Source: Ruminiclostridium herbifermentans (GTDB lineage: Bacteria > Bacillota > Clostridia > Acetivibrionales > DSM-1351). Taken from it: a stretch of 64,000 nucleotides of DNA. Both the position numbers and the translations under genes were made by a program. This document shows, in pieces, positions 1 through 64,000 of this stretch. The stretch is from positions 2,906,501 through 2,970,500 of the forward strand of contig NZ_CP061336.1 of assembly GCF_005473905.2 (NCBI RefSeq). The letters run 5' to 3'. How positions within the stretch are numbered: the stretch's first letter is position 1; the number at the start of each line of letters is the position of its first letter. The notes beneath the pieces were generated by a model that made no database searches, was not told where the DNA came from, and saw nothing but the letters and a program-made list of their open reading frames with translations.

Positions 1-917
1 CTGCGGTCTGACTCTCCAGCATCATGTTCCATTGGTCGGTGGGTATGGCGCTGACCAGCGGCAGGTAAGGCAGCGTGACTGTCTGTTCCGTATTTGCTGC
101 CGATAGGCTTTCCGGCCTGTTGCGCTGTTTCAATTCCTCTAAGTTTGGCACTGAAATATCCCTCCATTTCGGCCTTTAAATACTTGGTTTCGTGGAGCTT
201 GTTGTCCCTGCACCGTTGTCCCTCCGGGGTAGTGTAGGTGATATATTTGTGATGCGGTATCCATTTCACCTGATAGCCCATTTGCTTCATGCAGGCGATA
301 AATTCTTCCCGTGTGCGGCTCTGTGCCATGGCCTGGTCAATGGCATTCATCAGCTTGAATTTATAGCTGCCGCCCCTTACCGCCGCCCGGTACTCACCTG
401 CACTCATTGGCTTTTGCTGTGGCTTTTGGTAGGGCGGCAGGACTTCCAGCCCATGAGCAACACAGATTTCATCCGACAGGGTACGAAGCTGCTCCAGATT
501 CTTTTCGTTAAACTGCAATTTCAGCCCTGTTTCACAGCTTACCGAATTGACTATGAGGTGATTATGCCAGTGATCGCGGTCGATATGGGTAGCGATTTGT
601 ACCTCGTAGCCCTTAAAATATCTGGCAAGCTCCACGCCCATTTGATGGATTTCCTGCGGCGTGACATTGATTCCCGGCTTGAAGGACTGGAGATACTGGT
701 AAAAGTATACGCCTTTTTCCTTCCCGTATCGCCGCTTGGTTGCCATAAATTCCTTGAAGGCAGTATCCCCGCAGCAGTTCTGCCCGGACACCAGCTTGCA
801 CTTATGACCGTTTTCATCCTCATGCATGGTCTTTTTGTCCTGCGCCACATAGTCCATCACCTTGCGCATGGCGGTCTTGCTCTGTGTCCGTTCCCGGACT
901 GCATAGATAATCGCCAT
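1..917 (-). CDS. MOBP-type relaxase, 3' end beyond window edge
   Basis: Relaxase that would nick oriT and pilot the transferred strand during mobilisation. The frame is open from ATG at 917 to the window edge, so about 305 residues are visible and the C-terminus is missing. The signature histidine triad HIDRDHWHNH is at residues 111-120, and QYLQSFKPG near residues 74-82 precedes it as in Firmicutes relaxases of transposon-borne mobilisation modules. The start lies 4 nt after the mobC stop, with an AGAGGT ribosome site inside the end of mobC, so the two are translationally coupled. From about 170 to the edge a second frame (GTG at 151) is also open, so an overlapping downstream gene may begin here. 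GC content is well above that of the chromosome to the right, consistent with acquired DNA. Confidence 0.88.
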   Translation of the reverse strand, partial: MAIIYAVRERTQSKTAMRKVMDYVAQDKKTMHEDENGHKCKLVSGQNCCGDTAFKEFMATKRRYGKEKGVYFYQYLQSFKPGINVTPQEIHQMGVELARYFKGYEVQIATHIDRDHWHNHLIVNSVSCETGLKLQFNEKNLEQLRTLSDEICVAHGLEVLPPYQKPQQKPMSAGEYRAAVRGGSYKFKLMNAIDQAMAQSRTREEFIACMKQMGYQVKWIPHHKYITYTTPEGQRCRDNKLHETKYLKAEMEGYFSAKLRGIETAQQAGKPIGSKYGTDSHAALPAAGQRHTHRPMEHDAGESDR

Positions 918-921
918 GGTG

Positions 922-1227
922 TCAACCTCTATCCATCCGGTCATACAGGTAATCAAACACTGCGCCGAAAGAGGATTTGACTTCGGATAGGTCAAGGCAG
1001 GTAATCCTGCCCATATTACAGAGAGTGGTCAACTGGTTGAGGTTTTTGCCGATGGCTTTCAGTTCCGTAACCACCTTGTCCAGCCCGTCAACCACCACGA
1101 TATTTTTGTCCAGAGCCGATGCGGTAAGGAAGCCCGTCATACTCATGCCCGCCTGTCCCGCTTTATGCTGGATGCGATCATAATCCGGCTGGCTCATCCG
1201 CATGGCAAACATTTTTTCCTTCCTCAT
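922..1227 (-). CDS. mobC: MobC-like relaxosome accessory protein
   Basis: Small DNA-binding accessory protein (101 residues) that helps the relaxase act at oriT. The N-terminal third (MRMSQPDYDRIQHKAGQAGM) is a ribbon-helix-helix-like segment. The C-terminal part ELKAIGKNLNQLTTL is the conserved MobC block, the usual diagnostic of this family. I place the start at ATG 1227, not at the upstream frame extension, because AAAGGATG lies just in front of it and homology to the family begins there. It is directly upstream of the relaxase gene, 4 nt apart, and directly downstream of a hairpin-rich oriT-like region, the usual order oriT-mobC-mobA. Confidence 0.85.
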   Translation of the reverse strand: MRKEKMFAMRMSQPDYDRIQHKAGQAGMSMTGFLTASALDKNIVVVDGLDKVVTELKAIGKNLNQLTTLCNMGRITCLDLSEVKSSFGAVFDYLYDRMDRG

Positions 1228-1581
1228 ACGCTCATCCTTTCTTTTGCTCCCCTTTAGGGGCTGGGGGGCTTTTGGGGGTTCGGGGGTATCCCCCGACCAG
1301 TTGTTTGTATGGACGGCGGCGGAAGCCAGCCGTCTATACAAACAATATGCTGGCCTACCCTGAAAGGGTAGTTACGCGCACCCCCGACGACCGCAAAAGC
1401 TCCCCTTTGTCCACGACAGCCGGAGCGGGGATTGGCCCGCCCGTCAGGGCAGGGCCATGGCTCCAGCGCCGCTACTTAGCCGCTGATGCTCCCGTTCTCT
1501 CCAGCCCGCCTATGTGGATGCCCCCTTCAGAGATAAAATTAAAGCTCCATTCCCAAATCATTATAAACTGTCAAGGAAAAA
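1228..1581. other. Putative oriT region with two hairpins
   Basis: Gene-free GC-rich stretch upstream of mobC. It contains a 17-bp inverted repeat (1301-1317 and 1329-1345, TTGTTTGTATGGACGGC against its complement, 16 of 17 positions paired) and a second perfect 7-bp hairpin (1355-1361 / 1365-1371, CTACCCT-gaa-AGGGTAG), followed by GTTACGCGCA. A long imperfect hairpin next to a short one in front of mobC-mobA is the usual architecture of a MOBP oriT, so I infer that the nick site is close to the second hairpin on its mobC-distal side. The exact nick position cannot be read from sequence alone. The rest of the interval (1381-1581) shows no gene. Confidence 0.6.
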
Positions 1582-1612
1582 TGTATAAAAAGTATTAAAT
1601 AATTATGTACAA

Positions 1613-2365
1613 CTATTCTCCTTGCTTCATATGATCCTTTAATCTGTATGACTTTCCAGATATAGATATTACATGTGCATGGTGCAATACCCTGTCAAGT
1701 ATTGCATTGGCTACAACTGCGTCATAGAATACACCATCCCATTCGTTGAAATTCATGTTTGTTGTAAGAATGGTACTTTTTCTCTCATATCTCATATCTA
1801 TAAGCTGAAAAAACATATTAGAATCTTCTTTATCAATGGGTAAGTAGCCAAGTTCATCAATGATAAGTAGTCTGTAATGGCAGAAGTGTCTGAGTCTTAC
1901 ATCAAGTCTGTTTTCCAGTTTTGCTTTCTTTAGTTGCTGCAATAAATCATGACATTTGATAAAATATGTGCTAGTACGTTTCTTTGCTGCAGCTATTCCT
2001 ATTGATGTTGCCAGATGAGTCTTTCCAACACCACTTGGACCAAGAAATACTATATTCTCATTTCTTTCAAGAAAACCAAGCGTGCAAAGTTCTTGTATTT
2101 CTTGCTGATTTACTGACGGCTGAAAATTGAAATCATAATCTTTCAATTCCTTTACAAAAGGAAATGCTGCTGCTTTAATCATAGATCTAGATGCTTTGGC
2201 CTCCTTAAAATCAACTTCGTAATTACTAAGTCTCAGTAGTCCTTCTGTAAACGAAAGATTGTTGGATGTCACAAAATTAGATATTTCATCAAGATGAATT
2301 ACCATTTGCCCAAGACCAAGAATTTCCATGTTCCGGCATAGCTGGTTGTATGTACTGTTATTCAT
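1613..2365 (-). CDS. istB: IstB-like transposition helper ATPase
   Basis: AAA+ ATPase of IS21 elements (250 residues), related to DnaC, that regulates target selection by the IstA transposase. Walker A GPSGVGKTHLA lies near residue 109, followed by a Walker B-type LLIIDELGYLPI around 168-179 and a sensor motif LTTNMNFNEW. The length is normal for the family, so the gene looks intact. Its ATG at 2365 overlaps the 3' end of istA by 8 nt, which implies translational coupling, the standard arrangement in IS21. The stop lies at the inner edge of the left terminal repeat. Confidence 0.95.
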   Translation of the reverse strand: MNNSTYNQLCRNMEILGLGQMVIHLDEISNFVTSNNLSFTEGLLRLSNYEVDFKEAKASRSMIKAAAFPFVKELKDYDFNFQPSVNQQEIQELCTLGFLERNENIVFLGPSGVGKTHLATSIGIAAAKKRTSTYFIKCHDLLQQLKKAKLENRLDVRLRHFCHYRLLIIDELGYLPIDKEDSNMFFQLIDMRYERKSTILTTNMNFNEWDGVFYDAVVANAILDRVLHHAHVISISGKSYRLKDHMKQGE

Positions 2366-3650
2366 AACTATATACTTCTCCTATAACCTGTAAGTTTTCT
2401 TTTGCCCGCTCATTTATATTTTCTTCCTTAAATGCATGCGATTTTCTTGCTATAGCAGTATAGTGTTCTGTAAAATAATTTAGTTTCTTTTTACTAAGGG
2501 TATGGATAGTTATTAATTCCATGTTATAATAAACATGTATGTAACCATCATACACTTGTAAAGTAAGAGTTTTTCCAATGTATTCTGGTGGTACAGAATA
2601 CTGGCATTCATTATGGTTGAACATGCTGGATGAATTTACTTTTACTTTATGTGGAGTTATTTGATAAGGCTTTCTTATGGTATCGGCTGGTAAGCTTCCT
2701 AAGAAAGCTTTTTCCTTGTTGAAATACATTAATGGAATACGACCTGTACCTTGATTTACCTGCATGTTTACTCTGTTATTTATTCGTGTGACCAACTCAT
2801 TAAGTTCCTTGTAATCAAGTTTTCCATTGTAGGCTCTTATCTCATCAAGTAGTTTCATTGGTGCTTCTACTTTGGCTTTTGTTCTTGGTCTTCCTGCAAT
2901 ACAAGGGTGCACCTTAAAACCATAATCATCCGCAAACTGCTTAAATTTTATATTTATTTTCCCTTCTGTATACTCTGTTCTTGGCTCATCCATAACTGTT
3001 TTCATATTATCGGTGACAATCACACTTGGAACACCTCCAAACGTGTTAAACGCATCATCAAGGAATGAAAATAATATGTCCTGTGTTTTTGATAGAGATA
3101 CCCTGTATACTCTAAAACGTGAGTATGACAGCAATAATACAAATATGTTTACTTCTATTATTTCACCTGTTGAAAGAGTAAATCGTATAGACTCTTTCCA
3201 GTCTAGTTGTGCTTGTTGACCCATTCCTGTTTCATAACGTATGGTTACGTTATTTGCGTTTGAAGGTCTGCTTTTTTTGAAATATGAGTCTAGTTCAGGA
3301 TATTTTCTTAGATAGTAGCAGAAATTCACATAAGACCCTTCATAAGAATGATTGTCTACTAGGTATTGCCATAAAACTCTTCTGTAATAAAATATCTGCT
3401 GGCTGTTATCAGATAGAAGCTCTGCGATAATGTCATAGTAAGCAGTGATACAATTCACGCATTCTCTGGATTTGGCCTTATGAAAGCCATTAATGTATTT
3501 ATCAACTGTACGCCTATCGACATCAAGTTCCCTTGCGATCTGGCTTTTATTAACCTTCAATGTTGTGTCCTCCATAAATGGTTTTAACTTATAAAGATCC
3601 TTGACAGTTTGAATATTTAAATCTGTTATGATACTACTTTTGATAATCAT
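2358..3650 (-). CDS. istA: IS21-family transposase IstA
   Basis: DDE transposase of 430 residues. The N-terminus carries an HTH (KSQIARELDVDRRTVDKYI, about residues 35-53). The integrase core shows the first Asp in QLDW, the second in VTDN and the catalytic Glu in AKVEAPMKLLDE, followed by a C-terminal beta-rich domain. A strong AAAGGAGG site precedes ATG 3650. Length and domain order match functional IS21 transposases and there is no frameshift, so the element may still be mobile. It overlaps istB by 8 nt. Confidence 0.95.
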   Translation of the reverse strand: MIIKSSIITDLNIQTVKDLYKLKPFMEDTTLKVNKSQIARELDVDRRTVDKYINGFHKAKSRECVNCITAYYDIIAELLSDNSQQIFYYRRVLWQYLVDNHSYEGSYVNFCYYLRKYPELDSYFKKSRPSNANNVTIRYETGMGQQAQLDWKESIRFTLSTGEIIEVNIFVLLLSYSRFRVYRVSLSKTQDILFSFLDDAFNTFGGVPSVIVTDNMKTVMDEPRTEYTEGKINIKFKQFADDYGFKVHPCIAGRPRTKAKVEAPMKLLDEIRAYNGKLDYKELNELVTRINNRVNMQVNQGTGRIPLMYFNKEKAFLGSLPADTIRKPYQITPHKVKVNSSSMFNHNECQYSVPPEYIGKTLTLQVYDGYIHVYYNMELITIHTLSKKKLNYFTEHYTAIARKSHAFKEENINERAKENLQVIGEVYSYE

Positions 3651-3717
3651 TAGGGTACCTCCTTTTGTACCCTGTAATCATACCATTTGTACATTTTTAT
3701 TTAATATTATTTGTACA

Positions 3718-4149
3718 TTATTAATTATAACTTTATAACCTGACCGTAAATCTATTGCAGTAGATTTGCGGTCTTTCCTTTCCGCACATATCCCGGTTGC
3801 CTTTCACCTGTGCCTTAACCCTGCACCGCAGAAGCCGCCACGTATTTCCCGCCGTTTGGCGGGCAAGCTGCCGTTGCCAGCCGCTTTACCCGGTCTTGCA
3901 GATATCAGCTTTTGACTGGCACGCTCGCCCTTACAGGGTCTTGGCGTAGCTATTAGCAAGACGTTTGTATCTCTCACCGGAATATGCTATTCAGTTGTCA
4001 AAAACCTCCTTTCCCAATTTGTATATAGACTATTATAATAATTATATTCCATAGTCTATATTGGTATTGTATTCCATGCTTGTTTTCTTGTCAATACTTA
4101 TGTATAATAGATTTAAAAGTAGTCGATATTCTATATTGAGGTGGTAAAG
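3718..4149. other. Gene-free element backbone with hairpin and promoter
   Basis: Return to GC-rich element DNA after the insertion sequence. A strong hairpin is at 3742-3754 / 3761-3773 (GACCGTAAATCTA against its complement, 12 of 13 paired) followed by TCTTTCC, which could terminate transcription. No ORF of coding quality was found between 3774 and 4020. AT-rich DNA resumes at about 4020 and carries the promoter of the next gene. Confidence 0.5.
4080..4108 (+). promoter_or_regulatory. Candidate sigma-A promoter of the DUF6076 gene
   Basis: TTGTTT at 4080-4085 and a perfect TATAAT at 4103-4108 are separated by 17 bp, 41 bp in front of ATG 4150. This is the best promoter match in the interval; no operator is obvious beyond the AT-rich inverted-repeat-like segment at 4027-4060. 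Confidence 0.55.
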
Positions 4150-5109
4150 ATGGCGTACAGCTTTAAAGTCTATATATCCGATGGAAAAGAATATTTTGAA
4201 TATGGAGACGGACAGAAGACAATAAAAAAGAGCTTCGCATTTTCGCAAAGCCTGATGGATATTCTATACCTTGACATTTGGTCTCATAGTGAGTTATTTA
4301 ATCGGATGGGGGAAAACCTTTATAGCCTGTATCCCGATAAAGACCCGAAACTGGTGGAGGAAATTAAGGATGATTTAAACACGCTTTCAAAAGTACATGT
4401 CTATTTTGAATTCCTGCGCCTGGAATGGCTGGACAAGCTGGAACAAGCCGAAAAACAAGGCTTTAAAGATGTTCTGGATTTGCTTCCCCGCAAGAAGCTA
4501 ACCCACCTGCCCATGAACCTTTCCACCATGCAGCGGGAGCTTATGGCTTTATGGAACCATGTGCTGGATATCCTCTCTCCCGATGAGCCGATTCAAAAGA
4601 AAATGGTGGATTACTATAGTCCCAAAAAGTATAGAAAACCGGTCAATCCGGGGGTGTTTGAATTTCAGCCCCTGCGCATAAGCTTTGAAGCGGTTGATTC
4701 AATGACCTTTACCGAAGTCCTGTACCCGAAAAGCATTTACGATATCATTGATTTTTTTGTGCGCGAATGTATTAAACGGGAGGTACGATTCCGTGTCTGC
4801 AAGCACTGTAATCAATTCTTTGCCCTGACCGGACACATCAATACGGAATACTGCGACAGGCCCTTTGACAGCGCCGGACACACCTGTAAGGAAATGGGGG
4901 CGCTTCGCTTATGGGAGAAGAAGAAAGCCGACACACCGGCTTTAAAAGCATACAGTAAAGCCTACAAGAAACGGTTTGCATGGATTAAGTACGGAAAAAT
5001 ACCGAAAGAAGCTTTTTACGAATGGGCAGAAAAAGCAAGAGAGAAACGGGAGTTGTGTTTAAAAGGCGGCATGACGCTGGAGGAATTTCGGGCATGGCTA
5101 GATGATTAA
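4150..5109 (+). CDS. DUF6076 domain protein of a mobile element
   Basis: Protein of 319 residues, function unknown. It matches from memory the DUF6076 family that is common in integrative elements of Firmicutes. The C-terminal half has a zinc-binding Cys pattern (CKHCNQFF, then TEYCDRP and HTCKE, roughly residues 219-252) followed by a basic helical tail. ATG 4150 is chosen because GAGGTGG sits 5 nt upstream; the earlier GTG at 4141 lies inside that ribosome site. The gene is GC-richer than the chromosome and belongs with the mob genes to the same acquired element. A nucleic-acid binding role is plausible from the zinc motif, but that is inference. Confidence 0.75.
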   Translation: MAYSFKVYISDGKEYFEYGDGQKTIKKSFAFSQSLMDILYLDIWSHSELFNRMGENLYSLYPDKDPKLVEEIKDDLNTLSKVHVYFEFLRLEWLDKLEQAEKQGFKDVLDLLPRKKLTHLPMNLSTMQRELMALWNHVLDILSPDEPIQKKMVDYYSPKKYRKPVNPGVFEFQPLRISFEAVDSMTFTEVLYPKSIYDIIDFFVRECIKREVRFRVCKHCNQFFALTGHINTEYCDRPFDSAGHTCKEMGALRLWEKKKADTPALKAYSKAYKKRFAWIKYGKIPKEAFYEWAEKAREKRELCLKGGMTLEEFRAWLDD

Positions 5110-5330
5110 GATTTGTGCCATTATCAGATGATTTGCTGAGTTTTTTGGGAAATAATAATTGATGCTATAGATTAGGGACTTATTCCTTCTTTGATTTCAG
5201 ACGCTATTTCATCGCTCTTTCTCGAACCATGCAAAATTTTTCTGGGAAATATGTAACGTTTTACATATTTTAACTGTCTATATATGTATAAGGGATTAGG
5301 TGAAAAGTTTACATGAAAGGTTGGAATGTT

Positions 5331-5402
5331 ATGAGTAAAAGTCTTGATATGCATATTGGCGAAGTAGTAAAAGAGAGGATAGATAACCTTCTTATTATTT
5401 GA
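5331..5402 (+). pseudogene. Truncated N-terminus of an XRE-like regulator
   Basis: A 23-residue frame (MSKSLDMHIGEVVKERIDNL then a stop) that resembles the first helix of small Xre/Cro regulators. It stops where the helix-turn-helix should begin, and there is no continuation in other frames that I can recognise. A ribosome site of moderate quality (GGTTGG) precedes it. Either a remnant from the edge of the integrated element or a chance reading; low confidence. Confidence 0.35.
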
Positions 5403-6037
5403 ATGAATTATTTTATTTATTTTATATATGCTATAAATAGCAAATTATACCTATAGTAAATAAATGGGACTTTTGGACGATTTTCACTAACATGCAGAAA
5501 TTATATAATAATGTAAATAGATGGAAATGCTAATTGACTAACCGATAAAATAGAGGTTAAAGCCGTATATTGATTTTTAGAGAGATATGCTTTAGCCTCT
5601 TATTATCTTAAAATACAATTTATAACTTTTTTAGTCATTTTTACATATAAGTAATGAAAATGTAATTGGATTTTAACTGATATGCGTTATACTGTTAACA
5701 TACAAATGATTCCATTATAATAAGTAGCGAACACTCAACGTTATGAATTAATTGGAGTAATATGGAACTACTTGAATACCTTCACAGTCTTATAGTATAG
5801 GGGGACAAGCTTTATCCTCTGTATAAATATAAGAAATCGAGTACCGAAATAGGTGAGCATATGCTACACATAAGGTCGCCGGACATATCGAAAAGGCTCT
5901 CGCATATCCCCATATCTTGACCGTTGCAAAGTCCCTTGATTGAAAGGATATTTTAAAGAGCCTTATATTAAGAAAATACACCTGAAATGGAAGCGTAGTC
6001 AATAGAAAAATCGAAAAAAAAGAAGGAGTGAAAAAGC
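5403..6037. other. Gene-free interval and long leader of the subtilase gene
   Basis: About 630 bp without a convincing gene. A hairpin at 5552-5563 / 5589-5600 (AGAGGTTAAAGC, 11 of 12 paired) could be a terminator or attenuator. The last 240 bp before the subtilase start contain several short complementary segments (for example GAGCATATGC near 5855 against GCATAT near 5905), so a structured leader is possible, but I do not recognise a known riboswitch. A good ribosome site AGAAGGAG lies 12 nt before ATG 6038. Confidence 0.4.
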
Positions 6038-7945
6038 ATGATAAAAAATAAAATATTAAAAAAGATTCTAATGACTTTGTTGTTGTGTGCAATGATTGGA
6101 GTCACTGTGATACAACCGAGCTTTTCGTCAGCTCTAGGAACAGGGCCAGCTAATATTGTCGACCTGCTTAAAACAAATGACTATAAGGCAGAGACAGTAC
6201 AAGTGTTTGATGGCGGGAAATTATGCAAAGTGCTTGCGGGTGATAACGCTGTTTACAACGTTATTTTCTACAATGATGGAAGCACTGAACTATACGACCC
6301 GGTAAAACATGAGAAAATCTTCCAAAAGGATAAAATTTCTCCTGCTTTAAAAAGCAAGATAGAAAAGGCAAAAGATGATGAAAAAATACCGGTATCAATA
6401 TGGATTAAGGATATTGATTACAATAAAGTCAACAGCTTTGTAAAAGACAAGATAAATATTGATGCCGCCGACATTGAAAAGGACAATTTAAAATTGGACA
6501 AAATGCAAGAATACATAGAAACAAAGCGTTCAAAAGCAAAAGATGAATATAACAATAATAACAGTAGATTCGTTAAAAGGGCTCTCGCATCTGATACTAT
6601 CTTATTTACAAGCAAGTATGCACCTTTAGTTATTGCCGAATTAAACAAAAAAGAAATTGAAATGTTAAGAAATAGCGATGATGTATTTGACATGGATTTC
6701 TTTGTAAATGAATGCAATAGTACAGATGAAACTGCATTCAGCATACCGAATATTAATGCAAATTATACAAGGGATACATTGGGGCTTAAAGGAAGCGGTG
6801 TTAAAATAGGCCAGATAGAATCAGGTTATCCAAACAAAACGAATGCACAACTATCAGACCGCAGTATAACATTTGATGTTCCAGATAATCAGGCTAATAT
6901 AACTGACCATGCAACAGAGGTTTCAAGCATTATTGTTGGTAAAACCAATGGATTAGTTCCAAATGCAGCATTATATGTGGCTTCCAACTACACAAGCACA
7001 ACCAATTTCTATGAAAAAATAGAATGGTTAATAACACAAGGTGTAAACGTGATTAATATGAGTAATACAACCGGAGGAACAGCAGGTGCCTATACATCAA
7101 TAGCAAAATGGATTGACCATTTAGCTATACAACACAGTGTCCACTTTGTTAAATCTGCTGGTAACTCTGGCCCATCTGGCGGTATTACCGAACCCGGCAT
7201 GGCCTATAATATAATGACCGTTGGTTCAATTAATGATCACGATTCCCCTAATGAACCTAATTGGTCAGATGATACCTTTTCAACATATTCATCTTATGTT
7301 GAAGATTCATCAGCGGCTTACAAGCCAGATGTAACAGCACCAGGTGAAGGAATAACAGCTGGAGGATTAACCGGTAGTGGCACAAGTTTTTCAACCCCAC
7401 ATGTGACAGGTGTCATTGCCCAATTGATAAATGCATACTCCACACTTGCAACAAAACAAACAGCAATGAAGGCAATTCTAGCAGGAGGTACTAAGCACAA
7501 AACAGCAGATGATTACGGTAATAATTCCTTAAGTCCGAATTATTCAAATAAGGAAGGTGCCGGAGTTGTAGACGCAAAAAGCTCATATTATATCGCTGCA
7601 AACACTAGATACCTGAGTTTACAGCTCTACAACAGTTCTTTCCCATATGAAAAGACATTTACCGTAACCTCATCAGATACACTCATAAGAGTATCATTAG
7701 CATGGCTTAAAAGAAATTCCGTATCCTCACCACATTCTACAGGAACTATCACAGAAAAGCCTTTATCAGATTTGGATTTAGAAGTATATGATCCTAATGG
7801 AAATCTAGTTGGTAGATCGATCTCCGGAGTAAATAATGTTGAACTCGTTCAATTTGTACCCCAAATGACAGGCACTTACAAGATAAAAGTTATAGGTTAT
7901 AGTTTAAAAAATGACTATGAATTCATAGGGCTTGCGTGGTTTTAA
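6038..7945 (+). CDS. Secreted S8-family subtilisin-like protease
   Basis: Serine protease of 635 residues exported by an N-terminal signal peptide (hydrophobic core residues 10-31). A prodomain-like region reaches about residue 240. In the catalytic domain, His291 (DHATEVSS), the oxyanion Asn376 (SAGNSG) and nucleophile Ser450 (GTSFSTPHVTG) are conserved, but the position that normally holds the catalytic Asp (VIDTG motif) reads GQIESG, with Glu261 in its place. The C-terminal 120 residues look like a P/pre-peptidase beta-sandwich (LSDLDLEVYDPNGN, then TYKIKV). No dockerin or sorting signal is present, so free secretion is likely. It is monocistronic and ends at a strong hairpin. Altered activity, or a Glu-using subgroup, are both possible. 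Confidence 0.85.
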   Translation: MIKNKILKKILMTLLLCAMIGVTVIQPSFSSALGTGPANIVDLLKTNDYKAETVQVFDGGKLCKVLAGDNAVYNVIFYNDGSTELYDPVKHEKIFQKDKISPALKSKIEKAKDDEKIPVSIWIKDIDYNKVNSFVKDKINIDAADIEKDNLKLDKMQEYIETKRSKAKDEYNNNNSRFVKRALASDTILFTSKYAPLVIAELNKKEIEMLRNSDDVFDMDFFVNECNSTDETAFSIPNINANYTRDTLGLKGSGVKIGQIESGYPNKTNAQLSDRSITFDVPDNQANITDHATEVSSIIVGKTNGLVPNAALYVASNYTSTTNFYEKIEWLITQGVNVINMSNTTGGTAGAYTSIAKWIDHLAIQHSVHFVKSAGNSGPSGGITEPGMAYNIMTVGSINDHDSPNEPNWSDDTFSTYSSYVEDSSAAYKPDVTAPGEGITAGGLTGSGTSFSTPHVTGVIAQLINAYSTLATKQTAMKAILAGGTKHKTADDYGNNSLSPNYSNKEGAGVVDAKSSYYIAANTRYLSLQLYNSSFPYEKTFTVTSSDTLIRVSLAWLKRNSVSSPHSTGTITEKPLSDLDLEVYDPNGNLVGRSISGVNNVELVQFVPQMTGTYKIKVIGYSLKNDYEFIGLAWF

Positions 7946-7977
7946 TAAATGATTTGAATTCACTTGAAACTACTTTA

Positions 7978-8009
7978 TATAACGGGCGATAAATCTATCG
8001 CCCGTTATA
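7978..8009. terminator. Perfect 14-bp hairpin after the subtilase gene
   Basis: TATAACGGGCGATA (7978-7991) pairs perfectly with 7996-8009 across an AATC loop. The U-tract is poor, but position 33 bp after the stop and stem strength fit a terminator. Confidence 0.7.
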
Positions 8010-8077
8010 AGTTTGAAGGGAACAAATCAGCATTTATTTACGTCTAATATATATAAAAACTATGGAGGCTAAGATGT

Positions 8078-8860
8078 ATGAAGAAATTAATAATAATCTT
8101 TATTTTTGCTTTTACATTGACAGGATGCTCGTACATGGCGAATACTTCTTCGAGACTAAAAGATCAAAACGATATAAATTTACCAAATGAGCAAAATAAC
8201 TCGTTACAAGTTTCATTTCAAGATAATAATAAAAATACTTCTACAGAGCAAGGTGATAAAAATATGAATCTTAATGAAATTCTTCAAAGAACATATGCTA
8301 CTGAAATGTGTTTTAAGGGTGAAAGCCAAAACTGGACAGCAAATTTTATAGTAGAAAAAAAGGTCATGTCTATTGAAAATAAAGACACCAATATTAAAAT
8401 TAGTGTGTTTCCTAAAAAAAATAAAGATAATGACACTACTCCCATTGGAAAAGTACAATACCTGATTGAAACAAGCAATGGAAAAATAAGCGGTGAAAAA
8501 GATTTATTGGAAAATATGTCTATTAATATTGATAAGAATACCGATTGTCCCTTAAAAAATGAAAAAATTAAAATTAACATTATATGGCAGGGTAAAAAGG
8601 AAATTATTGAATTATCAAATATAATACCTGATAATGTGATTTCTCCAGAGCAAGCATTTAGAAATGCGCTTAACCTTTTTTATAAAACTTTCAAACACTC
8701 TCCACCTATTAACTATAGTTTTTTTATAGCGTATGATATGCAAGGAAGAAATTATTGGCAAGTATCATTTGACGATAATGATGGAATAGGTGGGAAAAGT
8801 TATATTTATGTCGACGCAATAACCGGAAAAGTTGGCGATAATATAGTAAATGACGAATAA
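8078..8860 (+). CDS. Lipoprotein with PepSY-like C-terminus
   Basis: Predicted lipoprotein of 260 residues: short basic start, hydrophobic stretch and lipobox LTGC with the lipidated Cys at residue 17, followed by a low-complexity Asn/Gln-rich linker to about residue 60. The C-terminal 70 residues (SPEQAFRNAL ... NYWQVSFDD ... YIYVDAITGKV) resemble a PepSY-type fold, seen in extracytoplasmic protease inhibitors and regulators. That is suggestive because the gene directly follows a secreted protease on the same strand, but the strong hairpin between them argues for separate transcription. GGAGG precedes the start. Exact function not recognised. Confidence 0.7.
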   Translation: MKKLIIIFIFAFTLTGCSYMANTSSRLKDQNDINLPNEQNNSLQVSFQDNNKNTSTEQGDKNMNLNEILQRTYATEMCFKGESQNWTANFIVEKKVMSIENKDTNIKISVFPKKNKDNDTTPIGKVQYLIETSNGKISGEKDLLENMSINIDKNTDCPLKNEKIKINIIWQGKKEIIELSNIIPDNVISPEQAFRNALNLFYKTFKHSPPINYSFFIAYDMQGRNYWQVSFDDNDGIGGKSYIYVDAITGKVGDNIVNDE

Positions 8861-8938
8861 AAGAGATTATGCAAAATAATGTGTAATTGGCGAGATTGCT
8901 AATCGATCTCTATAGAAGAATGTATTTCTTATAATTGA

Positions 8939-8984
8939 AATCCCGCCGGACTGACACCAAAACGAGATTCAGTCAGGCGGGATT
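8939..8984. terminator. Bidirectional terminator
   Basis: 16-bp stem (8939-8954 / 8969-8984, AATCCCGCCGGACTGA, 15 paired) with T-runs outside. It separates the convergent lipoprotein gene and the minus-strand DUF6061-like gene. Confidence 0.8.
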
Positions 8985-8989
8985 CTTTG

Positions 8990-9325
8990 TTATCTTCCGT
9001 ACATCATGATTTCCCTCGCAATGGCGGCAGCATAAGCTTTGTCGCCGTTAAAATGCTCTGTAAGCTGATTTTTTATAGTATTCTGCTGGAGGTGATAGTT
9101 TTCGGCATATTGGTCTAAAAAGCTCTGCAACTTATCTGTGATAAGGAGTTCCGCATATGTGGAGGGTTCGTTGTCTTTAAGCCATGTCAGCTTTGAGCGG
9201 CCAATAATGTCCGTTTGTAAACTGTCCTCAATTGCTGGACATAGAATGCACATTTTCATACCATCTGTGGTAAGTACGGCAAGAGTGTCGTTTTCACTAT
9301 TATATGTGCAAGCTTTAATCTTCAT
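8990..9325 (-). CDS. Small DUF6061-like protein
   Basis: Protein of 111 residues with no recognised catalytic motif. The pattern ACTYNSENDTLAVLTTDG ... GRSKLTWLKDNEPSTYAELL resembles the DUF6061 family found in Firmicutes mobile elements; I am only moderately sure of the match. ATG 9325 overlaps the last 11 nt of the DUF6809 gene, so the two are translationally coupled. Codon use and GC content are higher than in flanking chromosomal genes, as for the two genes upstream in the same transcript. Confidence 0.6.
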   Translation of the reverse strand: MKIKACTYNSENDTLAVLTTDGMKMCILCPAIEDSLQTDIIGRSKLTWLKDNEPSTYAELLITDKLQSFLDQYAENYHLQQNTIKNQLTEHFNGDKAYAAAIAREIMMYGR

Positions 9326-9617
9326 TACGTACAAGCTCCCCCTTTCCGGTCATCACTTCAATCATAATCCATGAGGCAAGCTTAAAACCATACATAAAGG
9401 ATGCTTCGGCATGCATGGAGTCCACTTGGGAGCGTAAGTCCAATAATTTTTCAAGCTCATGAAAGTCGTGTTCAGATAGCTTATTTTTCCACATGTCCAT
9501 TGTGCCGGATATTTTTTTGTTTAATGGGCGATATTCCGGGTCTCTTGAAATGATTAATTCATCTGGATAAATCGTACCGCCATAGAGTTCTTCTAAAATG
9601 CTTTTCACATGCTTCAT
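9315..9617 (-). CDS. DUF6809 family protein
   Basis: Protein of 100 residues matching the DUF6809 pattern: SILEELYGGTIYPDELI, RDPEYRPLNKKI, then LSEHDFHELEKLLDL and YGFKLASWIMIEVM. Function unknown; it is predicted all-helical and is a frequent cargo gene of integrative elements. ATG 9617 is chosen because AAGGAAAGG is directly upstream and the family pattern starts there; the track-length extension to 9671 has no support. Middle gene of an RHH-DUF6809-DUF6061 cassette on the minus strand. Confidence 0.75.
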   Translation of the reverse strand: MKHVKSILEELYGGTIYPDELIISRDPEYRPLNKKISGTMDMWKNKLSEHDFHELEKLLDLRSQVDSMHAEASFMYGFKLASWIMIEVMTGKGELVRNED

Positions 9618-9748
9618 CCTTTCCTTTTTCAAATTGCAACTCCTTGAAAGGAAGGCCCACACATGATACAATATTTATGCAGTCTGCCTTTTTAGGTGGT
9701 TGCGGATGGGAAGTGGCGTAAACTTGCAAGGAGAAGCGCCGCTTCCTA

Positions 9749-9928
9749 TCATTTTTTGAGGTCGTCATGTATCTTATGGATACCTTTTCGGATGACTTCT
9801 GAACGTGAAGTATTTAACTCTTTTGCGCTGTCATCCAGTTTATCAAGTGTAGTCTTATCTACACGAACACGAAGCATTGTATCCATAGGCTTGTCTGTTT
9901 TCGGCCCCGGTTTCCTTTTAGCTACCAA
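9749..9928 (-). CDS. Ribbon-helix-helix (CopG-like) regulator, TTG start
   Basis: DNA-binding protein of 59 residues: basic arm AKRKPGPKTDK, strand DTMLRVRVDKTTLDKL, and helices ELNTSRSEVIRKGI, the typical RHH layout. The start is TTG at 9928: GGAGGTGAT lies 3 nt before it and no ATG is available at the right place. The promoter region contains two copies of its likely operator (ATTTGTAG repeats at 9942-9982), so autoregulation is probable. It heads a minus-strand cassette with the DUF6809 and DUF6061-like genes. Confidence 0.8.
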   Translation of the reverse strand: MVAKRKPGPKTDKPMDTMLRVRVDKTTLDKLDDSAKELNTSRSEVIRKGIHKIHDDLKK

Positions 9929-9941
9929 TACATCACCTCCA

Positions 9942-9982
9942 ATTTGTAGCCACAAGATAATTATAGATTTGTAGCTACAAAT
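9942..9982. promoter_or_regulatory. Paired palindromic operator for the RHH regulator
   Basis: A perfect 16-bp palindrome ATTTGTAGCTACAAAT at 9967-9982 and a second, imperfect copy ATTTGTAGCCACAAGAT at 9942-9958, centre-to-centre about 25 bp, just upstream of the TTG start at 9928. The spacing places the two sites on the same DNA face within about two and a half turns, typical for cooperative RHH binding and autorepression. Confidence 0.7.
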
Positions 9983-10061
9983 TGTCAAGTTCGTCTTAAT
10001 ACAATTTGGAAATATTAAAAACAAAAAAGCCACTATCCATGTCTTTTGAAATGTGGCCTTT

Positions 10062-11840
10062 CTATACCGATTTGTTGCTGTTCACCATGTTTTTGTTATT
10101 ACCTCGTAAAAAACATAACACTGGCTCATTATGACAATAAGTATAAAGATTTAATGACAACGGGTCATTCCTATCGCCTAAATACGTATCCTCCTGCAAA
10201 AATCTTGCTATTTTAGGGTCATACATTCTGGCGTTCAGATAGTAAAGCCCTGTTTCGCCGTCGTACTGGTAGCCTGCATAGGTAATGTTGTTGTTTACGT
10301 TTCCTGTTTGCTCTATTATGTTTCCGAAGGCATCGTAATAGTAGGTTGCTGTTACTATGCCCTCTTGGTTTAACAGTGCTGTTACATCTGCATGACCATT
10401 GTACATATAATTCATTGTATCATTGCCTACAGTTCTTGTCAGCAGGTTTAATCCATAGATATTTCTAGCTGTCTGATTGTTCTCTCCGTCTGTTTCTAGT
10501 ATTACCTTGTCAGCTTCATAAAGGTAATTGGTGGTCTGACCGTTGATATCCTTTGATACTCTGTAACCTTCACCGTTATATGTATAGGATATTTTCTTAT
10601 CCTTTACAGCTGTCTTTATCAGCTGATTCCAAACATCAAACTCATATAGTGTTACTTCATCATAGCATAAGTCATCGTCTGTAGGACTTTCTCCTGCCTT
10701 AAATACAGTAGCCTTGGTTTCAAGGGTTGATTCTATTGGCTTGGCTGTCTCTGTTGTTTTGCTTATCGTATTGCCGTTATTGTCATAGAAATATTTTTCT
10801 GTCACTGTTTGGCTTCCGCTTTGATATACCGTTGACATAAGCCTGTTCTGCTCGTTGTAAGTGTACTTTGTGGTTACTGAGCTTGTACCTAACTTTATTG
10901 TTTCAGTAAGCCTATTCCCTGCTCCGTCATAGGTATAGCTTGTTTCCTTGCCGTTTGGCTCTGTTGTTTTTACTAGCCTGTTTAAACTATCGTAGCTATA
11001 ATTGGTTACTCCCTTCGAATCTGTTTTTGAGGTCTGGTTATTTGCACCGTCATAGGTGTAGCTGTAGCTATCTATTATTAAGCCATTTGCTTTTTTGTTT
11101 ACAAGAGTTTTGTTCAAACCATTTTTGTAGTAGGTGTATTCTTCCTTTGCTCCATCATTGTAGGTTACACTCTTTCTGCTACCATTGCCATAGTATTCAT
11201 AAACTGTAGTTTTTCCATATGCTATTACCTGATAGAGCCTTCCTGCTTTGTCATATACCTTCTTTGTCTGGTTGTTCTTAAAGTCTGTTGTAGTTTCAGA
11301 ATACAACCCATTGCCCTCTGCATTGTCATATGTATAGGTGGTTGTGCCAAACTTTGGTACTGTTTTTGTCAGGACTCTATTTTGTTCATCATAGGTTCTT
11401 ACAGTTGTTCCTGTGCTGTCTGTAATGGTTAGCTGGTTTCCGTTGTTATCATAGGTATAAGAAATTATGCTGCTTCCTATTGCTTTTGATATAAGTCTGC
11501 CATGAATATCATATGTATACTCTGTCAGATTTCCATTTTTGTCTGTCATGGTGGCTATGCTGCCATCTGCATTGTAGGTGTATTCCTCTGTTTTTGCAGC
11601 TATGTATTTGTATTCTCCATCTATGCTTATTCTTCCGCCGTGGTCTATTTTCTTAATCAGATTATTGGCTACATTGTACTCGTAGTATGTAGTCTTTTCG
11701 TTTCCGTTGGTCTGAGTAAGCATATTTCCGTTTAAGTCATAAGTATAGCTGGTTATCTCTGATTTTGCATTTATTACTGCTGTAAGTCTGCCTAATTCAT
11801 CATATTTATATGTTGTAGCTGTACCATTGCCATCTGTTGC
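10062..11840 (-). pseudogene. Rhs protein fragment (YD repeats and core), both ends truncated
   Basis: About 590 codons of tandem YD repeats (YTYDxxGN, YxYDxxNRL patterns) ending in the Rhs core GLYYLNARMYDPKIARFLQEDTY. Rhs proteins form a shell around a C-terminal toxin. Here the 5' end has no start: the frame opens at an in-frame TGA and is joined at about 11840 to the beginning of an IS66 orfA. The 3' end breaks off right after the core at NEPV, where the toxin normally begins, and continues only 18 unrelated residues. The first internal ATG is at 11723 but lacks a good ribosome site. Read as a displaced, non-functional Rhs fragment. Confidence 0.85.
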
Positions 11841-11899
11841 TGTTCATATAATTTAACCCATTCCTCATTAGTTCGTTTAACTGAGCCCAATATACTCAT
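11841..11899 (-). pseudogene. IS66-family TnpA N-terminal scar
   Basis: The segment reads MSILGSVKRTNEEWVKLYEQ on the minus strand, the characteristic N-terminus of the small IS66 accessory protein (KRTxEEWxxLYEQQ), with AAGGGGG directly before ATG 11899. After about 20 codons the frame enters the Rhs fragment out of phase. No other part of an IS66 element was found, so this marks an insertion followed by deletion. Confidence 0.65.
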
Positions 11900-12092
11900 A
11901 CCCCCTTGGGCTCAGTTTATCATCCCAATACTATCATGTTTAGGTGTCGATTGGTTTGATGGCTACTCTATTGTCCATCACTACCTCCTAGTAAATTGCC
12001 TAGCGTGAACCAATAAGTGCCGAAGACACGCTATCTTGCACTTGTAAAATTCTATAATCGCAAATCAATTTACACTAAACTTAATAGTCTAA

Positions 12093-12590
12093 CTAATATG
12101 CGATGTATAAGTAGTATTTCCCTTGTTCATCGCTTGCAATAAATGCCCATACATCATGGGAATAAGTTAGATTTTCAATAGTATCCTCACTTTCAATAAC
12201 ATATGTTCTATACGTCATTTTTACATCATTCTTTTTTAAATCCCACCAAGAACATGTATTCTCAAAATGCCACATATCATAGGGTTCAGTGATTTCATAT
12301 TTAAAATATTTATTCAACTCATTCTTTATTAAATTTATGTCTTTTTCTTCAATATAGATCTTAGCTTCAAAACTTCCTGATTCCTCATCATATGTAAAAT
12401 TAACAATATTAGAAGCATTAGGTATGTCAATTCCTATCTTGCTTTTAATTATTTCGACTTTTTTATTATTTGAAATAAAAGAGTCTCCATTTGCAATAAC
12501 TTGACTTAGTATTAACAAAACAATTGCAATTAAAAGTAAAATAGTAATTCCAATAAGTATAATTTTAAAATAATTATTTTTTGATTCCAT
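12093..12590 (-). CDS. Membrane-anchored protein, candidate immunity partner
   Basis: Intact 165-residue protein with one N-terminal membrane helix (residues 8-31) and an extracytoplasmic-type alpha/beta domain containing several Trp and Tyr residues (MWHFENTCSWWDL). No family recognised. It starts 37 bp behind the CHAT-like toxin fragment with an AAGGAG ribosome site, exactly where immunity genes sit in Rhs loci, and it is the only undamaged gene of the locus. A membrane anchor would fit neutralisation of a toxin arriving at the cell surface. The immunity role is inferred from position only. Confidence 0.55.
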   Translation of the reverse strand: MESKNNYFKIILIGITILLLIAIVLLILSQVIANGDSFISNNKKVEIIKSKIGIDIPNASNIVNFTYDEESGSFEAKIYIEEKDINLIKNELNKYFKYEITEPYDMWHFENTCSWWDLKKNDVKMTYRTYVIESEDTIENLTYSHDVWAFIASDEQGKYYLYIAY

Positions 12591-12627
12591 ATAAATCTCC
12601 TTAAAAATTAAAAATCCAATGTTTACT

Positions 12628-13053
12628 TTATTTCATTTTCCATTTAACTTCGTCTACATTTTCTAATATATCATATAAGGATAGAATCTTTCCCATACTA
12701 TTTGATACACGTAGCTTATCATTAACATACTTGTATGCAATCCATCCCTCGTTATCTCTACTTTCTTTAATTAACTGTCTTTTATAAGGTATATCACTCT
12801 TTGATAAATAAACTCTATATTTCGTTCCTAGTGGATTTGTTTTCCAAGACAAGTGATTAGTACCATCGCTTGCAATAACACAACCTCCATTTATTTTTTT
12901 TGCAAATGCTGAAGCAACATTATTATCTTTATAATCAAGATGTCCTGCATTACAACCTAGCAGAAATAGTTTATCAACATTTTTATTATCAAAAGCTGAA
13001 ATATCAAAGCATGACACATTATTATTTTCTAAAGATAAATAATTATGTTTATT
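12628..13053 (-). pseudogene. CHAT/caspase-like Rhs C-terminal toxin fragment
   Basis: Frame of about 140 codons beginning NKHNYLSLENNN at 13053 behind a TAA. The block VDKLFLLGCNAGH ... VASAFAKKINGGCVIASDG has the form of the catalytic-Cys strand of clan CD peptidases (hydrophobic strand, CxxG, then a strand ending in ASxG). The preceding DISAFDNKNV fits the helix that precedes that strand in CHAT domains. The catalytic His would be expected 30-40 residues before Cys, at the very edge of the retained sequence. No ribosome site precedes the GTG at 13017. The fragment overlaps the end of the YD-repeat frame by 25 nt in another phase, so a one-base shift in the A-rich stretch near 13040 separates them. 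Confidence 0.55.
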
Positions 13054-13526
13054 TTATTATTATCATATATGTAGTAGGTTGTGTTTCCACATTCATCTAT
13101 TTCCTTTATCAGGTTATTCTTGCTGTCATATTCCTTTATTATGGTACTTTTGTCTGGATATATTATTTTTGTAACATTACCTTGGTCATCTATTTCGTAC
13201 TCAGTTTTGCTGCCGTTTCTGTCAGTTGTTGATTTTATATCGCCATATTTATTAAATTTATCATATTTAACATACTCCGTATATGTAGATTTCCCATCAG
13301 GATCCTGAACACGTATTGTATAGAAGCCATCATCGTACCAATAGGTTGTTACTCTACCCTTTGCATCTGTTATTGTTGTTTTCTTATTTTTTGTATCATA
13401 TGCATAATTTACCACATTACCATATGAATCTATTGCCTGAGATACCTTATGTATGTTTTCATCTTGAACTTGATGGTAATAGCTAATCTTTTCTATTAAC
13501 TTTTGATTATGATCCCGTATTCTCAT
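13029..13526 (-). pseudogene. Rhs YD-repeat segment, frameshifted at both ends
   Basis: 165 codons of YD repeats (NVVNYAYDTKNKKTTITDAKGR, then TTYYIYDNN). Upstream, the linker PTPKNLEATSDENTG is readable in a different frame from 13565 to 13507, and the Kelch frame ends in a third phase, so at least two frame changes separate the signal-peptide part from the repeats. Downstream, the frame changes again into the CHAT-like fragment. The Rhs core is absent between repeats and toxin, so a deletion has also occurred. Confidence 0.8.
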
Positions 13527-13565
13527 CAGAGGTTGCCTCTAAATTCTTTGGAGTTGGCAGTTCTT

Positions 13566-13913
13566 TTAAGCGTATCTCGATTGGTCTCGTCCCCTTGGAC
13601 CGGAAGAAATTTTTTCAGTCCATATATCTGTAGTTGGATCATATTCGTATAAACTACTCGACCTATAATTGCTAGCAGTTACACCCCCAAAAACGTACAT
13701 TTTACCATTTATTGCTACTGCCGAATGACCAGACAGTGCCTCTGGAGCACTTGCCTTTTGTGTCCAAGGGCTTGTTTCCGCCTTTGCAATCTCTCCCCCA
13801 AACTGCACAACCTTCCCGTTTTCTACAGGAAAATTGAATATTACTCCTGATGCTGTTATTGCTATTGCTAATAATAAAGCCAAAATTTTTCTGCATTTTT
13901 TGTGTGATTTCAT
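13566..13913 (-). pseudogene. Signal peptide and Kelch repeat start of the broken Rhs gene
   Basis: 115 residues: a signal peptide (basic start, hydrophobic residues 10-28) followed by one clear Kelch motif (SGHSAVAINGKMYVFGG ... YEYDPTTDIWTEK). The homologous sequence ends there and the frame terminates after 13 further residues. Together with the linker and YD repeats downstream it is most simply read as the 5' end of one large secreted Kelch-Rhs protein that has decayed. Start and ribosome site (GAGGATACT) are intact, so a short secreted Kelch peptide could still be made. Confidence 0.7.
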
Positions 13914-14101
13914 AGTATCCTCCCAAATAATATAAATTCATGCTTATTTCAGCACCAAGTAATATACCATATTATGCAAATATCGTAAATGCTGCTTTTG
14001 CATAAATGTTCTTAAATTTCATTCTATTTGATTATTATGTAAAAAATGTTAAATAACTTAGTAAACTTAAGCAAAATTGCAAGTCAAATATTTATTTAAC
14101 T

Positions 14102-14137
14102 AAAATAACGCCAACCAATAAAGATTGACGTCATTTT
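14102..14137. terminator. Hairpin terminator in the 13914-14251 interval
   Basis: AAAATAACGCCAA (14102-14114) pairs with 14125-14137 (11 of 13) and is flanked by A/T runs on both sides. It lies 114 bp after the deacetylase stop on the minus strand. The rest of 13914-14251 is AT-rich with no recognisable gene. Confidence 0.6.
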
Positions 14138-14251
14138 ATAAATATAGTTTTAATTATAAGTCTTAACATTTACAATTTCCTAATAAGAAAATTAATTAAA
14201 TAAATATTTAAATGATGAACTTGAAACAATAAAATACACTGCTTAAATTTT

Positions 14252-15022
14252 CTACTTCCTTTGCTGCCTGCCCTGATTGTCAATATAATAATTATCCAGC
14301 ATTATCATTTCTGAAACAGGTGCAAATACAAGACCTTCTCTCTTAAGCTCTGATATAATCTGGGGAAGCAGCTCTACAGTATACTGAGTGTCATTGTGAA
14401 ATAAAATAATTGAACCGGGCTTTGTTTTCTTTAGTATCCTATCCAGAATCGCTTGTTTGCTCATTTCTCTCTTCCAATCTAGGCTGTCAATATTCCACTG
14501 AATAGGATAGCAGCCAAGTTCATTGCATGTGTCAATAACAGTGTTGTTATAGTCTCCATAAGGTGGCCTAAATAATTTCACTTTAACTCCAGATATCTCC
14601 TCTAGTTTTTTATTGCACAGTTCAATCTCACTTTTACACTTTTCTTTGCTAATAGTGCTCATTTTCAAATGAGAATATCCATGATTTGCAATATCGTGCC
14701 CTTCATTTGCAATTAACTTCACTGAATCAGGGAATTTTTCTGCCCATTGCCCCACCATAAAAAAAGTAGCCTTAACATTTTCCTTTTCCAGAATATCAAG
14801 AATAGTTGGGATATCCGATGCTCCCCATGCACAGTCAAAAGTTATTGCAACCTTATCTGTTTCAACACTGTAAATTGGCAAATGCCTTTCAGGATTAAAA
14901 ACTCCTACTGCTTTTGCAGTATACCCTACAGCAAAAATTGCACAAATAACTACAAATGCTGCTATGATCCTACTTGGTACCAATTTTTTATTAACAATAC
15001 TTATTAAAACTATTTTTTTCAT
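14252..15022 (-). CDS. Membrane-anchored polysaccharide deacetylase
   Basis: NodB-type carbohydrate esterase 4 (256 residues) acting outside the membrane on peptidoglycan or another N-acetylated glycan. One membrane helix at residues 20-40 anchors it. CE4 motifs are in order: TFDCAWG (motif 1; the second Asp of the usual TFDDG is replaced by Cys), HGYSH (metal His pair, motif 2), RPPYGDYN (motif 3), WNIDSLDW (motif 4) and LFHND (motif 5). The TFDCAWG variant, short loop arrangement and length match the sporulation-associated PdaB-like group, so a role in spore cortex or cell wall is a reasonable inference. Monocistronic. Confidence 0.88.
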   Translation of the reverse strand: MKKIVLISIVNKKLVPSRIIAAFVVICAIFAVGYTAKAVGVFNPERHLPIYSVETDKVAITFDCAWGASDIPTILDILEKENVKATFFMVGQWAEKFPDSVKLIANEGHDIANHGYSHLKMSTISKEKCKSEIELCNKKLEEISGVKVKLFRPPYGDYNNTVIDTCNELGCYPIQWNIDSLDWKREMSKQAILDRILKKTKPGSIILFHNDTQYTVELLPQIISELKREGLVFAPVSEMIMLDNYYIDNQGRQQRK

Positions 15023-15177
15023 TCTCTAACGCCCCTAAATATAAAATTGAGCTATTAGTCCTTTAATTTGTAAGCAAATGCATAGAATCATGATTCGCCT
15101 AAATCACAAAACTTTAGCCCTATAATATGTTTATTTTATTAAAATATAATTATGATTGATATGATAGAGTATTTTCT

Positions 15178-15316
15178 ATAAAGGTTTTTATATTAAAGAT
15201 GTTTTCATTTTAAAGAGATTTTTATTTTAAAGATGTTTTCATTTTATAAATGTTTTTATTTTGAAGGATATCTTTATATTTAAGAAAGTTTTTATATCAA
15301 AAATATTTACAATTTT
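15178..15316. repeat. Degenerate 17-bp tandem repeat array
   Basis: In the 557-bp gene-free interval 15023-15579. Units of 17 bp are aligned head to tail from 15178: five well-kept copies to 15262 (for example AAAGATGTTTTCATTTT at 15195-15211 and again, identical, at 15229-15245) and about three decaying copies to 15316, with small length changes. The rest of the interval is very AT-rich without a gene; the promoter of the downstream dockerin gene probably lies at 15480-15560. Confidence 0.8.
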
Positions 15317-15579
15317 AACAATCTATTTGTTATAAAAATCTGTTTATATTAGTATCTCTATTTTCAACGCATAGATTCTAAAATATACAAGAATTTATAT
15401 TATTCTACAAGTATATACCTTTATATAACTATTAATATGTAATATAATGTAACATATAATGAATTTACCATATATTATTAAGAATTTTTATTAAGATAGA
15501 CCTCCTCCCTTAGTAAAATCCTAATAAAATTTCAGTATAAAGTAAATTCATAAAAATAAAATTTTTGGAGGACAGAATC

Positions 15580-16485
15580 ATGAAAAAACTCATATTTTCT
15601 ATCATCATGGCTATTATTTTAACAAGTATCGCACCCTATTCAACTATTTTTGCTGCTCAAATAAATGGCAGTGACGTTATGGTTATTGGTGACTCATATT
15701 TCGCAATGTCTGGTGAAATTGTAAGAGCCTTAGAAAGAGAAGCTAGAAATGCTGGTGTTTTAGGCGCAAACGATAGATTTAGAGACTACACAGTATCTGG
15801 GTCTACTCTAGCTAATAATGGCATCCCTTCTCAGTACAAAAATGGTATTAATTCTGGTAAAGTAAAGTATGTAATAATGGATGGCGGCGGAAACGATTGC
15901 TTGCAAGGTTGGACTCCTCCACCATATAATGAAAACACTCCCTTTATTAAAAATGCAACCGACGCAGTTACTAATCTATTAAGAGACATGAAAAATGATG
16001 GAGTTGTTAAAGTATTTTATTTGTTCTACCCTAATCCAAATGCAGATCTAAACGGTTTAAAAGGAAAATTGGATGCATTAAGACCAATAATGCAAGCTAC
16101 AGTAGCTAATGCAGCAATAAAGCCAGAAACATATTTCTTTGATATAAGACCAGCATGGGACGGACATTTATCAGAATATACACTTCCTGATGGTATACAT
16201 CCTACTACAGCTGGAAGTATTGCAACAGCACAAGCTATGTGGGCTGAAATGCAAAAAGTCAACTTTTTTGGCACTAGCACTCCTGCAATAAAATATGGAG
16301 ACTATAATAATGACGGCAGCATTGATGCCTTGGATTTCTCGGCTTTTAAAATATATTTGATGAATCCTGAACGTACATACACAGAAGTTTTAGACCTTAA
16401 TGGTGATAAAAACGTAGATGCAATCGACTTTGCTATTATGAAACAGTACCTGTTGGGTATTATAAGTAATCTACCAAGCAAATAG
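15580..16485 (+). CDS. Dockerin-bearing SGNH/GDSL hydrolase (cellulosomal esterase)
   Basis: Secreted 301-residue protein: signal peptide (residues 1-26), SGNH hydrolase domain and C-terminal type I dockerin (residues 238-301). SGNH residues are visible: nucleophile Ser39 in IGDSYF, Asn105 in DGGGNDC, and Asp204/His207 in LPDGIHP. The dockerin has two calcium-binding repeats ([21 protein letters not shown] and [21 protein letters not shown]) whose recognition positions resemble those of the C. cellulolyticum group. The protein is probably a cellulosomal carbohydrate esterase that removes acyl groups from plant cell-wall polysaccharide. ATG 15580 is preferred over the upstream TTG at 15565, since GGAGG lies between them. 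Confidence 0.9.
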
Positions 16486-16526
16486 AACTTATTTTATAAA
16501 CTCTATATAATCAACGTCAATTTAGT

Positions 16527-16578
16527 AAAAAACTCCCGAATCATTAGCTTTTTAATAAGTGTATTCGGGAGTTTTTTT
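16527..16578 (+). terminator. Intrinsic terminator of the SGNH-dockerin gene
   Basis: 15-bp stem (16527-16541 / 16563-16577, core ACTCCCGAAT) followed by a T-run, 41 bp after the stop codon. Confidence 0.9.
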
Positions 16579-16639
16579 GATATCTGCTCTAATATGCAAC
16601 ATACGAGTTACTAAAAATGAGTTTACTATTATTTTATTT

Positions 16640-16676
16640 AAAAAACCGACTCCGTTACAACGAAATCGGTCTTTTT
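16640..16676 (-). terminator. Terminator on the minus strand
   Basis: Stem ACCGA/TCGGT extended by A/T pairs, with T-run on the minus-strand side. It lies about 155 bp beyond the stop of the secreted repeat protein. Between them (16690-16828) is a poorly conserved self-complementary stretch without a gene. Confidence 0.6.
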
Positions 16677-16828
16677 CAAAATATATTAAATTCTACTAAA
16701 GTCCCAATTGCCCTAAAGGCCTACGAACCATAAACTATCAGTTATTTATGAATTATCCTTAACAAAGCTTGAGAATCTAAAAAGCTTTTTGGCTTCTAGG
16801 AGTCTTTAGGCGATAGTAATTGACTTTC

Positions 16829-17521
16829 TTACCAATTTGCACTCTGATTTATTGTATAGGTTACAGAACCTGAACCACTTGTTGCCCATACGATAAGCTT
16901 ATAAACTCCAGCTGGCAGATTTGTCACGCTAATTGATGCACTTGTACCGTCTGATTCATCAAAACTTACGGTCTGCAACTGTGAATTTCTTAATTCCAGA
17001 ATATAGCCCCTAGGAATATTCAACTGAGCGCTGTAATCTCCAGTATTTGATATATATATTTTATATTCCTTTGCAGTGTATGAAGGAATATTTGAAGTAT
17101 CAATAACTGTACTCATATTAGTTATGTTATCATCCTGAACACTTGTGGATTGATATATATGGTATGTACCAGTATCATCACCCGTTGTGCACCACACCAC
17201 TAGTTTGTACACACCAGCTGGTATTGAATTTTTGGTGATTTGAGCCAAAGTTCCGTTTGATTCAACATAGCTTAAAGTCTGCAACTGTGAGTTTCTTAAT
17301 TCTAGACCATAGCCTTCAGGGATGTACAACTTTGCATTATAATAAGAGTCCTGAGATAGATAGAATGTATATTCTACTGAGTCATAATTTGGTATCACGT
17401 TGGATCCAGTGATATGGTCGATATTGGTAATATTACCTCCATTAGTTGCTGCAAAAACACTCATACTTGCTGTAAAAACCATAACAAGAACAAGAGCAAG
17501 TGATACTAGCTTTCTATTCAT
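16829..17521 (-). CDS. Secreted protein with two ~95-residue repeats
   Basis: 230-residue exported protein: signal peptide (residues 1-24, ending VFAA) and two tandem homologous modules (about 30-125 and 130-227). Each module contains LELRNSQLQTxSxxES, then LPAGVYKLxVW. The pattern resembles pre-peptidase C-terminal-like beta-sandwiches, but without the protease. No dockerin, sorting signal or catalytic motif is present. AAGGAGG precedes the start. The function is unknown; a secreted or cell-wall associated adhesive or carbohydrate-contacting role is possible but not supported by motifs. Confidence 0.7.
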   Translation of the reverse strand: MNRKLVSLALVLVMVFTASMSVFAATNGGNITNIDHITGSNVIPNYDSVEYTFYLSQDSYYNAKLYIPEGYGLELRNSQLQTLSYVESNGTLAQITKNSIPAGVYKLVVWCTTGDDTGTYHIYQSTSVQDDNITNMSTVIDTSNIPSYTAKEYKIYISNTGDYSAQLNIPRGYILELRNSQLQTVSFDESDGTSASISVTNLPAGVYKLIVWATSGSGSVTYTINQSANW

Positions 17522-17708
17522 AAGTAATTTTCCTCCTTAAATGTTTATTTATGTAATTATATTACTATAAATATACAACTTTGTCTTTGTTAATATTATA
17601 CAATTTATTCTAATATTATCCAAATATAATGTATATTTTGTACATTTTAGCAAATTAGGAATTTCCATATGAATAAGGATAAACTACTTACTAAGTTTTA
17701 AAGCTTTT

Positions 17709-17858
17709 TTATTTTGACTGATATGTTCTCAAGATAAAAAAACCTTTATCTAATTTAATTATCTCTAAATACTCTTTTTCACTGCATGGAAGAGTCACAA
17801 TATTAACATCCACTGGAACCACAGATGCTCTCAGTTCATTTTTGAAGGCTAATGCAAT
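17709..17858 (-). pseudogene. Orphan 50-codon frame behind the metallophosphoesterase
   Basis: A start-less open frame beginning within the stop region of the metallophosphoesterase gene (IALAFKNELRASVVPVD ... KEYLEIIKLDKGFFILRTY). The composition looks like real protein rather than random AT-rich DNA, but there is no ATG, GTG or TTG with a ribosome site at its head. It may be the 3' remnant of a deleted gene. The rest of 17522-17848 holds no gene. Confidence 0.35.
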
Positions 17859-19012
17859 TTAATACTAACAATCTCACAATTAGTGCCTACTCGCATTGGC
17901 ATTCCCCAAGTACCTACTCCAGATGTTACAACAACATGAGGGCTATTGCTATCCTTTTGATAATGTCCGTAATCCACAGCATAAATTGCCCTTGTAAACA
18001 GACTGCCTGGGAATATCTGCCCCTTGTGAGTATGTCCAGCAAGAATTAAATCAACTCCGCTTCCGTATTCATCAATGTTTTGCGGATTATGATCTATAAC
18101 AACTACGGGAAGTTTATTATCTGCTAAATCTATTATTTCGGCTAAATCCTTACGGCTCATACCTCCAAATCCCCCAATGGGCGAAGAATCCAATCTCCCA
18201 ACCAAAACCAAGGATTCATCAACAATAACATGTTGGTCATTTAGTAGTTTTATGTTGCTTCGCTCAAGAAAATCCATCATTTCCTTTAGTGTTTCTCCAG
18301 CATCATGGTTTCCTAGACTTGCATATACACCGTTTGTTGATGTAATACTCTTAAGCAAATCACTAATTTCATCTGGACCTTGTATAGCGTAATAATCATT
18401 ATCAAAGATATCTCCTGCTATACACACAAGATCAGGCTTTAAATTATTAATTTCTCTGACCATATTCTCAATACGATTTTCAGAATTAACGGCTCCTAAA
18501 TGCAAATCACTTATCATGGCTATTTTTAATTCAGATGACAAAGTCTTTTCTCTAAGCGAAATGTCATAGGATACATGTTTAATCTTATTTGCGCTATATA
18601 TTCCATAGCCTACTGTTCCGATGGTTAACAAAACGACAATTAGTCCTGAGTAAAAACGTATACTCTTAGGCATAGGATTTGGTATTAACTTTGTCATGCT
18701 TCCAATCACTAAAGCCAAGTCTGCAATGATAAAAGACAATAATGTATATACTAAGATGCCCATCCAGTACGAGCTAATTAAGCCCATTATATTTTTTATT
18801 GCCATTGGTAACTGTAATAAAGACCGCGCAAATCCAAGGATCATTGTCAAGGTAATAAAAATGAATATACCAATATAAACTTTTGCATTTATTTGAGGAA
18901 AAATATAGTTAATACCTTGATATAATCTCAGTGCAATATAGTAATTAACACTTCCAAGTGTAATTAACATAATAATAAGGCCAATAACCATACCTATTAC
19001 TGTCAAAGCCAT
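17849..19012 (-). CDS. Membrane metallophosphoesterase (YkuE-like)
   Basis: 387 residues: four or five membrane helices in the first 150 residues, then a calcineurin-type phosphoesterase domain. Metal-binding blocks are complete: SDLHLG, GDIFDND, LGNHD, and GHTHKGQ, the order of the family. Similar proteins (YkuE/YpbG types) act on lipid or nucleotide phosphoesters at the membrane, but the substrate is not predictable from motifs. The gene stands alone; AAAAGGAGA lies very close to ATG 19012, so a start a few codons downstream (Met8) cannot be excluded. Confidence 0.85.
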   Translation of the reverse strand: MALTVIGMVIGLIIMLITLGSVNYYIALRLYQGINYIFPQINAKVYIGIFIFITLTMILGFARSLLQLPMAIKNIMGLISSYWMGILVYTLLSFIIADLALVIGSMTKLIPNPMPKSIRFYSGLIVVLLTIGTVGYGIYSANKIKHVSYDISLREKTLSSELKIAMISDLHLGAVNSENRIENMVREINNLKPDLVCIAGDIFDNDYYAIQGPDEISDLLKSITSTNGVYASLGNHDAGETLKEMMDFLERSNIKLLNDQHVIVDESLVLVGRLDSSPIGGFGGMSRKDLAEIIDLADNKLPVVVIDHNPQNIDEYGSGVDLILAGHTHKGQIFPGSLFTRAIYAVDYGHYQKDSNSPHVVVTSGVGTWGMPMRVGTNCEIVSIKLH

Positions 19013-19158
19013 TCTCCTTTTCGTGTATTGATGTATTTCAATTAATTCTTATTTAAAGTATAACTATTATTTACATTTTGCTTATGTACCTTCAAATATA
19101 TCTTTTATATAGTAAGTTATAGTTGAGTATATTTCAATACATTAAAGATTTAGCCTAT

Positions 19159-20853
19159 TTAATTAATTTTACTTCCCCATATTGAAGCATTATCATTTTT
19201 GGCTATTGCACTAAAGGTAATAACAAATTTATTAAGTCCGCTATCCCATTGTTTTAAAACAACACCCGCATAATTAACTCCATTGACAGTTAGTATAATG
19301 TCATTTTTACCACTTAACTGCCATTTTCCGTTTACACTTCCTGAAATTGTACCATCTCTATTTAGTGTTATTTTTACAGAATTCTTTATGTTTGCACTAA
19401 TATCTTTACCATGGTTAATATAAGCATATTCTCCGCTAACTTCTTCTGCACTATATTTTGTAATGGTTTCTCCCCCATAGCGATGAGGTGCAACAACAGG
19501 CCATCCATCTTCATTTATAAACATTTGATGTACTCTTACCTGATGCATTTCTCCCTGACCTGGGAATCTGGTATGAAAAATGAGATAGTACTTATTTGTT
19601 TCTTCATCATAATATGCGCTGTTATGGCCTGGAGAAACATAACCCACTCCACTTTCAGCAAACTTGAAATTCCCCATGAGTTTTAGTCCAAAAGGTTCGA
19701 TGGATTTATCATCAAAAGTGGTACCAACTGCACCACGACAGTCAATCATATTTTTTCCAGCCGCATCTACATAAGGTCCATCAGGGTTTTTAGAACGTGC
19801 AACCCTAATATTATAACCACCAGTAGAATCAAGACCGCCAAAGCTTAAAAACAAGTAATAATAATCTGATTGAGGACTATATAGTATATAAGGTGCTTCA
19901 ATCCTACTGTGATTTCCTCCTAATAGCTTTTTACCATAACCCTGACCTGAATATGGTTTTCCTGTTTTAGGATCCATCTTTAGTATAAAGATACCTCCTG
20001 AATAGGAGCCATAAACCATCCAAAGATTCCCGTTTTTATCGAAGAATGTGTGAGGGTCAACAGTATTAGGGTCCTTTGTAGCATCATATATAGTTCCGCC
20101 TTCACCTGGTTGATTCCACATTCCAGACTTCAATAATATACCAACATCCTTGTAAGGACCTGTTACACTATTTGATACTGCCAAACCAAGAGTCGACCTT
20201 GGAGAATCACCTTTGCATAAACAATAATACATATAATATTTTCCGTCTTGAAGCTGAATTATATCGCCTGCCCACATTGTTTGGGTCTGCGCCCAGTCAA
20301 AGGATTGTTTTAATTCTGTAAATACATTTGGTATTAATGGATTTGAATTGCTAACGCTTGAAGAAATTTGCTGCCATTGCATTAAGTCATTAGTTTTAGC
20401 GGAAGCCAAATGGGAACCAATAACATAATAAGTTCCATTAGTCTTGATAACTGAAGGATCATGCACCGTTACATCTTTAAATGTCGGTATAACAGGAGGT
20501 GGAGGTAGTTTATCCGCAGGAAACTCAGAAATGATACCTAGTAAAAATTGCTTATGTATAGCATAGTCTATTGAATCCACTACATCATCTCCATTAACAT
20601 CAGCGGCTTTGAGGGCTTCATCTGTTAATGTAGAATAACCTAGCAAATATTTTTTTATATGAGCAAAATCTATCGAATTTATCTGCCCATCTCCGTCTAC
20701 ATCACCATATTTTATAGTATTATATGACTCAGGTGCCGATGCACTTGATGCGTCTGCTTCTAAACTAAAATTCATAAAAAACACATTTACACAAGTCAAA
20801 GCAACAAAAACTGCTAATACCATAGTCATTTTCTTCGATATCAAATTCTGCAT
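19159..20853 (-). CDS. Cellulosomal GH43 arabinanase with N-terminal dockerin
   Basis: 564 residues: signal peptide (about 1-36), type I dockerin (48-112), proline linker, GH43 five-bladed propeller (about 125-460) and a C-terminal beta domain of the kind found in endo-alpha-1,5-L-arabinanases. The catalytic residues can be assigned: Asp132 (HDPS, base), Asp266 (VDPH, pKa modulator) and Glu319 (SRIEAPY, acid). The SRIEAPYI and GNHS blocks are those of arabinan-degrading GH43 members. It would cleave arabinan side chains of pectin while bound to the cellulosome. The dockerin repeats GDVDGDGQINSIDFAHIKKYL and ADVNGDDVVDSIDYAIHKQFL have Ser-Ile at the recognition positions. Confidence 0.92.
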   Translation of the reverse strand: MQNLISKKMTMVLAVFVALTCVNVFFMNFSLEADASSASAPESYNTIKYGDVDGDGQINSIDFAHIKKYLLGYSTLTDEALKAADVNGDDVVDSIDYAIHKQFLLGIISEFPADKLPPPPVIPTFKDVTVHDPSVIKTNGTYYVIGSHLASAKTNDLMQWQQISSSVSNSNPLIPNVFTELKQSFDWAQTQTMWAGDIIQLQDGKYYMYYCLCKGDSPRSTLGLAVSNSVTGPYKDVGILLKSGMWNQPGEGGTIYDATKDPNTVDPHTFFDKNGNLWMVYGSYSGGIFILKMDPKTGKPYSGQGYGKKLLGGNHSRIEAPYILYSPQSDYYYLFLSFGGLDSTGGYNIRVARSKNPDGPYVDAAGKNMIDCRGAVGTTFDDKSIEPFGLKLMGNFKFAESGVGYVSPGHNSAYYDEETNKYYLIFHTRFPGQGEMHQVRVHQMFINEDGWPVVAPHRYGGETITKYSAEEVSGEYAYINHGKDISANIKNSVKITLNRDGTISGSVNGKWQLSGKNDIILTVNGVNYAGVVLKQWDSGLNKFVITFSAIAKNDNASIWGSKIN

Positions 20854-21005
20854 AGAATTCCCCTCCTAAAAAATACTTACTAGCTTAATATTTCCATTCA
20901 TATTTATCCTATAATAAACAGATTCAAAAAACAAGTACACAATTAGTTGCTGAAATTAATCCTTCAAAAAATAACATAAATAGTTTGAATACCCTCAACG
21001 CTAAA

Positions 21006-21033
21006 AGAAGACTTCAAATTAATGAAGTCTTCT
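21006..21033 (-). terminator. Terminator of the agrC-like/agrD transcript
   Basis: Perfect 11-bp stem AGAAGACTTCA (21006-21016 / 21023-21033) followed by TTTTAG on the minus strand, 10 bp after the agrD stop. Confidence 0.85.
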
Positions 21034-21042
21034 AAAAAAATA

Positions 21043-21183
21043 TTACTTTGTAGATTCCTTTTTTTCTCTAAGTACCTTGGGAACCTTAGGTTGATAAATC
21101 ATCAACATACATTTACCAGCCTTCTGAATTGATATTTTTTCAATACTCTTTCCAATTACATTAGTTAACTTCGTCTTTTGCAT
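21043..21183 (-). CDS. agrD: AgrD-type cyclic (thio)lactone autoinducer prepeptide
   Basis: 46-residue prepeptide below the usual ORF cut-off. It has a basic amphipathic N-terminus (residues 1-24), a single Cys25, and the conserved C-terminal recognition tail QPKVPKVLRE. Alignment with the clostridial AgrD pattern Cxxxx-xQPxxP predicts a five-residue thiolactone ring CMLMI (25-29), with Tyr30 starting the tail. Ribosome site GAGGAG (complement of CTCCTC at 21191) precedes ATG 21183. It follows the AgrC-like gene by 38 bp on the same strand and ends at a strong terminator. The processing enzyme AgrB is encoded divergently about 1 kb away. Confidence 0.88.
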   Translation of the reverse strand: MQKTKLTNVIGKSIEKISIQKAGKCMLMIYQPKVPKVLREKKESTK

Positions 21184-21221
21184 ATTATCACTCCTCTTTA
21201 TGTATTAAATATCTATGTAAT

Positions 21222-22055
21222 TTAATAATTACCTTTATAATTATCTCTATGAATCTCATTTTTAGCTAAGTTTTCTCTTGCTTTTATTAAATCTGTGTTC
21301 AGCCTTTCTATATATGCCTCCCTAGCTTGTATGTTATATACAGAGAAAAACAAACAAATATAAATTATAATTGGAACAACAATAACACCCATTAATATTA
21401 GTAATGTCGTTTGTGTTTCTAGAGAACTATTTATTAGGAACTTGTCTAATACAAATATTTTTACAGCTGCAACAATCCAAATTATATTAAAAACAGAAGC
21501 TATCAAAGAAAAAAGAGCTAGTTCTTCATCTTTTATCAGCGTTTTCCATATATTAGTGTTTATTTTCTCATCAAAATACTTTCGTTTTCTCAAATATAAA
21601 ACTATTATTCCTAACTCTACCACTCTTATTGGTAATGAACTAACAAAAGCATTTATAATGTTATCCTTTAAATTAAATTCATTTATACTTGTACAAAGCA
21701 TAATTACTTTAAAATTTACAATTTCCAACATTGCATTGATCATACATGCTACAGAAACAAAACTAAATACCGCAAATATTCTTTTTAAGGTTTTTTGTTT
21801 ATAAAGTAAGCATATTATTACCACCATAGTTAATATAAAGACAATAAATATAATAGTCATATCAATGTTAAAAAAGTATCTTAGTATATTTGAAATTACA
21901 GCAGGAACTAGAATAGATGTAACTAATTTTTTATTAAATACTATCATATTTGTCATTCGTAATAATATTAATGTTGCAACTACCACATAGCTTTCTTCCA
22001 AAATAGAAATTAATAAAATATTGAGTAAAAAATCAATAATATTGGTCATATACAT
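21222..22055 (-). CDS. AgrC-like membrane sensor without kinase domain
   Basis: 277 residues with six or seven predicted membrane helices (about 7-30, 40-58, 62-84, 92-115, 135-155, 180-205, 220-245), then a coiled, charged tail (AREAYIERLNTDLIKARENLAKNEIHRDN). That is the layout of the input half of AgrC/CitA-like peptide receptors, and the tail looks like the start of the dimerisation helix, but the frame ends there with no HATPase domain and no continuation in other frames. It heads the transcript that contains agrD. It could be a natural kinase-less receptor, a peptide exporter or immunity-like protein, or a truncated agrC. Confidence 0.65.
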   Translation of the reverse strand: MYMTNIIDFLLNILLISILEESYVVVATLILLRMTNMIVFNKKLVTSILVPAVISNILRYFFNIDMTIIFIVFILTMVVIICLLYKQKTLKRIFAVFSFVSVACMINAMLEIVNFKVIMLCTSINEFNLKDNIINAFVSSLPIRVVELGIIVLYLRKRKYFDEKINTNIWKTLIKDEELALFSLIASVFNIIWIVAAVKIFVLDKFLINSSLETQTTLLILMGVIVVPIIIYICLFFSVYNIQAREAYIERLNTDLIKARENLAKNEIHRDNYKGNY

Positions 22056-22203
22056 AATTCCCCTTATACAAAATATTATTTTTCAACATATATTTACATA
22101 CTTTATTATATATGGTACTATTCTTTTAAGGTAATTTTACATTTCTCGTAAAGATTTGTAAATAGTACAATTACATTTAACAGTAAATTTATAGGAAATA
22201 CGA

Positions 22204-22815
22204 ATGAAAATTATTAGAAGATTTGCATATTCGAGCGCAGTTTATATTCAAAAAAATAATAATGGTAATCACGAAAACAGAAGAATCCTTTATTTCGGCT
22301 TTCAAGCTATATACGGAGATATCATTAAGCTAATTATTGTTATATTAATTTCGTCTGCCTTAAAATCACTTTTACAAGTATTAGCACTGACATTCGCATT
22401 TGTTTTACTCAGAAGATATGCAGGCGGATTTCATATGGACACTGAAGGAAAATGCATTATTTCTACCGTTTGTTCTTTTGTTATTCCCGGAACGCTAATT
22501 AGTAAGATTAGTTTTGAATTTAATACAGTCTGGATCATAATTATTATTGCCGTAGCATTTGTAATTTGCTTATTCCTCTTAAAAAAATATGCTCCAAAGG
22601 ACTGCGTAAATAGGCCAATTGAAGAAGATGAGGCAGCTATTTTCAAAAGAAAAGCTATTCGAGACGTTATTATACTGATAATAATATCAATTATTCTTGC
22701 TATCTTAGGCCAGCACTTATTATCTTTATCTATTGTTGCTGGAATTTTAATTGAGATTTTTACCTTGGTTCCAGTTGGATATAGGTTGTTTGAGAGGATT
22801 AATTCTTGGCTTTAG
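22204..22815 (+). CDS. agrB: AgrB-type peptide-processing membrane protease
   Basis: 203-residue integral membrane protein that cleaves AgrD and forms the thiolactone. The catalytic pair is present: His77 in RRYAGGFH and Cys84 in EGKC, the diagnostic AgrB arrangement. About five membrane helices follow the basic N-terminal amphipathic segment. It is transcribed divergently from the AgrC-like/agrD pair, with a 148-bp shared intergenic region, instead of the usual agrBD order. The ribosome site (AGGAAA) is weak. Confidence 0.93.
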   Translation: MKIIRRFAYSSAVYIQKNNNGNHENRRILYFGFQAIYGDIIKLIIVILISSALKSLLQVLALTFAFVLLRRYAGGFHMDTEGKCIISTVCSFVIPGTLISKISFEFNTVWIIIIIAVAFVICLFLLKKYAPKDCVNRPIEEDEAAIFKRKAIRDVIILIIISIILAILGQHLLSLSIVAGILIEIFTLVPVGYRLFERINSWL

Positions 22816-22822
22816 TCACATG

Positions 22823-22849
22823 CAAAAAAATACCTACTTTATTGTAGGC
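22823..22849 (-). terminator. Small terminator between agrB and the convergent gene
   Basis: Stem CCTAC/GTAGG with six-base loop and seven T residues on the minus strand; it serves the minus-strand gene ending at 22907 and may also stop agrB transcription. Confidence 0.6.
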
Positions 22850-22906
22850 AGCTTCTTCTAATAAACTATACTATTTTATATTTTTCTTAATGGTTATTTA
22901 TTGTTC

Positions 22907-23512
22907 CTAACTTAATTCTACTGCTTTATACAAACAATCTTCGAATGTTATATAGCTATCAATCAAATTATTTTTATGCCATAAGCTAATTTTGAAATTT
23001 AGCTTATCTATTTCTTTAAATACGCTCTTCTTTTCTTTTATAATTCGCTCAGTTCTGATAACCTCATTTTTATAAAACTCGTTAGTTTTTTCATCATTTT
23101 TAAAGGTTTCTAAATTCCCTTCATGGTCAACATACCAACCTAAATCTTCTGTAAGTTTCTCAAATTTCTTTTCAATAGGTTCAATAAATAACGTAAATCT
23201 CCAGTTATCACCGTAGGTTTTTCTAAAACTGAGTACTAAGCTGTTATCCTCACCTTTTTCTTCCCAAAGAATTATAGTTATTTGAGGATTTTTGGCTGAT
23301 ATATTTTTTTCTCCTCTTTTTTCTATTACAAAACCATTTGAAAGGCAATTTTCAAAATCCTTGAACATATTCTTTTTAAGTGTTTCCAGCTTTTTATTAT
23401 ATGCAGAATAGATCCTGACATTTTCAACACTAAACTGTCTCAGTTTTTCGCTGTATCTATCAACATCTAAAACAGCGGAATTATCATCAATTAACCCTTC
23501 CCACTTCATCAT
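22907..23512 (-). CDS. Hypothetical cytosolic protein
   Basis: 201-residue protein, highly charged, no signal peptide or membrane helix. It contains predicted helical segments (KKLETLKKNMFKDFENC, RTERIIKEKKSVFKEIDKL) around a central beta region (PQITIILWEEKGEDNSLVLSF, NWRFTLFIEP). No family recognised. I start it at ATG 23512 because GGGGAGG lies just in front; a second ATG follows directly. Alone on the minus strand, convergent with agrB. Confidence 0.6.
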   Translation of the reverse strand: MMKWEGLIDDNSAVLDVDRYSEKLRQFSVENVRIYSAYNKKLETLKKNMFKDFENCLSNGFVIEKRGEKNISAKNPQITIILWEEKGEDNSLVLSFRKTYGDNWRFTLFIEPIEKKFEKLTEDLGWYVDHEGNLETFKNDEKTNEFYKNEVIRTERIIKEKKSVFKEIDKLNFKISLWHKNNLIDSYITFEDCLYKAVELS

Positions 23513-24166
23513 TATTCCTCCCCTAGTATGTAATAATGGGAAAACCATTATATGATTATATATAGTATAAATACAAAACTGGAATTACAAAAATAATGTA
23601 CATAAACACAATAAATATTAACAATCTCAAAAATTTGCTTCACAAAGCCATTTGTTACCTCTAACATTGATTATTACATTCAAATTTCTTGGTTCAATCA
23701 AAATTTATCTCGGCTCCTGCAGCGAAATACTTCCTATTTACTCTGTACCCTTTAAAACCAATGGCTTTGTAATTTTTGTGTATTACTTAAAAATCCATAA
23801 TCTTAAAGACATAATATATAAATTCCTATATGTTTAAAAACATAAAGAATATCTGTATAAATTTCGTAGTATTTCGTTAAACTCAGATTATCAAATACTT
23901 TTGAATTGAGTTTAAATTTAAATTACTATAAATAATAAAAAATAATGTGCCACTGAATAGTATAAATTTACATACTTATGCCTTCTATGCAATATTTATC
24001 GGTAATATCGACAAAATATATTACATTTTGTTTATTTATATTTAAAAAAAGTGCTTAAATTTTTTCTAAAAAGATGAAATTAAAAACACTGTAATTTTAC
24101 GACATAAAACCATCATAAAATCACAGTGTTATATAAACAACTAACAAAAATTATTCCTAACCTTTA
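23513..24166. other. Gene-free AT-rich interval with a long-range inverted repeat
   Basis: No coding potential recognised. A perfect 11-bp inverted repeat (ACAAAGCCATT 23642-23652 / 23760-23770, extendable with a mismatch) encloses about 107 bp, the size and shape of a small MITE or folded RNA. No second copy was seen in the window. Confidence 0.45.
24085..24130 (-). terminator. Terminator of the VTC-DUF4956 operon
   Basis: 18-bp stem with two mismatches (24085-24102 / 24113-24130, core AACACTGT) followed by TTTTTAATTT on the minus strand, 37 bp after the DUF4956 stop. Confidence 0.8.
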
Positions 24167-24853
24167 TCAATTATCCCCAGGCTCTGCATTCATTGAAAGA
24201 ATAATGTTTAAGTTTCCATTCCTGCATCTGAGTTCATCTAGGAAACTTTTTTCATTTACATCGTTTTTAATAGTCACATTATATACAAGTTCATAAAGTG
24301 TACCCAAATCGGTTGTTTTAACTTTTTTGAGTTCATGATTTATTGTATATGTTTCAAAAACGTCATCAAATGCCCCTTGATAATCTAAGTCCTCGGGAAT
24401 GATAATTTTTAATAATTTGTAAGTTGAATTTTTTGCACCAAAATTAATTTTAGATAATATAAACATTATTATACATAAAATTACCGTAAAAAATAATGCA
24501 TAAGAATAACTTCCTGCTCCACAAGCAAGACCAGCAGCCATTGTAAATAATACATAAGATATATCTTTAGGATCTGTTGCATTACTCCTAAAACGTATTA
24601 TTGAAAATGCGCCTGTAAGACCAAATGCTCTTGCAATATTACTTCCTACCATTAAAATAATAATTGCTATAATACATGGTATCATTACCAATGTTAATGA
24701 AAAATTCTGTGAATACTGTCCTTTTACATGAGTTTTCTTATAAGTAAAGCTAATAATTACACCTAACACAAAAGCAGAAACTAGTGATAAAACTAGTCCC
24801 TCAAATGACAATGCAGTGGTATCTGTTCCAAAATTTAATAATGAATCAAACAT
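24167..24853 (-). CDS. DUF4956 membrane protein
   Basis: 228 residues: three to four membrane helices in residues 15-140, including the conserved GLTGAFSIIRFRS block that marks DUF4956, then a cytoplasmic alpha/beta domain (KKVKTTDLGTLYELVYNV). Family function is unsettled, but members are nearly always paired with VTC-domain proteins, so a joint role in polyphosphate or another polymer at the membrane is inferred. The start overlaps the VTC gene by 19 nt with its own AGGGG site, indicating translational coupling. Confidence 0.88.
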   Translation of the reverse strand: MFDSLLNFGTDTTALSFEGLVLSLVSAFVLGVIISFTYKKTHVKGQYSQNFSLTLVMIPCIIAIIILMVGSNIARAFGLTGAFSIIRFRSNATDPKDISYVLFTMAAGLACGAGSYSYALFFTVILCIIMFILSKINFGAKNSTYKLLKIIIPEDLDYQGAFDDVFETYTINHELKKVKTTDLGTLYELVYNVTIKNDVNEKSFLDELRCRNGNLNIILSMNAEPGDN

Positions 24854-25584
24854 TCATTTCCCCTCATTTCTAATCGTTTTTTTATCATAGACTTATATTC
24901 AGTTCCATATTTAGAAAAACTCGTTTTGTATAGTTTATACTCGCTAAGAATTTTAGCAAGCCATACAGGAATACATTTTTCAGCCTTGACCTCCATAAGC
25001 CAAACATCATCGTCAAGAAGCTTATCGCCATAATCTCCAGCTTCAAGCCTAAGATCTTCTCTTCTTGTACGAATATTAGTATCAAAAGTCAAACGTAAGT
25101 CTCTATTGTTTATGGCAAAATATGCCTGTCTGTCATACGCAAGATAAAGCTTTGGCGAAAGTTTATAAACTTTTAAAAAATATTCTAGTTCTTTTAAAAC
25201 TTGCTGATTCATATATTTTTTAATTTCTGGTTTTTCTCCAGTATTAACAAATTCATAGGCTTCTCGTAAAATTAACTTTGTCCGTCTTTTGTTTACCATG
25301 CCATTTACTTTTTTCTTTATTTCTAAATAGACTTTGTCTTCAAGAGAAGGTACTCCATAGGCACGTAATCTAAGTTTTTCTTTATATTTTGGTTTTGCTA
25401 ATGAAGTTCTAATAAGGTGATTATCATGGGTATCATAATATATATTACTTATTGTATAAAACGGATGAGTTTTATTATATTCATCAAGTTCCATATATTC
25501 CCTTAGCTTCTTTGAAAGCATCTCATAAGTATCACTATTTAACAAATACTTGTTTTCATGTCTGTTAAATACCTCTATAGCCAT
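24835..25584 (-). CDS. VTC-domain (polyphosphate polymerase-like) protein
   Basis: 249-residue tunnel-fold protein of the VTC/CYTH-like superfamily. The N-terminal RHENKYLLN, the basic strand KEKLRLRAYG, the acidic-basic strand VYLEIKKKVNGMVNKRR, DRQAYF, the LRLTFDTNIRTR block and the final VWLMEVKAEKCIPVWL are all conserved; these line the active tunnel in polyphosphate polymerases. It could synthesise or bind polyphosphate, although bacterial members are poorly characterised. First gene of a two-gene operon with DUF4956; its promoter carries the 11-bp direct repeats shared with the dockerin gene at 25948-27513. Confidence 0.88.
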   Translation of the reverse strand: MAIEVFNRHENKYLLNSDTYEMLSKKLREYMELDEYNKTHPFYTISNIYYDTHDNHLIRTSLAKPKYKEKLRLRAYGVPSLEDKVYLEIKKKVNGMVNKRRTKLILREAYEFVNTGEKPEIKKYMNQQVLKELEYFLKVYKLSPKLYLAYDRQAYFAINNRDLRLTFDTNIRTRREDLRLEAGDYGDKLLDDDVWLMEVKAEKCIPVWLAKILSEYKLYKTSFSKYGTEYKSMIKKRLEMRGNECLIHY

Positions 25585-25609
25585 CTTTTCACCCCCTTTC
25601 TCTAATTGT

Positions 25610-25646
25610 ATTCTACATACAAAACCTTAAACGAACCTTAAAATAT
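25610..25646 (-). promoter_or_regulatory. Activator-type promoter with 11-bp direct repeats (VTC operon)
   Basis: Read on the minus strand: two tandem 11-mers centred on TTTAAGG (ATATTTTAAGG 25646-25636 and TTCGTTTAAGG 25635-25625), a 9-bp gap, then the -10 element TAGAAT at 25615-25610; no -35 box of normal quality. This is the geometry of PhoB/OmpR-family activation. The same layout occurs upstream of the neighbouring dockerin gene. Confidence 0.7.
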
Positions 25647-25832
25647 AGCAAATAATATATTAATTGTTATTTGTTGCTAAAATATCATTCATCTTTTTTA
25701 TACAATTAATTTAAAGATGAGTTATTAATATTTCGAAATATTAAATAAAAAATGGCTCTAAACAGAGTCTCTACATAGTATGTAATTCTCAAATAATTTG
25801 TTAATAAAATTTCGTTAATTCAAAAAATTAGT

Positions 25833-25862
25833 CCCCTAACTTATATTCAATAAATTAGGGAA
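25833..25862 (-). terminator. Terminator of the Cthe_2159-like gene
   Basis: Stem CCCTAA-x-TTA / TAA-x-TTAGGG with T-run (ATTTTTTG) on the minus strand, 85 bp after the stop. The rest of 25647-25947 is AT-rich without genes. Confidence 0.7.
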
Positions 25863-25947
25863 CCTTATTTATTTCTAGCAAAATAATATATACTTAGTTA
25901 CTCAAGAACTTCAGCCAAATCAGGAATAAGAAATACTATTTTTCCTA

Positions 25948-27513
25948 TTACCAGCCCCAACCCCAGCCTGGGCCGCCACCTGGGATTCCACCGCCACCAA
26001 ATCCAAATATTTGACCACCAGCACTAGTTACCATTGAATTTGTTGTAAAAGTTCTTGTAGATGCTCCATTAACATACATTGTATAGGTTTGTCCCTTTAA
26101 TAAAGATGGGGAAGTAAACAGCAAAGTTGCACCCGTTTTTTTAGCAGTAAATTTGAATATTTCTGTTCCTGCTGAATTTTTTATACTAACCACAGCATTT
26201 ACTGATGTAGGACCAGATAATACAGCTGAGCATTGTGTTGATGTGGAAGCTGTTGGAGAAGATGTACATCCGCCAACTGCTGCAAGTGTTCCTCCTGTTA
26301 TAGTAAAGTTATTTGTATCGCAGTCAGCACAACCATCTGGAAATCCACCGCCGTAAATTATAGCATTACCACCAGTCATAGTTATTGTTCCATTTGAGTC
26401 ATACGCATCTGTTCCTGCAGTTATACTAATGTCTCCACCATTTATAATTAGTTTTTTTCCAGCACATAATCCATCTTCTCTTGCAGTTATATTTATAGTA
26501 CCATTATTAACAGTAACTATAGTTTTACCTTCAATACCTTCATATGCTTTTGTAACTGTAATTGAACCACCATTAATTGTTAAATCCAATTCAGAATGTA
26601 TTCCATCATCACCTGCATTAAGAGTTAGATTACCATCTTCAATTATTACATCGCCGTCTGTATCAATACAGTCTGAAGTTGCAGTAATGTCTAAAGTTCC
26701 TCCAGTAATTTTAATAGTTTCATTGCAATGAATTCCGTCTGAAGGAGCAGATTTAATTATGATATTTCCATTTTCAATTTTGATATCGTCATCGCCACAA
26801 ATACCGTGCTTATGATTAGCTGTAATATAAAGAGTTCCTGATCCCTTAATCTCCAAATCATCATTGCTGAATAAAGCAGCCTTAGCATCAGCATTAGCTG
26901 TAGAATAAGTTCTTCCATCAGTTAAGTAGTTGGTTGTGCCCTTCTCAATTGTAATAAATCCTTTGTCAACATTATGGAAGTAAATAGCCGGCCCATTTGA
27001 ATTAGTAATACTGCAGCCATTAAGACGAAGCTTAACCCTATCAGTAGTATTTACATAAATCATACCGTTTGATAAAGTACCAACAACCTCAAAATCACCG
27101 CCAGCTGTAATATTAACTGTTGTACCACTTACGGACGCACCCGTTCCAGTACATGTGATTGTACTTCCCAGACTTATTTTCCCAACATTGAGTTTCCATG
27201 CTTCTTTAGGATCAACTGGCTCTTCAGGAGTAGTACCAGTATCAGCTGGGAACTTAGTTATACTACCTAACAGATAACTTTTTAACAGCGCAAAATCAAT
27301 TGCATCTACTGTACCGTCGCCATTTACATCCGCAGCTTTTAAGTCACCGATTGTTGAATTTCCTAAAAGAATCCCCTTCATTGCAGCAATATCAAGTGCA
27401 TCTACTACTCCATCCGAATTTGCATCACCATAAACAACTGCTGCATTCGCTAGCATACTGCTAAAAGTTAGTGTACCTACTAGCGATAATACTAAAAGCA
27501 ATTTTCTTTTCAT
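25948..27513 (-). CDS. Cellulosomal beta-helix carbohydrate-binding protein, Cthe_2159-like
   Basis: 521 residues: signal peptide (1-24), type I dockerin (27-90), linker, then a long repetitive region (about 105-440) of right-handed beta-helix turns (INGGSITVTKAYEGIEGK, INGGDISITAGTDAYDSNG), with repeated Asp-rich turns (SDGIH, SDCIDTDGD, GDDGIHSE, DGLCAG). This pattern is that of Cthe_2159 (DUF4353), a cellulose- and pectin-binding protein with polysaccharide-lyase-like fold. The C-terminus is a Gly/Trp tail. ATG 27513 follows GGGAGG. It is divergent from the response regulator gene and flanked by the VTC operon, and shares a regulatory site with it. A dockerin on this family implies cellulosome display. 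Confidence 0.88.
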   Translation of the reverse strand: MKRKLLLVLSLVGTLTFSSMLANAAVVYGDANSDGVVDALDIAAMKGILLGNSTIGDLKAADVNGDGTVDAIDFALLKSYLLGSITKFPADTGTTPEEPVDPKEAWKLNVGKISLGSTITCTGTGASVSGTTVNITAGGDFEVVGTLSNGMIYVNTTDRVKLRLNGCSITNSNGPAIYFHNVDKGFITIEKGTTNYLTDGRTYSTANADAKAALFSNDDLEIKGSGTLYITANHKHGICGDDDIKIENGNIIIKSAPSDGIHCNETIKITGGTLDITATSDCIDTDGDVIIEDGNLTLNAGDDGIHSELDLTINGGSITVTKAYEGIEGKTIVTVNNGTINITAREDGLCAGKKLIINGGDISITAGTDAYDSNGTITMTGGNAIIYGGGFPDGCADCDTNNFTITGGTLAAVGGCTSSPTASTSTQCSAVLSGPTSVNAVVSIKNSAGTEIFKFTAKKTGATLLFTSPSLLKGQTYTMYVNGASTRTFTTNSMVTSAGGQIFGFGGGGIPGGGPGWGWGW

Positions 27514-27558
27514 AATATCCTCCCTTTCCATTTTTTACATATTACCATATGTGATATA

Positions 27559-27595
27559 ATTTTACATTTTAGAACTTAAATCATCCTTAAAATAT
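27559..27595 (-). promoter_or_regulatory. Activator-type promoter with 11-bp direct repeats (dockerin gene)
   Basis: On the minus strand: ATATTTTAAGG (27595-27585) and ATGATTTAAGT (27584-27574), a 9-bp gap, then TAAAAT (27564-27559) as -10. The distal 11-mer is identical to the distal one before the VTC operon, and both the gap and the missing -35 are the same. Confidence 0.7.
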
Positions 27596-27690
27596 ACAAA
27601 ATTCAGAATAAATTCAGAATAAATTAACAATTTACATTATTGACATGTTATTTTAGATGTAACATTATATATATTGAGTCAACTACTATT

Positions 27691-27805
27691 GACTAAAGTT
27701 TCCAACAAGTTATGGAACAACTTCAAACCCAAACTGCATTAATGCATATTTCGTCAAAAAACCGATATTAAATGGCGAAAGCTTGAACCATAATTGACTT
27801 TAGTC
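27691..27805 (+). ncRNA. Candidate structured leader of the response regulator mRNA
   Basis: 115-nt segment ending 22 nt before the response regulator start. Nested complementary pairs can be drawn in order: P1 GACTAAAGT/ACTTTAGTC (9 bp, 27691-27699 / 27797-27805), P2 TTATGG/CCATAA, P3 CAACTT/AAG-C-TTG with one bulge, a small TGCAT/ATGCA hairpin, and TTTCGTC/GGCGAAA. Such full nesting is unlikely to be accidental. It does not match a riboswitch class I can recall (c-di-GMP, purine, SAM, preQ1 and glutamine types considered). Could also be a bipartite operator. Confidence 0.5.
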
Positions 27806-27827
27806 ATAGAAATGAGGGTTTATTATT

Positions 27828-28502
27828 ATGAATATTCTGCTTGTTGAAGACAGAATTCCATTAACTGATTCATTGTTAAGCATATTAAAAAAGAATAATC
27901 ACTCAATAGACCGTACTGATAATATCGGAGATGGACTATATCTTGCTTTGCTCGGTGCTTACGATATTGTTGTAATGGATACTTTCGATCATACAACAGA
28001 TTGTATAACTCTCATAAAAAGTATAAGGAAAAGCGGATTAACAATGCCTATACTTCTTCTTTCTAATCAAAGTGAAGTATCCTATAAAGTAATGGGACTT
28101 GATAGCGGAGCTGATGACTATCTAGTTAAACCCTTTTCTATAGATGAGTTATTAGCAAGAATCAGAGCTTTAGGAAGGAGAAAAAATACAATACTGCTAA
28201 ATAGCACACTTAGTTTCGGGGATATTACTCTCGATACTAATAGTTTAAAGCTTTCAACAGATAAAGAAGAAACTACTTTAACCTGTCGCGAGAGTAAACT
28301 TTTAGAATTTTTAATTATTAGAAAGTGCATGATTACTTCAAAAGACATAATAATAGAGAAAATCTGGGGATTTGATTCTGAAGCACAAGCAAATCATGTA
28401 GAAGTATACATATCTTTTTTAAGAAAAAAATTATCTTCTTTAAATTCAAAAGTAATAATAAATACTATTCGTGGATTAGGCTACAAGCTAGATATATCTT
28501 AA
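27828..28502 (+). CDS. Orphan OmpR/PhoB-family response regulator
   Basis: 224 residues: receiver domain (1-118) with phosphoacceptor Asp51 (VVMD), Ser79 at the switch Thr/Ser position and Lys101 (LVKPF), followed by a winged-helix effector domain (LTCRESKLLEFLI, NHVEVYISFLRKKL, IRGLGYKL). The acidic pocket (VEDR, residues 6-9) is present, but the loop after Asp51 reads TFDHTTD instead of the usual LMLPG, so phosphorylation dynamics may differ. No histidine kinase is adjacent. It lies divergent to the Cthe_2159-like gene whose promoter bears PhoB-type direct repeats, so this is the obvious candidate regulator. Its own mRNA starts with a structured leader. Confidence 0.9.
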   Translation: MNILLVEDRIPLTDSLLSILKKNNHSIDRTDNIGDGLYLALLGAYDIVVMDTFDHTTDCITLIKSIRKSGLTMPILLLSNQSEVSYKVMGLDSGADDYLVKPFSIDELLARIRALGRRKNTILLNSTLSFGDITLDTNSLKLSTDKEETTLTCRESKLLEFLIIRKCMITSKDIIIEKIWGFDSEAQANHVEVYISFLRKKLSSLNSKVIINTIRGLGYKLDIS

Positions 28503-28540
28503 ATATTCATACAATAAAACCAACAATAAAACCAATATAA

Positions 28541-28582
28541 AAAGCAAGTCATGAAACTTAAACTTATAAATTTGACTTGCTT
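28541..28582. terminator. Bidirectional terminator
   Basis: Stem AAGCAAGTCA / TGACTTGCTT (28542-28551 / 28573-28582) between convergent response regulator and M24 peptidase genes. Confidence 0.75.
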
Positions 28583-28598
28583 AATATATTGCATCTAA

Positions 28599-29804
28599 TT
28601 AAACAATAATTATATCCTTTTCACCGCCAGTAATACATTTTCCACCATTAGGTGTAACTATATATGTATCTTCAACTCCAACCATTCCAACACCTGCTAT
28701 GCCCTTTTTGGGTTCTAGTGCTATCACCATATTCTCTTGAAGAGGACTATTAAAACCATTTGCAATAACCGGCGGCTCATCAACATGAAGCCCGATACCA
28801 TGCCCCAAGAACCTTACCATTCTGTCCCCAAAGCCCATGAAATTTTTTAAAAAATCAGAGTCTAATTCCTTCATTATGTTATTATAAATCTCAGACGGTA
28901 TATTACCTGGTTTCAATAACTGAGCAGCTCTTTTTTCTATCTCAATACATTTACGATGGACCTCAATAACCTCATCAGACGGAGAAGCTCCAAACATATA
29001 TATTTGTGTCCTATCAACGTGGTATCCGTACATTCCAAATCCAATATCTATAAATACCAAATCACCCTTTTTTAAAATTCTATCCCTGCTTCCAATAATA
29101 GGAACAGCAGGACACATCCCCCTCATTCCTCCAGGGCTATCAAAGTTGGTTTCAACTAAGGAACTATCACCAAAGCCTATCTGGCCTGCAATCATCTCCG
29201 TTTGATATCTATAAAAACGTGTAACACCATGATACCCCATCTTTAACATGGTACTGTACATTTCTGCTGTAAATTCTAGTTCACTCATTCCCTCTCTTAA
29301 TATACTGGGAACTACTTCTTCTAATAAAATATTATACAGTCTACCTGCTTCTTGCAGCCAATAAAGTTCATATGGGCTTTTTACTGCACGAACTTCAAAA
29401 ATAATGTTTTCAACTGGGTATAAATTACTATATTTAAAATACTTTTTAATTCTTTCAATAATACCAATTGTTAAGGTTTCAGTTTCAACAAAGGTCTCTC
29501 CTAGTTCACTTCCGACTATCTTTGCAGCATCTCTGTAACTTTCCATAGGATATATAGTACATATCTGCGATTCAGCTAAAGGTGATTCATCAATTGCTCT
29601 ATTTAAGCTTCTTCTTACAAAAAACTTTGCAGTTCCATTTTTATTAATTATTAATAAACCATCCTGCATAGTTCCTGTTAAGTAATATTGATTAATACGA
29701 TTTATTATTAGGACATTATCCCATTCTGGATTTCTTTTAGTTATAGCGTTACAAAGCCTTTCAATTCTTGTTTCTAGTTCAAGTTTTGTTACTCTTTCTT
29801 CCAT
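28599..29804 (-). CDS. M24 family Xaa-Pro aminopeptidase-like protein
   Basis: Cytosolic metallopeptidase of about 401 residues with a creatinase-like N-terminal domain and a pita-bread catalytic domain. The dinuclear metal ligands are in order: Asp in FIDIGFG, Asp in HVDRTQ, His in GHGIGLHVDEPP, Glu in ALEPK and Glu in GVEDTYIV. It should release N-terminal residues next to proline. I prefer ATG 29804, since GGAGATAG lies 8 nt upstream, whereas the ATG at 29822 has no ribosome site. Isolated gene. Confidence 0.88.
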   Translation of the reverse strand: MEERVTKLELETRIERLCNAITKRNPEWDNVLIINRINQYYLTGTMQDGLLIINKNGTAKFFVRRSLNRAIDESPLAESQICTIYPMESYRDAAKIVGSELGETFVETETLTIGIIERIKKYFKYSNLYPVENIIFEVRAVKSPYELYWLQEAGRLYNILLEEVVPSILREGMSELEFTAEMYSTMLKMGYHGVTRFYRYQTEMIAGQIGFGDSSLVETNFDSPGGMRGMCPAVPIIGSRDRILKKGDLVFIDIGFGMYGYHVDRTQIYMFGASPSDEVIEVHRKCIEIEKRAAQLLKPGNIPSEIYNNIMKELDSDFLKNFMGFGDRMVRFLGHGIGLHVDEPPVIANGFNSPLQENMVIALEPKKGIAGVGMVGVEDTYIVTPNGGKCITGGEKDIIIV

Positions 29805-29822
29805 TGTAAAATCTATCTCCAT

Positions 29823-30168
29823 TCTGTTTTATATATATTCAATAAAGCGATTAAAATAAACCATACTTGACATATTTGAGTTTTAGGCTTAATGCAGACT
29901 AATAAGTATAACTGCTTTGAATCTCAAAATGTCAATAAGTAGTGTTCTTGCTATACCACCGCTATTTTAATGAAGTTTTGAATTTCAAGTGCCAATAAGC
30001 AACTCATTAGCTTCTATTGCCAGAAAAATCAAATATCTTCATAAAGCTAGTTTGGTGACTTTCTAACACATAATTTGTCAAATAGTTACTTTTCCAAGTT
30101 TTAATTATATCTATATTAACATAATCTTTACCAGCTTTGCAAAATATATTGATTAGTTTTCTAATATA
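29823..30168. other. Gene-free interval with imperfect hairpin
   Basis: No gene recognised. An imperfect inverted repeat runs from about 29867 to 29945 (ACTTGACATATTTGAG against CTCAAAATGTCAATAAGT), consistent with terminator-like structure for the transglutaminase-like gene on the minus strand. Confidence 0.4.
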
Positions 30169-31374
30169 TTACCATTCCCCTTGCACTTTACCGCTTTTAT
30201 GATCAAGGGAAAAATTTGCTGTATCAAAATAATTTACACCGCTAACACCAAATGTTGTATCAACATTTACCCATCTGCTTTGTTCTTGAAAATAAAATTG
30301 GTTCCAAGCATGGTCTCCCCATAACATCCCGCTATAGCCTAGACCTGTAACTAAATTTACCTTTATGCCGTTAGCTTTGCACATTGATACAAATAAGCTG
30401 GCATAATCAAAGCATATACCCTTTCTGGTTTGGTAGCATACTATTGTTCCTGACTTAGTATTACGACTGTCTTTTGCAATTTTATTGGCTTTATCATAAT
30501 CATATGATATATTTTTTGTTATCCAATCATATATTTTTTTACACTTATCATATTCATTGGTTTCATTACTTACCAAATCAACTGCCAGTTTATCAATCTC
30601 AGGAGTAGACTTTATCGCATCATCAAGCGTAACCCCGTTATAGTATTGAATCACCTTAATGTTATAGCTATCAAGAGTTTCCCTAATATTTTCAGCTATA
30701 TTCTCATTATAGTCATTATTCATTCCAAGGCTGTTAAAGCTATCATTAAGTATAACTGGTATTTTTTTTGCAATATCAGAATCAATAACGGGCTTAAGAG
30801 CTGTGTCATAAACCTTGTTTAAAACTATGGACTCATCAATGTATTTTGAAAAGCCAGGAATGGTAAAATAATATGATAATAAGTAAAAAATAAAGCTTAT
30901 AAGTATTAGCGATACAAAGGCTTTAGGTATACTAATTAAAAATGAAATTGATCTTCTGAAAAATGGACTTAGCGAATTTATTACTCTATACAATTTGTAT
31001 GATAAATTTTCAAACACAAGCGTATATATAGGATATGTTATAAGTCTAATAACAATAACAACAATTATCAGAATAATAAAGGCAATACAAAGATAAGTAT
31101 ATATATTATTTGCCACTAGACTAGCTTTTACTGAATCAGGTAGCATATCATATATATAAACAAATACTTTATTACTTTTGTCAAAAAGAATACCCTTTGT
31201 AAGCAGCAATGCTAATATAAATGCTACAATAAACTCAAAGCAATTTACTATTGAATAAAAGCCGTTTGTAATTCTCTCATGGTTTATCGAAATAAATAGC
31301 GAACTAACAAGTATTATAATTACAGGGGCTAAAAGTATGATACTTACAGGATTAATTTCTAGGCTTATCAACAT
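30169..31374 (-). CDS. Membrane protein with transglutaminase-like domain
   Basis: 401 residues: four hydrophobic segments up to residue 175, then an extracytoplasmic or cytoplasmic transglutaminase/protease-like domain in the C-terminal half. The catalytic triad is visible: Cys in RKGICFDYASLF, His in GDHAWNQFY and Asp in NVDTTFG. Such domains hydrolyse or cross-link peptide amides. ATG 31374 fits AAGGTG better than the in-frame GTG at 31380. Monocistronic; substrate unknown. Confidence 0.85.
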   Translation of the reverse strand: MLISLEINPVSIILLAPVIIILVSSLFISINHERITNGFYSIVNCFEFIVAFILALLLTKGILFDKSNKVFVYIYDMLPDSVKASLVANNIYTYLCIAFIILIIVVIVIRLITYPIYTLVFENLSYKLYRVINSLSPFFRRSISFLISIPKAFVSLILISFIFYLLSYYFTIPGFSKYIDESIVLNKVYDTALKPVIDSDIAKKIPVILNDSFNSLGMNNDYNENIAENIRETLDSYNIKVIQYYNGVTLDDAIKSTPEIDKLAVDLVSNETNEYDKCKKIYDWITKNISYDYDKANKIAKDSRNTKSGTIVCYQTRKGICFDYASLFVSMCKANGIKVNLVTGLGYSGMLWGDHAWNQFYFQEQSRWVNVDTTFGVSGVNYFDTANFSLDHKSGKVQGEW

Positions 31375-31612
31375 ATTCACCTTAATTAATATTGCACAAT
31401 GTTTTATATAATCTTTACATTAATATTGTAATTATAGCACAAATAATATATATTATTTATTTCCCTACATATTTTCTCTTGCAATTATTATGAAAAAATT
31501 GTATCTTTTATAAATAAGTAATTATATATACTTTTTATATATAAGCTTAATAATTGATACTTTAGCAACTAATAAATGTATATAGTTATAAATTTTTAAT
31601 GAGGTGGAATAT

Positions 31613-33706
31613 ATGAGTCGATTAAGTGAATTATTTGGTTCAAATGTATTTAATGATGCAATTATGAGGGAACGTCTTCCTAAAGCTACATATAAGGCAT
31701 TAAGAAAGACTATTGATGAGGGCCTTCCCTTGAATTATGAAATAGCTGAAGTTGTAGCAAGCTGTATGAAAGATTGGGCTATTGAAAAGGGAGCAACTCA
31801 CTATACTCATTGGTTTCAGCCAATGACTGGAATCACAGCAGAAAAGCATGATTCCTTCATCAATCCTACATCTGACGGTAAGGTGATTTTAGAGTTTTCA
31901 GGAAAAGAATTAATTAAAGGTGAAGCTGATGGTTCTTCATTTCCTTCTGGAGGTCTAAGAGCAACCTTTGAAGCCAGAGGTTATACTGCATGGGATTGTA
32001 CTTCTCCTGCTTTCATAAAAAACAATACACTCTATATTCCTACTGCATTCTGTTCCTATAACGGAGATACTTTGGATAAAAAGACACCTTTACTCAGGTC
32101 TATGGAATGTATATCAAACAAAGCTCTTAGAGTTCTTCGTCTATTTGGAAATACCACTGCTACAAAGGTGGTTGCTACAGTTGGACCAGAACAAGAGTAT
32201 TTCCTTATTGATAAAAAAATGTATGACCAGAGAAAGGATTTAATATTTACAGGCCGTACTTTATTTGGTGCAATGCCTCCTAAAGGTCAGGAAATGGACG
32301 ATCATTACTACGGAAGTATTAAACCAAGAATTTCGGCTTTTATGAAGGATTTGGATGAAGAACTATGGAAGTTAGGTATATCAGCAAAAACTGAGCATAA
32401 TGAAGTTGCTCCTGCTCAGCATGAACTTGCACCAATATTTACTACTGCTAATATTGCTACTGACCACAATCAGCTTACAATGGAATTAATGAAGACAATT
32501 GCTTTAAAGCATGGTTTGGTTTGTCTGCTTCACGAAAAACCATTTGCAGGTGTTAATGGTTCAGGAAAACACAACAACTGGTCACTCTCAACTAATGACG
32601 GCCAAAACCTACTAGAGCCTGGTAAAACTCCTCATGAAAACGCACAGTTCCTTATTTTCTTATGTGCAGTAATTAAAGCTGTAGATGAGTATGCTGACTT
32701 GTTGAGGTTAGCTGGTGCAAACCCCGGAAATGATCATCGTTTGGGTGCAAATGAAGCACCTCCTGCAATAATTTCTATATTCCTTGGTGATGAACTAACT
32801 TCAATCCTTGAGCACATTGCATGTGGTGAGGATTGCACATCAAGCGTATTCGGTAAAATAAAGGTTGGTGTTACTACTTTACCAGCTTTTCGTCAAGATT
32901 CAACTGATAGAAACAGAACCTCTCCATTTGCCTTTACTGGAAACAAATTCGAATTCAGAATGGTTGGATCATCTGCCTCAATTGCTTCACCAAATTTCTT
33001 CTTGAATACTATAGTTTCTGAAGTTTTAGAGCAATTTGCAGATAGATTAGAAAACGCTGATGATTTTAATGCAGAGGTAAACGCAATTATAAAAGATGTA
33101 TATGAAAAGAATGGAAAAGTAATCTTTAATGGTAACGGTTATTCAGATGATTGGATTGCAGAAGCTGAAAAAAGAGGACTTCCAAACCTCAAGAGTTACG
33201 TAGATGCAATTGCAAGCCTTCAAGTAGAAAAAAATAAAGTTGTAATGGAAAAACATAAGGTTTTCAATCGTAATGAAATGAATTCCCGTTATGAAATATC
33301 ACTAGAGAAGTATATAAAAACAATTAATATTGAAGCCTTAACAATGCTAGAAATGGCTAAACGACAGATACTTCCTGCTGTTATCAATTTTTCAGCCAAT
33401 GTTGCAAACTCTATAAATCAAATTAAGAACTGTGGTGTAGACGTTGATATTTCTGCAAATGTTGAGTTACTAAAAGAAGTTACCACATTAACTAGTCAAC
33501 TAAAGAAAGATATATCCAATCTTGAAGCTAAGTTAAGTAAAGCTCAAGAAACACATGAAAGTTCTTATGCACAGGCTGTATATTATAAGGATGTTGTATT
33601 TACGCAAATGGCTGATTTAAGAGCTACAGCTGACAAGCTTGAAAGCATAGTTGACTCTAAGGTGTGGCCATTCCCAACCTATGCAGATATTTTGTTTAAT
33701 GTATAG
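31613..33706 (+). CDS. glnN: Glutamine synthetase type III (GlnN)
   Basis: 697-residue ATP-dependent ammonia-assimilating enzyme. The GSIII-type motifs are present: [22 protein letters not shown] near the N-terminus, [11 protein letters not shown], the AEVAPAQHE-type signature ([15 protein letters not shown]), [16 protein letters not shown], and [18 protein letters not shown]. Length near 700 is specific for type III. GAGGTGG 5 nt before ATG 31613 fixes the start. It is monocistronic; its terminator is at 33807-33844. No PII or GlnR site was identified. Confidence 0.97.
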
Positions 33707-33806
33707 TGGATTGATATAATACTATAAATTGGCTTCGGACTAACTTAATGATGAAGCTATTTAGAATGTGATTCCACATTTTTGATATTATTAATATATA
33801 GAAGTT

Positions 33807-33844
33807 CACCTCCAAATGTTAGGTTATCATAACATTTGGAGGTG
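33807..33844 (+). terminator. Intrinsic terminator of glnN
   Basis: Perfect 15-bp stem CACCTCCAAATGTTA (33807-33821 / 33830-33844) with T-rich tail, 100 bp after the stop. A second 13-bp hairpin (33898-33910 / 33948-33960, GCCAGAAATTTAA) follows and may serve the converging M20 gene. The remainder of 33707-34053 has no gene. Confidence 0.85.
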
Positions 33845-34053
33845 ATTTTATTTATAGCAAATATTCTGTCAACTGCAACAGTTATTTTGGAAGAAACGCC
33901 AGAAATTTAAATTGAACTCTTACTAATCTCTCATTATAAGAGTACCATTAAATTTCTGGCTGAGCTTAGTTAGAAATAATTGCCGAGATACAGGTGAAGC
34001 ATATGAAATTATGCCGTATAAGCTACAGGATGTAGCATAGCTAAATATGTATT

Positions 34054-35412
34054 CTAAAGACTCTCTATAAGCAAATAAAAGAATTCTATCATCTTCTTAT
34101 AGCCTTCAATACTAATTCTTTCATTTACTCCATGAACTCTCTCTAAGTCCTCTGATTCAATTTCTATTGGACAAAATCTAAATATCTGATTTGCGATTTT
34201 TTGATAATATCGAGAATCTGTTGAACCTACAGTAAGATATGGTGCTGCTACACTTTCAGGAAAAACTGACACTATAGTTTTACACATTACTTTATATTCA
34301 TTTGATGCTATATGGCTTATTTTTGAAGGATTAAAACTCACATCATTTACTTTTACTGTTATATCCAGCTTTTTTATTACTTTTTCAACTCGCTTTTTTA
34401 CATCCTCAATAGTTTCTCCAGGCATTACTCTAAAATTAGCAACAGCTTTAGCCTGCTGAGGTAGTACATTCATCTTGAATCCGCCTTCAATCATGGTAAA
34501 TGCAGTGGTGGTTCTAACTAACGCATTAGTTTTTGGTAACTTTGTAAAGATTCTTATAATTAAAGGCTTAAACAACCATATATTTGAAAAAATAATTCTC
34601 TTCAGCAATGGCATTTTAGGTGCAATAGCCTTAAAGAACTCTTTTAATATGCTATTTATATTTGCTTTAAACTGTTTCTTTTCCAATATGTATATTGACT
34701 TTGCTAATCTTCCAATAGCAGTACTATTTGGAGGCATAGAAGAATGTCCTCCATTACTTTCTGCAAAAAGTTCAAGTGTAGTCATTCCTTTTTCAGCTAT
34801 TCCGATTAAAGCAGCCAGGCAACTCATGCCAGCTATAGCATTCTTAATAATAAATCCGCCTTCATCTAATACCATAGATAGCTTGATTCCTTTTGATTGA
34901 AGGTAAGAAGCCATCTGAGCATTTCCTAAATAACCACCCACCTCTTCATCATGTCCAAAGGCTAAATAAATGGTTTTTCTAGGCTTAAATCCATTTATTA
35001 TAAGTCCTTCAACAGCTTCAAGAATTCCCATAAGCTGACTTTTCATATCAAGTGCTCCACGTCCCCATACATAGCCATCTGATATATTACCTGAAAACGG
35101 TTCAAAACACCATTCATTTTCTGTTTCTTTTTCTACAGGTACTACGTCCATATGAGCCATCAGCAAAATAGAGTCTTGATTAGTCTCAGTACCCTCCCAC
35201 TTAAAAAGAATACCAAAATCATTAATTGTTTCTTTTACCAACACTCTATGAACATTAGGAAAGGATTTTTCAATAAATGTATGAAATTTAAGGAACTCCG
35301 ACTTGTCTACCATATCCATATTTTCATATGAGATAGTTTTAATTTGCAGCGCCTGTGATAAACGCTGTACAAAATCATCTATATTTTTATTGTCTTTTAG
35401 TTTATAATCCAT
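34054..35412 (-). CDS. M20 family zinc carboxypeptidase
   Basis: 452-residue metallopeptidase resembling the PM20D1/Cps1 group. Zinc ligands are in order: His-Asp in AHMDVVP, the bridging Asp in GRGALDMK, the catalytic Glu pair in HDEEVGG, Asp in LDEGG, and the C-terminal His in RVHGVNERI. A lid domain (SNGGHSSMPP) is inserted as usual. No signal peptide, so cytosolic processing of peptides or N-acyl amino acids is likely. Single gene, with a terminator at 35497-35535 upstream belonging to the next operon. Confidence 0.9.
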   Translation of the reverse strand: MDYKLKDNKNIDDFVQRLSQALQIKTISYENMDMVDKSEFLKFHTFIEKSFPNVHRVLVKETINDFGILFKWEGTETNQDSILLMAHMDVVPVEKETENEWCFEPFSGNISDGYVWGRGALDMKSQLMGILEAVEGLIINGFKPRKTIYLAFGHDEEVGGYLGNAQMASYLQSKGIKLSMVLDEGGFIIKNAIAGMSCLAALIGIAEKGMTTLELFAESNGGHSSMPPNSTAIGRLAKSIYILEKKQFKANINSILKEFFKAIAPKMPLLKRIIFSNIWLFKPLIIRIFTKLPKTNALVRTTTAFTMIEGGFKMNVLPQQAKAVANFRVMPGETIEDVKKRVEKVIKKLDITVKVNDVSFNPSKISHIASNEYKVMCKTIVSVFPESVAAPYLTVGSTDSRYYQKIANQIFRFCPIEIESEDLERVHGVNERISIEGYKKMIEFFYLLIESL

Positions 35413-35496
35413 ACATTTATTCCTTTCATAATTTATATAAAATTAATATTACATTTTCTATCTAATCCACACATGTAGATATAAATACATAATATA

Positions 35497-35535
35497 AATA
35501 CCCTATATACCTACTAATTCAGTATATAGGGTATT
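35497..35535 (-). terminator. Terminator of the 2-oxoacid oxidoreductase operon
   Basis: Perfect 13-bp stem AATACCCTATATA (35497-35509 / 35523-35535), about 75 bp after the gamma-subunit stop. Confidence 0.75.
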
Positions 35536-35609
35536 ACATATTTTTACAACTATAAAATAATTTACTCATATTAAAATAAACTTACTCAAAATTTATGTAC
35601 AAAAGTTAA

Positions 35610-36143
35610 TTATAAATCATGACCAGCAACAAGCGCTTTCATTTCTTCAGGAATCATGAAATGTTTCTTCTCAGGGAGAACCTTTTTAAGTGCTGCTTCA
35701 AAGCTTTCTTTTTTAACGATACCTGTTTTCCCTAATAACTTTCCAAGAATAATTATATTTGCATAAGTAAGATTACCCATATCTGAAGCCATTTCTGTTG
35801 CAGGAACTCCAATAAAGTCCACATCAGTTCTTTGTGGCTTTGCCTCAACTAATGAACTATTTGTAATAATTAAGCCGCCTTTTATAACTCTCTTTTCAAA
35901 TTTCTCCAAAGATGGGCCATTCATAGCAATTAAAGCATTTGGATAATCTATTATTGGTGAACCTATTGGATCATCAGAAATAACAATACTACAGTTAGCA
36001 GTACCGCCTCTCATCTCAGGTCCATATGATGGAAGCCATGAAACATGCTTTCCTTCAAGCATTCCAGCATATGCAAGTAATTTACCAGCAGAGAGTATAC
36101 CCTGTCCACCAAAACCAGCAATTATTAAATCAAGCTGTTTCAT
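35610..36143 (-). CDS. 2-oxoacid:ferredoxin oxidoreductase, gamma subunit
   Basis: 177-residue gamma subunit that packs against the other chains and helps CoA-linked transfer. Conserved features: IIAGFGGQGILSAGKLLAYAG at the N-terminus, WLPSYGPEMRGGTANCSI, and NPNALIAMN-type block. Last gene of the operon ferredoxin-alpha-beta-gamma; ATG 36143 is 3 nt behind the beta stop. Sequence relatives cluster with 2-ketoisovalerate (VOR) or 2-oxoglutarate (KOR) enzymes; pyruvate specificity is unlikely because four short subunits are used rather than one fused chain. Confidence 0.9.
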   Translation of the reverse strand: MKQLDLIIAGFGGQGILSAGKLLAYAGMLEGKHVSWLPSYGPEMRGGTANCSIVISDDPIGSPIIDYPNALIAMNGPSLEKFEKRVIKGGLIITNSSLVEAKPQRTDVDFIGVPATEMASDMGNLTYANIIILGKLLGKTGIVKKESFEAALKKVLPEKKHFMIPEEMKALVAGHDL

Positions 36144-36146
36144 ACA

Positions 36147-36893
36147 CTACACCTCCAAATCCTTTCCCTTAAATACACCTAGAGGATAGTGCGGTATCAT
36201 GTTTTCCTCTAACCATTTAAGTGAGTCTACAGGATTTATTCCCCAGTTTGTTGGGCAAGTTGAAAGTACCTCAACAATAGAGAATCCCTTTTTAGCATTT
36301 TGAACTTGAAATGCCTTTTTAATAGCTGCTTTTGTCTTTTTAATATTCTTTACATCATGAACAGAAGTTCTTTCTACATAAACTGCACCCTCTAATGTAG
36401 ATAGCATCTCACACACGTTAATTGGAAATCCATGTATTTCAGGCTTTCTTCCATATGGTGAAGTTGTTGTTACTTGACCTACTAATGTTGTAGGAGCCAT
36501 CTGACCAGAAGTCATACCATAAATAGCATTGTTAACAAATATTGTGGTTATTTTTTCACCTCTAGCAGCAGCATGAACAATTTCTGCTGTTCCTATAGCT
36601 GCCAAATCCCCATCTCCCTGATAAGTAAATACATAGTTGTCAGGATGAACTCTTTTTATTCCTGTAGCTACAGCTGGAGCCCTTCCATGAGCAGCCTGTA
36701 CCATATCACAGTTAAAATATTCATAATTATTATATGCGCAACCAACAGGTGAAACACCTATTGTAATACCTTCTATATCTAATTCATCAATTACCTCTGC
36801 TACTAACCTGTGAATTATACCGTGTGTACAACCAGGACAATAGTGAAGTTCTTTTTCTTTTAATGCATGTGGTCTTTCAAACACAATTGCCAT
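36147..36893 (-). CDS. 2-oxoacid:ferredoxin oxidoreductase, TPP-binding beta subunit
   Basis: 248 residues carrying the thiamine pyrophosphate-binding motif GDGDLAAIG followed 30 residues later by NNAIYGMTSGQ. The N-terminal CPGCTHG is the conserved entry in this family. It decarboxylates the 2-oxoacid with the alpha subunit and passes electrons to the small ferredoxin subunit. The operon context shows a complete four-subunit enzyme. Confidence 0.93.
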   Translation of the reverse strand: MAIVFERPHALKEKELHYCPGCTHGIIHRLVAEVIDELDIEGITIGVSPVGCAYNNYEYFNCDMVQAAHGRAPAVATGIKRVHPDNYVFTYQGDGDLAAIGTAEIVHAAARGEKITTIFVNNAIYGMTSGQMAPTTLVGQVTTTSPYGRKPEIHGFPINVCEMLSTLEGAVYVERTSVHDVKNIKKTKAAIKKAFQVQNAKKGFSIVEVLSTCPTNWGINPVDSLKWLEENMIPHYPLGVFKGKDLEV

Positions 36894-36916
36894 TTCTTAC
36901 CCTCCATTCTTAAACC

Positions 36917-37975
36917 CTATTTATTTAAGATTTTCTTAATTTCATTTAAAACTTCAAGTTGGCTAGGAATTACTCCGCCTGTACGTCCGTAGAAATGAAC
37001 AGGACATTTGCCGTTAATTGCAAGGCGAACATCTTCTACCATCTGGCCAGCACTTAATTCAACACTCAGAAATGCTTTTGGAGTCTCTGCATACTTTTCA
37101 AAAGCAGCAGTTGGGAATGGATAAAGTGTTATCGGACGAATCAAACCAACTTTAATGCCTTCCTTATCAGCCATCTTAATAACATTTTTGATTATTCGAG
37201 CAACAGTGCCATATGCAGTTACTATAATATCTGCATCTTCACAATTATATGTCTCAACTAGAACTTCATTTTGTTCTATTTGTCTGTACTTTGCTTGAAG
37301 CTTGTTGTTTAAGCCTTCTAGAACTTCAGGTTGAATATATATTGATGTTATATCATTGCTCTCTCTCTGCATCTTAGTACCAGTACAAGCCCACTTCTTG
37401 TCATCCTGGTAAATCTCTTCTTTGTCCTTAAATTCAACTGCTTCCATCATCTGACCTAACATACCGTCACCAAGAATTATAACGAGCATTCTATATTTAT
37501 CAGCAAGATTAAAAGCTTCAACAGTTAACTCATATAATTCTTGTACGCTTGAAGGAGCAAGAACTATATTTTTATAGTCGCCATGCCCTCCTCCCTTACA
37601 TGCTTGGAAGTAGTCACACTGTGCTGCTTGAATACCTCCTAAACCAGGACCGCAGCGTACAATATTTACTAATACCGCTGGAAGTTCCGCTCCTGCTATA
37701 TAGGAAATACCTTCTTGCTTCAAACTTACTCCTGGGCTGGATGATGATGTCATAACACGAGCACCTGCTGCTGCTGCACCATACACCATATTTATTGCTG
37801 CAACTTCACTTTCAGCCTGAAGAAACGTACCATTTACTTTTGGCATTACCTTTGCCATATAATGGGCAATCTCTGTTTGTGGTGTAATAGGATATCCGAA
37901 ATAATGTCTGCAACCAGCTCTTAAGGCTGCTTCTGCTATTACCTCATTGCCCTTCATTAATAATTTCTCTGCCAT
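36917..37975 (-). CDS. vorB: 2-ketoisovalerate-type oxidoreductase alpha subunit (VorB)
   Basis: 352-residue alpha subunit. The start MKGNEVIAEAALRAGCRHYFGYPITPQTE is typical of the group annotated as 3-methyl-2-oxobutanoate dehydrogenase subunit VorB, with SSSSPGVSLKQEGISY and GPGLGGIQAAQCDY further along. It oxidises branched-chain 2-oxoacids to acyl-CoA with reduction of ferredoxin, part of amino-acid fermentation or branched fatty-acid precursor supply. KOR-type activity on 2-oxoglutarate cannot be excluded from sequence alone. Confidence 0.88.
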   Translation of the reverse strand: MAEKLLMKGNEVIAEAALRAGCRHYFGYPITPQTEIAHYMAKVMPKVNGTFLQAESEVAAINMVYGAAAAGARVMTSSSSPGVSLKQEGISYIAGAELPAVLVNIVRCGPGLGGIQAAQCDYFQACKGGGHGDYKNIVLAPSSVQELYELTVEAFNLADKYRMLVIILGDGMLGQMMEAVEFKDKEEIYQDDKKWACTGTKMQRESNDITSIYIQPEVLEGLNNKLQAKYRQIEQNEVLVETYNCEDADIIVTAYGTVARIIKNVIKMADKEGIKVGLIRPITLYPFPTAAFEKYAETPKAFLSVELSAGQMVEDVRLAINGKCPVHFYGRTGGVIPSQLEVLNEIKKILNK

Positions 37976-38080
37976 TTCTTTCCCTCCAAAATAGTCATCT
38001 TTTATGACACATAATAAACTTATTAAAAATTTATACTAGTTCGTAGCTTATAATTTTGATGTCAATTCTTTGAATTAGTA

Positions 38081-38287
38081 TTACTTTTCAACCTCAATAA
38101 CGCAATCAGGACAAATTGTAGCGCAAAAAGCACAACCAATGCATTTTTCAATCTCATCTACGCCAGCAGGATGAAATCCTTTCTGATTTAATTTATCAGA
38201 TTTCATTATGACAATTTTCTTTGGGCATACTGTTACGCAAAGCTTACAGCCTTTGCATCTTTCCTCATGGAATTTTACTTTTGCCAT
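38081..38287 (-). CDS. 2-oxoacid oxidoreductase delta subunit, 2[4Fe-4S] ferredoxin
   Basis: 68-residue iron-sulfur protein with two CxxCxxCxxxC(P) clusters: CKGCKLCVTVCP and CIGCAFCATICP. First gene of the operon, and the electron-transfer subunit of the enzyme. ATG 38287 (MAKVKF) is preferred over the TTG six nucleotides upstream, as GAGG is 8 nt in front of it. Confidence 0.95.
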   Translation of the reverse strand: MAKVKFHEERCKGCKLCVTVCPKKIVIMKSDKLNQKGFHPAGVDEIEKCIGCAFCATICPDCVIEVEK

Positions 38288-38573
38288 TATCAAAACCTCA
38301 CTTATTTAATTTATTTATTTGATTGTTGCTTAGTTAGAATATTAAAGACCAAGACTATTGTTAATTATAAAACTCTTTAACTATATTTGCAAGTTTAGTA
38401 ACGTAAAACTTCAAAAAGATAAAATAAAAGAATGCATTGTTAATATCTCTATCTTCAGAATGGTTAAAATTCCACACAATGTGACATAATGCAATTTTTA
38501 TTATACTTTTTTACTGAAATAAAAGTTATATCATTTCATCAAAATAACACAACAATTATAAGTACAAAATATT

Positions 38574-39254
38574 CTATTTTTTATCCCAAGGCAAGAAAAT
38601 TTGTTTCTTCATGGACAAAATTTCTGAACCGCTTAAATGATAACTATTTAAACCATTTATCAGTTCTTCCATACCAGCTGTAAATGCTATTGGAATACCA
38701 GTTTTTCTAGAAACCTCAGAAATAATATCATTGCCATGCAATATAATTTCAGGGGTTGTCTCTTCAAGCAAATTGCTGTTATTAACTAACTTTGTAATCT
38801 TGATATTTGCGCCCTCCTCAATTATTGCTATCATTTCATATATTTTTTCTGGTGTATCAGTCATTCCTCTTTTTGTATTAATTACAAAAAACATTTCATA
38901 ATCATCACTTATAATTTCTTCTTTAAATCTAGAAACTGCTTTTGCACCTAAATCTTCTCCGCCTACGTCAAGTACTACCTTGTATGTCTTGTCTTGAAAC
39001 AATGAGTATACTTCTGCTGGAATTGCAGGTATGTCAACATTAGTATTTGCAAATTTAGGCAAGAGCACTCTGATATTATTTTTTTCAAGTGCCTCTTTAG
39101 CGTCTGCCGTCCTGAAATATGGATTTATTATATCAAAATCAACAATAGCAGTCTTATAATCTGCTTCTGCAAGTTTCAAAGCATAATTAACAGCAACCTC
39201 TGTTTTTCCGCTGCCAAAATGACCCGTAAAAATATTTATACGTTTTTCAAACAT
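38574..39254 (-). CDS. P-loop ATPase near the VOR operon (ParA/MinD-like)
   Basis: 226-residue nucleotide-binding protein with a Walker A GHFGSGKTEVAVN (residues 11-23), the switch block IVDFDIINPYFRT and LDVGGEDLGAKA. The fold corresponds to the NifH/ParA/CobQ class but lacks the deviant-Walker Lys (KGGxGK). No DNA-binding helix is evident. It lies 286 bp upstream of the ferredoxin subunit gene on the same strand, a neighbourhood I have reason to expect in clostridia, so a maturation or regulation role for that enzyme is possible; unproven. Confidence 0.75.
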   Translation of the reverse strand: MFEKRINIFTGHFGSGKTEVAVNYALKLAEADYKTAIVDFDIINPYFRTADAKEALEKNNIRVLLPKFANTNVDIPAIPAEVYSLFQDKTYKVVLDVGGEDLGAKAVSRFKEEIISDDYEMFFVINTKRGMTDTPEKIYEMIAIIEEGANIKITKLVNNSNLLEETTPEIILHGNDIISEVSRKTGIPIAFTAGMEELINGLNSYHLSGSEILSMKKQIFLPWDKK

Positions 39255-39304
39255 GTAATCACCTCAATTATTTATATACCCATCTTCTTTTACTTGAAGC
39301 ATTA

Positions 39305-39519
39305 TGATGCCTAGATTAAAAATGAAATTTTTTGTTTAAAATTTTTGATTAATTTTTGATTATAGAAAAATTTAATCACATTAGCAGCATTCATCGAGGC
39401 AGAAGATATTCTCGTCTCCTGAAAAGCAAAGTGCATCCATAACTTATTAAAGATAGAACATTTTGGGCCTCGATATAATGCCTAGTTTAAATTAAAATTT
39501 CCGATTAAAATTTTTATTG
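39305..39519. repeat. Imperfect direct repeats flanking a hairpin
   Basis: Two copies of a ~45-bp sequence (39305-39350 and 39476-39519, both starting ATGCCTAG and ending in TTAAAATTTTT) lie 171 bp apart in the interval between tcdA and the P-loop gene. Between them is an 8-bp inverted repeat ATCGAGGC / GCCTCGAT (39393-39400 / 39467-39474). Could be a small mobile or folded RNA element; no second locus in the window. Confidence 0.45.
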
Positions 39520-39541
39520 AAGAATAATTTCATTAATTATG

Positions 39542-40306
39542 TTAATTTTTTCCCCATCCAATTAAATCCTTAATTACCTCTCCTGCTATAATTAACCCCA
39601 CAACAGATGGAACAAAAGATAGGCTTCCAGGGACCTGATGCTTAACAGTACATTTTCTTGTTGTACCAGATGGGCAAATACAACTGCTACTGCAGCTTGA
39701 TGTCTCTGTTTCAACTGGTTTAATAGGTTCTTCCTTTGAATATACAACTTTAAGCTTTTTGATTCCTCTATTTCTAAGTTCTTTCCTTACAACCTTAGCT
39801 AATGGGTCTACTGAAGTTTTATATATATCTGACACCTCAAACTTTGTTGGGTCAACCTTATTGCCAGCACCCATTGCACTTATAATAGGTATTCCATAAG
39901 CATTTGCTTTTACAACCAAATCAATTTTAGCTGTCACTGTATCAATGGCATCTACAATATAGCTATAGCTTTTATCAATAAACTCTTCAGCTACATCTGG
40001 CATGTAGAACTTCTGAATCACAGAAACTTCACATTTTGGATTTATGTCCAAAATTCTTTCTTTCATTGCCTCTACTTTGGGCTTTCCAACTGTCTTTCTT
40101 GTTGCTTGAAGCTGTCTGTTTATATTTGTCAAGCAAACGCAGTCATCGTCAATTAAAACAATATGTCCAATTCCACATCTTACTAGTGCCTCAACAGTAT
40201 ATGAACCAACTCCGCCAATTCCAAATACAGCAACTTTGCTATTCTTAAGTTTATTAAGTCCTTCTGTACCAATAATCAGTTCACTTCTAGAAAACTCATG
40301 TAACAT
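39542..40306 (-). CDS. tcdA: tRNA threonylcarbamoyladenosine dehydratase TcdA
   Basis: 254-residue E1-like enzyme that converts t6A37 of tRNA to its cyclic form. The nucleotide-binding loop VAVFGIGGVGSYTVEAL, the IDDDCVCLTNINRQ block, and the DAIDTVTAK segment are conserved. A Cys-rich insertion (SSCSSSCICPSGTTRKC) close to the C-terminus is typical of clostridial members. AGGAGT precedes ATG 40306. Monocistronic, with a long upstream region that contains a good minus-strand promoter. Confidence 0.93.
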   Translation of the reverse strand: MLHEFSRSELIIGTEGLNKLKNSKVAVFGIGGVGSYTVEALVRCGIGHIVLIDDDCVCLTNINRQLQATRKTVGKPKVEAMKERILDINPKCEVSVIQKFYMPDVAEEFIDKSYSYIVDAIDTVTAKIDLVVKANAYGIPIISAMGAGNKVDPTKFEVSDIYKTSVDPLAKVVRKELRNRGIKKLKVVYSKEEPIKPVETETSSCSSSCICPSGTTRKCTVKHQVPGSLSFVPSVVGLIIAGEVIKDLIGWGKN

Positions 40307-40928
40307 ATATTCTTACTCCTATTCTAATCCCATTAATTAACACTAAACTTTCACAGTAAATTTACAAATAATAAAACTTAATTTCAAAAACTTCAATAAA
40401 ATATTGCTATTACAAGTCTAAATTTTTATCTGTGAAAATTTCTATAATATTTATAGCTATAATTTATCAGTAAATATGTGTCAAACTTTCCACATAAAAA
40501 TCTATCAAAATTCAATCTTATCAATAGTTTGTTATACAAATATTTCATTAATTAAATACTCTTGTAAATAAAGCAAGCTTTACTTACCAACTAATTCATG
40601 CAATTATTTCTAATCAAACTTTCCATTGATAAGTCTAACACCTACAACTTTTCAACTGGGAAAGTTGAATAATTCATTTAAAGATTACCACTACTAAGAA
40701 TACACTAATTGCTTATCTGCGTCAATTACAGTTAATTTAAACAACTCAATTAACCTTTTAATGCTTTCAGTCATAGTGATTTTAGAACATTAAAGCATAA
40801 GTGTTAATTTCAATGTAACATCACAATTCGAAAACAAATATGAAGAACGCTGTTTATTAGAATTTTTGTACAGATTGTCCGTTCGAAATATAGTTGTGAT
40901 ATTATTATACTTTTCAATTCATTTCAGT
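40307..40928 (-). other. 622-bp gene-free region with promoter and hairpins (ncRNA candidate)
   Basis: No coding frame recognised. On the minus strand, TTGACG (40725-40720) and TATTCT (40702-40697) are spaced by exactly 17 bp, the best promoter match in this part of the window, nearly 400 bp before tcdA. Transcripts would contain the hairpin CAACTT...AAGTTG (40645-40667). A second structure at 40820-40900 (ATCACAATTCGAA against TTCGAA-6 nt-TTGTGAT) directly follows the gene ending at 40929 and may be its terminator. A small RNA between these two points is possible. Confidence 0.4.
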
Positions 40929-41774
40929 TCAATTTTCTATCTTATATAAGACTGTTTGCTTTTCAACATTTTTCAGTTGGTATTTCGCTCTTATTTCTTG
41001 ACTTAGTTCACAAATGTCATTATTCTTCCACTTGATAAAATTGTAGCCATAAATATAAAAATTATTTTGTGAATTATCGTTAATAACATCATTGCTGTTG
41101 AAAATAATTTTATTATCAGAGCATCTGATTATTACTACTATTGATTTTTCATTGCCTGATATATTTTGAGGACAAACTTCATAAGTAAATGCATTATATC
41201 TACCATCAGGTGAAAGTGAAAAATTACTAAATGCGCCTAAATCATACGTAATTCTTTCAATTTTAGAATTCACCAAATCATATGAATAAATTGATGTTTG
41301 AGTGTATTTTTGCTCCTTTTTTCTCTCTACAAAAAAGTAAACTTTATTCATATCTTTGTTCAATATCATATTGTTGAGTCTATAACCTTCTCCTTGCTGT
41401 TCTCTGAATCTAAACATATTTCTAATTTCAGCCACACTAGATGCTTCTATTCTTTTCGCAATATACTTTCCGTCCATTTTATAGTTTAGATTTATTGAAA
41501 CTTGACCACTTATATCCTCAACAAGATACGCTTGCAAATCAATATCAGATGTATTAAAAAAGACCGTAATAGCTTCATTACGAAATTTGCTATTATCATT
41601 AGCACTTGTTCTTATTTTATTAGGATTATCAGGATAAGTATGAATAGTACTTATATTTCTATTACTAGCAGCCTTGTATATATTTTTTTCTGCAGGTTTA
41701 CTTATTAAAATAGCGCTGCTAATCAACAGTGAAAGCAATACAACATATAATATTGATAGGTAAAGCTTTTTCAT
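40929..41774 (-). CDS. Membrane-anchored hypothetical protein with propeller-like motif
   Basis: 281 residues with an uncleaved signal anchor (residues 4-25) and an extracytoplasmic domain. Segments SIYSYDLVNSKIERITYD and FSLSPDGRYNAFTYE look like blades of a TolB/WD-type propeller, but only one or two blades are recognisable. GAGGAG precedes ATG 41774. No close family identified. The gene is divergent from the ferredoxin gene. Confidence 0.6.
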   Translation of the reverse strand: MKKLYLSILYVVLLSLLISSAILISKPAEKNIYKAASNRNISTIHTYPDNPNKIRTSANDNSKFRNEAITVFFNTSDIDLQAYLVEDISGQVSINLNYKMDGKYIAKRIEASSVAEIRNMFRFREQQGEGYRLNNMILNKDMNKVYFFVERKKEQKYTQTSIYSYDLVNSKIERITYDLGAFSNFSLSPDGRYNAFTYEVCPQNISGNEKSIVVIIRCSDNKIIFNSNDVINDNSQNNFYIYGYNFIKWKNNDICELSQEIRAKYQLKNVEKQTVLYKIEN

Positions 41775-41967
41775 ATACTGTCTCCTCAAAAACATCTCTA
41801 TTGTATTTTATACAAAAAGTATAATTCTATTTACTATTAAATTAATTTCTAGGATATGTTTTTGTATATTTATTTAGTTTTATTGCAATAATACATAGCA
41901 GCTAAAGAGTTTAGAGCTACTATTTTTTTATTTGATGAAAAATAAGAATTTGGGAGGAGACAAAGAT

Positions 41968-42156
41968 ATGAGAGCATCTGTAGATCAAGACGGCTGCATC
42001 GGCTGTGAATTGTGCGTTTCAATTTGCCCTGCTGTTTTTAGTATGAATGAAGAAGGAAAAGCCGAAGCAATAGATGACGATATCCCAGAAGAAAATGAAA
42101 GTGAAGCAGAAGAAGCTAGGGATGGTTGTCCAGTGTCGGTAATAGATATTGATTGA
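41968..42156 (+). CDS. Single [4Fe-4S] ferredoxin
   Basis: 62-residue acidic ferredoxin. The cluster ligands are in CIGCELCVSICP (three Cys) and the fourth Cys in DGCPVSVID. One cluster with a long acidic insertion is typical of Fer_4-type monocluster ferredoxins that shuttle electrons in anaerobes. Start at ATG 41968, preceded by GGGAGGAG; the frame extension to 41932 has no ribosome site. Monocistronic with a strong terminator. Confidence 0.93.
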   Translation: MRASVDQDGCIGCELCVSICPAVFSMNEEGKAEAIDDDIPEENESEAEEARDGCPVSVIDID

Positions 42157-42183
42157 ACTAAATGATATACTATCAACATTGTT

Positions 42184-42219
42184 AAACTAAAAAAAGACCT
42201 TTTGGTCTTTTTTTAGTTT
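42184..42219. terminator. Bidirectional terminator
   Basis: Perfect 16-bp stem AAACTAAAAAAAGACC (42184-42199 / 42204-42219) with T4 loop, serving the ferredoxin and the converging TM2 gene. Confidence 0.9.
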
Positions 42220-42253
42220 ATAATCAACTTACACAAATTAATTACATGAAAAT

Positions 42254-42652
42254 CTAATCCCTTAACGGAACGCCCTTTGCATCTCTATTTATACTACCTG
42301 ACAGTATCAATATACCTTCTATCAATCCCCAAATAGCCGATACCCATGAAAGTAAAAAACATGTCAATACTGTTATTAGCAGCTGAGCAACTCCAATTCC
42401 GATATTTCCAAGATAGAATCTGTGTACTCCAAACATTCCTAAGAATATGCCAAATAAACCAGCTGCTAGCTTTGATTTCTGCTCACCATAAGAATTTAAA
42501 TTTACTCCGCACTTCATACATACCAAAGCCATTGATTCCGTTGCTTCTCCACACATAGGACAATAATTATTACCTTTCCCAACTGGTACTCCACAAGTAA
42601 CACATATAGCAGCTTGGTCATTCATTATACTTCCACAATTCCTGCAATACAT
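42254..42652 (-). CDS. Zinc-ribbon TM2 domain protein
   Basis: 132-residue membrane protein: two zinc-ribbon pairs (CRNCG ... CVTCG and CPMCG ... CMKCG, residues 3-50) followed by a TM2 domain with two helices (AAGLFGIFLGMFGVHRFYLG, VAQLLITVLTCFLLSWVSAIW) and the conserved HRFYLG loop. Function of TM2 proteins in bacteria is unknown. GCAGGAGG precedes ATG 42652. The 344 bp upstream (42653-42996) show nothing but AT-rich spacer. Confidence 0.9.
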   Translation of the reverse strand: MYCRNCGSIMNDQAAICVTCGVPVGKGNNYCPMCGEATESMALVCMKCGVNLNSYGEQKSKLAAGLFGIFLGMFGVHRFYLGNIGIGVAQLLITVLTCFLLSWVSAIWGLIEGILILSGSINRDAKGVPLRD

Positions 42653-42996
42653 AATACTACCTCCTGCCTTTACTTTATTTAATATATACTTTAGTTTATT
42701 TATTCTTTACAATTTGAAAATGCATTTCAACTAAGTATACGTTTACTGAAATAATATGTCTGAAAAATATATTTCATTAAACCAAACTAAATATATATTA
42801 AATTATAATAAATTTCAAATAGAAATTTTAATATAGCTATTAATCTAACTTTTTTAGGAAAAAGTTCTTCTTATGTTAATTTTTTAATCTATCTACATAA
42901 GTTTACATAACAGCTTTTATTTTAGAAAATATAGATTACTATTATAGACTAATTTAGAAAGGCAAAAGCTAGAATTGACTATCTCTATAACTGCTA

Positions 42997-43335
42997 TTAC
43001 AAAGCTTTTCTGTTTTTTTCTAGTGTTCTTTCTTTAATATCTATTGCCAACTCAATATATGTTTGATTTTCTGGATTTTGTACAAATTCCTTTACCTCAT
43101 CAGGCAAATGACTTAAATAAGGACTTCTAATATCATTATAGCCTATTAAGTAATCCACAGATACATCAAAATAGCTTGCAAGCTGCTTCAACCTTGATAT
43201 AGAAGGCTCCCTCTTATTTCCTACATATCCATTAAAAGTTGGTGATTTGATGTTTAGCTGAGCCGCAACTTCTTGTTGCTCTAAGCCCTTCTCTTTTACT
43301 AATTGTTTTAACCTCTCTCCAACGGTAATATCCAT
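42997..43335 (-). CDS. XRE-family transcriptional regulator
   Basis: 112-residue DNA-binding protein. The helix-turn-helix spans about residues 6-60 (GERLKQLVKEKGLEQQEVAAQLNI ... FNGYVGNKREPSISRLKQLASYFDVSVDYLIG), the Cro/C1 fold. The C-terminal 50 residues are charged and probably dimerise the protein. ATG 43335 is chosen because AAGGAG is 8 nt upstream and homology begins there. Neighbours do not suggest a target; the gene is divergent from the Spo0E-like gene with 546 bp between them. Confidence 0.9.
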   Translation of the reverse strand: MDITVGERLKQLVKEKGLEQQEVAAQLNIKSPTFNGYVGNKREPSISRLKQLASYFDVSVDYLIGYNDIRSPYLSHLPDEVKEFVQNPENQTYIELAIDIKERTLEKNRKAL

Positions 43336-43881
43336 AAGCAGCTCCTTCCTATATAATTTTTCATTTTCCATTCAAGTATAATTATAAATTTTACCATTTA
43401 AATTGTCAAACATTTCCTTTTGCATAATGAAAATATAATGAACATTTTGTAGAAAGTTTAGTTATTTATAAAATTTATATTAAATTAAACTGCTGCACTG
43501 CCGATATGAAAATATACCTTAAAACTTGTTTGCATAAAGGATACAAAAGAGCACGCAATTTTTTACAATTATAATTTCTTATTTGATTATCCATAAGACA
43601 TTGGTATATTATGGCAAATATGAAGTCATATATATGAAGTTATATATATGAGTTATATATTACTTTGATATATTGTAAAAGGCTTATTTTACTGAAATTG
43701 CAAAGTGCATTTTGGTTTTTAGATTTTTATACTATAATATTGACATAATTCATTTTGAATTTTATAATATATGCATGTGGTAATTCGTTCCATTTATGCT
43801 ATTATATTGGTTGATCAATTATAACTTATCATGCAAGCTTAAGAATCACATTATTGGATAGATGCGTGCAGGAGGTTTTGT
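43336..43881. other. Gene-free AT-rich interval
   Basis: No coding frame, tRNA or strong hairpin recognised. A short imperfect tandem (ATATATGAAGT-type units) is at about 43617-43660. Promoters for the flanking divergent genes must lie here. Confidence 0.4.
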
Positions 43882-44034
43882 ATGCTAGAGGATAGGATTA
43901 ACAAGCTAAGAGAAACACTCAATAGCGAAATAGAAAAATGCAGCTTAGACAGTGAATCAATTTTGACCCTCAGTCATGATCTAGATGAACTAATTACCGA
44001 ATACTATAAGTATTCAAAAAAAAAGAATATTTAA
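43882..44034 (+). CDS. Spo0E-like sporulation phosphatase
   Basis: 50-residue protein with the Spo0E-family signature: N-terminal helix (DRINKLRETLNSEIEKC), then the motif LSHDLDELITEYYKY, equivalent to SxxLDxLIxxYY of Spo0E/YnzD, which removes phosphate from Spo0A~P. This fits a spore-forming clostridium. CAGGAGG 8 nt before ATG 43882 gives an excellent ribosome site. It lies 97 bp ahead of ychF on the same strand. Confidence 0.88.
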   Translation: MLEDRINKLRETLNSEIEKCSLDSESILTLSHDLDELITEYYKYSKKKNI

Positions 44035-44131
44035 TGGAAACATGAGTCCATTGTTATTGCATTGAAAAATTATAAAGTGTATAATCTTTATGATGTTTTA
44101 AATGTTTAATAACCATGAGAGGATATTATAA

Positions 44132-45226
44132 ATGAAACTAGGTATTGTAGGTCTACCAAATGTAGGAAAAAGCACTCTATTTAATGCTATTACAAAGGCT
44201 GGCGCAGAAAGCGCTAACTATCCTTTTTGTACTATCGAACCAAATGTTGGAATCGTAGCTGTTCCCGATGAAAGATTAGATATGCTTGCAAAAATGTATA
44301 ATCCTGAGAAAAACACCCCAACAGTAATTGAATTTGTTGATATTGCAGGTTTAGTTAAGGGCGCTAGCAAAGGTGAGGGACTTGGCAATAAATTCTTATC
44401 TCACATAAGAGAAGTTGATGCTATCGTTCATGTTGTTAGGTGTTTTGAAGATGGAAACATTATTCATGTTGACGGTTCAATTGGTCCAAAAAGAGATGTT
44501 GAAACTATCAATTTAGAGCTCATATTTGCTGATTTGGAGATGCTGGAGCGTAGAATTGATAGAACTAAAAAAATGATGAAATCAGGGGATAAGAAATTCC
44601 TATCTGAGTTAGAGGTATTCGAAAAAATCAAATTACATTTAGAAAGCGGCAAGCCTGCTAGGTCAATAAGCTTCGATCAGGAGCAGCAGCAAATTGTTGA
44701 CCAGTTGTTTTTAATCACATCAAAACCAGTATTATATGCTGCAAATGTTTCTGAAGATGATTTATCTAACCTAAATGAAAATAAGTTTTTAGCTGAACTT
44801 AAGGAACTTGCTCAAGAAGAAGGCTCCGAGGTTATGGTTATTTGCGCCAAAATCGAAGAAGAAATTGCTCAGCTTTCTGATGATGAAAAAGCTGATTTCC
44901 TTGAAGCTATGGGATTAGAAGAGTCTGGTTTAGACAAATTAGTTAAAGCCAGCTACAGGATTCTTGGTCTTATTAGTTTCCTTACGGCTGGTCCACAAGA
45001 GGTTAGGGCTTGGACTATTATCAAGGGAACAAAAGCACCTCAAGCTGCAGGGAAAATTCACAGTGATTTTGAAAGAGGTTTTATTAGAGCTGAAATCGTT
45101 TCATATGATGATTTAATAAGTTGTGGCACATATACTGCTGCAAAAGAAAAAGGGCTGGTCAGGTCGGAAGGAAAAGATTACGTTATGCAAGACGGAGATG
45201 TTACCTTATTCAGATTTAACGTATAG
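44132..45226 (+). CDS. ychF: Redox-regulated ATPase YchF (OBG-like)
   Basis: 364-residue Obg-family P-loop protein that prefers ATP. G1 GLPNVGKSTLFNA, G3 DIAGLVKGA, a coiled-coil insertion (residues ~125-200), an NxxE-type G4 replacement (ANVSEDD) and the C-terminal TGS-like domain (LISFLTAGPQEVRAWTI ... IHSDFERGFIRAEIV) are all in place. It binds ribosomes and modulates translation under stress. Followed by an intrinsic terminator. Confidence 0.97.
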   Translation: MKLGIVGLPNVGKSTLFNAITKAGAESANYPFCTIEPNVGIVAVPDERLDMLAKMYNPEKNTPTVIEFVDIAGLVKGASKGEGLGNKFLSHIREVDAIVHVVRCFEDGNIIHVDGSIGPKRDVETINLELIFADLEMLERRIDRTKKMMKSGDKKFLSELEVFEKIKLHLESGKPARSISFDQEQQQIVDQLFLITSKPVLYAANVSEDDLSNLNENKFLAELKELAQEEGSEVMVICAKIEEEIAQLSDDEKADFLEAMGLEESGLDKLVKASYRILGLISFLTAGPQEVRAWTIIKGTKAPQAAGKIHSDFERGFIRAEIVSYDDLISCGTYTAAKEKGLVRSEGKDYVMQDGDVTLFRFNV

Positions 45227-45241
45227 TTTATACTATTTTTT

Positions 45242-45275
45242 AAAGGCTGTGCTTCGGTATAGAGGCACAGCCTTT
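45242..45275 (+). terminator. Terminator of ychF
   Basis: Perfect 11-bp stem AAAGGCTGTGC (45242-45252 / 45265-45275), 16 bp after the stop. Another 15-bp hairpin (45344-45358 / 45392-45406, one mismatch, ATAACCCCTTTGTTA) lies downstream; the remainder of 45276-45730 is AT-rich with no gene. Confidence 0.85.
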
Positions 45276-45730
45276 GCTGTTTAACGAATACCAAACGTTC
45301 TCCGTGTGATTCAAAAAGGCTTATTGTTATGATCAAAAAAAATATAACCCCTTTGTTAAAATAATTGCAGGTTCACCAACCACATATAAAATAACAAAGA
45401 GGTTATCCAAATGGATAAAAAATGTTTATCACATAGCAAACATAATATTAACATAAAATAGTATTTATCAATATACTGAACGCAAGTAATATACAGAAAA
45501 TTAAAATCAGATATAGGTCAATGTAAAATTTTCTTATGCATCTAACATAACTTCTGTATTCTTAAATAACTTATGGAATAATTAACAATTGTATAATTCA
45601 TGAATACTTTTATTTATACCTTATTTATATATTTATTATTTATACATTTATTGAAAACTGATACATGCAATTATTAATTGCTTAAATCTCCATTTATATG
45701 TCTAATGCATAACTGAGAATAATGAGTATA

Positions 45731-46201
45731 TTATTTATTATCTGAAAATGCATCATTTGACAATACTTCATTTACCTCATTCATATTCAAAATTTCATTT
45801 AAATCAATAATTGAGAATAGCTTTTCGTCCTTCTTCCCTATTCCCTTAATATATTTGTTATTATTAATTTTTAAAACTGCTTCTGACTTGTCAATTGAAT
45901 TTTCATTTAGAGTTATTATTTCAAGAACATTATCAACTATAAATCCAAATAACTGGTTATCTTTTTCAGTAATAATAATCTTTGTTTTACCTGTTATCTC
46001 TGAATCACCCATATTAAATCTCTTATTCAAATCTACAATTGGAACAACTCTGCCTCTAAGATTATATATGCCTCTGATATAGTCTGGCATCTCTGGAACA
46101 AGAGAAACATCACTATATTTTTCAATTTTATAAACAATTGATGTATCTACACTGCATAACTCATTTTTCAAATTAAATATAACAACCTGTATGTCAGCCA
46201 T
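45731..46201 (-). CDS. cheW: CheW-like chemotaxis coupling protein
   Basis: 156-residue CheW fold: FNLKNELCSVDTSIVYKIEKY (first subdomain), the conserved PEMPDYIRGIYNLRGRVVPIVDLNKRF block that contacts receptors and CheA, then FIVDNVLEIITL. It is isolated from other chemotaxis genes, as is common for accessory CheW copies. GGAGG is close to ATG 46201. Divergent from the DUF896 gene. Confidence 0.93.
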   Translation of the reverse strand: MADIQVVIFNLKNELCSVDTSIVYKIEKYSDVSLVPEMPDYIRGIYNLRGRVVPIVDLNKRFNMGDSEITGKTKIIITEKDNQLFGFIVDNVLEIITLNENSIDKSEAVLKINNNKYIKGIGKKDEKLFSIIDLNEILNMNEVNEVLSNDAFSDNK

Positions 46202-46382
46202 CCTTTAATCCTCCCTAATATTGTACATTTAATATTTTATCCCAATTGTATAACTCCATAATAGCATAACTAAACTACTTTTTAAAGAACATTATTTCTG
46301 ATATAATAAACTAGTTTGCTAGTGGTTACTATTTGACTGTATATATAATTGTAAAATTAAATAAGAATAGGATGTGTGTTTT

Positions 46383-46586
46383 ATGGAAAGAAGCAAAATT
46401 GAACGTCTGAACCAATTAGCTAAAAAAGCAAAAACAGATACACTTACAAGTTCAGAGTTAGCGGAAAGAGATGAACTAAGAAAAGAGTATATTGCTGCTT
46501 TCAGATCAAATCTAAAAGCAACTTTGGATAATACTATTATAGTTGACCAACAAGGGAACAGAAGAAGCTTAAGAAAGGATAATTGA
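46383..46586 (+). CDS. DUF896 (YnzC-like) protein
   Basis: 67-residue soluble helical protein with the family pattern RLNQLAKKAKTDTLTSSELAERDELRKEYI and FRSNLKATLDNTIIVD. Function unsettled; Bacillus YnzC is SOS-related. ATG 46383 has AGGATG upstream; the earlier in-frame start lies within the ribosome-site region. It ends 1 nt before rlmI start, so both are cotranscribed. Confidence 0.93.
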   Translation: MERSKIERLNQLAKKAKTDTLTSSELAERDELRKEYIAAFRSNLKATLDNTIIVDQQGNRRSLRKDN

Positions 46587-46587
46587 T

Positions 46588-47757
46588 ATGGCTAAAGCCT
46601 TTATAGTTAAAGGAAAAGAAAGCAGAACAGAATATGGACATCCCTGGATTTTTAAAAGTGATATTTCTCATATAGATGCAGATATTGAGCCAGGCGATAT
46701 TGTAGATGTATATAGCAGCAAAAATAAATTTCTCGGACGTGGTTTTTATAACCCTAAATCCCAGATAACAATTCGAATGTTGACATATGAGCACGAAGAA
46801 ATCAACTTCGAATTTCTATATAATCGAATAAATAATGCTTGGAATTATAGAAAGCAAGTTGCAGACATTAACAGCTGCCGTGTTATTTTTGCTGAATCAG
46901 ATTTTCTGCCTGCTCTTGTTGTAGATAAATTTTCAGATATTTTAGTTGTTCAGACACTTGCACTTGGAATAGATAGATTTAAAAATGATATTGTCAATAT
47001 ACTTGATGAAATAATAAAACCAAGAGGCATTTATGAAAGAAATGATGTTCCAGTAAGACTACTTGAAGGCTTAGAAATGCAAAAGGGCTTTTTAAAAGGA
47101 TCTTTTGACACTCTTGTTGAAATGACTGAAAATGGAGTAAAGTTTTTAGTTGACGTAGAAAATGGCCAAAAAACAGGCTTCTTTCTTGATCAAAAGGAAA
47201 ACAGAGCCGCTATTGCTCCTTTTGTAAAGAATGCAAAAGTTTTGGATTGCTTTACGCATACTGGCTCATTTGCACTTCACGCAGGATTATATGGAGCAAA
47301 AAGTGTCTTAGGAATAGATATATCTGAGCATGCTGTAAAATGTGCTACAAAAAATGCTGAGATTAATGGTTTAGATAATGTAGTTAAATTTCAAGCAGCC
47401 AACACCTTTGATATTTTACGTGAATACTATGATAACAATGAGATTTTTGACACAATTATACTTGACCCTCCAGCATTTACAAAAACAAAAAATGCTGTTC
47501 AGGGAGCAATCAGAGGTTACAAGGAAATAAACCTACGTGCAATGAAAATAATAAAAAGCGGAGGCTATCTAATTACTTGTTCATGCTCTCAACATGTTGA
47601 CTCCAATTTATTTATGGATATTTTATATGATGCTGCAGCTGATGCAAAAAAGAGAGTACGAGTTGTTGAATATAGATCACAGGCGAAAGACCACCCAGTC
47701 CTGCTTGCTTCTCCAGAAACTGAATATTTAAAATGTGCTATTTTGCAGGTAGTTTAG
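46588..47757 (+). CDS. rlmI: Class I rRNA large-subunit methyltransferase (RlmI-like)
   Basis: 389 residues: N-terminal PUA domain (residues 1-75, HPWIFKSDI), central EEHEE-like fold, and Rossmann methyltransferase with SAM-binding LDCFTHTGSFALHAG and catalytic-loop LDPPAF. This matches the YccW/RlmI m5C methyltransferases that modify 23S rRNA. Directly behind DUF896; followed by a repeat element. Confidence 0.9.
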   Translation: MAKAFIVKGKESRTEYGHPWIFKSDISHIDADIEPGDIVDVYSSKNKFLGRGFYNPKSQITIRMLTYEHEEINFEFLYNRINNAWNYRKQVADINSCRVIFAESDFLPALVVDKFSDILVVQTLALGIDRFKNDIVNILDEIIKPRGIYERNDVPVRLLEGLEMQKGFLKGSFDTLVEMTENGVKFLVDVENGQKTGFFLDQKENRAAIAPFVKNAKVLDCFTHTGSFALHAGLYGAKSVLGIDISEHAVKCATKNAEINGLDNVVKFQAANTFDILREYYDNNEIFDTIILDPPAFTKTKNAVQGAIRGYKEINLRAMKIIKSGGYLITCSCSQHVDSNLFMDILYDAAADAKKRVRVVEYRSQAKDHPVLLASPETEYLKCAILQVV

Positions 47758-47791
47758 AAAATAATTAAACATATTATATTTAAAAAAGAAT

Positions 47792-48130
47792 GGACTGTTT
47801 CAAAACAATAATTTCTATTTACCGATGTTTATTGCAAGAAATAGTATGCGAGTGTAATATATATCTAATTGCGAAACTCGGTTAGAAATTGATGCTAGAA
47901 ATAGTAGGTGAAGAACAAGTATTGTAGCCGACACAGCGGAAGTCAGTAGCTGTGAGTATTAACCCTAGACAAGGATGCCGAGTTCAATACGGTCGGCGTA
48001 AGTGCTTGTTCTTCACCGCAACTATTTCAGCTTCAATTTCGTGAACAAGCTATAGATATATATTGCTACGTCGTACTATTTAAGCAGTTCATCGTTGATA
48101 TATCATATTTTTTTGCTTTGCAACAGTTCC
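47792..48130. repeat. ~335-bp self-complementary repeat element, copy 1
   Basis: The element reads as one long imperfect palindrome: terminal GGACTGTTTCAAAACAA (47792 onward) faces GGAACTGTTGCAAAGCAA on the other strand (from 48130), and paired inner blocks include AAATAGTA, AATATATATCTA and GGTGAAGAACAAG. The apex is a branched structure with GTATTG/CAATAC, CCGAC/GTCGG and an ACAGC/GCTGT hairpin. A second copy with diverged apex is at 59515-59845. It carries no ORF. It lies between convergent rlmI and the J-domain-like gene, ending 10 bp from the latter's stop codon. Confidence 0.85.
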
Positions 48131-48140
48131 TTCATATTTA

Positions 48141-48938
48141 TTAGTTAATATATTTACTTGGTGCCGGCAGCTTTTCTAATATCTGCTTTTCAAGCTTATC
48201 AAGTACCTCGCTGGCCAGCTTTATGTCTAAATCTATTTCTTTTTTAAATTTATTAACAGCTTCTTCATCCTTAAGTATTTTTTCTTCTGTAAATGGAAAT
48301 TGTCTTTTAAGGCTTTCAATTTCTGAAACTATCATCTTTCTCTTTGTTCTCATAGAAAGAACAGTATTTTCAAGGTCAATATCCTGAGACTCTATTTTTA
48401 ACGCAGCATCCTTAAACTCATTTTGTACTTTTTTTTGCAATCTCTTTAACTTATCTATATCGCCATTTTCATAAGCCTTTTTTGTTGCCTTCCATACCCT
48501 TTTAATGTTTTTATCAGTAGTATCAACTAACTCAGGATGAATATAAAAGGCAATCGAAAAATATAACTCTTTCAACTCCTGCATATTCTGAATTTTTTTA
48601 TCCTCTTCATCATTTGTATTGTGTACACTATCTATTTCTTTTTTCATATTTCTCAGCACATTATTATGCTTTTCAAATTCCTTTTCAAGCTGCCTGTCAA
48701 TATTATCAGTATCTATAGGCACTTTAAACTTTATGCAAGCCTGCATCATATCAAGCTTTAGCTTTGCCCTTGCAATAGTCAGTTCAAGCTTGTGAAGCTC
48801 ATAACGAGGTTCGCCTAACTTAAGTACAAAATCATTTTTTAACACATAAGATTCGTAAGTTTGCATATGCTCCTTTTCGACTAATGCTTCTACAAGTAAT
48901 CTTTTTTGTGTTTTATATTCTTCCAATAATTTATCCAT
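48141..48938 (-). CDS. Coiled-coil J-domain-like hypothetical protein
   Basis: 265-residue charged cytosolic protein, mostly helical. The middle shows FYIHPELVDTTDKNIKRVWKATKKAYENGDIDKLKRL, which resembles a diverged J domain (HPD reads HPE) of the type found in phage and plasmid proteins. The N- and C-terminal thirds are coiled coil. GGTGGTGA precedes ATG 48938. Function unknown; if J-domain derived, loss of the HPD Asp would abolish DnaK stimulation. Confidence 0.6.
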   Translation of the reverse strand: MDKLLEEYKTQKRLLVEALVEKEHMQTYESYVLKNDFVLKLGEPRYELHKLELTIARAKLKLDMMQACIKFKVPIDTDNIDRQLEKEFEKHNNVLRNMKKEIDSVHNTNDEEDKKIQNMQELKELYFSIAFYIHPELVDTTDKNIKRVWKATKKAYENGDIDKLKRLQKKVQNEFKDAALKIESQDIDLENTVLSMRTKRKMIVSEIESLKRQFPFTEEKILKDEEAVNKFKKEIDLDIKLASEVLDKLEKQILEKLPAPSKYIN

Positions 48939-49120
48939 AAAATCACCACCATTTATTATGATATATTTTGCATTGAATTAATTTTTATGAATATGATAAA
49001 TTTACTTAACTAACCTTCTTCAACATAATAATCCATCCATGTGTAAGACTTATCAATGGTTTGTTGCCGAAATAACTGGTAAAGCTAAAATTAAGTAACT
49101 TTTATTTTCACTATCGCCAA

Positions 49121-50857
49121 CTACTGATTATCATATTGGCTGTAATACAAGTTAGAGTAAAATCCTCCTTTTTTTAGTAATTGCTCATGGTTTCCCTGTT
49201 CCACAATCTGTCCATTATTAAGTACTAGTATTAGGTCTGCCTCCCTAATTGTTGAAAGTCTATGGGCAATTATAAAGCTAGTTCGTCCCTCCATCATTCT
49301 GAGAAAAGCTTTTTGAATATTTAGTTCTGTTCTTGTGTCTACACTGCTGGTTGCTTCGTCTAGAATAAGCATTGATGGCAGTACTAGCATTACTCTTGCT
49401 ATGGTAATAAGTTGCTTCTGCCCTTGAGACAAATTGCCTGCACCTTCTGTAAGTTCTGTGTCATAGCCTTTCGGAAGCCTCTTTATAAAATTATGTGCAT
49501 TAGCTGCCTTAGCAGCATTAATTATTTCTTCGATAGATGCCTCTGGTTTTCCATATGAAATATTCTCTCTTACCGTACCCTTAAAGAGCCAAGTATCCTG
49601 CAATACCATACCAAAAGATTTTCTTAAGCTATCCTTTGATATTTTATTTATATTAATGTTGTCAATATATATATTCCCACTATTTACATCATAAAAACGC
49701 ATAAGAAGATTTACCAAAGTTGTTTTACCTGCACCAGTTGGACCAACAATAGCAATTCTTGAGCCTTTATTAACCTTCAGGCTAAAATTCTTGATTAACG
49801 GTATTTGTGGATTATAGGAAAAAGTTATATCCTCAAAACAAACATTACCTTCTGTGTCCTTTAGCTCAATATCATCTATGCTTTGCTCTATTTCAATATC
49901 ACTATCCATTATAGTAAATACCCTTTTCGCTGAAGCTATTGCTGATTGAAGCTGAGTGGTTACACTTGTAATATTATTTATTGGCTGAGAAAAATATGTG
50001 GAATATGTCAAAAAGCTTGAAATATATCCTATGCTTAAACGACCTGCTAGAGAAGCAATTCCACCAGTCATTCCGAGTAAAACATAAGTAATATTATTTA
50101 CTAAACGTGTTGAAGGATTTACAAGCGACGAATAAAATTGTGCCCATCTACCACTATTATACAACTTATTATTTATTTCTTCAAATCTCTCCATTGAAGA
50201 TTTCTCAAAATTAAATGCCTTTACCACATTCTGATTGCTTATTATCTCTTCTATATATCCATTTAATTCGCCATTTAGCTTAGATTGAGCAGAAAACATT
50301 TTTGATGATTTCCTTGTTATAAATGCCGCAATAATAAAAGTAATAGGTGTCATTATAATTACAACAAGCGTAATAACAGGATTTAAAATAAACATAAAAA
50401 CCAGCGAACCTACAATTGATATAATTCCTGTTATAAACTGCGTAACAGATTGATAAATACCCTCGGATATATTTTCTATGTCTCCTGTCAATCTAGCCAT
50501 TATATCTCCATGAGAATTTGAATCAAAAAATTTTAATGGCATCTTTGTAACATGTTCAAATAAATTGCTTCTAATTTCTTCAACAGTTTTATTTGACAAC
50601 TTGCTGGTCAAAACCTGCAAACTCCATTGAAAAGCAGCACTAATTAAATAAAGTCCAATTACAATAAAAGCATAGTACTTTACTCTCTCAAAATTAACAT
50701 TTCCCATGTCAATGATATTGTCAACACCCTTTCCTATAATAAAGGGCCCTACTATCATAAGAACATTACTAAAAGCTGCACAAACTAGTGCTCCAAATAC
50801 ATATAGCTTGTTGTTTAAAATATATTTTAAGAGGCGTTTTATTATATTATTATTCAT
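49121..50857 (-). CDS. ABC exporter half-transporter, consensus ATPase subunit
   Basis: 578 residues: six-helix membrane domain (residues 10-310) and ATPase domain. Walker A GPTGAGKTTLVNLL, signature LSQGQKQL and Walker B LILDEATSSVD with intact catalytic Glu. It forms a heterodimer with the upstream subunit and exports drugs or lipids, YfiB/YfiC or LmrCD-like. ATG 50857 is chosen over the earlier frame extension because AAAGGAGG is 6 nt upstream and the gene then overlaps the partner by 8 nt, a coupling signal. Confidence 0.92.
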   Translation of the reverse strand: MNNNIIKRLLKYILNNKLYVFGALVCAAFSNVLMIVGPFIIGKGVDNIIDMGNVNFERVKYYAFIVIGLYLISAAFQWSLQVLTSKLSNKTVEEIRSNLFEHVTKMPLKFFDSNSHGDIMARLTGDIENISEGIYQSVTQFITGIISIVGSLVFMFILNPVITLVVIIMTPITFIIAAFITRKSSKMFSAQSKLNGELNGYIEEIISNQNVVKAFNFEKSSMERFEEINNKLYNSGRWAQFYSSLVNPSTRLVNNITYVLLGMTGGIASLAGRLSIGYISSFLTYSTYFSQPINNITSVTTQLQSAIASAKRVFTIMDSDIEIEQSIDDIELKDTEGNVCFEDITFSYNPQIPLIKNFSLKVNKGSRIAIVGPTGAGKTTLVNLLMRFYDVNSGNIYIDNININKISKDSLRKSFGMVLQDTWLFKGTVRENISYGKPEASIEEIINAAKAANAHNFIKRLPKGYDTELTEGAGNLSQGQKQLITIARVMLVLPSMLILDEATSSVDTRTELNIQKAFLRMMEGRTSFIIAHRLSTIREADLILVLNNGQIVEQGNHEQLLKKGGFYSNLYYSQYDNQ

Positions 50858-52673
50858 TTTGAGCCTCCTTTTCTTCATCTTGAGAATTATATATTTCTTG
50901 ATATACTAAACAATTCTCAAGGAGATAATCATTATTACCCATACCAACAATTTCACCGTCATCTAAAACAATAATTAAATCTGCATTTTTAATAGTTGAT
51001 ACCCTCTGAGTAACCATAATGATAGTTTTATCACTTAGTTTCTCTGACAGCATTTTTCTAAATGCTGCATCAGTAGCATAATCTAATGCACTCATACTAT
51101 CATCTAAAATCAATATTTCTGGCTTTTTCACAATAGCACGGGCTATTGCCAGTCTTTGCTTCTGACCACCTGAAAGATTTGCTCCCCCCTGAGAAATCAT
51201 TGATTTAAAGCCCTCTTCTTTCTTAACTATAAAATCATAGGCTTGAGCTATTCTAGCCGCTTCTTCAATTTCCTCCTGAGAAGCCTCCTTGTTCCCCCAT
51301 CTTAGGTTATCCTCAATTGTACCTGAAAATAAAACAGACTTTTGAGGTACTAAACCGATTTTATCTCTTAGTTCTTTTTGAGTATAGTCTTTAACATTTC
51401 TTCCTTCAACGTACACAGAGCCTTCTGTTGTATCATAAAATCTAATAATTAAATTTACTAGGGTTGACTTTCCTGCACCAGTTGAACCAATAATTCCAAC
51501 CCTTTGACCTTTATTTATCTCTAATGAAATATTTTTAAGTGCATATTCTGATGATTCAGAATATGAAAAGCTTACATTTTTGAATTGAATTATTGGTTTT
51601 TCATCTTCTTCGCTCTTCAACTGGTTTGAAGCTTTTACTTTTGTACTACTATTTTTAATTGACTTCTCAGTTTCCAAATCATAATCACTGTTTATTATAC
51701 TTTCAGAAAAATCAGCCTTATCCACAATTGACGGTTCTAACTCAAGTATTTCGTTAACCCTATTAGCAGAGGCTGCTGCCTTCGTAAAGGTTACCACTAA
51801 ATTTGCTAAAACTATTAAAGCAGACAATATCATATTTACATAGTTTATATAGGCTATTACTTCACCCTGTGTCATACTCCCTTTATAAACCTCTATTCCT
51901 CCAAACCAAAGTATGGCAGCAATCCCAAGGTTCACAACAACTGTAGTCACAGGATTTAACAATGCAGAAATCCTCCCAACGCTAATGGAAGCCTCAGCAT
52001 ATTCTTTATTACTTTTAACAAAACGCTCTCTTTCCTTGTCCAATCTTGCAAAAGCCCTTATGACTCTGACTCCTGATAAATTTTCCCTAATAATAACAGA
52101 AAGTGTATCCAGCTTTTTTTGCACAGCTTTATAAAGGGGTACTGTACGTGACATTATAATATAAATAAAAACCAAAAAAATAGGCATTATAACCAACAAT
52201 ATTAAAGAAAGCTTCAAATTTATAAGCATGGCCATAATTAAACCGCCAATACATAAAAACGGCACCCTTACAACAAGCCGTATAAGCATAGCAACAGCAA
52301 ATTGCAGCTGATTAACATCACTTGTTATTCTATTTATTAACGAAGGTACGCCAATTTTATCTATCTCATTTAACGAAAAGCTTTGGACTCTCTTAAACAG
52401 CAAATTTCTCATTGTAGTTCCAAAGCCCTGCGATGCTATTGATGCATAATATTGACAAATATATGCAGAACAAGCACCTGTTATTGCTGTTATTACCATC
52501 AATCCGCCCATCATATAAATGTATGATGAATTATTTGCTCTTACTCCATTATCAATTAACTTTGCCATCATTAATGGTATAAGCAACTCTAATATAGCTT
52601 CAAACAGCTTAAAAGCAGGTCCTAAAGTTACTTGCTTTAAGTATGGCTTTAAATACTTAACTAACTTAAACAA
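50850..52673 (-). CDS. ABC exporter half-transporter, degenerate ATPase subunit
   Basis: 607 residues: membrane domain (10-310), a charged linker insertion (about residues 325-365), then ATPase domain. Walker A GSTGAGKSTLVNLI and signature LSGGQKQR are intact, but Walker B ends LILDDSMSALD: the catalytic Glu is Asp. A degenerate site in one partner and a full one in the other is typical for heterodimeric exporters. The start is TTG at 52673, 10 nt after AGGAGG. Partner gene overlaps by 8 nt. Substrate unknown. Confidence 0.92.
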   Translation of the reverse strand: MFKLVKYLKPYLKQVTLGPAFKLFEAILELLIPLMMAKLIDNGVRANNSSYIYMMGGLMVITAITGACSAYICQYYASIASQGFGTTMRNLLFKRVQSFSLNEIDKIGVPSLINRITSDVNQLQFAVAMLIRLVVRVPFLCIGGLIMAMLINLKLSLILLVIMPIFLVFIYIIMSRTVPLYKAVQKKLDTLSVIIRENLSGVRVIRAFARLDKERERFVKSNKEYAEASISVGRISALLNPVTTVVVNLGIAAILWFGGIEVYKGSMTQGEVIAYINYVNMILSALIVLANLVVTFTKAAASANRVNEILELEPSIVDKADFSESIINSDYDLETEKSIKNSSTKVKASNQLKSEEDEKPIIQFKNVSFSYSESSEYALKNISLEINKGQRVGIIGSTGAGKSTLVNLIIRFYDTTEGSVYVEGRNVKDYTQKELRDKIGLVPQKSVLFSGTIEDNLRWGNKEASQEEIEEAARIAQAYDFIVKKEEGFKSMISQGGANLSGGQKQRLAIARAIVKKPEILILDDSMSALDYATDAAFRKMLSEKLSDKTIIMVTQRVSTIKNADLIIVLDDGEIVGMGNNDYLLENCLVYQEIYNSQDEEKEAQNE

Positions 52674-53005
52674 CGAGAAAAAACCTCCTACAATCCCTAT
52701 ATTATAATAATTGACTTAAAATGCGGAATCACATCTTAAATAGCCATATTTGTAGTAATGAAGCCAAGCTTGCAAATATTTTTAAAATACAAACCTCCCA
52801 CGCTCCATTTCAGCAAACTTATGTAATATGTAATTAGTATTTCAATTCTGCATAGAATAGTATAACAAAAAATTCTATATAATGTGATATATTTATTAAA
52901 AGTTAGTTTCAATAAAACGCCTAGAATCAAAATAAATTTTTACGATTATAGAATAAAATTATAGAATACTATTATAGAAAAATTTCCTCTATATACTTAT
53001 ATATA

Positions 53006-53050
53006 ACTAAAAAGAACCTCTAAACAACCAGTACAGAGGTTCTTTTTAGT
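53006..53050. terminator. Perfect 16-bp terminator hairpin
   Basis: ACTAAAAAGAACCTCT (53006-53021) pairs completely with 53035-53050. It lies behind the LRR-protein remnant on the minus strand. The rest of 52674-53005 holds no recognised gene apart from the exporter promoter. A closely similar arm pair, split by an insertion, is at 57691-57846. Confidence 0.85.
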
Positions 53051-53120
53051 CTTTTGTATTATTTTTTAGTCAAAATTATAAACCTTACGATTTTAAAACT
53101 TATGATCAGATTGTAAATAT

Positions 53121-53388
53121 TCATAACCGCTTGGCATATAATTTTATGTCTGCAATAGCAGCATCTACCGCAAAATCCAATGGTTCTGTACAATTTTCGT
53201 ACCTGTACTAATCTAAAAAGGTATATCCCTCCTTTGCAGTAATAGTTTATATACTGAAAGCACTGCCAGATGTAACATTACTTATTACTAAAAACATACT
53301 GTCCACATTTGCATTAAATCCTGTTTTATAAGTTTTAGCCAGTATCAGCAACAAATCCACATCTTCATTAATATAGCTTTTCTGCTTA
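53121..53388 (-). pseudogene. Decayed InlB/Flg_new-type repeat behind the LRR gene
   Basis: In a frame shifted relative to the LRR gene, translation continues: NVTSGSAFSI, stop, TITAKEGYTFLD, stop, YRYENCTEPLDFAVDAAIADIKLYAKR. This matches, residue for residue in many positions, the Listeria-Bacteroides repeat used six times in the LRR protein (GYxFxGWYKxxxC...WDF...ITLYAKW). Two in-frame stops and one frameshift make it a relic. The LRR protein was therefore once longer, or a neighbouring paralogue has decayed. Confidence 0.8.
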
Positions 53389-56300
53389 TTAAGCAAAATC
53401 TGCAACATCCCATTTGGCATATAGTGTTATATTCTCTTTTACTACATCATTAGTGAAATTCCATGGGTTTATACAATCAGGCTCTTTGTACCATCCCTTA
53501 AATATATAACCTTCATATGTAGGAGGATTTGGTGCTTTTATTGTACTATTATAATTTACAGTTGCAGCCTCTACTTCGCTGCCTCCTTGTGAATCAAATA
53601 TTACTTTCTGAGTAAAGTTAGCTGTGTATTCAGAATAATTCATCTCTAAATCATATTCAGAAATATAAATTGTAGCAGCACTTGAAACTTGATTACCTGT
53701 ACGTGTGTCCGTCCAGTTTACAAATGAATATCCTGAATTAGGGATTGCAGATACATTTGCATACTTTGCATATTCATAGTTTATATCCATATATCCATTA
53801 CCACTAGAAATAAGGTCTAAATAATAATATTTCAAATTAATTCTAGAGAATTTATTTCCACTACATTTTAAAGAATATACCCACCCCTCTATGTACAACT
53901 CACTCATATCATTTGAAGAACAATTTAAGCTAATATCAATAATGCTACTTAAATCAAGCTTATTTATATGATTGTAAGAGCAGTCTATTGAATACAACCA
54001 ATTAGCTCCACTAACATCCAGTATAGCCAATTGATTTGATGAGCAGTTTAGTTTCAGCATCCTTTCAGCCCCACCTAAATCTAATTCAACAATCTGATTT
54101 GATGAACAGTTCAGCTTTTCTAGATATTTTGCTCCACTTAAATCTAACTTACCGGCTAATGATTTTGATTCCCATGATATTTCTTTAATATAACTTACCT
54201 CATTATTGTCAAAATAACCAGGGCACCAAGAAACTCCTGTCCATGTAGTAGGGTCATTCTCATCATAATCTGTATTAATCATTTGTCCATTATTTTTTCC
54301 TGCCACAGCAGATTCCTGATTTAAAAATGCTCTTAACTTATTATAATCATTTCCGTTATATGTAATACCATTAATAGTTACATCTGCAGATGGTAGCCAC
54401 TTAGCATATAATATCGTATCTGAGGTAACTTTATCCCTTATAAAATCCCATTCTTTATTATTATCAACTTCTTTATACCAGCCAATAAAAGCAAAATTCT
54501 CTTTAGTTGGAGCAGTAGGTTCATCAATAGTACTTCCAGCTTTAACATTTTTGATTACAAAATATGTACTATCACCATCTACAAATGTTACTGTATATAA
54601 TATTTCTTCTGCTGCCCACTTAGCATATAGTGTTATATTCTCTTTAACTACATCTTTCGTAAAATCCCAATCATCCAATAACGCGCTATCTTTATACCAG
54701 CCCTTAAACTTAAATCCATTCTTAATTGGAGGTAAAGGTGCTGTAATAGTATCTCCATATTTAATATTATTTATTTCTGATACGATGTTTCCATCTACAT
54801 TGAACTTTACTGTATAGGTCTTTCCGCTATCTATCCACTTAGCATATAGAGTTATATTATCTTTAACTACATCCTTAGAAAAATCCCATGCATTTTTGTA
54901 ATTTGAATCTTTGAACCAACCTAAAAAATCATATCCATCTCTAGTTGGAGTATCAGGTGCTGTGATACTTTCTCCATAATTAATATTGCTGATATTTGGT
55001 ACAGCACTTCCACCATTTGAATTGAAAGTAACTGTGTACAGTATTTCTTTAGATATCCATTTAGCATACAAGATTGTTTCTGATGTAACCCTATCCGTCG
55101 TAAAGTCCCATTTGTTTATGCAATCCGCCTCTTTATACCAGCCGTCAAAAATATATCCCTCATATGTTGGTATTTGTGGTTCCTCCACTGTATTATTATA
55201 ATTTACTATTTTAACTTCTACTTCACTTCCCCCTTGTGAATTGAATATAACATTTTGAGAAAAGTTTGCTTGTAAATTATAGGATAAATCTGGTTTCCAA
55301 TCTCTAAATGTATTTTTCACTGATACTATGGAATTATTAACGGGATCAGTCCAGTTTGCAAAAGAGTTCCCTTTCATTGGAATTGCTTCTAATAAAATTT
55401 CACCAGATACTGGATGATTAGATATGTACAAATAGCCATTTCCATTAGCAATTGCGTTAAGGCTTTTATAAAAATATTTACTGTTTAATTCTGATTTAAA
55501 TTTTTTTAAATTGTAGCCATATATTTCAATTTCTCCTAAAAGTAAGTTATTACTTATATCCACCTCTGTTAATTGATTATAAGAACACTTAATTGAAAAT
55601 AAATTTATATTTTTACTGATATCTAAACTCGTCAAATTGTTTTCAGAACATGAAAGGTATCTTAATTTTGGACTTCCACTGGTATCAAGGCTAATAAGTT
55701 CATTGTATTCACAATTTAATTTTGTAAGTTTTTCATTTTCGCTTACATCTAAAGAAATCAAATCATTACTGTTACAATAAAGCTCAGTCAACTCTTTATT
55801 TGAATTTACATCTAAATATTTCAGTTCATTATATGAACAATCCAAATAAGTTAGAGCTGTATTATTACTAATATCAATACTACTTAACATATTTTTACCG
55901 CAGTCTATATATGTAAGTTTTGTATCATCTGTTGTAATGAGTTCAGTAATTTTATTTCCATAACACTTTAAGCTAGTCAATCCTGCAGCTCCGCTTAAAT
56001 CCAGCCTGCCATTTAAATTCTTATAAGACCAGTATATAGTTTTTATTTGTTTTATTGTTCCATCAGTCCAAGTAACTCCTGTCCAAGTGGAAGGATTATT
56101 CTCATCATAAGCATTATTAAGCTGTTTCCCATTACTAGTCCCTTTTTGTGCAGACTCTTGATTTAAAAATGCTTTAAGCTTAGTATAGTCATTACTATTG
56201 TAAGTAACACCATTTATTATTATGGTCTCTGTACTTATTTGCTGCCACTTAGCATATAGTGTTATTTCGGCTGTAACCCTATCAGCTGCAAAATCCCATT

Positions 56301-57546
56301 TATTTATGCAATTAGCCTCTTTGTACCAGCCATCAAAAATATATCCATCCTTTATGGGTATAGCTGGTGCTGTTATTGTGCTGTTATAATTTGCAGTTAT
56401 AGCTGCTACTTCACTTCCGCCTTGTGAGTTAAATGTCACGTTTTGAGCAAAGTTAGCTTGCAGATTATATGTCCGTCCTGCTGTGAGATTGTATGTATAA
56501 GAATTTGAAAGTTGTACTCCCTTGTCTGTATCTTCCCAGCTTACACCTGTACCATTCTCAAAAGGAACTGCTATTGCTTGTTTTTTTGAACTGTCTATGA
56601 AAAACTCAACATATCCATTACCATGAGATTTCAAATTAATACTATTATTAGATAATATTAATTTAATTTTTGTTAATTTATTGTCAGAGCAACTAAAATT
56701 AGTTACTTTTGTATTCTTGCTCAAATCTAGTTCAATTAATTGATTAGAACTGCAATTTAATGTGATAAGCTTTGTACAAGCATCTACATTAAGCTGACCT
56801 AGTTTATTTGAATGACAATCTAGAGAAGTTAGCTGTGTGTTATTGATTAAATCCAATTCAGTTAATAGATTGGAATAACACAAAAACGTACTCAACTTTT
56901 TATTATTACTAACATCAAGTTCTGTTATTTTATTTGTATTGCAATCAAAATATGTAAGGGCTGTATTTTTGCTTATATCCAGCTTAGCTATATCATTTGA
57001 ATAGCAGCACAAATTGGTCAGTGATGTATTTTTGCTTACATCTATATTTGTAAGTTTATTGAAGCTGCAATTTACTGCTACAAGCTTTTTATTAGTACTT
57101 AAATTCAAATCAGTGAGTTGATTTGAGAAACAGCTAAGGATAGTCATAGCAGTATTCCCAGATACATTTAGAGATGTAAGCTTGTTATTACTGCACACAA
57201 GACTTGTCATTGAGGTTGCACCGCTCAAGTCCAAATTACCAGCTAAAGACTTAGTATCCCATGTTATTGTTTTTATACGCTTGACTTCATCGTCTGTCCA
57301 CGTAATCCCTGACCAGGTAGCAGGATTATTTTCATCATACCCTGCATTTATCGCTTTTCCATTGGTAACTCCTGTAACAGCAGAGTTCTGGTTTAAAAAT
57401 GTTCTAAGCTTGGTAAAATCATTTTCATTATAAGTAATATCACCTACAGTTATATTTGCCGCATATACTGTATTTACATTGACAGCAAAAACAGTAATAA
57501 TTAGAAATAGCAATATAACTATTGATTTGAAAACCCTTTTGCTCAT
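53389..57546 (-). CDS. Large secreted LRR / InlB B-repeat protein
   Basis: 1385 residues: signal peptide (1-29) then three cycles of a 'TYNxNDYxKLRxFLNQ ... NLDLSGA' cap, leucine-rich repeats (units such as LTSLNVSGNTAMTILSCFSN, unusual Cys at a fixed position) and internalin B-type/Flg_new repeats (six in total, each ending ITLYAKW). No LPXTG, SLH or dockerin is present, so surface attachment is not explained. The layout suggests an adhesin or matrix-binding role. Internal repetition (about 450 residues per cycle) indicates expansion by duplication. Good GGAGGG ribosome site at ATG 57546. Confidence 0.88.
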   Translation of the reverse strand: MSKRVFKSIVILLFLIITVFAVNVNTVYAANITVGDITYNENDFTKLRTFLNQNSAVTGVTNGKAINAGYDENNPATWSGITWTDDEVKRIKTITWDTKSLAGNLDLSGATSMTSLVCSNNKLTSLNVSGNTAMTILSCFSNQLTDLNLSTNKKLVAVNCSFNKLTNIDVSKNTSLTNLCCYSNDIAKLDISKNTALTYFDCNTNKITELDVSNNKKLSTFLCYSNLLTELDLINNTQLTSLDCHSNKLGQLNVDACTKLITLNCSSNQLIELDLSKNTKVTNFSCSDNKLTKIKLILSNNSINLKSHGNGYVEFFIDSSKKQAIAVPFENGTGVSWEDTDKGVQLSNSYTYNLTAGRTYNLQANFAQNVTFNSQGGSEVAAITANYNSTITAPAIPIKDGYIFDGWYKEANCINKWDFAADRVTAEITLYAKWQQISTETIIINGVTYNSNDYTKLKAFLNQESAQKGTSNGKQLNNAYDENNPSTWTGVTWTDGTIKQIKTIYWSYKNLNGRLDLSGAAGLTSLKCYGNKITELITTDDTKLTYIDCGKNMLSSIDISNNTALTYLDCSYNELKYLDVNSNKELTELYCNSNDLISLDVSENEKLTKLNCEYNELISLDTSGSPKLRYLSCSENNLTSLDISKNINLFSIKCSYNQLTEVDISNNLLLGEIEIYGYNLKKFKSELNSKYFYKSLNAIANGNGYLYISNHPVSGEILLEAIPMKGNSFANWTDPVNNSIVSVKNTFRDWKPDLSYNLQANFSQNVIFNSQGGSEVEVKIVNYNNTVEEPQIPTYEGYIFDGWYKEADCINKWDFTTDRVTSETILYAKWISKEILYTVTFNSNGGSAVPNISNINYGESITAPDTPTRDGYDFLGWFKDSNYKNAWDFSKDVVKDNITLYAKWIDSGKTYTVKFNVDGNIVSEINNIKYGDTITAPLPPIKNGFKFKGWYKDSALLDDWDFTKDVVKENITLYAKWAAEEILYTVTFVDGDSTYFVIKNVKAGSTIDEPTAPTKENFAFIGWYKEVDNNKEWDFIRDKVTSDTILYAKWLPSADVTINGITYNGNDYNKLRAFLNQESAVAGKNNGQMINTDYDENDPTTWTGVSWCPGYFDNNEVSYIKEISWESKSLAGKLDLSGAKYLEKLNCSSNQIVELDLGGAERMLKLNCSSNQLAILDVSGANWLYSIDCSYNHINKLDLSSIIDISLNCSSNDMSELYIEGWVYSLKCSGNKFSRINLKYYYLDLISSGNGYMDINYEYAKYANVSAIPNSGYSFVNWTDTRTGNQVSSAATIYISEYDLEMNYSEYTANFTQKVIFDSQGGSEVEAATVNYNSTIKAPNPPTYEGYIFKGWYKEPDCINPWNFTNDVVKENITLYAKWDVADFA

Positions 57547-57690
57547 TTTTAATCCCTCCTATTTTTTTAAATATATGAGTTATAATTCCAATAATTTATA
57601 TACTCAATATATCTGTATATTAATGTTACTATATTTCCCTCCATTTCCTTACATGAGTAAGCTTGTATAAAGTAATATTTTAGTGGCATA

Positions 57691-57846
57691 AAAAAGAACC
57701 TCTTAACAAACAGATAACACACCTTTACGATAGATTATAATTTAGCCCAACTTTCTTTTTGCTGACACACTTACAGTGATAAACTAGTTAAACTAAGAAT
57801 TTAATCTATATGAAATTAGCTATACATCTGTGTATAGAGGTTCTTT
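57691..57846. repeat. Terminator-like arms split by ~130 bp
   Basis: AAAAAGAACCTCT (57691-57703) and AGAGGTTCTTT (57836-57846) form an 11-bp perfect inverted repeat with the same arm sequence as the compact terminator at 53006-53050, and even the loop-side bases (TAACAAACAG against AAACAACCAG) agree. This looks like a duplicated terminator into which about 115 bp was inserted. The rest of the gene-free interval 57547-57945 contains the LRR-gene promoter region. Confidence 0.5.
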
Positions 57847-57945
57847 GCAACTATTTAGTTTATTTTTGGGTTTATAGTCTAAACTTATTGGCAAGTATAA
57901 CTTAGATAAATGAATTATAAAGATATTTGTTTGAAATTGTGGGTC

Positions 57946-59406
57946 CTACAGTATTGGTGACAGCAATCTGAAAATACTTTCCTGTATCTTAATAAAAAAG
58001 CCTCTGTTTTGATATTTTTCTTTTGACAATAGTTCACACATTTCCAAATCCTCATTAAATATTTTTGCGCACCTCTGTGAGATTTCTTTTCCATACATAA
58101 AAGCATTTATCTCAAAGTTTAATGAAAAGCTTCTCACATCAATATTTGAAGTTCCAATAGTACAACATTCATCATCAATTACCATCATCTTTGCATGTAA
58201 AAATCCCTTATATAAATATACTTTTATACCATAATCAATTACATCTGCCACAAAAGCCATAGTAGCCTTGTAAACATATGGTTTATCAGGTATTTTTGGT
58301 ATTTGAATTATAATCTTAACTCCAGATAACGCAGCATTTTGAAGCGCCTCTAAAAATGTACTGTCAGGAACAAAATACGGTGTCTGTATAAATATACTCC
58401 TTTTAGCCGAATTAACCATTTTAATCATACTGCGTTTTATCTCTTCATATTTCGTGTCGGGGCCGCTAGATACGATCTGCATTCCTGTACTTCCTGAATT
58501 CTGTTTATTTATAGGCATAAAATATTTCTCAGTATCAACAAACTCCATATCACTCTTTGAGGCATATATCCAATCCTCAAAAAATTTTAGCTGCAAGCAG
58601 TGCACACTACTCCCAATAATTTTCATATGTGTGTCGCGCCATGGTGATATTTTCTTATTTAATCCTAGATATTCATCTCCTATATTAATTCCGCCAATAT
58701 ATCCAATTCCCCCATCAATAATCACAACCTTGCGATGATTTCTAAAGTTTACTCTTAAATAATTACTAACTGTATTTGACAAAAAGCATAATACCTCACC
58801 GCCATTTTCTATTATGGGTTTATAAGTTTTTAAAGGAGTCAAAAGTTTTGCCCCGTGATCAAATAAAACTCTGACCTCAAGCCCCTCTTTTGCTTTTTGT
58901 GCTAATGCAGCTATAATTTTATTGCCAATAATATCATTTTGAATAATAAAATATAAAATATGAATTGATGATTTTGCAGCATAAATATCTTTTAAAAGTT
59001 CTCCGTATTTTTCTTCTGCGCTTGTAAAAATAGTTACTTTATTATCATTTGTAAAGGTACTCTGTGAAGTATTAATGTTGAATTTAATTAACTCCTTAAT
59101 GTTGTTGTCATAAGGTTCATGAAATTTAGTTTCATCATAAAAAGCAATATCTAAGGTATTGTGCAGTTCTTGACAGTATTGTTTACTTCTATCGCATTTT
59201 ATTAGAAATTTCTTTTTCTTAATATGATATGACCTGCCAAAGATTAAGTACAGTATGAATCCAGCTAAAGGCAGTAAAGATAAAGTCAAAACCCAGCTTA
59301 AGGCATTTACTGGTTTTTTCCTTTCAATGAAAACAGCTGTTATTATTAATAGGATATTAATTAGAATTATTGTTATTGAAATAATTGTATATAAACTTAG
59401 CTTCAT
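57946..59406 (-). CDS. cls: Cardiolipin synthase
   Basis: 486 residues: two N-terminal membrane helices (5-28, 35-58) and two phospholipase-D domains. HKD motifs are HRKVVIIDGGIGYIGG in the first and HAKMMVIDDECCTIGTSN in the second. It condenses two phosphatidylglycerol molecules to cardiolipin at the membrane. ATG 59406 is chosen; GGGGTGAT directly precedes it, and the in-frame GTG at 59412 is inside that site. Single gene. Confidence 0.95.
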   Translation of the reverse strand: MKLSLYTIISITIILINILLIITAVFIERKKPVNALSWVLTLSLLPLAGFILYLIFGRSYHIKKKKFLIKCDRSKQYCQELHNTLDIAFYDETKFHEPYDNNIKELIKFNINTSQSTFTNDNKVTIFTSAEEKYGELLKDIYAAKSSIHILYFIIQNDIIGNKIIAALAQKAKEGLEVRVLFDHGAKLLTPLKTYKPIIENGGEVLCFLSNTVSNYLRVNFRNHRKVVIIDGGIGYIGGINIGDEYLGLNKKISPWRDTHMKIIGSSVHCLQLKFFEDWIYASKSDMEFVDTEKYFMPINKQNSGSTGMQIVSSGPDTKYEEIKRSMIKMVNSAKRSIFIQTPYFVPDSTFLEALQNAALSGVKIIIQIPKIPDKPYVYKATMAFVADVIDYGIKVYLYKGFLHAKMMVIDDECCTIGTSNIDVRSFSLNFEINAFMYGKEISQRCAKIFNEDLEMCELLSKEKYQNRGFFIKIQESIFRLLSPIL

Positions 59407-59514
59407 AATCACCCCATAAATTCACTCAATAAATACCAATATACTATATTGTTATGTTGTACAACTTTCGCACTTATATTCTTCGTTCATTACTATTGTA
59501 ATCTTATAATGAAA

Positions 59515-59845
59515 GGGGCTGCTTAAGAAAGAAATTTATTGTATACTGATGTTTTAGCAAATAGTACTAAGTAATAATATATATATAATTGCAAAGTTCG
59601 GTTAGAAATTGATGCTAGAAATAGTATGTGAAGAGCAAGTATTGTAGCCGACTAAGCTACATGATGCATCTTTGAGTATAAACTCGAGACAGGATTTCGA
59701 GTTTAATACAGTCGTCGGAAGTGCTTGTTGTTCACCGCAATTATTTCAGCGTCAATTTCGTGAGCACGCAATAGATATATTGCTACGTCGTACTATTTAA
59801 ACTCGTTAAGGTTGAATATATTATTTCTAATTTTGTAACAGTCTC
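59515..59845. repeat. ~335-bp self-complementary repeat element, copy 2
   Basis: Second copy of the element at 47792-48130. Shared blocks include CGGTTAGAAATTGATGCTAG, AAGTATTGTAGCCGAC, TTTCAGC-TCAATTTCGTGA and TTGCTACGTCGTACTATTTAA. Apex sequences differ but retain pairing (here AAACTCGA/TTCGAGTTT replaces the copy-1 hairpin). Terminal bases are weaker (GGGGCTGCTTAAGAAA facing GAGACTGTTACAAAA). Its right end touches the recO stop codon (59845-59847). Confidence 0.85.
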
Positions 59846-60588
59846 TACTTGTAATATTTCAAATAGTCCAATTTATTATATTCCTTACCTAAATGCTCTT
59901 TTATGTATTTCTTTGAAATTGTGCTCAGTTCTTTTATATTTTCTTCTGAAAGGGAGAAACTATAAAGCTTTTGAGGATTAATAAGCATTATGTATTTCAA
60001 AGCCTTAACTGTTCCAGGCAGCAATGGATAAATCCTTCCCCTTTTATTAACACATTCGCTGCATACCAATCCCGAGTTATCTAAATCAAAGAACATTTTT
60101 TCATCATCAGTTTTATTGCAGTGTATACAGCTAATAACATGAGGTTCATACCCTAGCAATGACATTAACCGTAGTTCAAATACTCTGGTTACAAATTCTA
60201 ACGAGCGATTTGTTTTGGAAATTACATATAGTGTATTAAGCAGAAGCTGAAGAACACTTTCTGCTGGCTCACCTTCTTGTACATTATCTGAAATAAGCTC
60301 CAGTATATGAGAACAGTATGTAAGCTTTACAATGTCATTTCTGATTTCATAATTTGATTCTATAACCTCACAGCTAGACATGTTATAAAGTTCCTTGCCT
60401 TTAAAAAGCATATAACTGCTATAACAAAGCAGTTGAGTACCTGAACTCAGAGAATTTTTGGCTCTTCTAGCATTTTTTGCTGCTATAGATATCTTTCCTT
60501 CTTCAGCAGTCAAAACAGTTATTATCTTGTCAGCTTCCCCAGTATTTACTTCTTTTAAAACTATCCCCTTATAATTCACATATGCCAT
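59845..60588 (-). CDS. recO: DNA repair protein RecO
   Basis: 247-residue recombination mediator that loads RecA with RecR. N-terminal OB fold (KGIVLKEVNTGEADKIITVLT), a central helical domain, and a zinc-binding Cys set CIHCNKTD ... CSEC (residues ~160-185). It is in the usual era-yqzL-recO order on the minus strand but is separated from yqzL by 545 bp, unlike the compact arrangement in Bacillus. Confidence 0.95.
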   Translation of the reverse strand: MAYVNYKGIVLKEVNTGEADKIITVLTAEEGKISIAAKNARRAKNSLSSGTQLLCYSSYMLFKGKELYNMSSCEVIESNYEIRNDIVKLTYCSHILELISDNVQEGEPAESVLQLLLNTLYVISKTNRSLEFVTRVFELRLMSLLGYEPHVISCIHCNKTDDEKMFFDLDNSGLVCSECVNKRGRIYPLLPGTVKALKYIMLINPQKLYSFSLSEENIKELSTISKKYIKEHLGKEYNKLDYLKYYK

Positions 60589-61133
60589 ATAACCACCATA
60601 TTCTAAAATGTAATACTACCATCTATCTTTTTATCTATACTTTTTATCTATACTTTTTATCTATCTTTTCCCTAACATTCATATGTCAATTTACAATGTG
60701 ATTTTTCACTCATCGGAACATTGATATTCCAGAACTTAATACCGCGCTTAGTTAGTTGCTAAGTAAAACCGTCACTTATCAGACTATTGATATCCCGACA
60801 GCATTGAATTTTAAGTACAAACGTTATGCCTGAAATAATCCTAATTTTTTATGTCACTTATAACGAATCAAGAAAATTCTCATCCAGTCTATAAATAGCG
60901 GATGCCTCTTTTTATTCAGGCTAAGAATATATCTCGCCTCAACTAAACACCGCTTGGCAAAATTCAAAAATTATTTATTTGAATCTATGCACTAAAAAAC
61001 TAGGCAAAAACCAATCAAAACAAAGGCAGAAGCCAAGTTATATATGTTTTATAAACTATCAAACTCAAACTTCTGCCTAATAAATGAACTATTTAAAGTT
61101 GGCTGTATATAATTTACAGACTACTAAGTTATG
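60589..61133. other. Gene-free interval with 13-bp tandem repeats
   Basis: Three head-to-tail copies of CTTTTTATCTATA (60627-60665, last base variable) are just upstream of recO. A 9-bp inverted repeat AGGCAGAAG/CTTCTGCCT at about 61023-61079 may terminate the era-yqzL transcript. No gene recognised. Confidence 0.6.
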
Positions 61134-61268
61134 CTAAATTTTTATTTCTTCTTGAACGACATCTTCTGTTTTTTCTGATTTGTACTTTTCCTCAATTTCC
61201 TTCATTAGTACATAAGAATCAACACTACCAGTTGATTTAAAAACATTCCAAATAAAATCTACTAGCAT
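61134..61268 (-). CDS. yqzL: YqzL-like small protein
   Basis: 44-residue protein (MLVDFIWNVFKSTGSVDSYV, then a charged helix). This matches the YqzL family, whose short hydrophobic FIWxxFxSTGSVxxY start is highly conserved in Firmicutes and lies between era and recO. GGAGCTGAC provides the ribosome site. The function is unknown; possible weak membrane association from the N-terminus. Confidence 0.88.
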   Translation of the reverse strand: MLVDFIWNVFKSTGSVDSYVLMKEIEEKYKSEKTEDVVQEEIKI

Positions 61269-61385
61269 AAATGTCAGCTCCTTTTATTCAATATTATAAA
61301 AATATTTTCTCTCAAATAGTCCAATAGTATACAAACACAAATAAATATTCATTTCCATTTTTGAATTAATATATTATTAAATTTA

Positions 61386-62276
61386 TTATTTTCTTTTATA
61401 TCCAAGTTCCTTTAGCATATTGTCATTATTTCGCCAATCTGGTTTTATTTTTACCCAAAGTTCTAAAAAAACCTTTGTATCTAAAAGCCGCTCTATTTCA
61501 AATCTCGCTGCAGCCCCTATTTTTTTAAGCATCACACCTTGTTTTCCAATAATTATTCCCTTATGGGAACTCTTCTCACAATAAATAGTTGCTTGAATAT
61601 TAATCAGACCATCTTTTCTCTCTTTAAAGGACGTAACCTCAACACCAACTCCATGAGGAACTTCATCATCAAGATTAAGAAGTAATTTTTCTCTTATCAT
61701 TTCAGCAGCTATTATCTTTTCTGGTTGGTCAGTTAACGTATCCTCTGGGAAAAACTTTTCTCCCTCAGGTATATATTTAAGCACCTCTTCCAAAATAATA
61801 TCCAAGCCATCTTTTTTTAACGCAGAAACAGGTATAATGGCTTTAAAATCCATCAATTCATTGTATCTAGCAATTAAAGCAAGTAACTTTTCCTTTTCAA
61901 CTATATCCACTTTATTTAAAATTAGCAAAACTGGTGTTTTTACCTTTTTCAGCTGCTCAATAATGCTAATATCCAAACTTTCAGGCGAAGTAGTAGCCTC
62001 AGCTAAAAAGAAAATCAAATCCACTTCTTTGATTGTTTCAGAAGCGACATTTACCATATATTCTCCCAATTTTGTTTTAGGCCTATGAATACCTGGTGTG
62101 TCAATAAGTACAAGCTGATATTCATCACTTGTTATAACAGCTCTAATTGTATTTCTTGTTGTTTGCGGTTTATTTGACATTATTGCTATTTTTTCACCGG
62201 TTAAAGCATTTAAAAGCGTTGACTTTCCAACATTTGGTTTACCTATAACCGATATAAATCCTGATTTGTATGCCAT
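61386..62276 (-). CDS. era: GTPase Era
   Basis: 296-residue ribosome-assembly GTPase. G1 GKPNVGKSTLLNAL, G2 TTRNTIRA, G3 DTPGIHRP, G4 NKVD and G5 SALK, then the C-terminal KH domain with the GKQGVMLKKIG loop that binds the 3' end of 16S rRNA. Length is normal. Between cdd and yqzL in the conserved cluster. Confidence 0.97.
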   Translation of the reverse strand: MAYKSGFISVIGKPNVGKSTLLNALTGEKIAIMSNKPQTTRNTIRAVITSDEYQLVLIDTPGIHRPKTKLGEYMVNVASETIKEVDLIFFLAEATTSPESLDISIIEQLKKVKTPVLLILNKVDIVEKEKLLALIARYNELMDFKAIIPVSALKKDGLDIILEEVLKYIPEGEKFFPEDTLTDQPEKIIAAEMIREKLLLNLDDEVPHGVGVEVTSFKERKDGLINIQATIYCEKSSHKGIIIGKQGVMLKKIGAAARFEIERLLDTKVFLELWVKIKPDWRNNDNMLKELGYKRK

Positions 62277-62469
62277 ATTCTATTTGTTTCCTCCATTACT
62301 TTTCATGCGTTACGTTAATATGTTTTTGTTCATAAACGTTATTTTAGCTCAAGTGGTAGTCCTGCAATGAAAAAAATTACGCCACTTACCATTTCTTGTT
62401 TTAATCTGTTCTATAAATACTCCTATAATTAACAGTTTGCACCAATAATCAATATTCTTATATTTAACC

Positions 62470-62859
62470 TTAAAAACTTCTGAAAGCATTAGGTAATATA
62501 TCTCCAAAACGAATTTCTCTGTAATCACCTGCTTTATTTGTACAAAGAAGCTTCATGTCGTCATTTGCAAATTCCGCCATGACTTGCCTGCAAATACCAC
62601 AAGGATAAATATAGTCATCATCATCACTTGCAATTGCAATTTTCTCAATCTCAATTTTGCCTTCCTCTGATATGGCCTTCCAGACAGCAGTTCTTTCAGC
62701 GCAATTTGTTGCACCAAATGATGCTATTTCAACATTACATCCCGTATAAACTTTTCCTGTTTTGGTTAGAATAGCTGCACCTACTCTGAATTTCGAATAA
62801 GGAACATATGCATTCTCTAGTGCCTTTTTTGCGGTCTCAATAAGTTCTTTATCTGTCAT
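62470..62859 (-). CDS. cdd: Cytidine deaminase
   Basis: 129-residue homotetrameric-type deaminase of pyrimidine salvage. The zinc site is formed by CAERTAVWKA (Cys in place of His, with catalytic Glu) and PCGICRQVMAEF. The substrate loop CNVEIASFGATNCAE is conserved. AAAGGAG precedes the start. Part of the dgkA-cdd-era cluster, 26 bp from dgkA. Confidence 0.95.
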   Translation of the reverse strand: MTDKELIETAKKALENAYVPYSKFRVGAAILTKTGKVYTGCNVEIASFGATNCAERTAVWKAISEEGKIEIEKIAIASDDDDYIYPCGICRQVMAEFANDDMKLLCTNKAGDYREIRFGDILPNAFRSF

Positions 62860-62885
62860 TACTCTTCTCCTTTATCTGTAATTTA

Positions 62886-63266
62886 CTATTTGCCTATATA
62901 ATCTATTAATCTTAACATTAATTTATCTCCCATTATTACAACACCTATTATAATACTAAAAAATGCCGAAACAAAAACAGCACCGGCAGAAACATCCTTT
63001 ATTATCTTAGCTTTAGGATGATATACATCTACTATAAAATCAACTACTACCTCCATTGCCGTATTTATGAGTTCAAAACATAAAACTATTGCAACTGTTA
63101 AGCACAATATAGCAAACTCAACCTTGCTGACACCTAACCATATTGCAAGCAAAAGCACAAAAAAACTCATAGCCAAATGAATTTTCATATTTCTTTCTTT
63201 TACAATAGTATATAATACACCTCGAGAGGCATTCAAAAAGCTTTCGATAAGATTTTTATTCTTCAT
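62886..63266 (-). CDS. dgkA: Undecaprenol/diacylglycerol kinase-family protein
   Basis: 126-residue membrane kinase with three helices. Conserved ERNMKIHLAMSF, the ELINTAMEVVVDFI block with catalytic Glu, and HPKAKIIKDVSAGAVFVSA. In Gram-positives this family phosphorylates undecaprenol for cell-wall carrier recycling. ATG 63266 is used because GGGGGAT precedes it; the longer frame to 63341 lacks any family sequence. Confidence 0.93.
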   Translation of the reverse strand: MKNKNLIESFLNASRGVLYTIVKERNMKIHLAMSFFVLLLAIWLGVSKVEFAILCLTVAIVLCFELINTAMEVVVDFIVDVYHPKAKIIKDVSAGAVFVSAFFSIIIGVVIMGDKLMLRLIDYIGK

Positions 63267-63421
63267 ATAATCCCCCACACCTAAAACAGGCTGAAAAATT
63301 AGGTAAAATTTACTGTCTAAAGCCTCAACCTGACAGAGCAATACTTAGCACTGAAGTTGAATTGTAAATTTTCGCCTAACAAATATAAAGTTATTATAAT
63401 GTATCAAACCTTTTAGCAAGC

Positions 63422-63910
63422 CTATCGAAGCCTAGTTAATCCTACTTCCTTCAAAACAGCTTCCTGCTTGCTAAACATAACCTTTTCTTCTGCTTCTTCC
63501 ATATGATCATATCCTAATAAATGAAAACACGAATGAGCTGTCAAAAACGCTATTTCTCTCTCAAAGCTATGACCATATTCCATTGCCTGTCTCTTTGCTG
63601 TTTCAGCTGAAATAATAATATCACCTAGCATTAATTGCTCAGACTCAAGATCATAATCCCCTTCATCAGAAATTAATTCTCCATTTTTAAATTCAGCCAT
63701 CGGAAAAGATAGCACGTCAGTAGATTTATCAATATCTCTATGCTCCTTGTTTATTAATCGTATCTCTTCGTCATTTACAATCAGCACACTTACTTCATAT
63801 TCCATCTCTAGATTTTCAGCTTTCATACATATGTCAATTACCTTCTTAATGAGTATATTAATATTCTCATCAATTGATACCTTGTCTTGTTCATTTTCAA
63901 TTATTATCAA
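63422..63910 (-). CDS. ybeY: Endoribonuclease YbeY, TTG start
   Basis: 162-residue zinc endoribonuclease for 16S rRNA 3' maturation. The metal motif HSCFHLLGYDH is complete, as are STDVLSFPM and LGDIIIS. I place the start at TTG 63910 (reads MIIIENEQDKV), because GGAGG is 4 nt upstream and the family starts with this strand; the ATG at 63952 would lie within the upstream gene. This gives a 14-nt overlap with pgpH. Confidence 0.9.
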   Translation of the reverse strand: MIIIENEQDKVSIDENINILIKKVIDICMKAENLEMEYEVSVLIVNDEEIRLINKEHRDIDKSTDVLSFPMAEFKNGELISDEGDYDLESEQLMLGDIIISAETAKRQAMEYGHSFEREIAFLTAHSCFHLLGYDHMEEAEEKVMFSKQEAVLKEVGLTRLR

Positions 63911-64000
63911 CTTTCTTTCCTCCGTCTTTTCTTGCTTCATCAGAAACTTCATTTTTAATATGCTCTATATTATACTCTCCCTTTTCTTCAATAAAAATAT
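63897..64000 (-). CDS. 3' end of upstream gene, probably PgpH-type HD phosphohydrolase
   Basis: The frame FIEEKGEYNIEHIKNEVSDE continues to a TGA at 63899-63897 and overlaps ybeY by 14 nt. Only 34 codons are visible and they contain no diagnostic motif. The assignment to the 7TM-HD c-di-AMP phosphodiesterase family rests on gene order (pgpH directly before ybeY in most clostridia). Confidence 0.5.
   Translation of the reverse strand, partial: IFIEEKGEYNIEHIKNEVSDEARKDGGKKVDNN

Follow-up and report, generated by a model that had tools for sequence, protein, structure and literature searches.

A recurrent kinase-free agr-type module in Ruminiclostridium herbifermentans and its relatives, with a candidate peptide receptor descended from AgrC-type kinases

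The window analysed here is a stretch of 64,000 nucleotides (G000:C1:2906501-2970500) from the genome of Ruminiclostridium herbifermentans (G000; a single contig of 4.82 Mb), a relative of the cellulose-degrading clostridia. On its reverse strand, agrD (21043..21183) encodes a 46-residue AgrD-type signal precursor, which matches NCBIfam TIGR04223 at 23.7 bits, above the cut-off of 19. The predicted ring, CMLMI (C25-I29; 21097..21111, reverse strand), is encoded by the codons TGT ATG TTG ATG ATT, read from 21111 to 21097; its limits are inferred from AgrD of other species, and it is followed by the tail YQPKVP. The gene 38 bp upstream on the same strand (21222..22055) encodes a 277-residue kinase-less membrane sensor of the AgrC type, here termed X, which was recognised through a family profile and a counterpart in genome G009, and which ends at its C-terminus in a short coil. 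A divergent intergenic region (22056..22203, read from the ORF map) separates this pair from agrB on the forward strand (22204..22815). The agrB product is a predicted AgrD-processing membrane peptidase (PF04647, 118.3 bits against a cut-off of 23) containing His77 and Cys84, a pair present in all 57 of the AgrB sequences compared. This gene content is in agreement with the first-pass annotation, which had described a 46-codon agrD with this ring and tail, preceded by a sensor without a kinase, alongside a divergent agrB and no linked response regulator. Neither Pfam nor NCBIfam gave X a match that passed the cut-off, a Pfam ATPase included; the 13 matches to HATPase_c_5 in the genome all lie outside the window. 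Inspection by eye of the ORFs between 17 and 27 kb, five of which near the locus were also scanned with Pfam, revealed no adjoining response regulator. The nearest recognised by eye, at 27828-28502 on the forward strand, is of the OmpR type, with no kinase gene recognised beside it. An ORF beside agrB (22907-23548), also found in G009, has a single sub-threshold Pfam match, and a promoter scan of the locus gave 14 matches, compared with 16.6 in shuffled sequences.

The origin of X can be traced by profile comparison. When a profile of 68 X sequences is aligned with five kinases of 452-455 aa, 266-276 of 278 positions are covered (E 7e-24 to 1e-19), and the alignment extends through the dimerisation region that holds the phospho-accepting histidine of the kinases. 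This histidine is found in all five of these close kinases, for which alone the column is firm, since five more distant kinases (five of the ten in the joint alignment) misalign theirs and also lack histidine in that column. Histidine is absent from all 59 X that have a residue at this position, nine of the 68 being gapped there, and the joint alignment places Asp in this column in the window X. The homology to full-length kinases upholds the view that X is a kinase-less relative of AgrC-type sensors; most simply, it would be the sensor of such a kinase with its dimerisation tail dead or lost and without an ATPase. Many X keep a dimerisation-like tail, nearly the whole of it is gone from three types of X, and the hairpin tail of most X is absent from that of the window, where the short coil stands. 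An AlphaFold2 model of the X of Acetivibrio mesophilus (pLDDT 73, pTM 0.66) has seven long membrane-fitting helices and a helical hairpin; the model of the window X is poor (pLDDT 52). A Foldseek search with the A. mesophilus model returned nothing at E <=0.001, and fold comparison gave this model no match above Z 7.1, a neutral outcome.

A local truncation of AgrC, raised in the first-pass annotation as the explanation that a full-length protein in relatives would indicate, can be ruled out, because the same short form is common to G009 and to a whole family. The arrangement of agrB divergent from X and agrD recurs in G009 with a short protein at the same place, X being 63% and agrD 72% identical; within the genus, X of the window type was found in these two genomes. 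Six agrB genes are present in G000: that of the window locus, that of a second locus (L007), three that have a full kinase in their vicinity and one accompanied by agrD only. L007 has the order agrB, X, agrD (B-X-D); its X, the second kinase-less one of the genome, is 270 aa long and of a type found in 9 of the 11 genomes of the genus (42-100% identity in eight). Within the order, a profile of 11 X found matches in 31 of 58 genomes, the 73 match rows containing no open frame longer than 359 aa; open X frames were present in 18 of 30 genera in this first family search. A broader profile (A3), made from 49 of the 68 X by omitting near-copies and broken and fragmentary sequences, the 68 containing one identical pair, matched 45 of the 58 genomes. 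By our count kinase-less X are present in 43 of these 58, not 45, because the matches in G040 and G042 are of kinase length only; G050 is represented by fragments. No convincing Pfam or NCBIfam match was obtained for any of the 49, single members having chance-like matches only, one of them to a staphylococcal AgrC (E 0.003). Across the class, at least 53 of 391 genomes (members of the order included) were matched, which is an undercount as at most the best six candidates per genome were scored. Beyond the order, the matches are for the most part weak, of half size or as long as a kinase; full-size frames without a kinase were few (G072, G164, G186 and G230). A scan of named genomes with a closer alignment (A5) yielded nine loci, drawn from three species of Acetivibrio and from six metagenome bins.

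Several further observations concern the extent of the family. Half-size relatives of 158-177 aa (L213:3612-4145; L214:3756-4277 and 4946-5473; L234:3328-3804; L235:3148-3678) match X over roughly its first 150-170 positions; those in L213, L214 and L234 immediately precede agrB, and an agrD-like peptide is encoded close by. Two X appear broken, one by internal stops (L120, G001:C22) and one by a split over two frames (L046, G008:C155), the agrB beside each being open. A phage origin was considered and rejected, two X profiles finding no relative in viral contigs and the window X being unmatched in phage records.

The neighbourhood of X was surveyed at 85 distinct loci, defined as frames of at least 200 aa after removal of one identical copy and of frames matching the kinase model; near-identical pairs such as that of G001 and G010 were retained. 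The detectors for XRE-type regulators, X, AgrB, nadA and agrD were home-made from sequences of this analysis, and are known to have missed one agrD, recognised by eye in L101, and at least two XRE-type regulators (those of L101 and L105, confirmed with Pfam; that of L129 falls below the cut-off). An agrD-like peptide is adjacent to 77 of the 85 X, the remaining eight having none detected, as against pattern matches in 14 of 1,914 random windows (0.7%). The first ring residue beside X is Cys in 45 cases and Ser in 32. Of the 85 X, 49 have a gene for an XRE-type regulator no more than 600 bp away, where two to three would be expected, given the background of 8 in 347 kb found away from X with the same model; these are convergent and downstream in 26 cases, on the same strand upstream in 20 and divergent in three. 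Our own model finds none within that distance at the other 36, including the loci of the window and G009 and the Clostridium thermocellum locus of a proved peptide. On a quick tree of 68 X, in which 24 of 64 forks are poorly supported, these arrangements (absence included) change at least 21 times, and the X-XRE pair must therefore often have been reordered, lost or regained. Twelve related X have no XRE neighbour by this model, most of them being located close to genes for glutamine synthetase, C26-peptidase or STAS proteins. At L007 (10657-12953), transposase-like genes, presumably of the IS66 kind, stand between agrD and the XRE gene. An orphan X, negative for the agrD pattern, occupies the same gene context in G000 (L041:7472-8431; G000:C1:2597507-2598382) and G009 (L090:3942-4922). 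The rearranged agr module of the first-pass annotation is therefore real but was too narrowly drawn, being one case of a recurrent module that consists of agrD and X, often with an XRE gene and sometimes with agrB. The XRE association, which lay outside the view of that annotation, holds at related loci and not at the locus of the window.

The supply of AgrB to these loci is uneven. Only 18 of 68 X have agrB within 3 kb; G026 carries eight full-size X and two agrB, and G032 eight X rows (one of them a fragment) and likewise two agrB. In many genomes a solo agrB is found beside a gene that is presumably nadA (quinolinate synthase), with no agrD or kinase recognised in flanks of about 1.5 kb. 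Such copies were read from neighbourhoods in 19 genomes (L138-L166, e.g. L142:1471-3467), one of them (G024) labelled by hand from a nadA-like neighbour seen by eye in L232; these nadA counts are no census, since the neighbourhoods were partly picked by best score. In a tree of 57 distinct AgrB, themselves partly chosen as best-scoring, a single clade (support 98/98) contains 18 of 19 X-linked copies, the window AgrB among them, all 19 nadA-solo copies and three unassigned ones. Outside it fall all 12 kinase-linked copies and a single X-linked copy, which comes from another order and sits on a long branch. Of the 19 genomes in which a nadA-solo agrB was read, 18 have kinase-less X, G040 being the exception. 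As X outnumber agrB in some genomes, and the X-linked and nadA-linked AgrB share a clade, the natural inference is that a shared AgrB encoded beside nadA may act in trans on AgrD precursors linked to X.

Comparison of G000 with G009 gives dN/dS of about 0.11 for both agrB and agrD, and pN/pS of 0.26 for X, for which dS is saturated. Together with the common layout, these low ratios indicate that the locus is more than a chance association; dN/dS is 0.18 in one pair of clade-1 X. Between G006 and G007, AgrB is 94% and the XRE protein 92% identical, compared with 72% for X and 56% for AgrD residues 25-33. With dS at 0.96 in X against 0.30 in AgrB, X may have been swapped by recombination. Other close pairs show the contrast less strongly, and it disappears in more distant comparisons with G000, in which AgrB is 60-64% and X 65-70% identical. 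Rapid change of X and the ring between conserved neighbours, as seen in G006 and G007, would be what a signal and its receptor should show, and the staphylococcal agr groups display the same fast change of receptor and ring.

A candidate partner for the window X is encoded 21 kb away, at 42997..43371 on the reverse strand (XRE-type; Pfam HTH_3, 38.2 bits). Its orthologues (65-88% identity) occur in the five other genomes of the genus that have clade-2 or clade-4 X; the remaining five have matches of at most 46%, or none. The orthologue adjoins B-X-D in G003 and G008. In the window (42254-45226) the XRE gene lies between a zinc-ribbon gene and ychF, and B-X-D is missing, where the G003 and G008 site has both; in G009 the same site again has the XRE gene without B-X-D. 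This regulator may be the partner of the window X or that of the orphan X at G000:C1:2597507. It is the best candidate regulator for the window X, as a lead rather than a result.

A link to a characterised peptide comes from C. thermocellum, a species used for biofuel work, to which G024 is taken to belong (strain ATCC 27405). According to the available text of Verbeke et al. (2017, PMC5322536), a Ser-lactone pentapeptide from Clo1313_2818 was confirmed by LC-MS/MS, with residues A24, S25, F29, Y30 and P35; its structure and growth effect were published, and AgrB, AgrC and AgrA candidates were reported as not identified. G024 contains an agrD of 40 aa, counted from the second Met, with A24, S25, F29, Y30 and P35 and the ring SFFIF, and an X gene adjoins it. 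By residue numbering, length and species, our match is that this agrD would be that of Clo1313_2818, and neither XRE nor agrB is found at its X locus. A set of radical-SAM gene, agrB and 54-aa agrD is also present in G024, as for Cthe_1309, Cthe_1310 and Cthe_3348 in the text available of Wilson et al. (2013, PMC3880215), which backs the species identity. The same text places Cthe_3383 among the most highly expressed genes of the strain, and by our match the agrD beside X in G024 corresponds to Cthe_3383. A second X locus in G024 has an XRE gene, X and an agrD with Cys25 and Leu29 (ring CFFFL), unlike the published residues. X is hence a candidate receptor for a published peptide for which the accessible part of the report (PMC5322536) gives none.

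The reading that seems moderately probable is that the window holds a kinase-free agr-type module, in which X is a peptide receptor acting on an XRE-type regulator in the manner of CylR1/CylR2. We infer that AgrB would trim and cyclise AgrD to a CMLMI thiolactone of five residues for release from the cell, and that X would bind this peptide and pass the signal on without a phosphorelay. The XRE-type protein, encoded beside X and agrD at most related loci, would be held or released by X, with the product of 42997-43371 as the regulator candidate in the window genome. A receptor role for X is likely, given its homology to kinase sensors, its linkage to agrD and XRE genes, the clade of its AgrB, the rapid divergence of X and ring in G006 and G007, its place beside the agrD of a proved peptide and the CylR1/CylR2 precedent; for signalling through XRE the chances may be put at even to somewhat better. 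Counting against this explanation are the lack of an XRE gene within 600 bp in both the window and G009, and by our model at 36 of the 85 X in all, the C. thermocellum locus of the proved peptide among them; the eight X of 85 without a detected agrD; the missing hairpin tail and poor model of the window X; and, in the more distant pairs with G000, a divergence of X no greater than that of AgrB. Among the functions suggested in the first-pass annotation, a peptide-binding receptor fits best, and those of exporter and immunity protein gained no positive support; signalling to a distant kinase is a less likely alternative.

It is unlikely that X is instead a peptide-binding modulator or sub-receptor of an AgrC-type kinase encoded elsewhere, forming mixed dimers or mopping up peptide. 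Several AgrC-like GHKL kinases are encoded in G000, that at G000:C1:3950268 (456 aa) being matched by the X profile, and a dimerisation-like tail is retained in many X, both points in favour. However, X are linked to their own agrD, and often to XRE genes, rather than to kinases, the AgrB encoded at X loci and those linked to kinases fall into separate parts of the tree, and nearly the whole tail has been lost from three X types. It is similarly doubtful that X makes, anchors or exports the peptide, or protects its producer, while another protein serves as receptor. Such a role would suit the position of X next to agrD, the scarcity of agrB near X and the half-size relatives that directly precede agrB. 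It fits less well with the homology of X to a kinase sensor domain and its linkage to DNA-binding proteins, with the finding that 18 genomes with X encode an AgrB of the appropriate clade at another site, and with the one close pair in which X has changed fast while the neighbouring AgrB is conserved. That X is a decayed AgrC without function, as the loss of histidine and ATPase and the broken copies in G001:C22 and G008:C155 might suggest, is very improbable and already contradicted by conservation: frames that remain open in 18 of 30 genera, the low pN/pS between G000 and G009 and the dN/dS of the clade-1 pair, conserved S-x-P-E and P-x-R motifs, and agrD retained beside 77 of 85 X.

If X is a receptor acting on an XRE-type regulator, the family could represent a third route of peptide signalling in Firmicutes, a proposal for which the balance is about even. 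Descendants of AgrC that have shed the kinase would act directly on XRE-type regulators, several private channels with rings of their own would operate in one genome, AgrB encoded beside nadA would serve them in trans, and the receptor of the C. thermocellum lactone would be among them. Peptide signalling thereby gains a protein family that has had no name, and the sensing of peptides without a kinase becomes open to direct test. It also suggests that not every agrD lacking a neighbouring agrC or agrB is an orphan. No description of X was found in the literature on AgrC/AgrD/CylR-type signalling, supplements and most subscription journals aside, nor in the accessible text of PMC5322536, PMC3709268, PMC3880215, PMC11210211 and PMC13220807.

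The agrBDCA systems of staphylococci and clostridia resemble the window locus in the His/Cys pair of AgrB, the AgrD-type precursor and a sensor of AgrC descent. They differ from it in that the window locus has no kinase domain, phospho-accepting histidine or response regulator; furthermore, agrB is divergent in the window and absent at other X loci, and XRE genes accompany many of the related ones. A scheme free of phosphorelay has been proposed for CylR1/CylR2 of the Enterococcus faecalis cytolysin, consisting, as the available text of PMC3709268 describes it, of a membrane protein and a helix-turn-helix regulator. The likeness to X, drawn from descriptions, lies in the proposed response to a secreted peptide. 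Unlike X, CylR1 is described there as having three predicted membrane helices and sensing a lantibiotic subunit. The adjacency of the two cyl genes is matched by an XRE gene at 49 of the 85 related loci, but not in the window, where no XRE gene lies within 600 bp. The agr1 locus of Clostridioides difficile, in the accounts available, is like the window locus in possessing agrB and agrD while lacking agrC and agrA, but differs from the window in being described as agrB1 and agrD1 only. Another parallel is that of Clo1313_2818 (PMC5322536, available text): its peptide is a Ser lactone, as opposed to the ring with a predicted Cys in the window, and its locus is without XRE and agrB, but in C. thermocellum, as in the window, X stands beside agrD.
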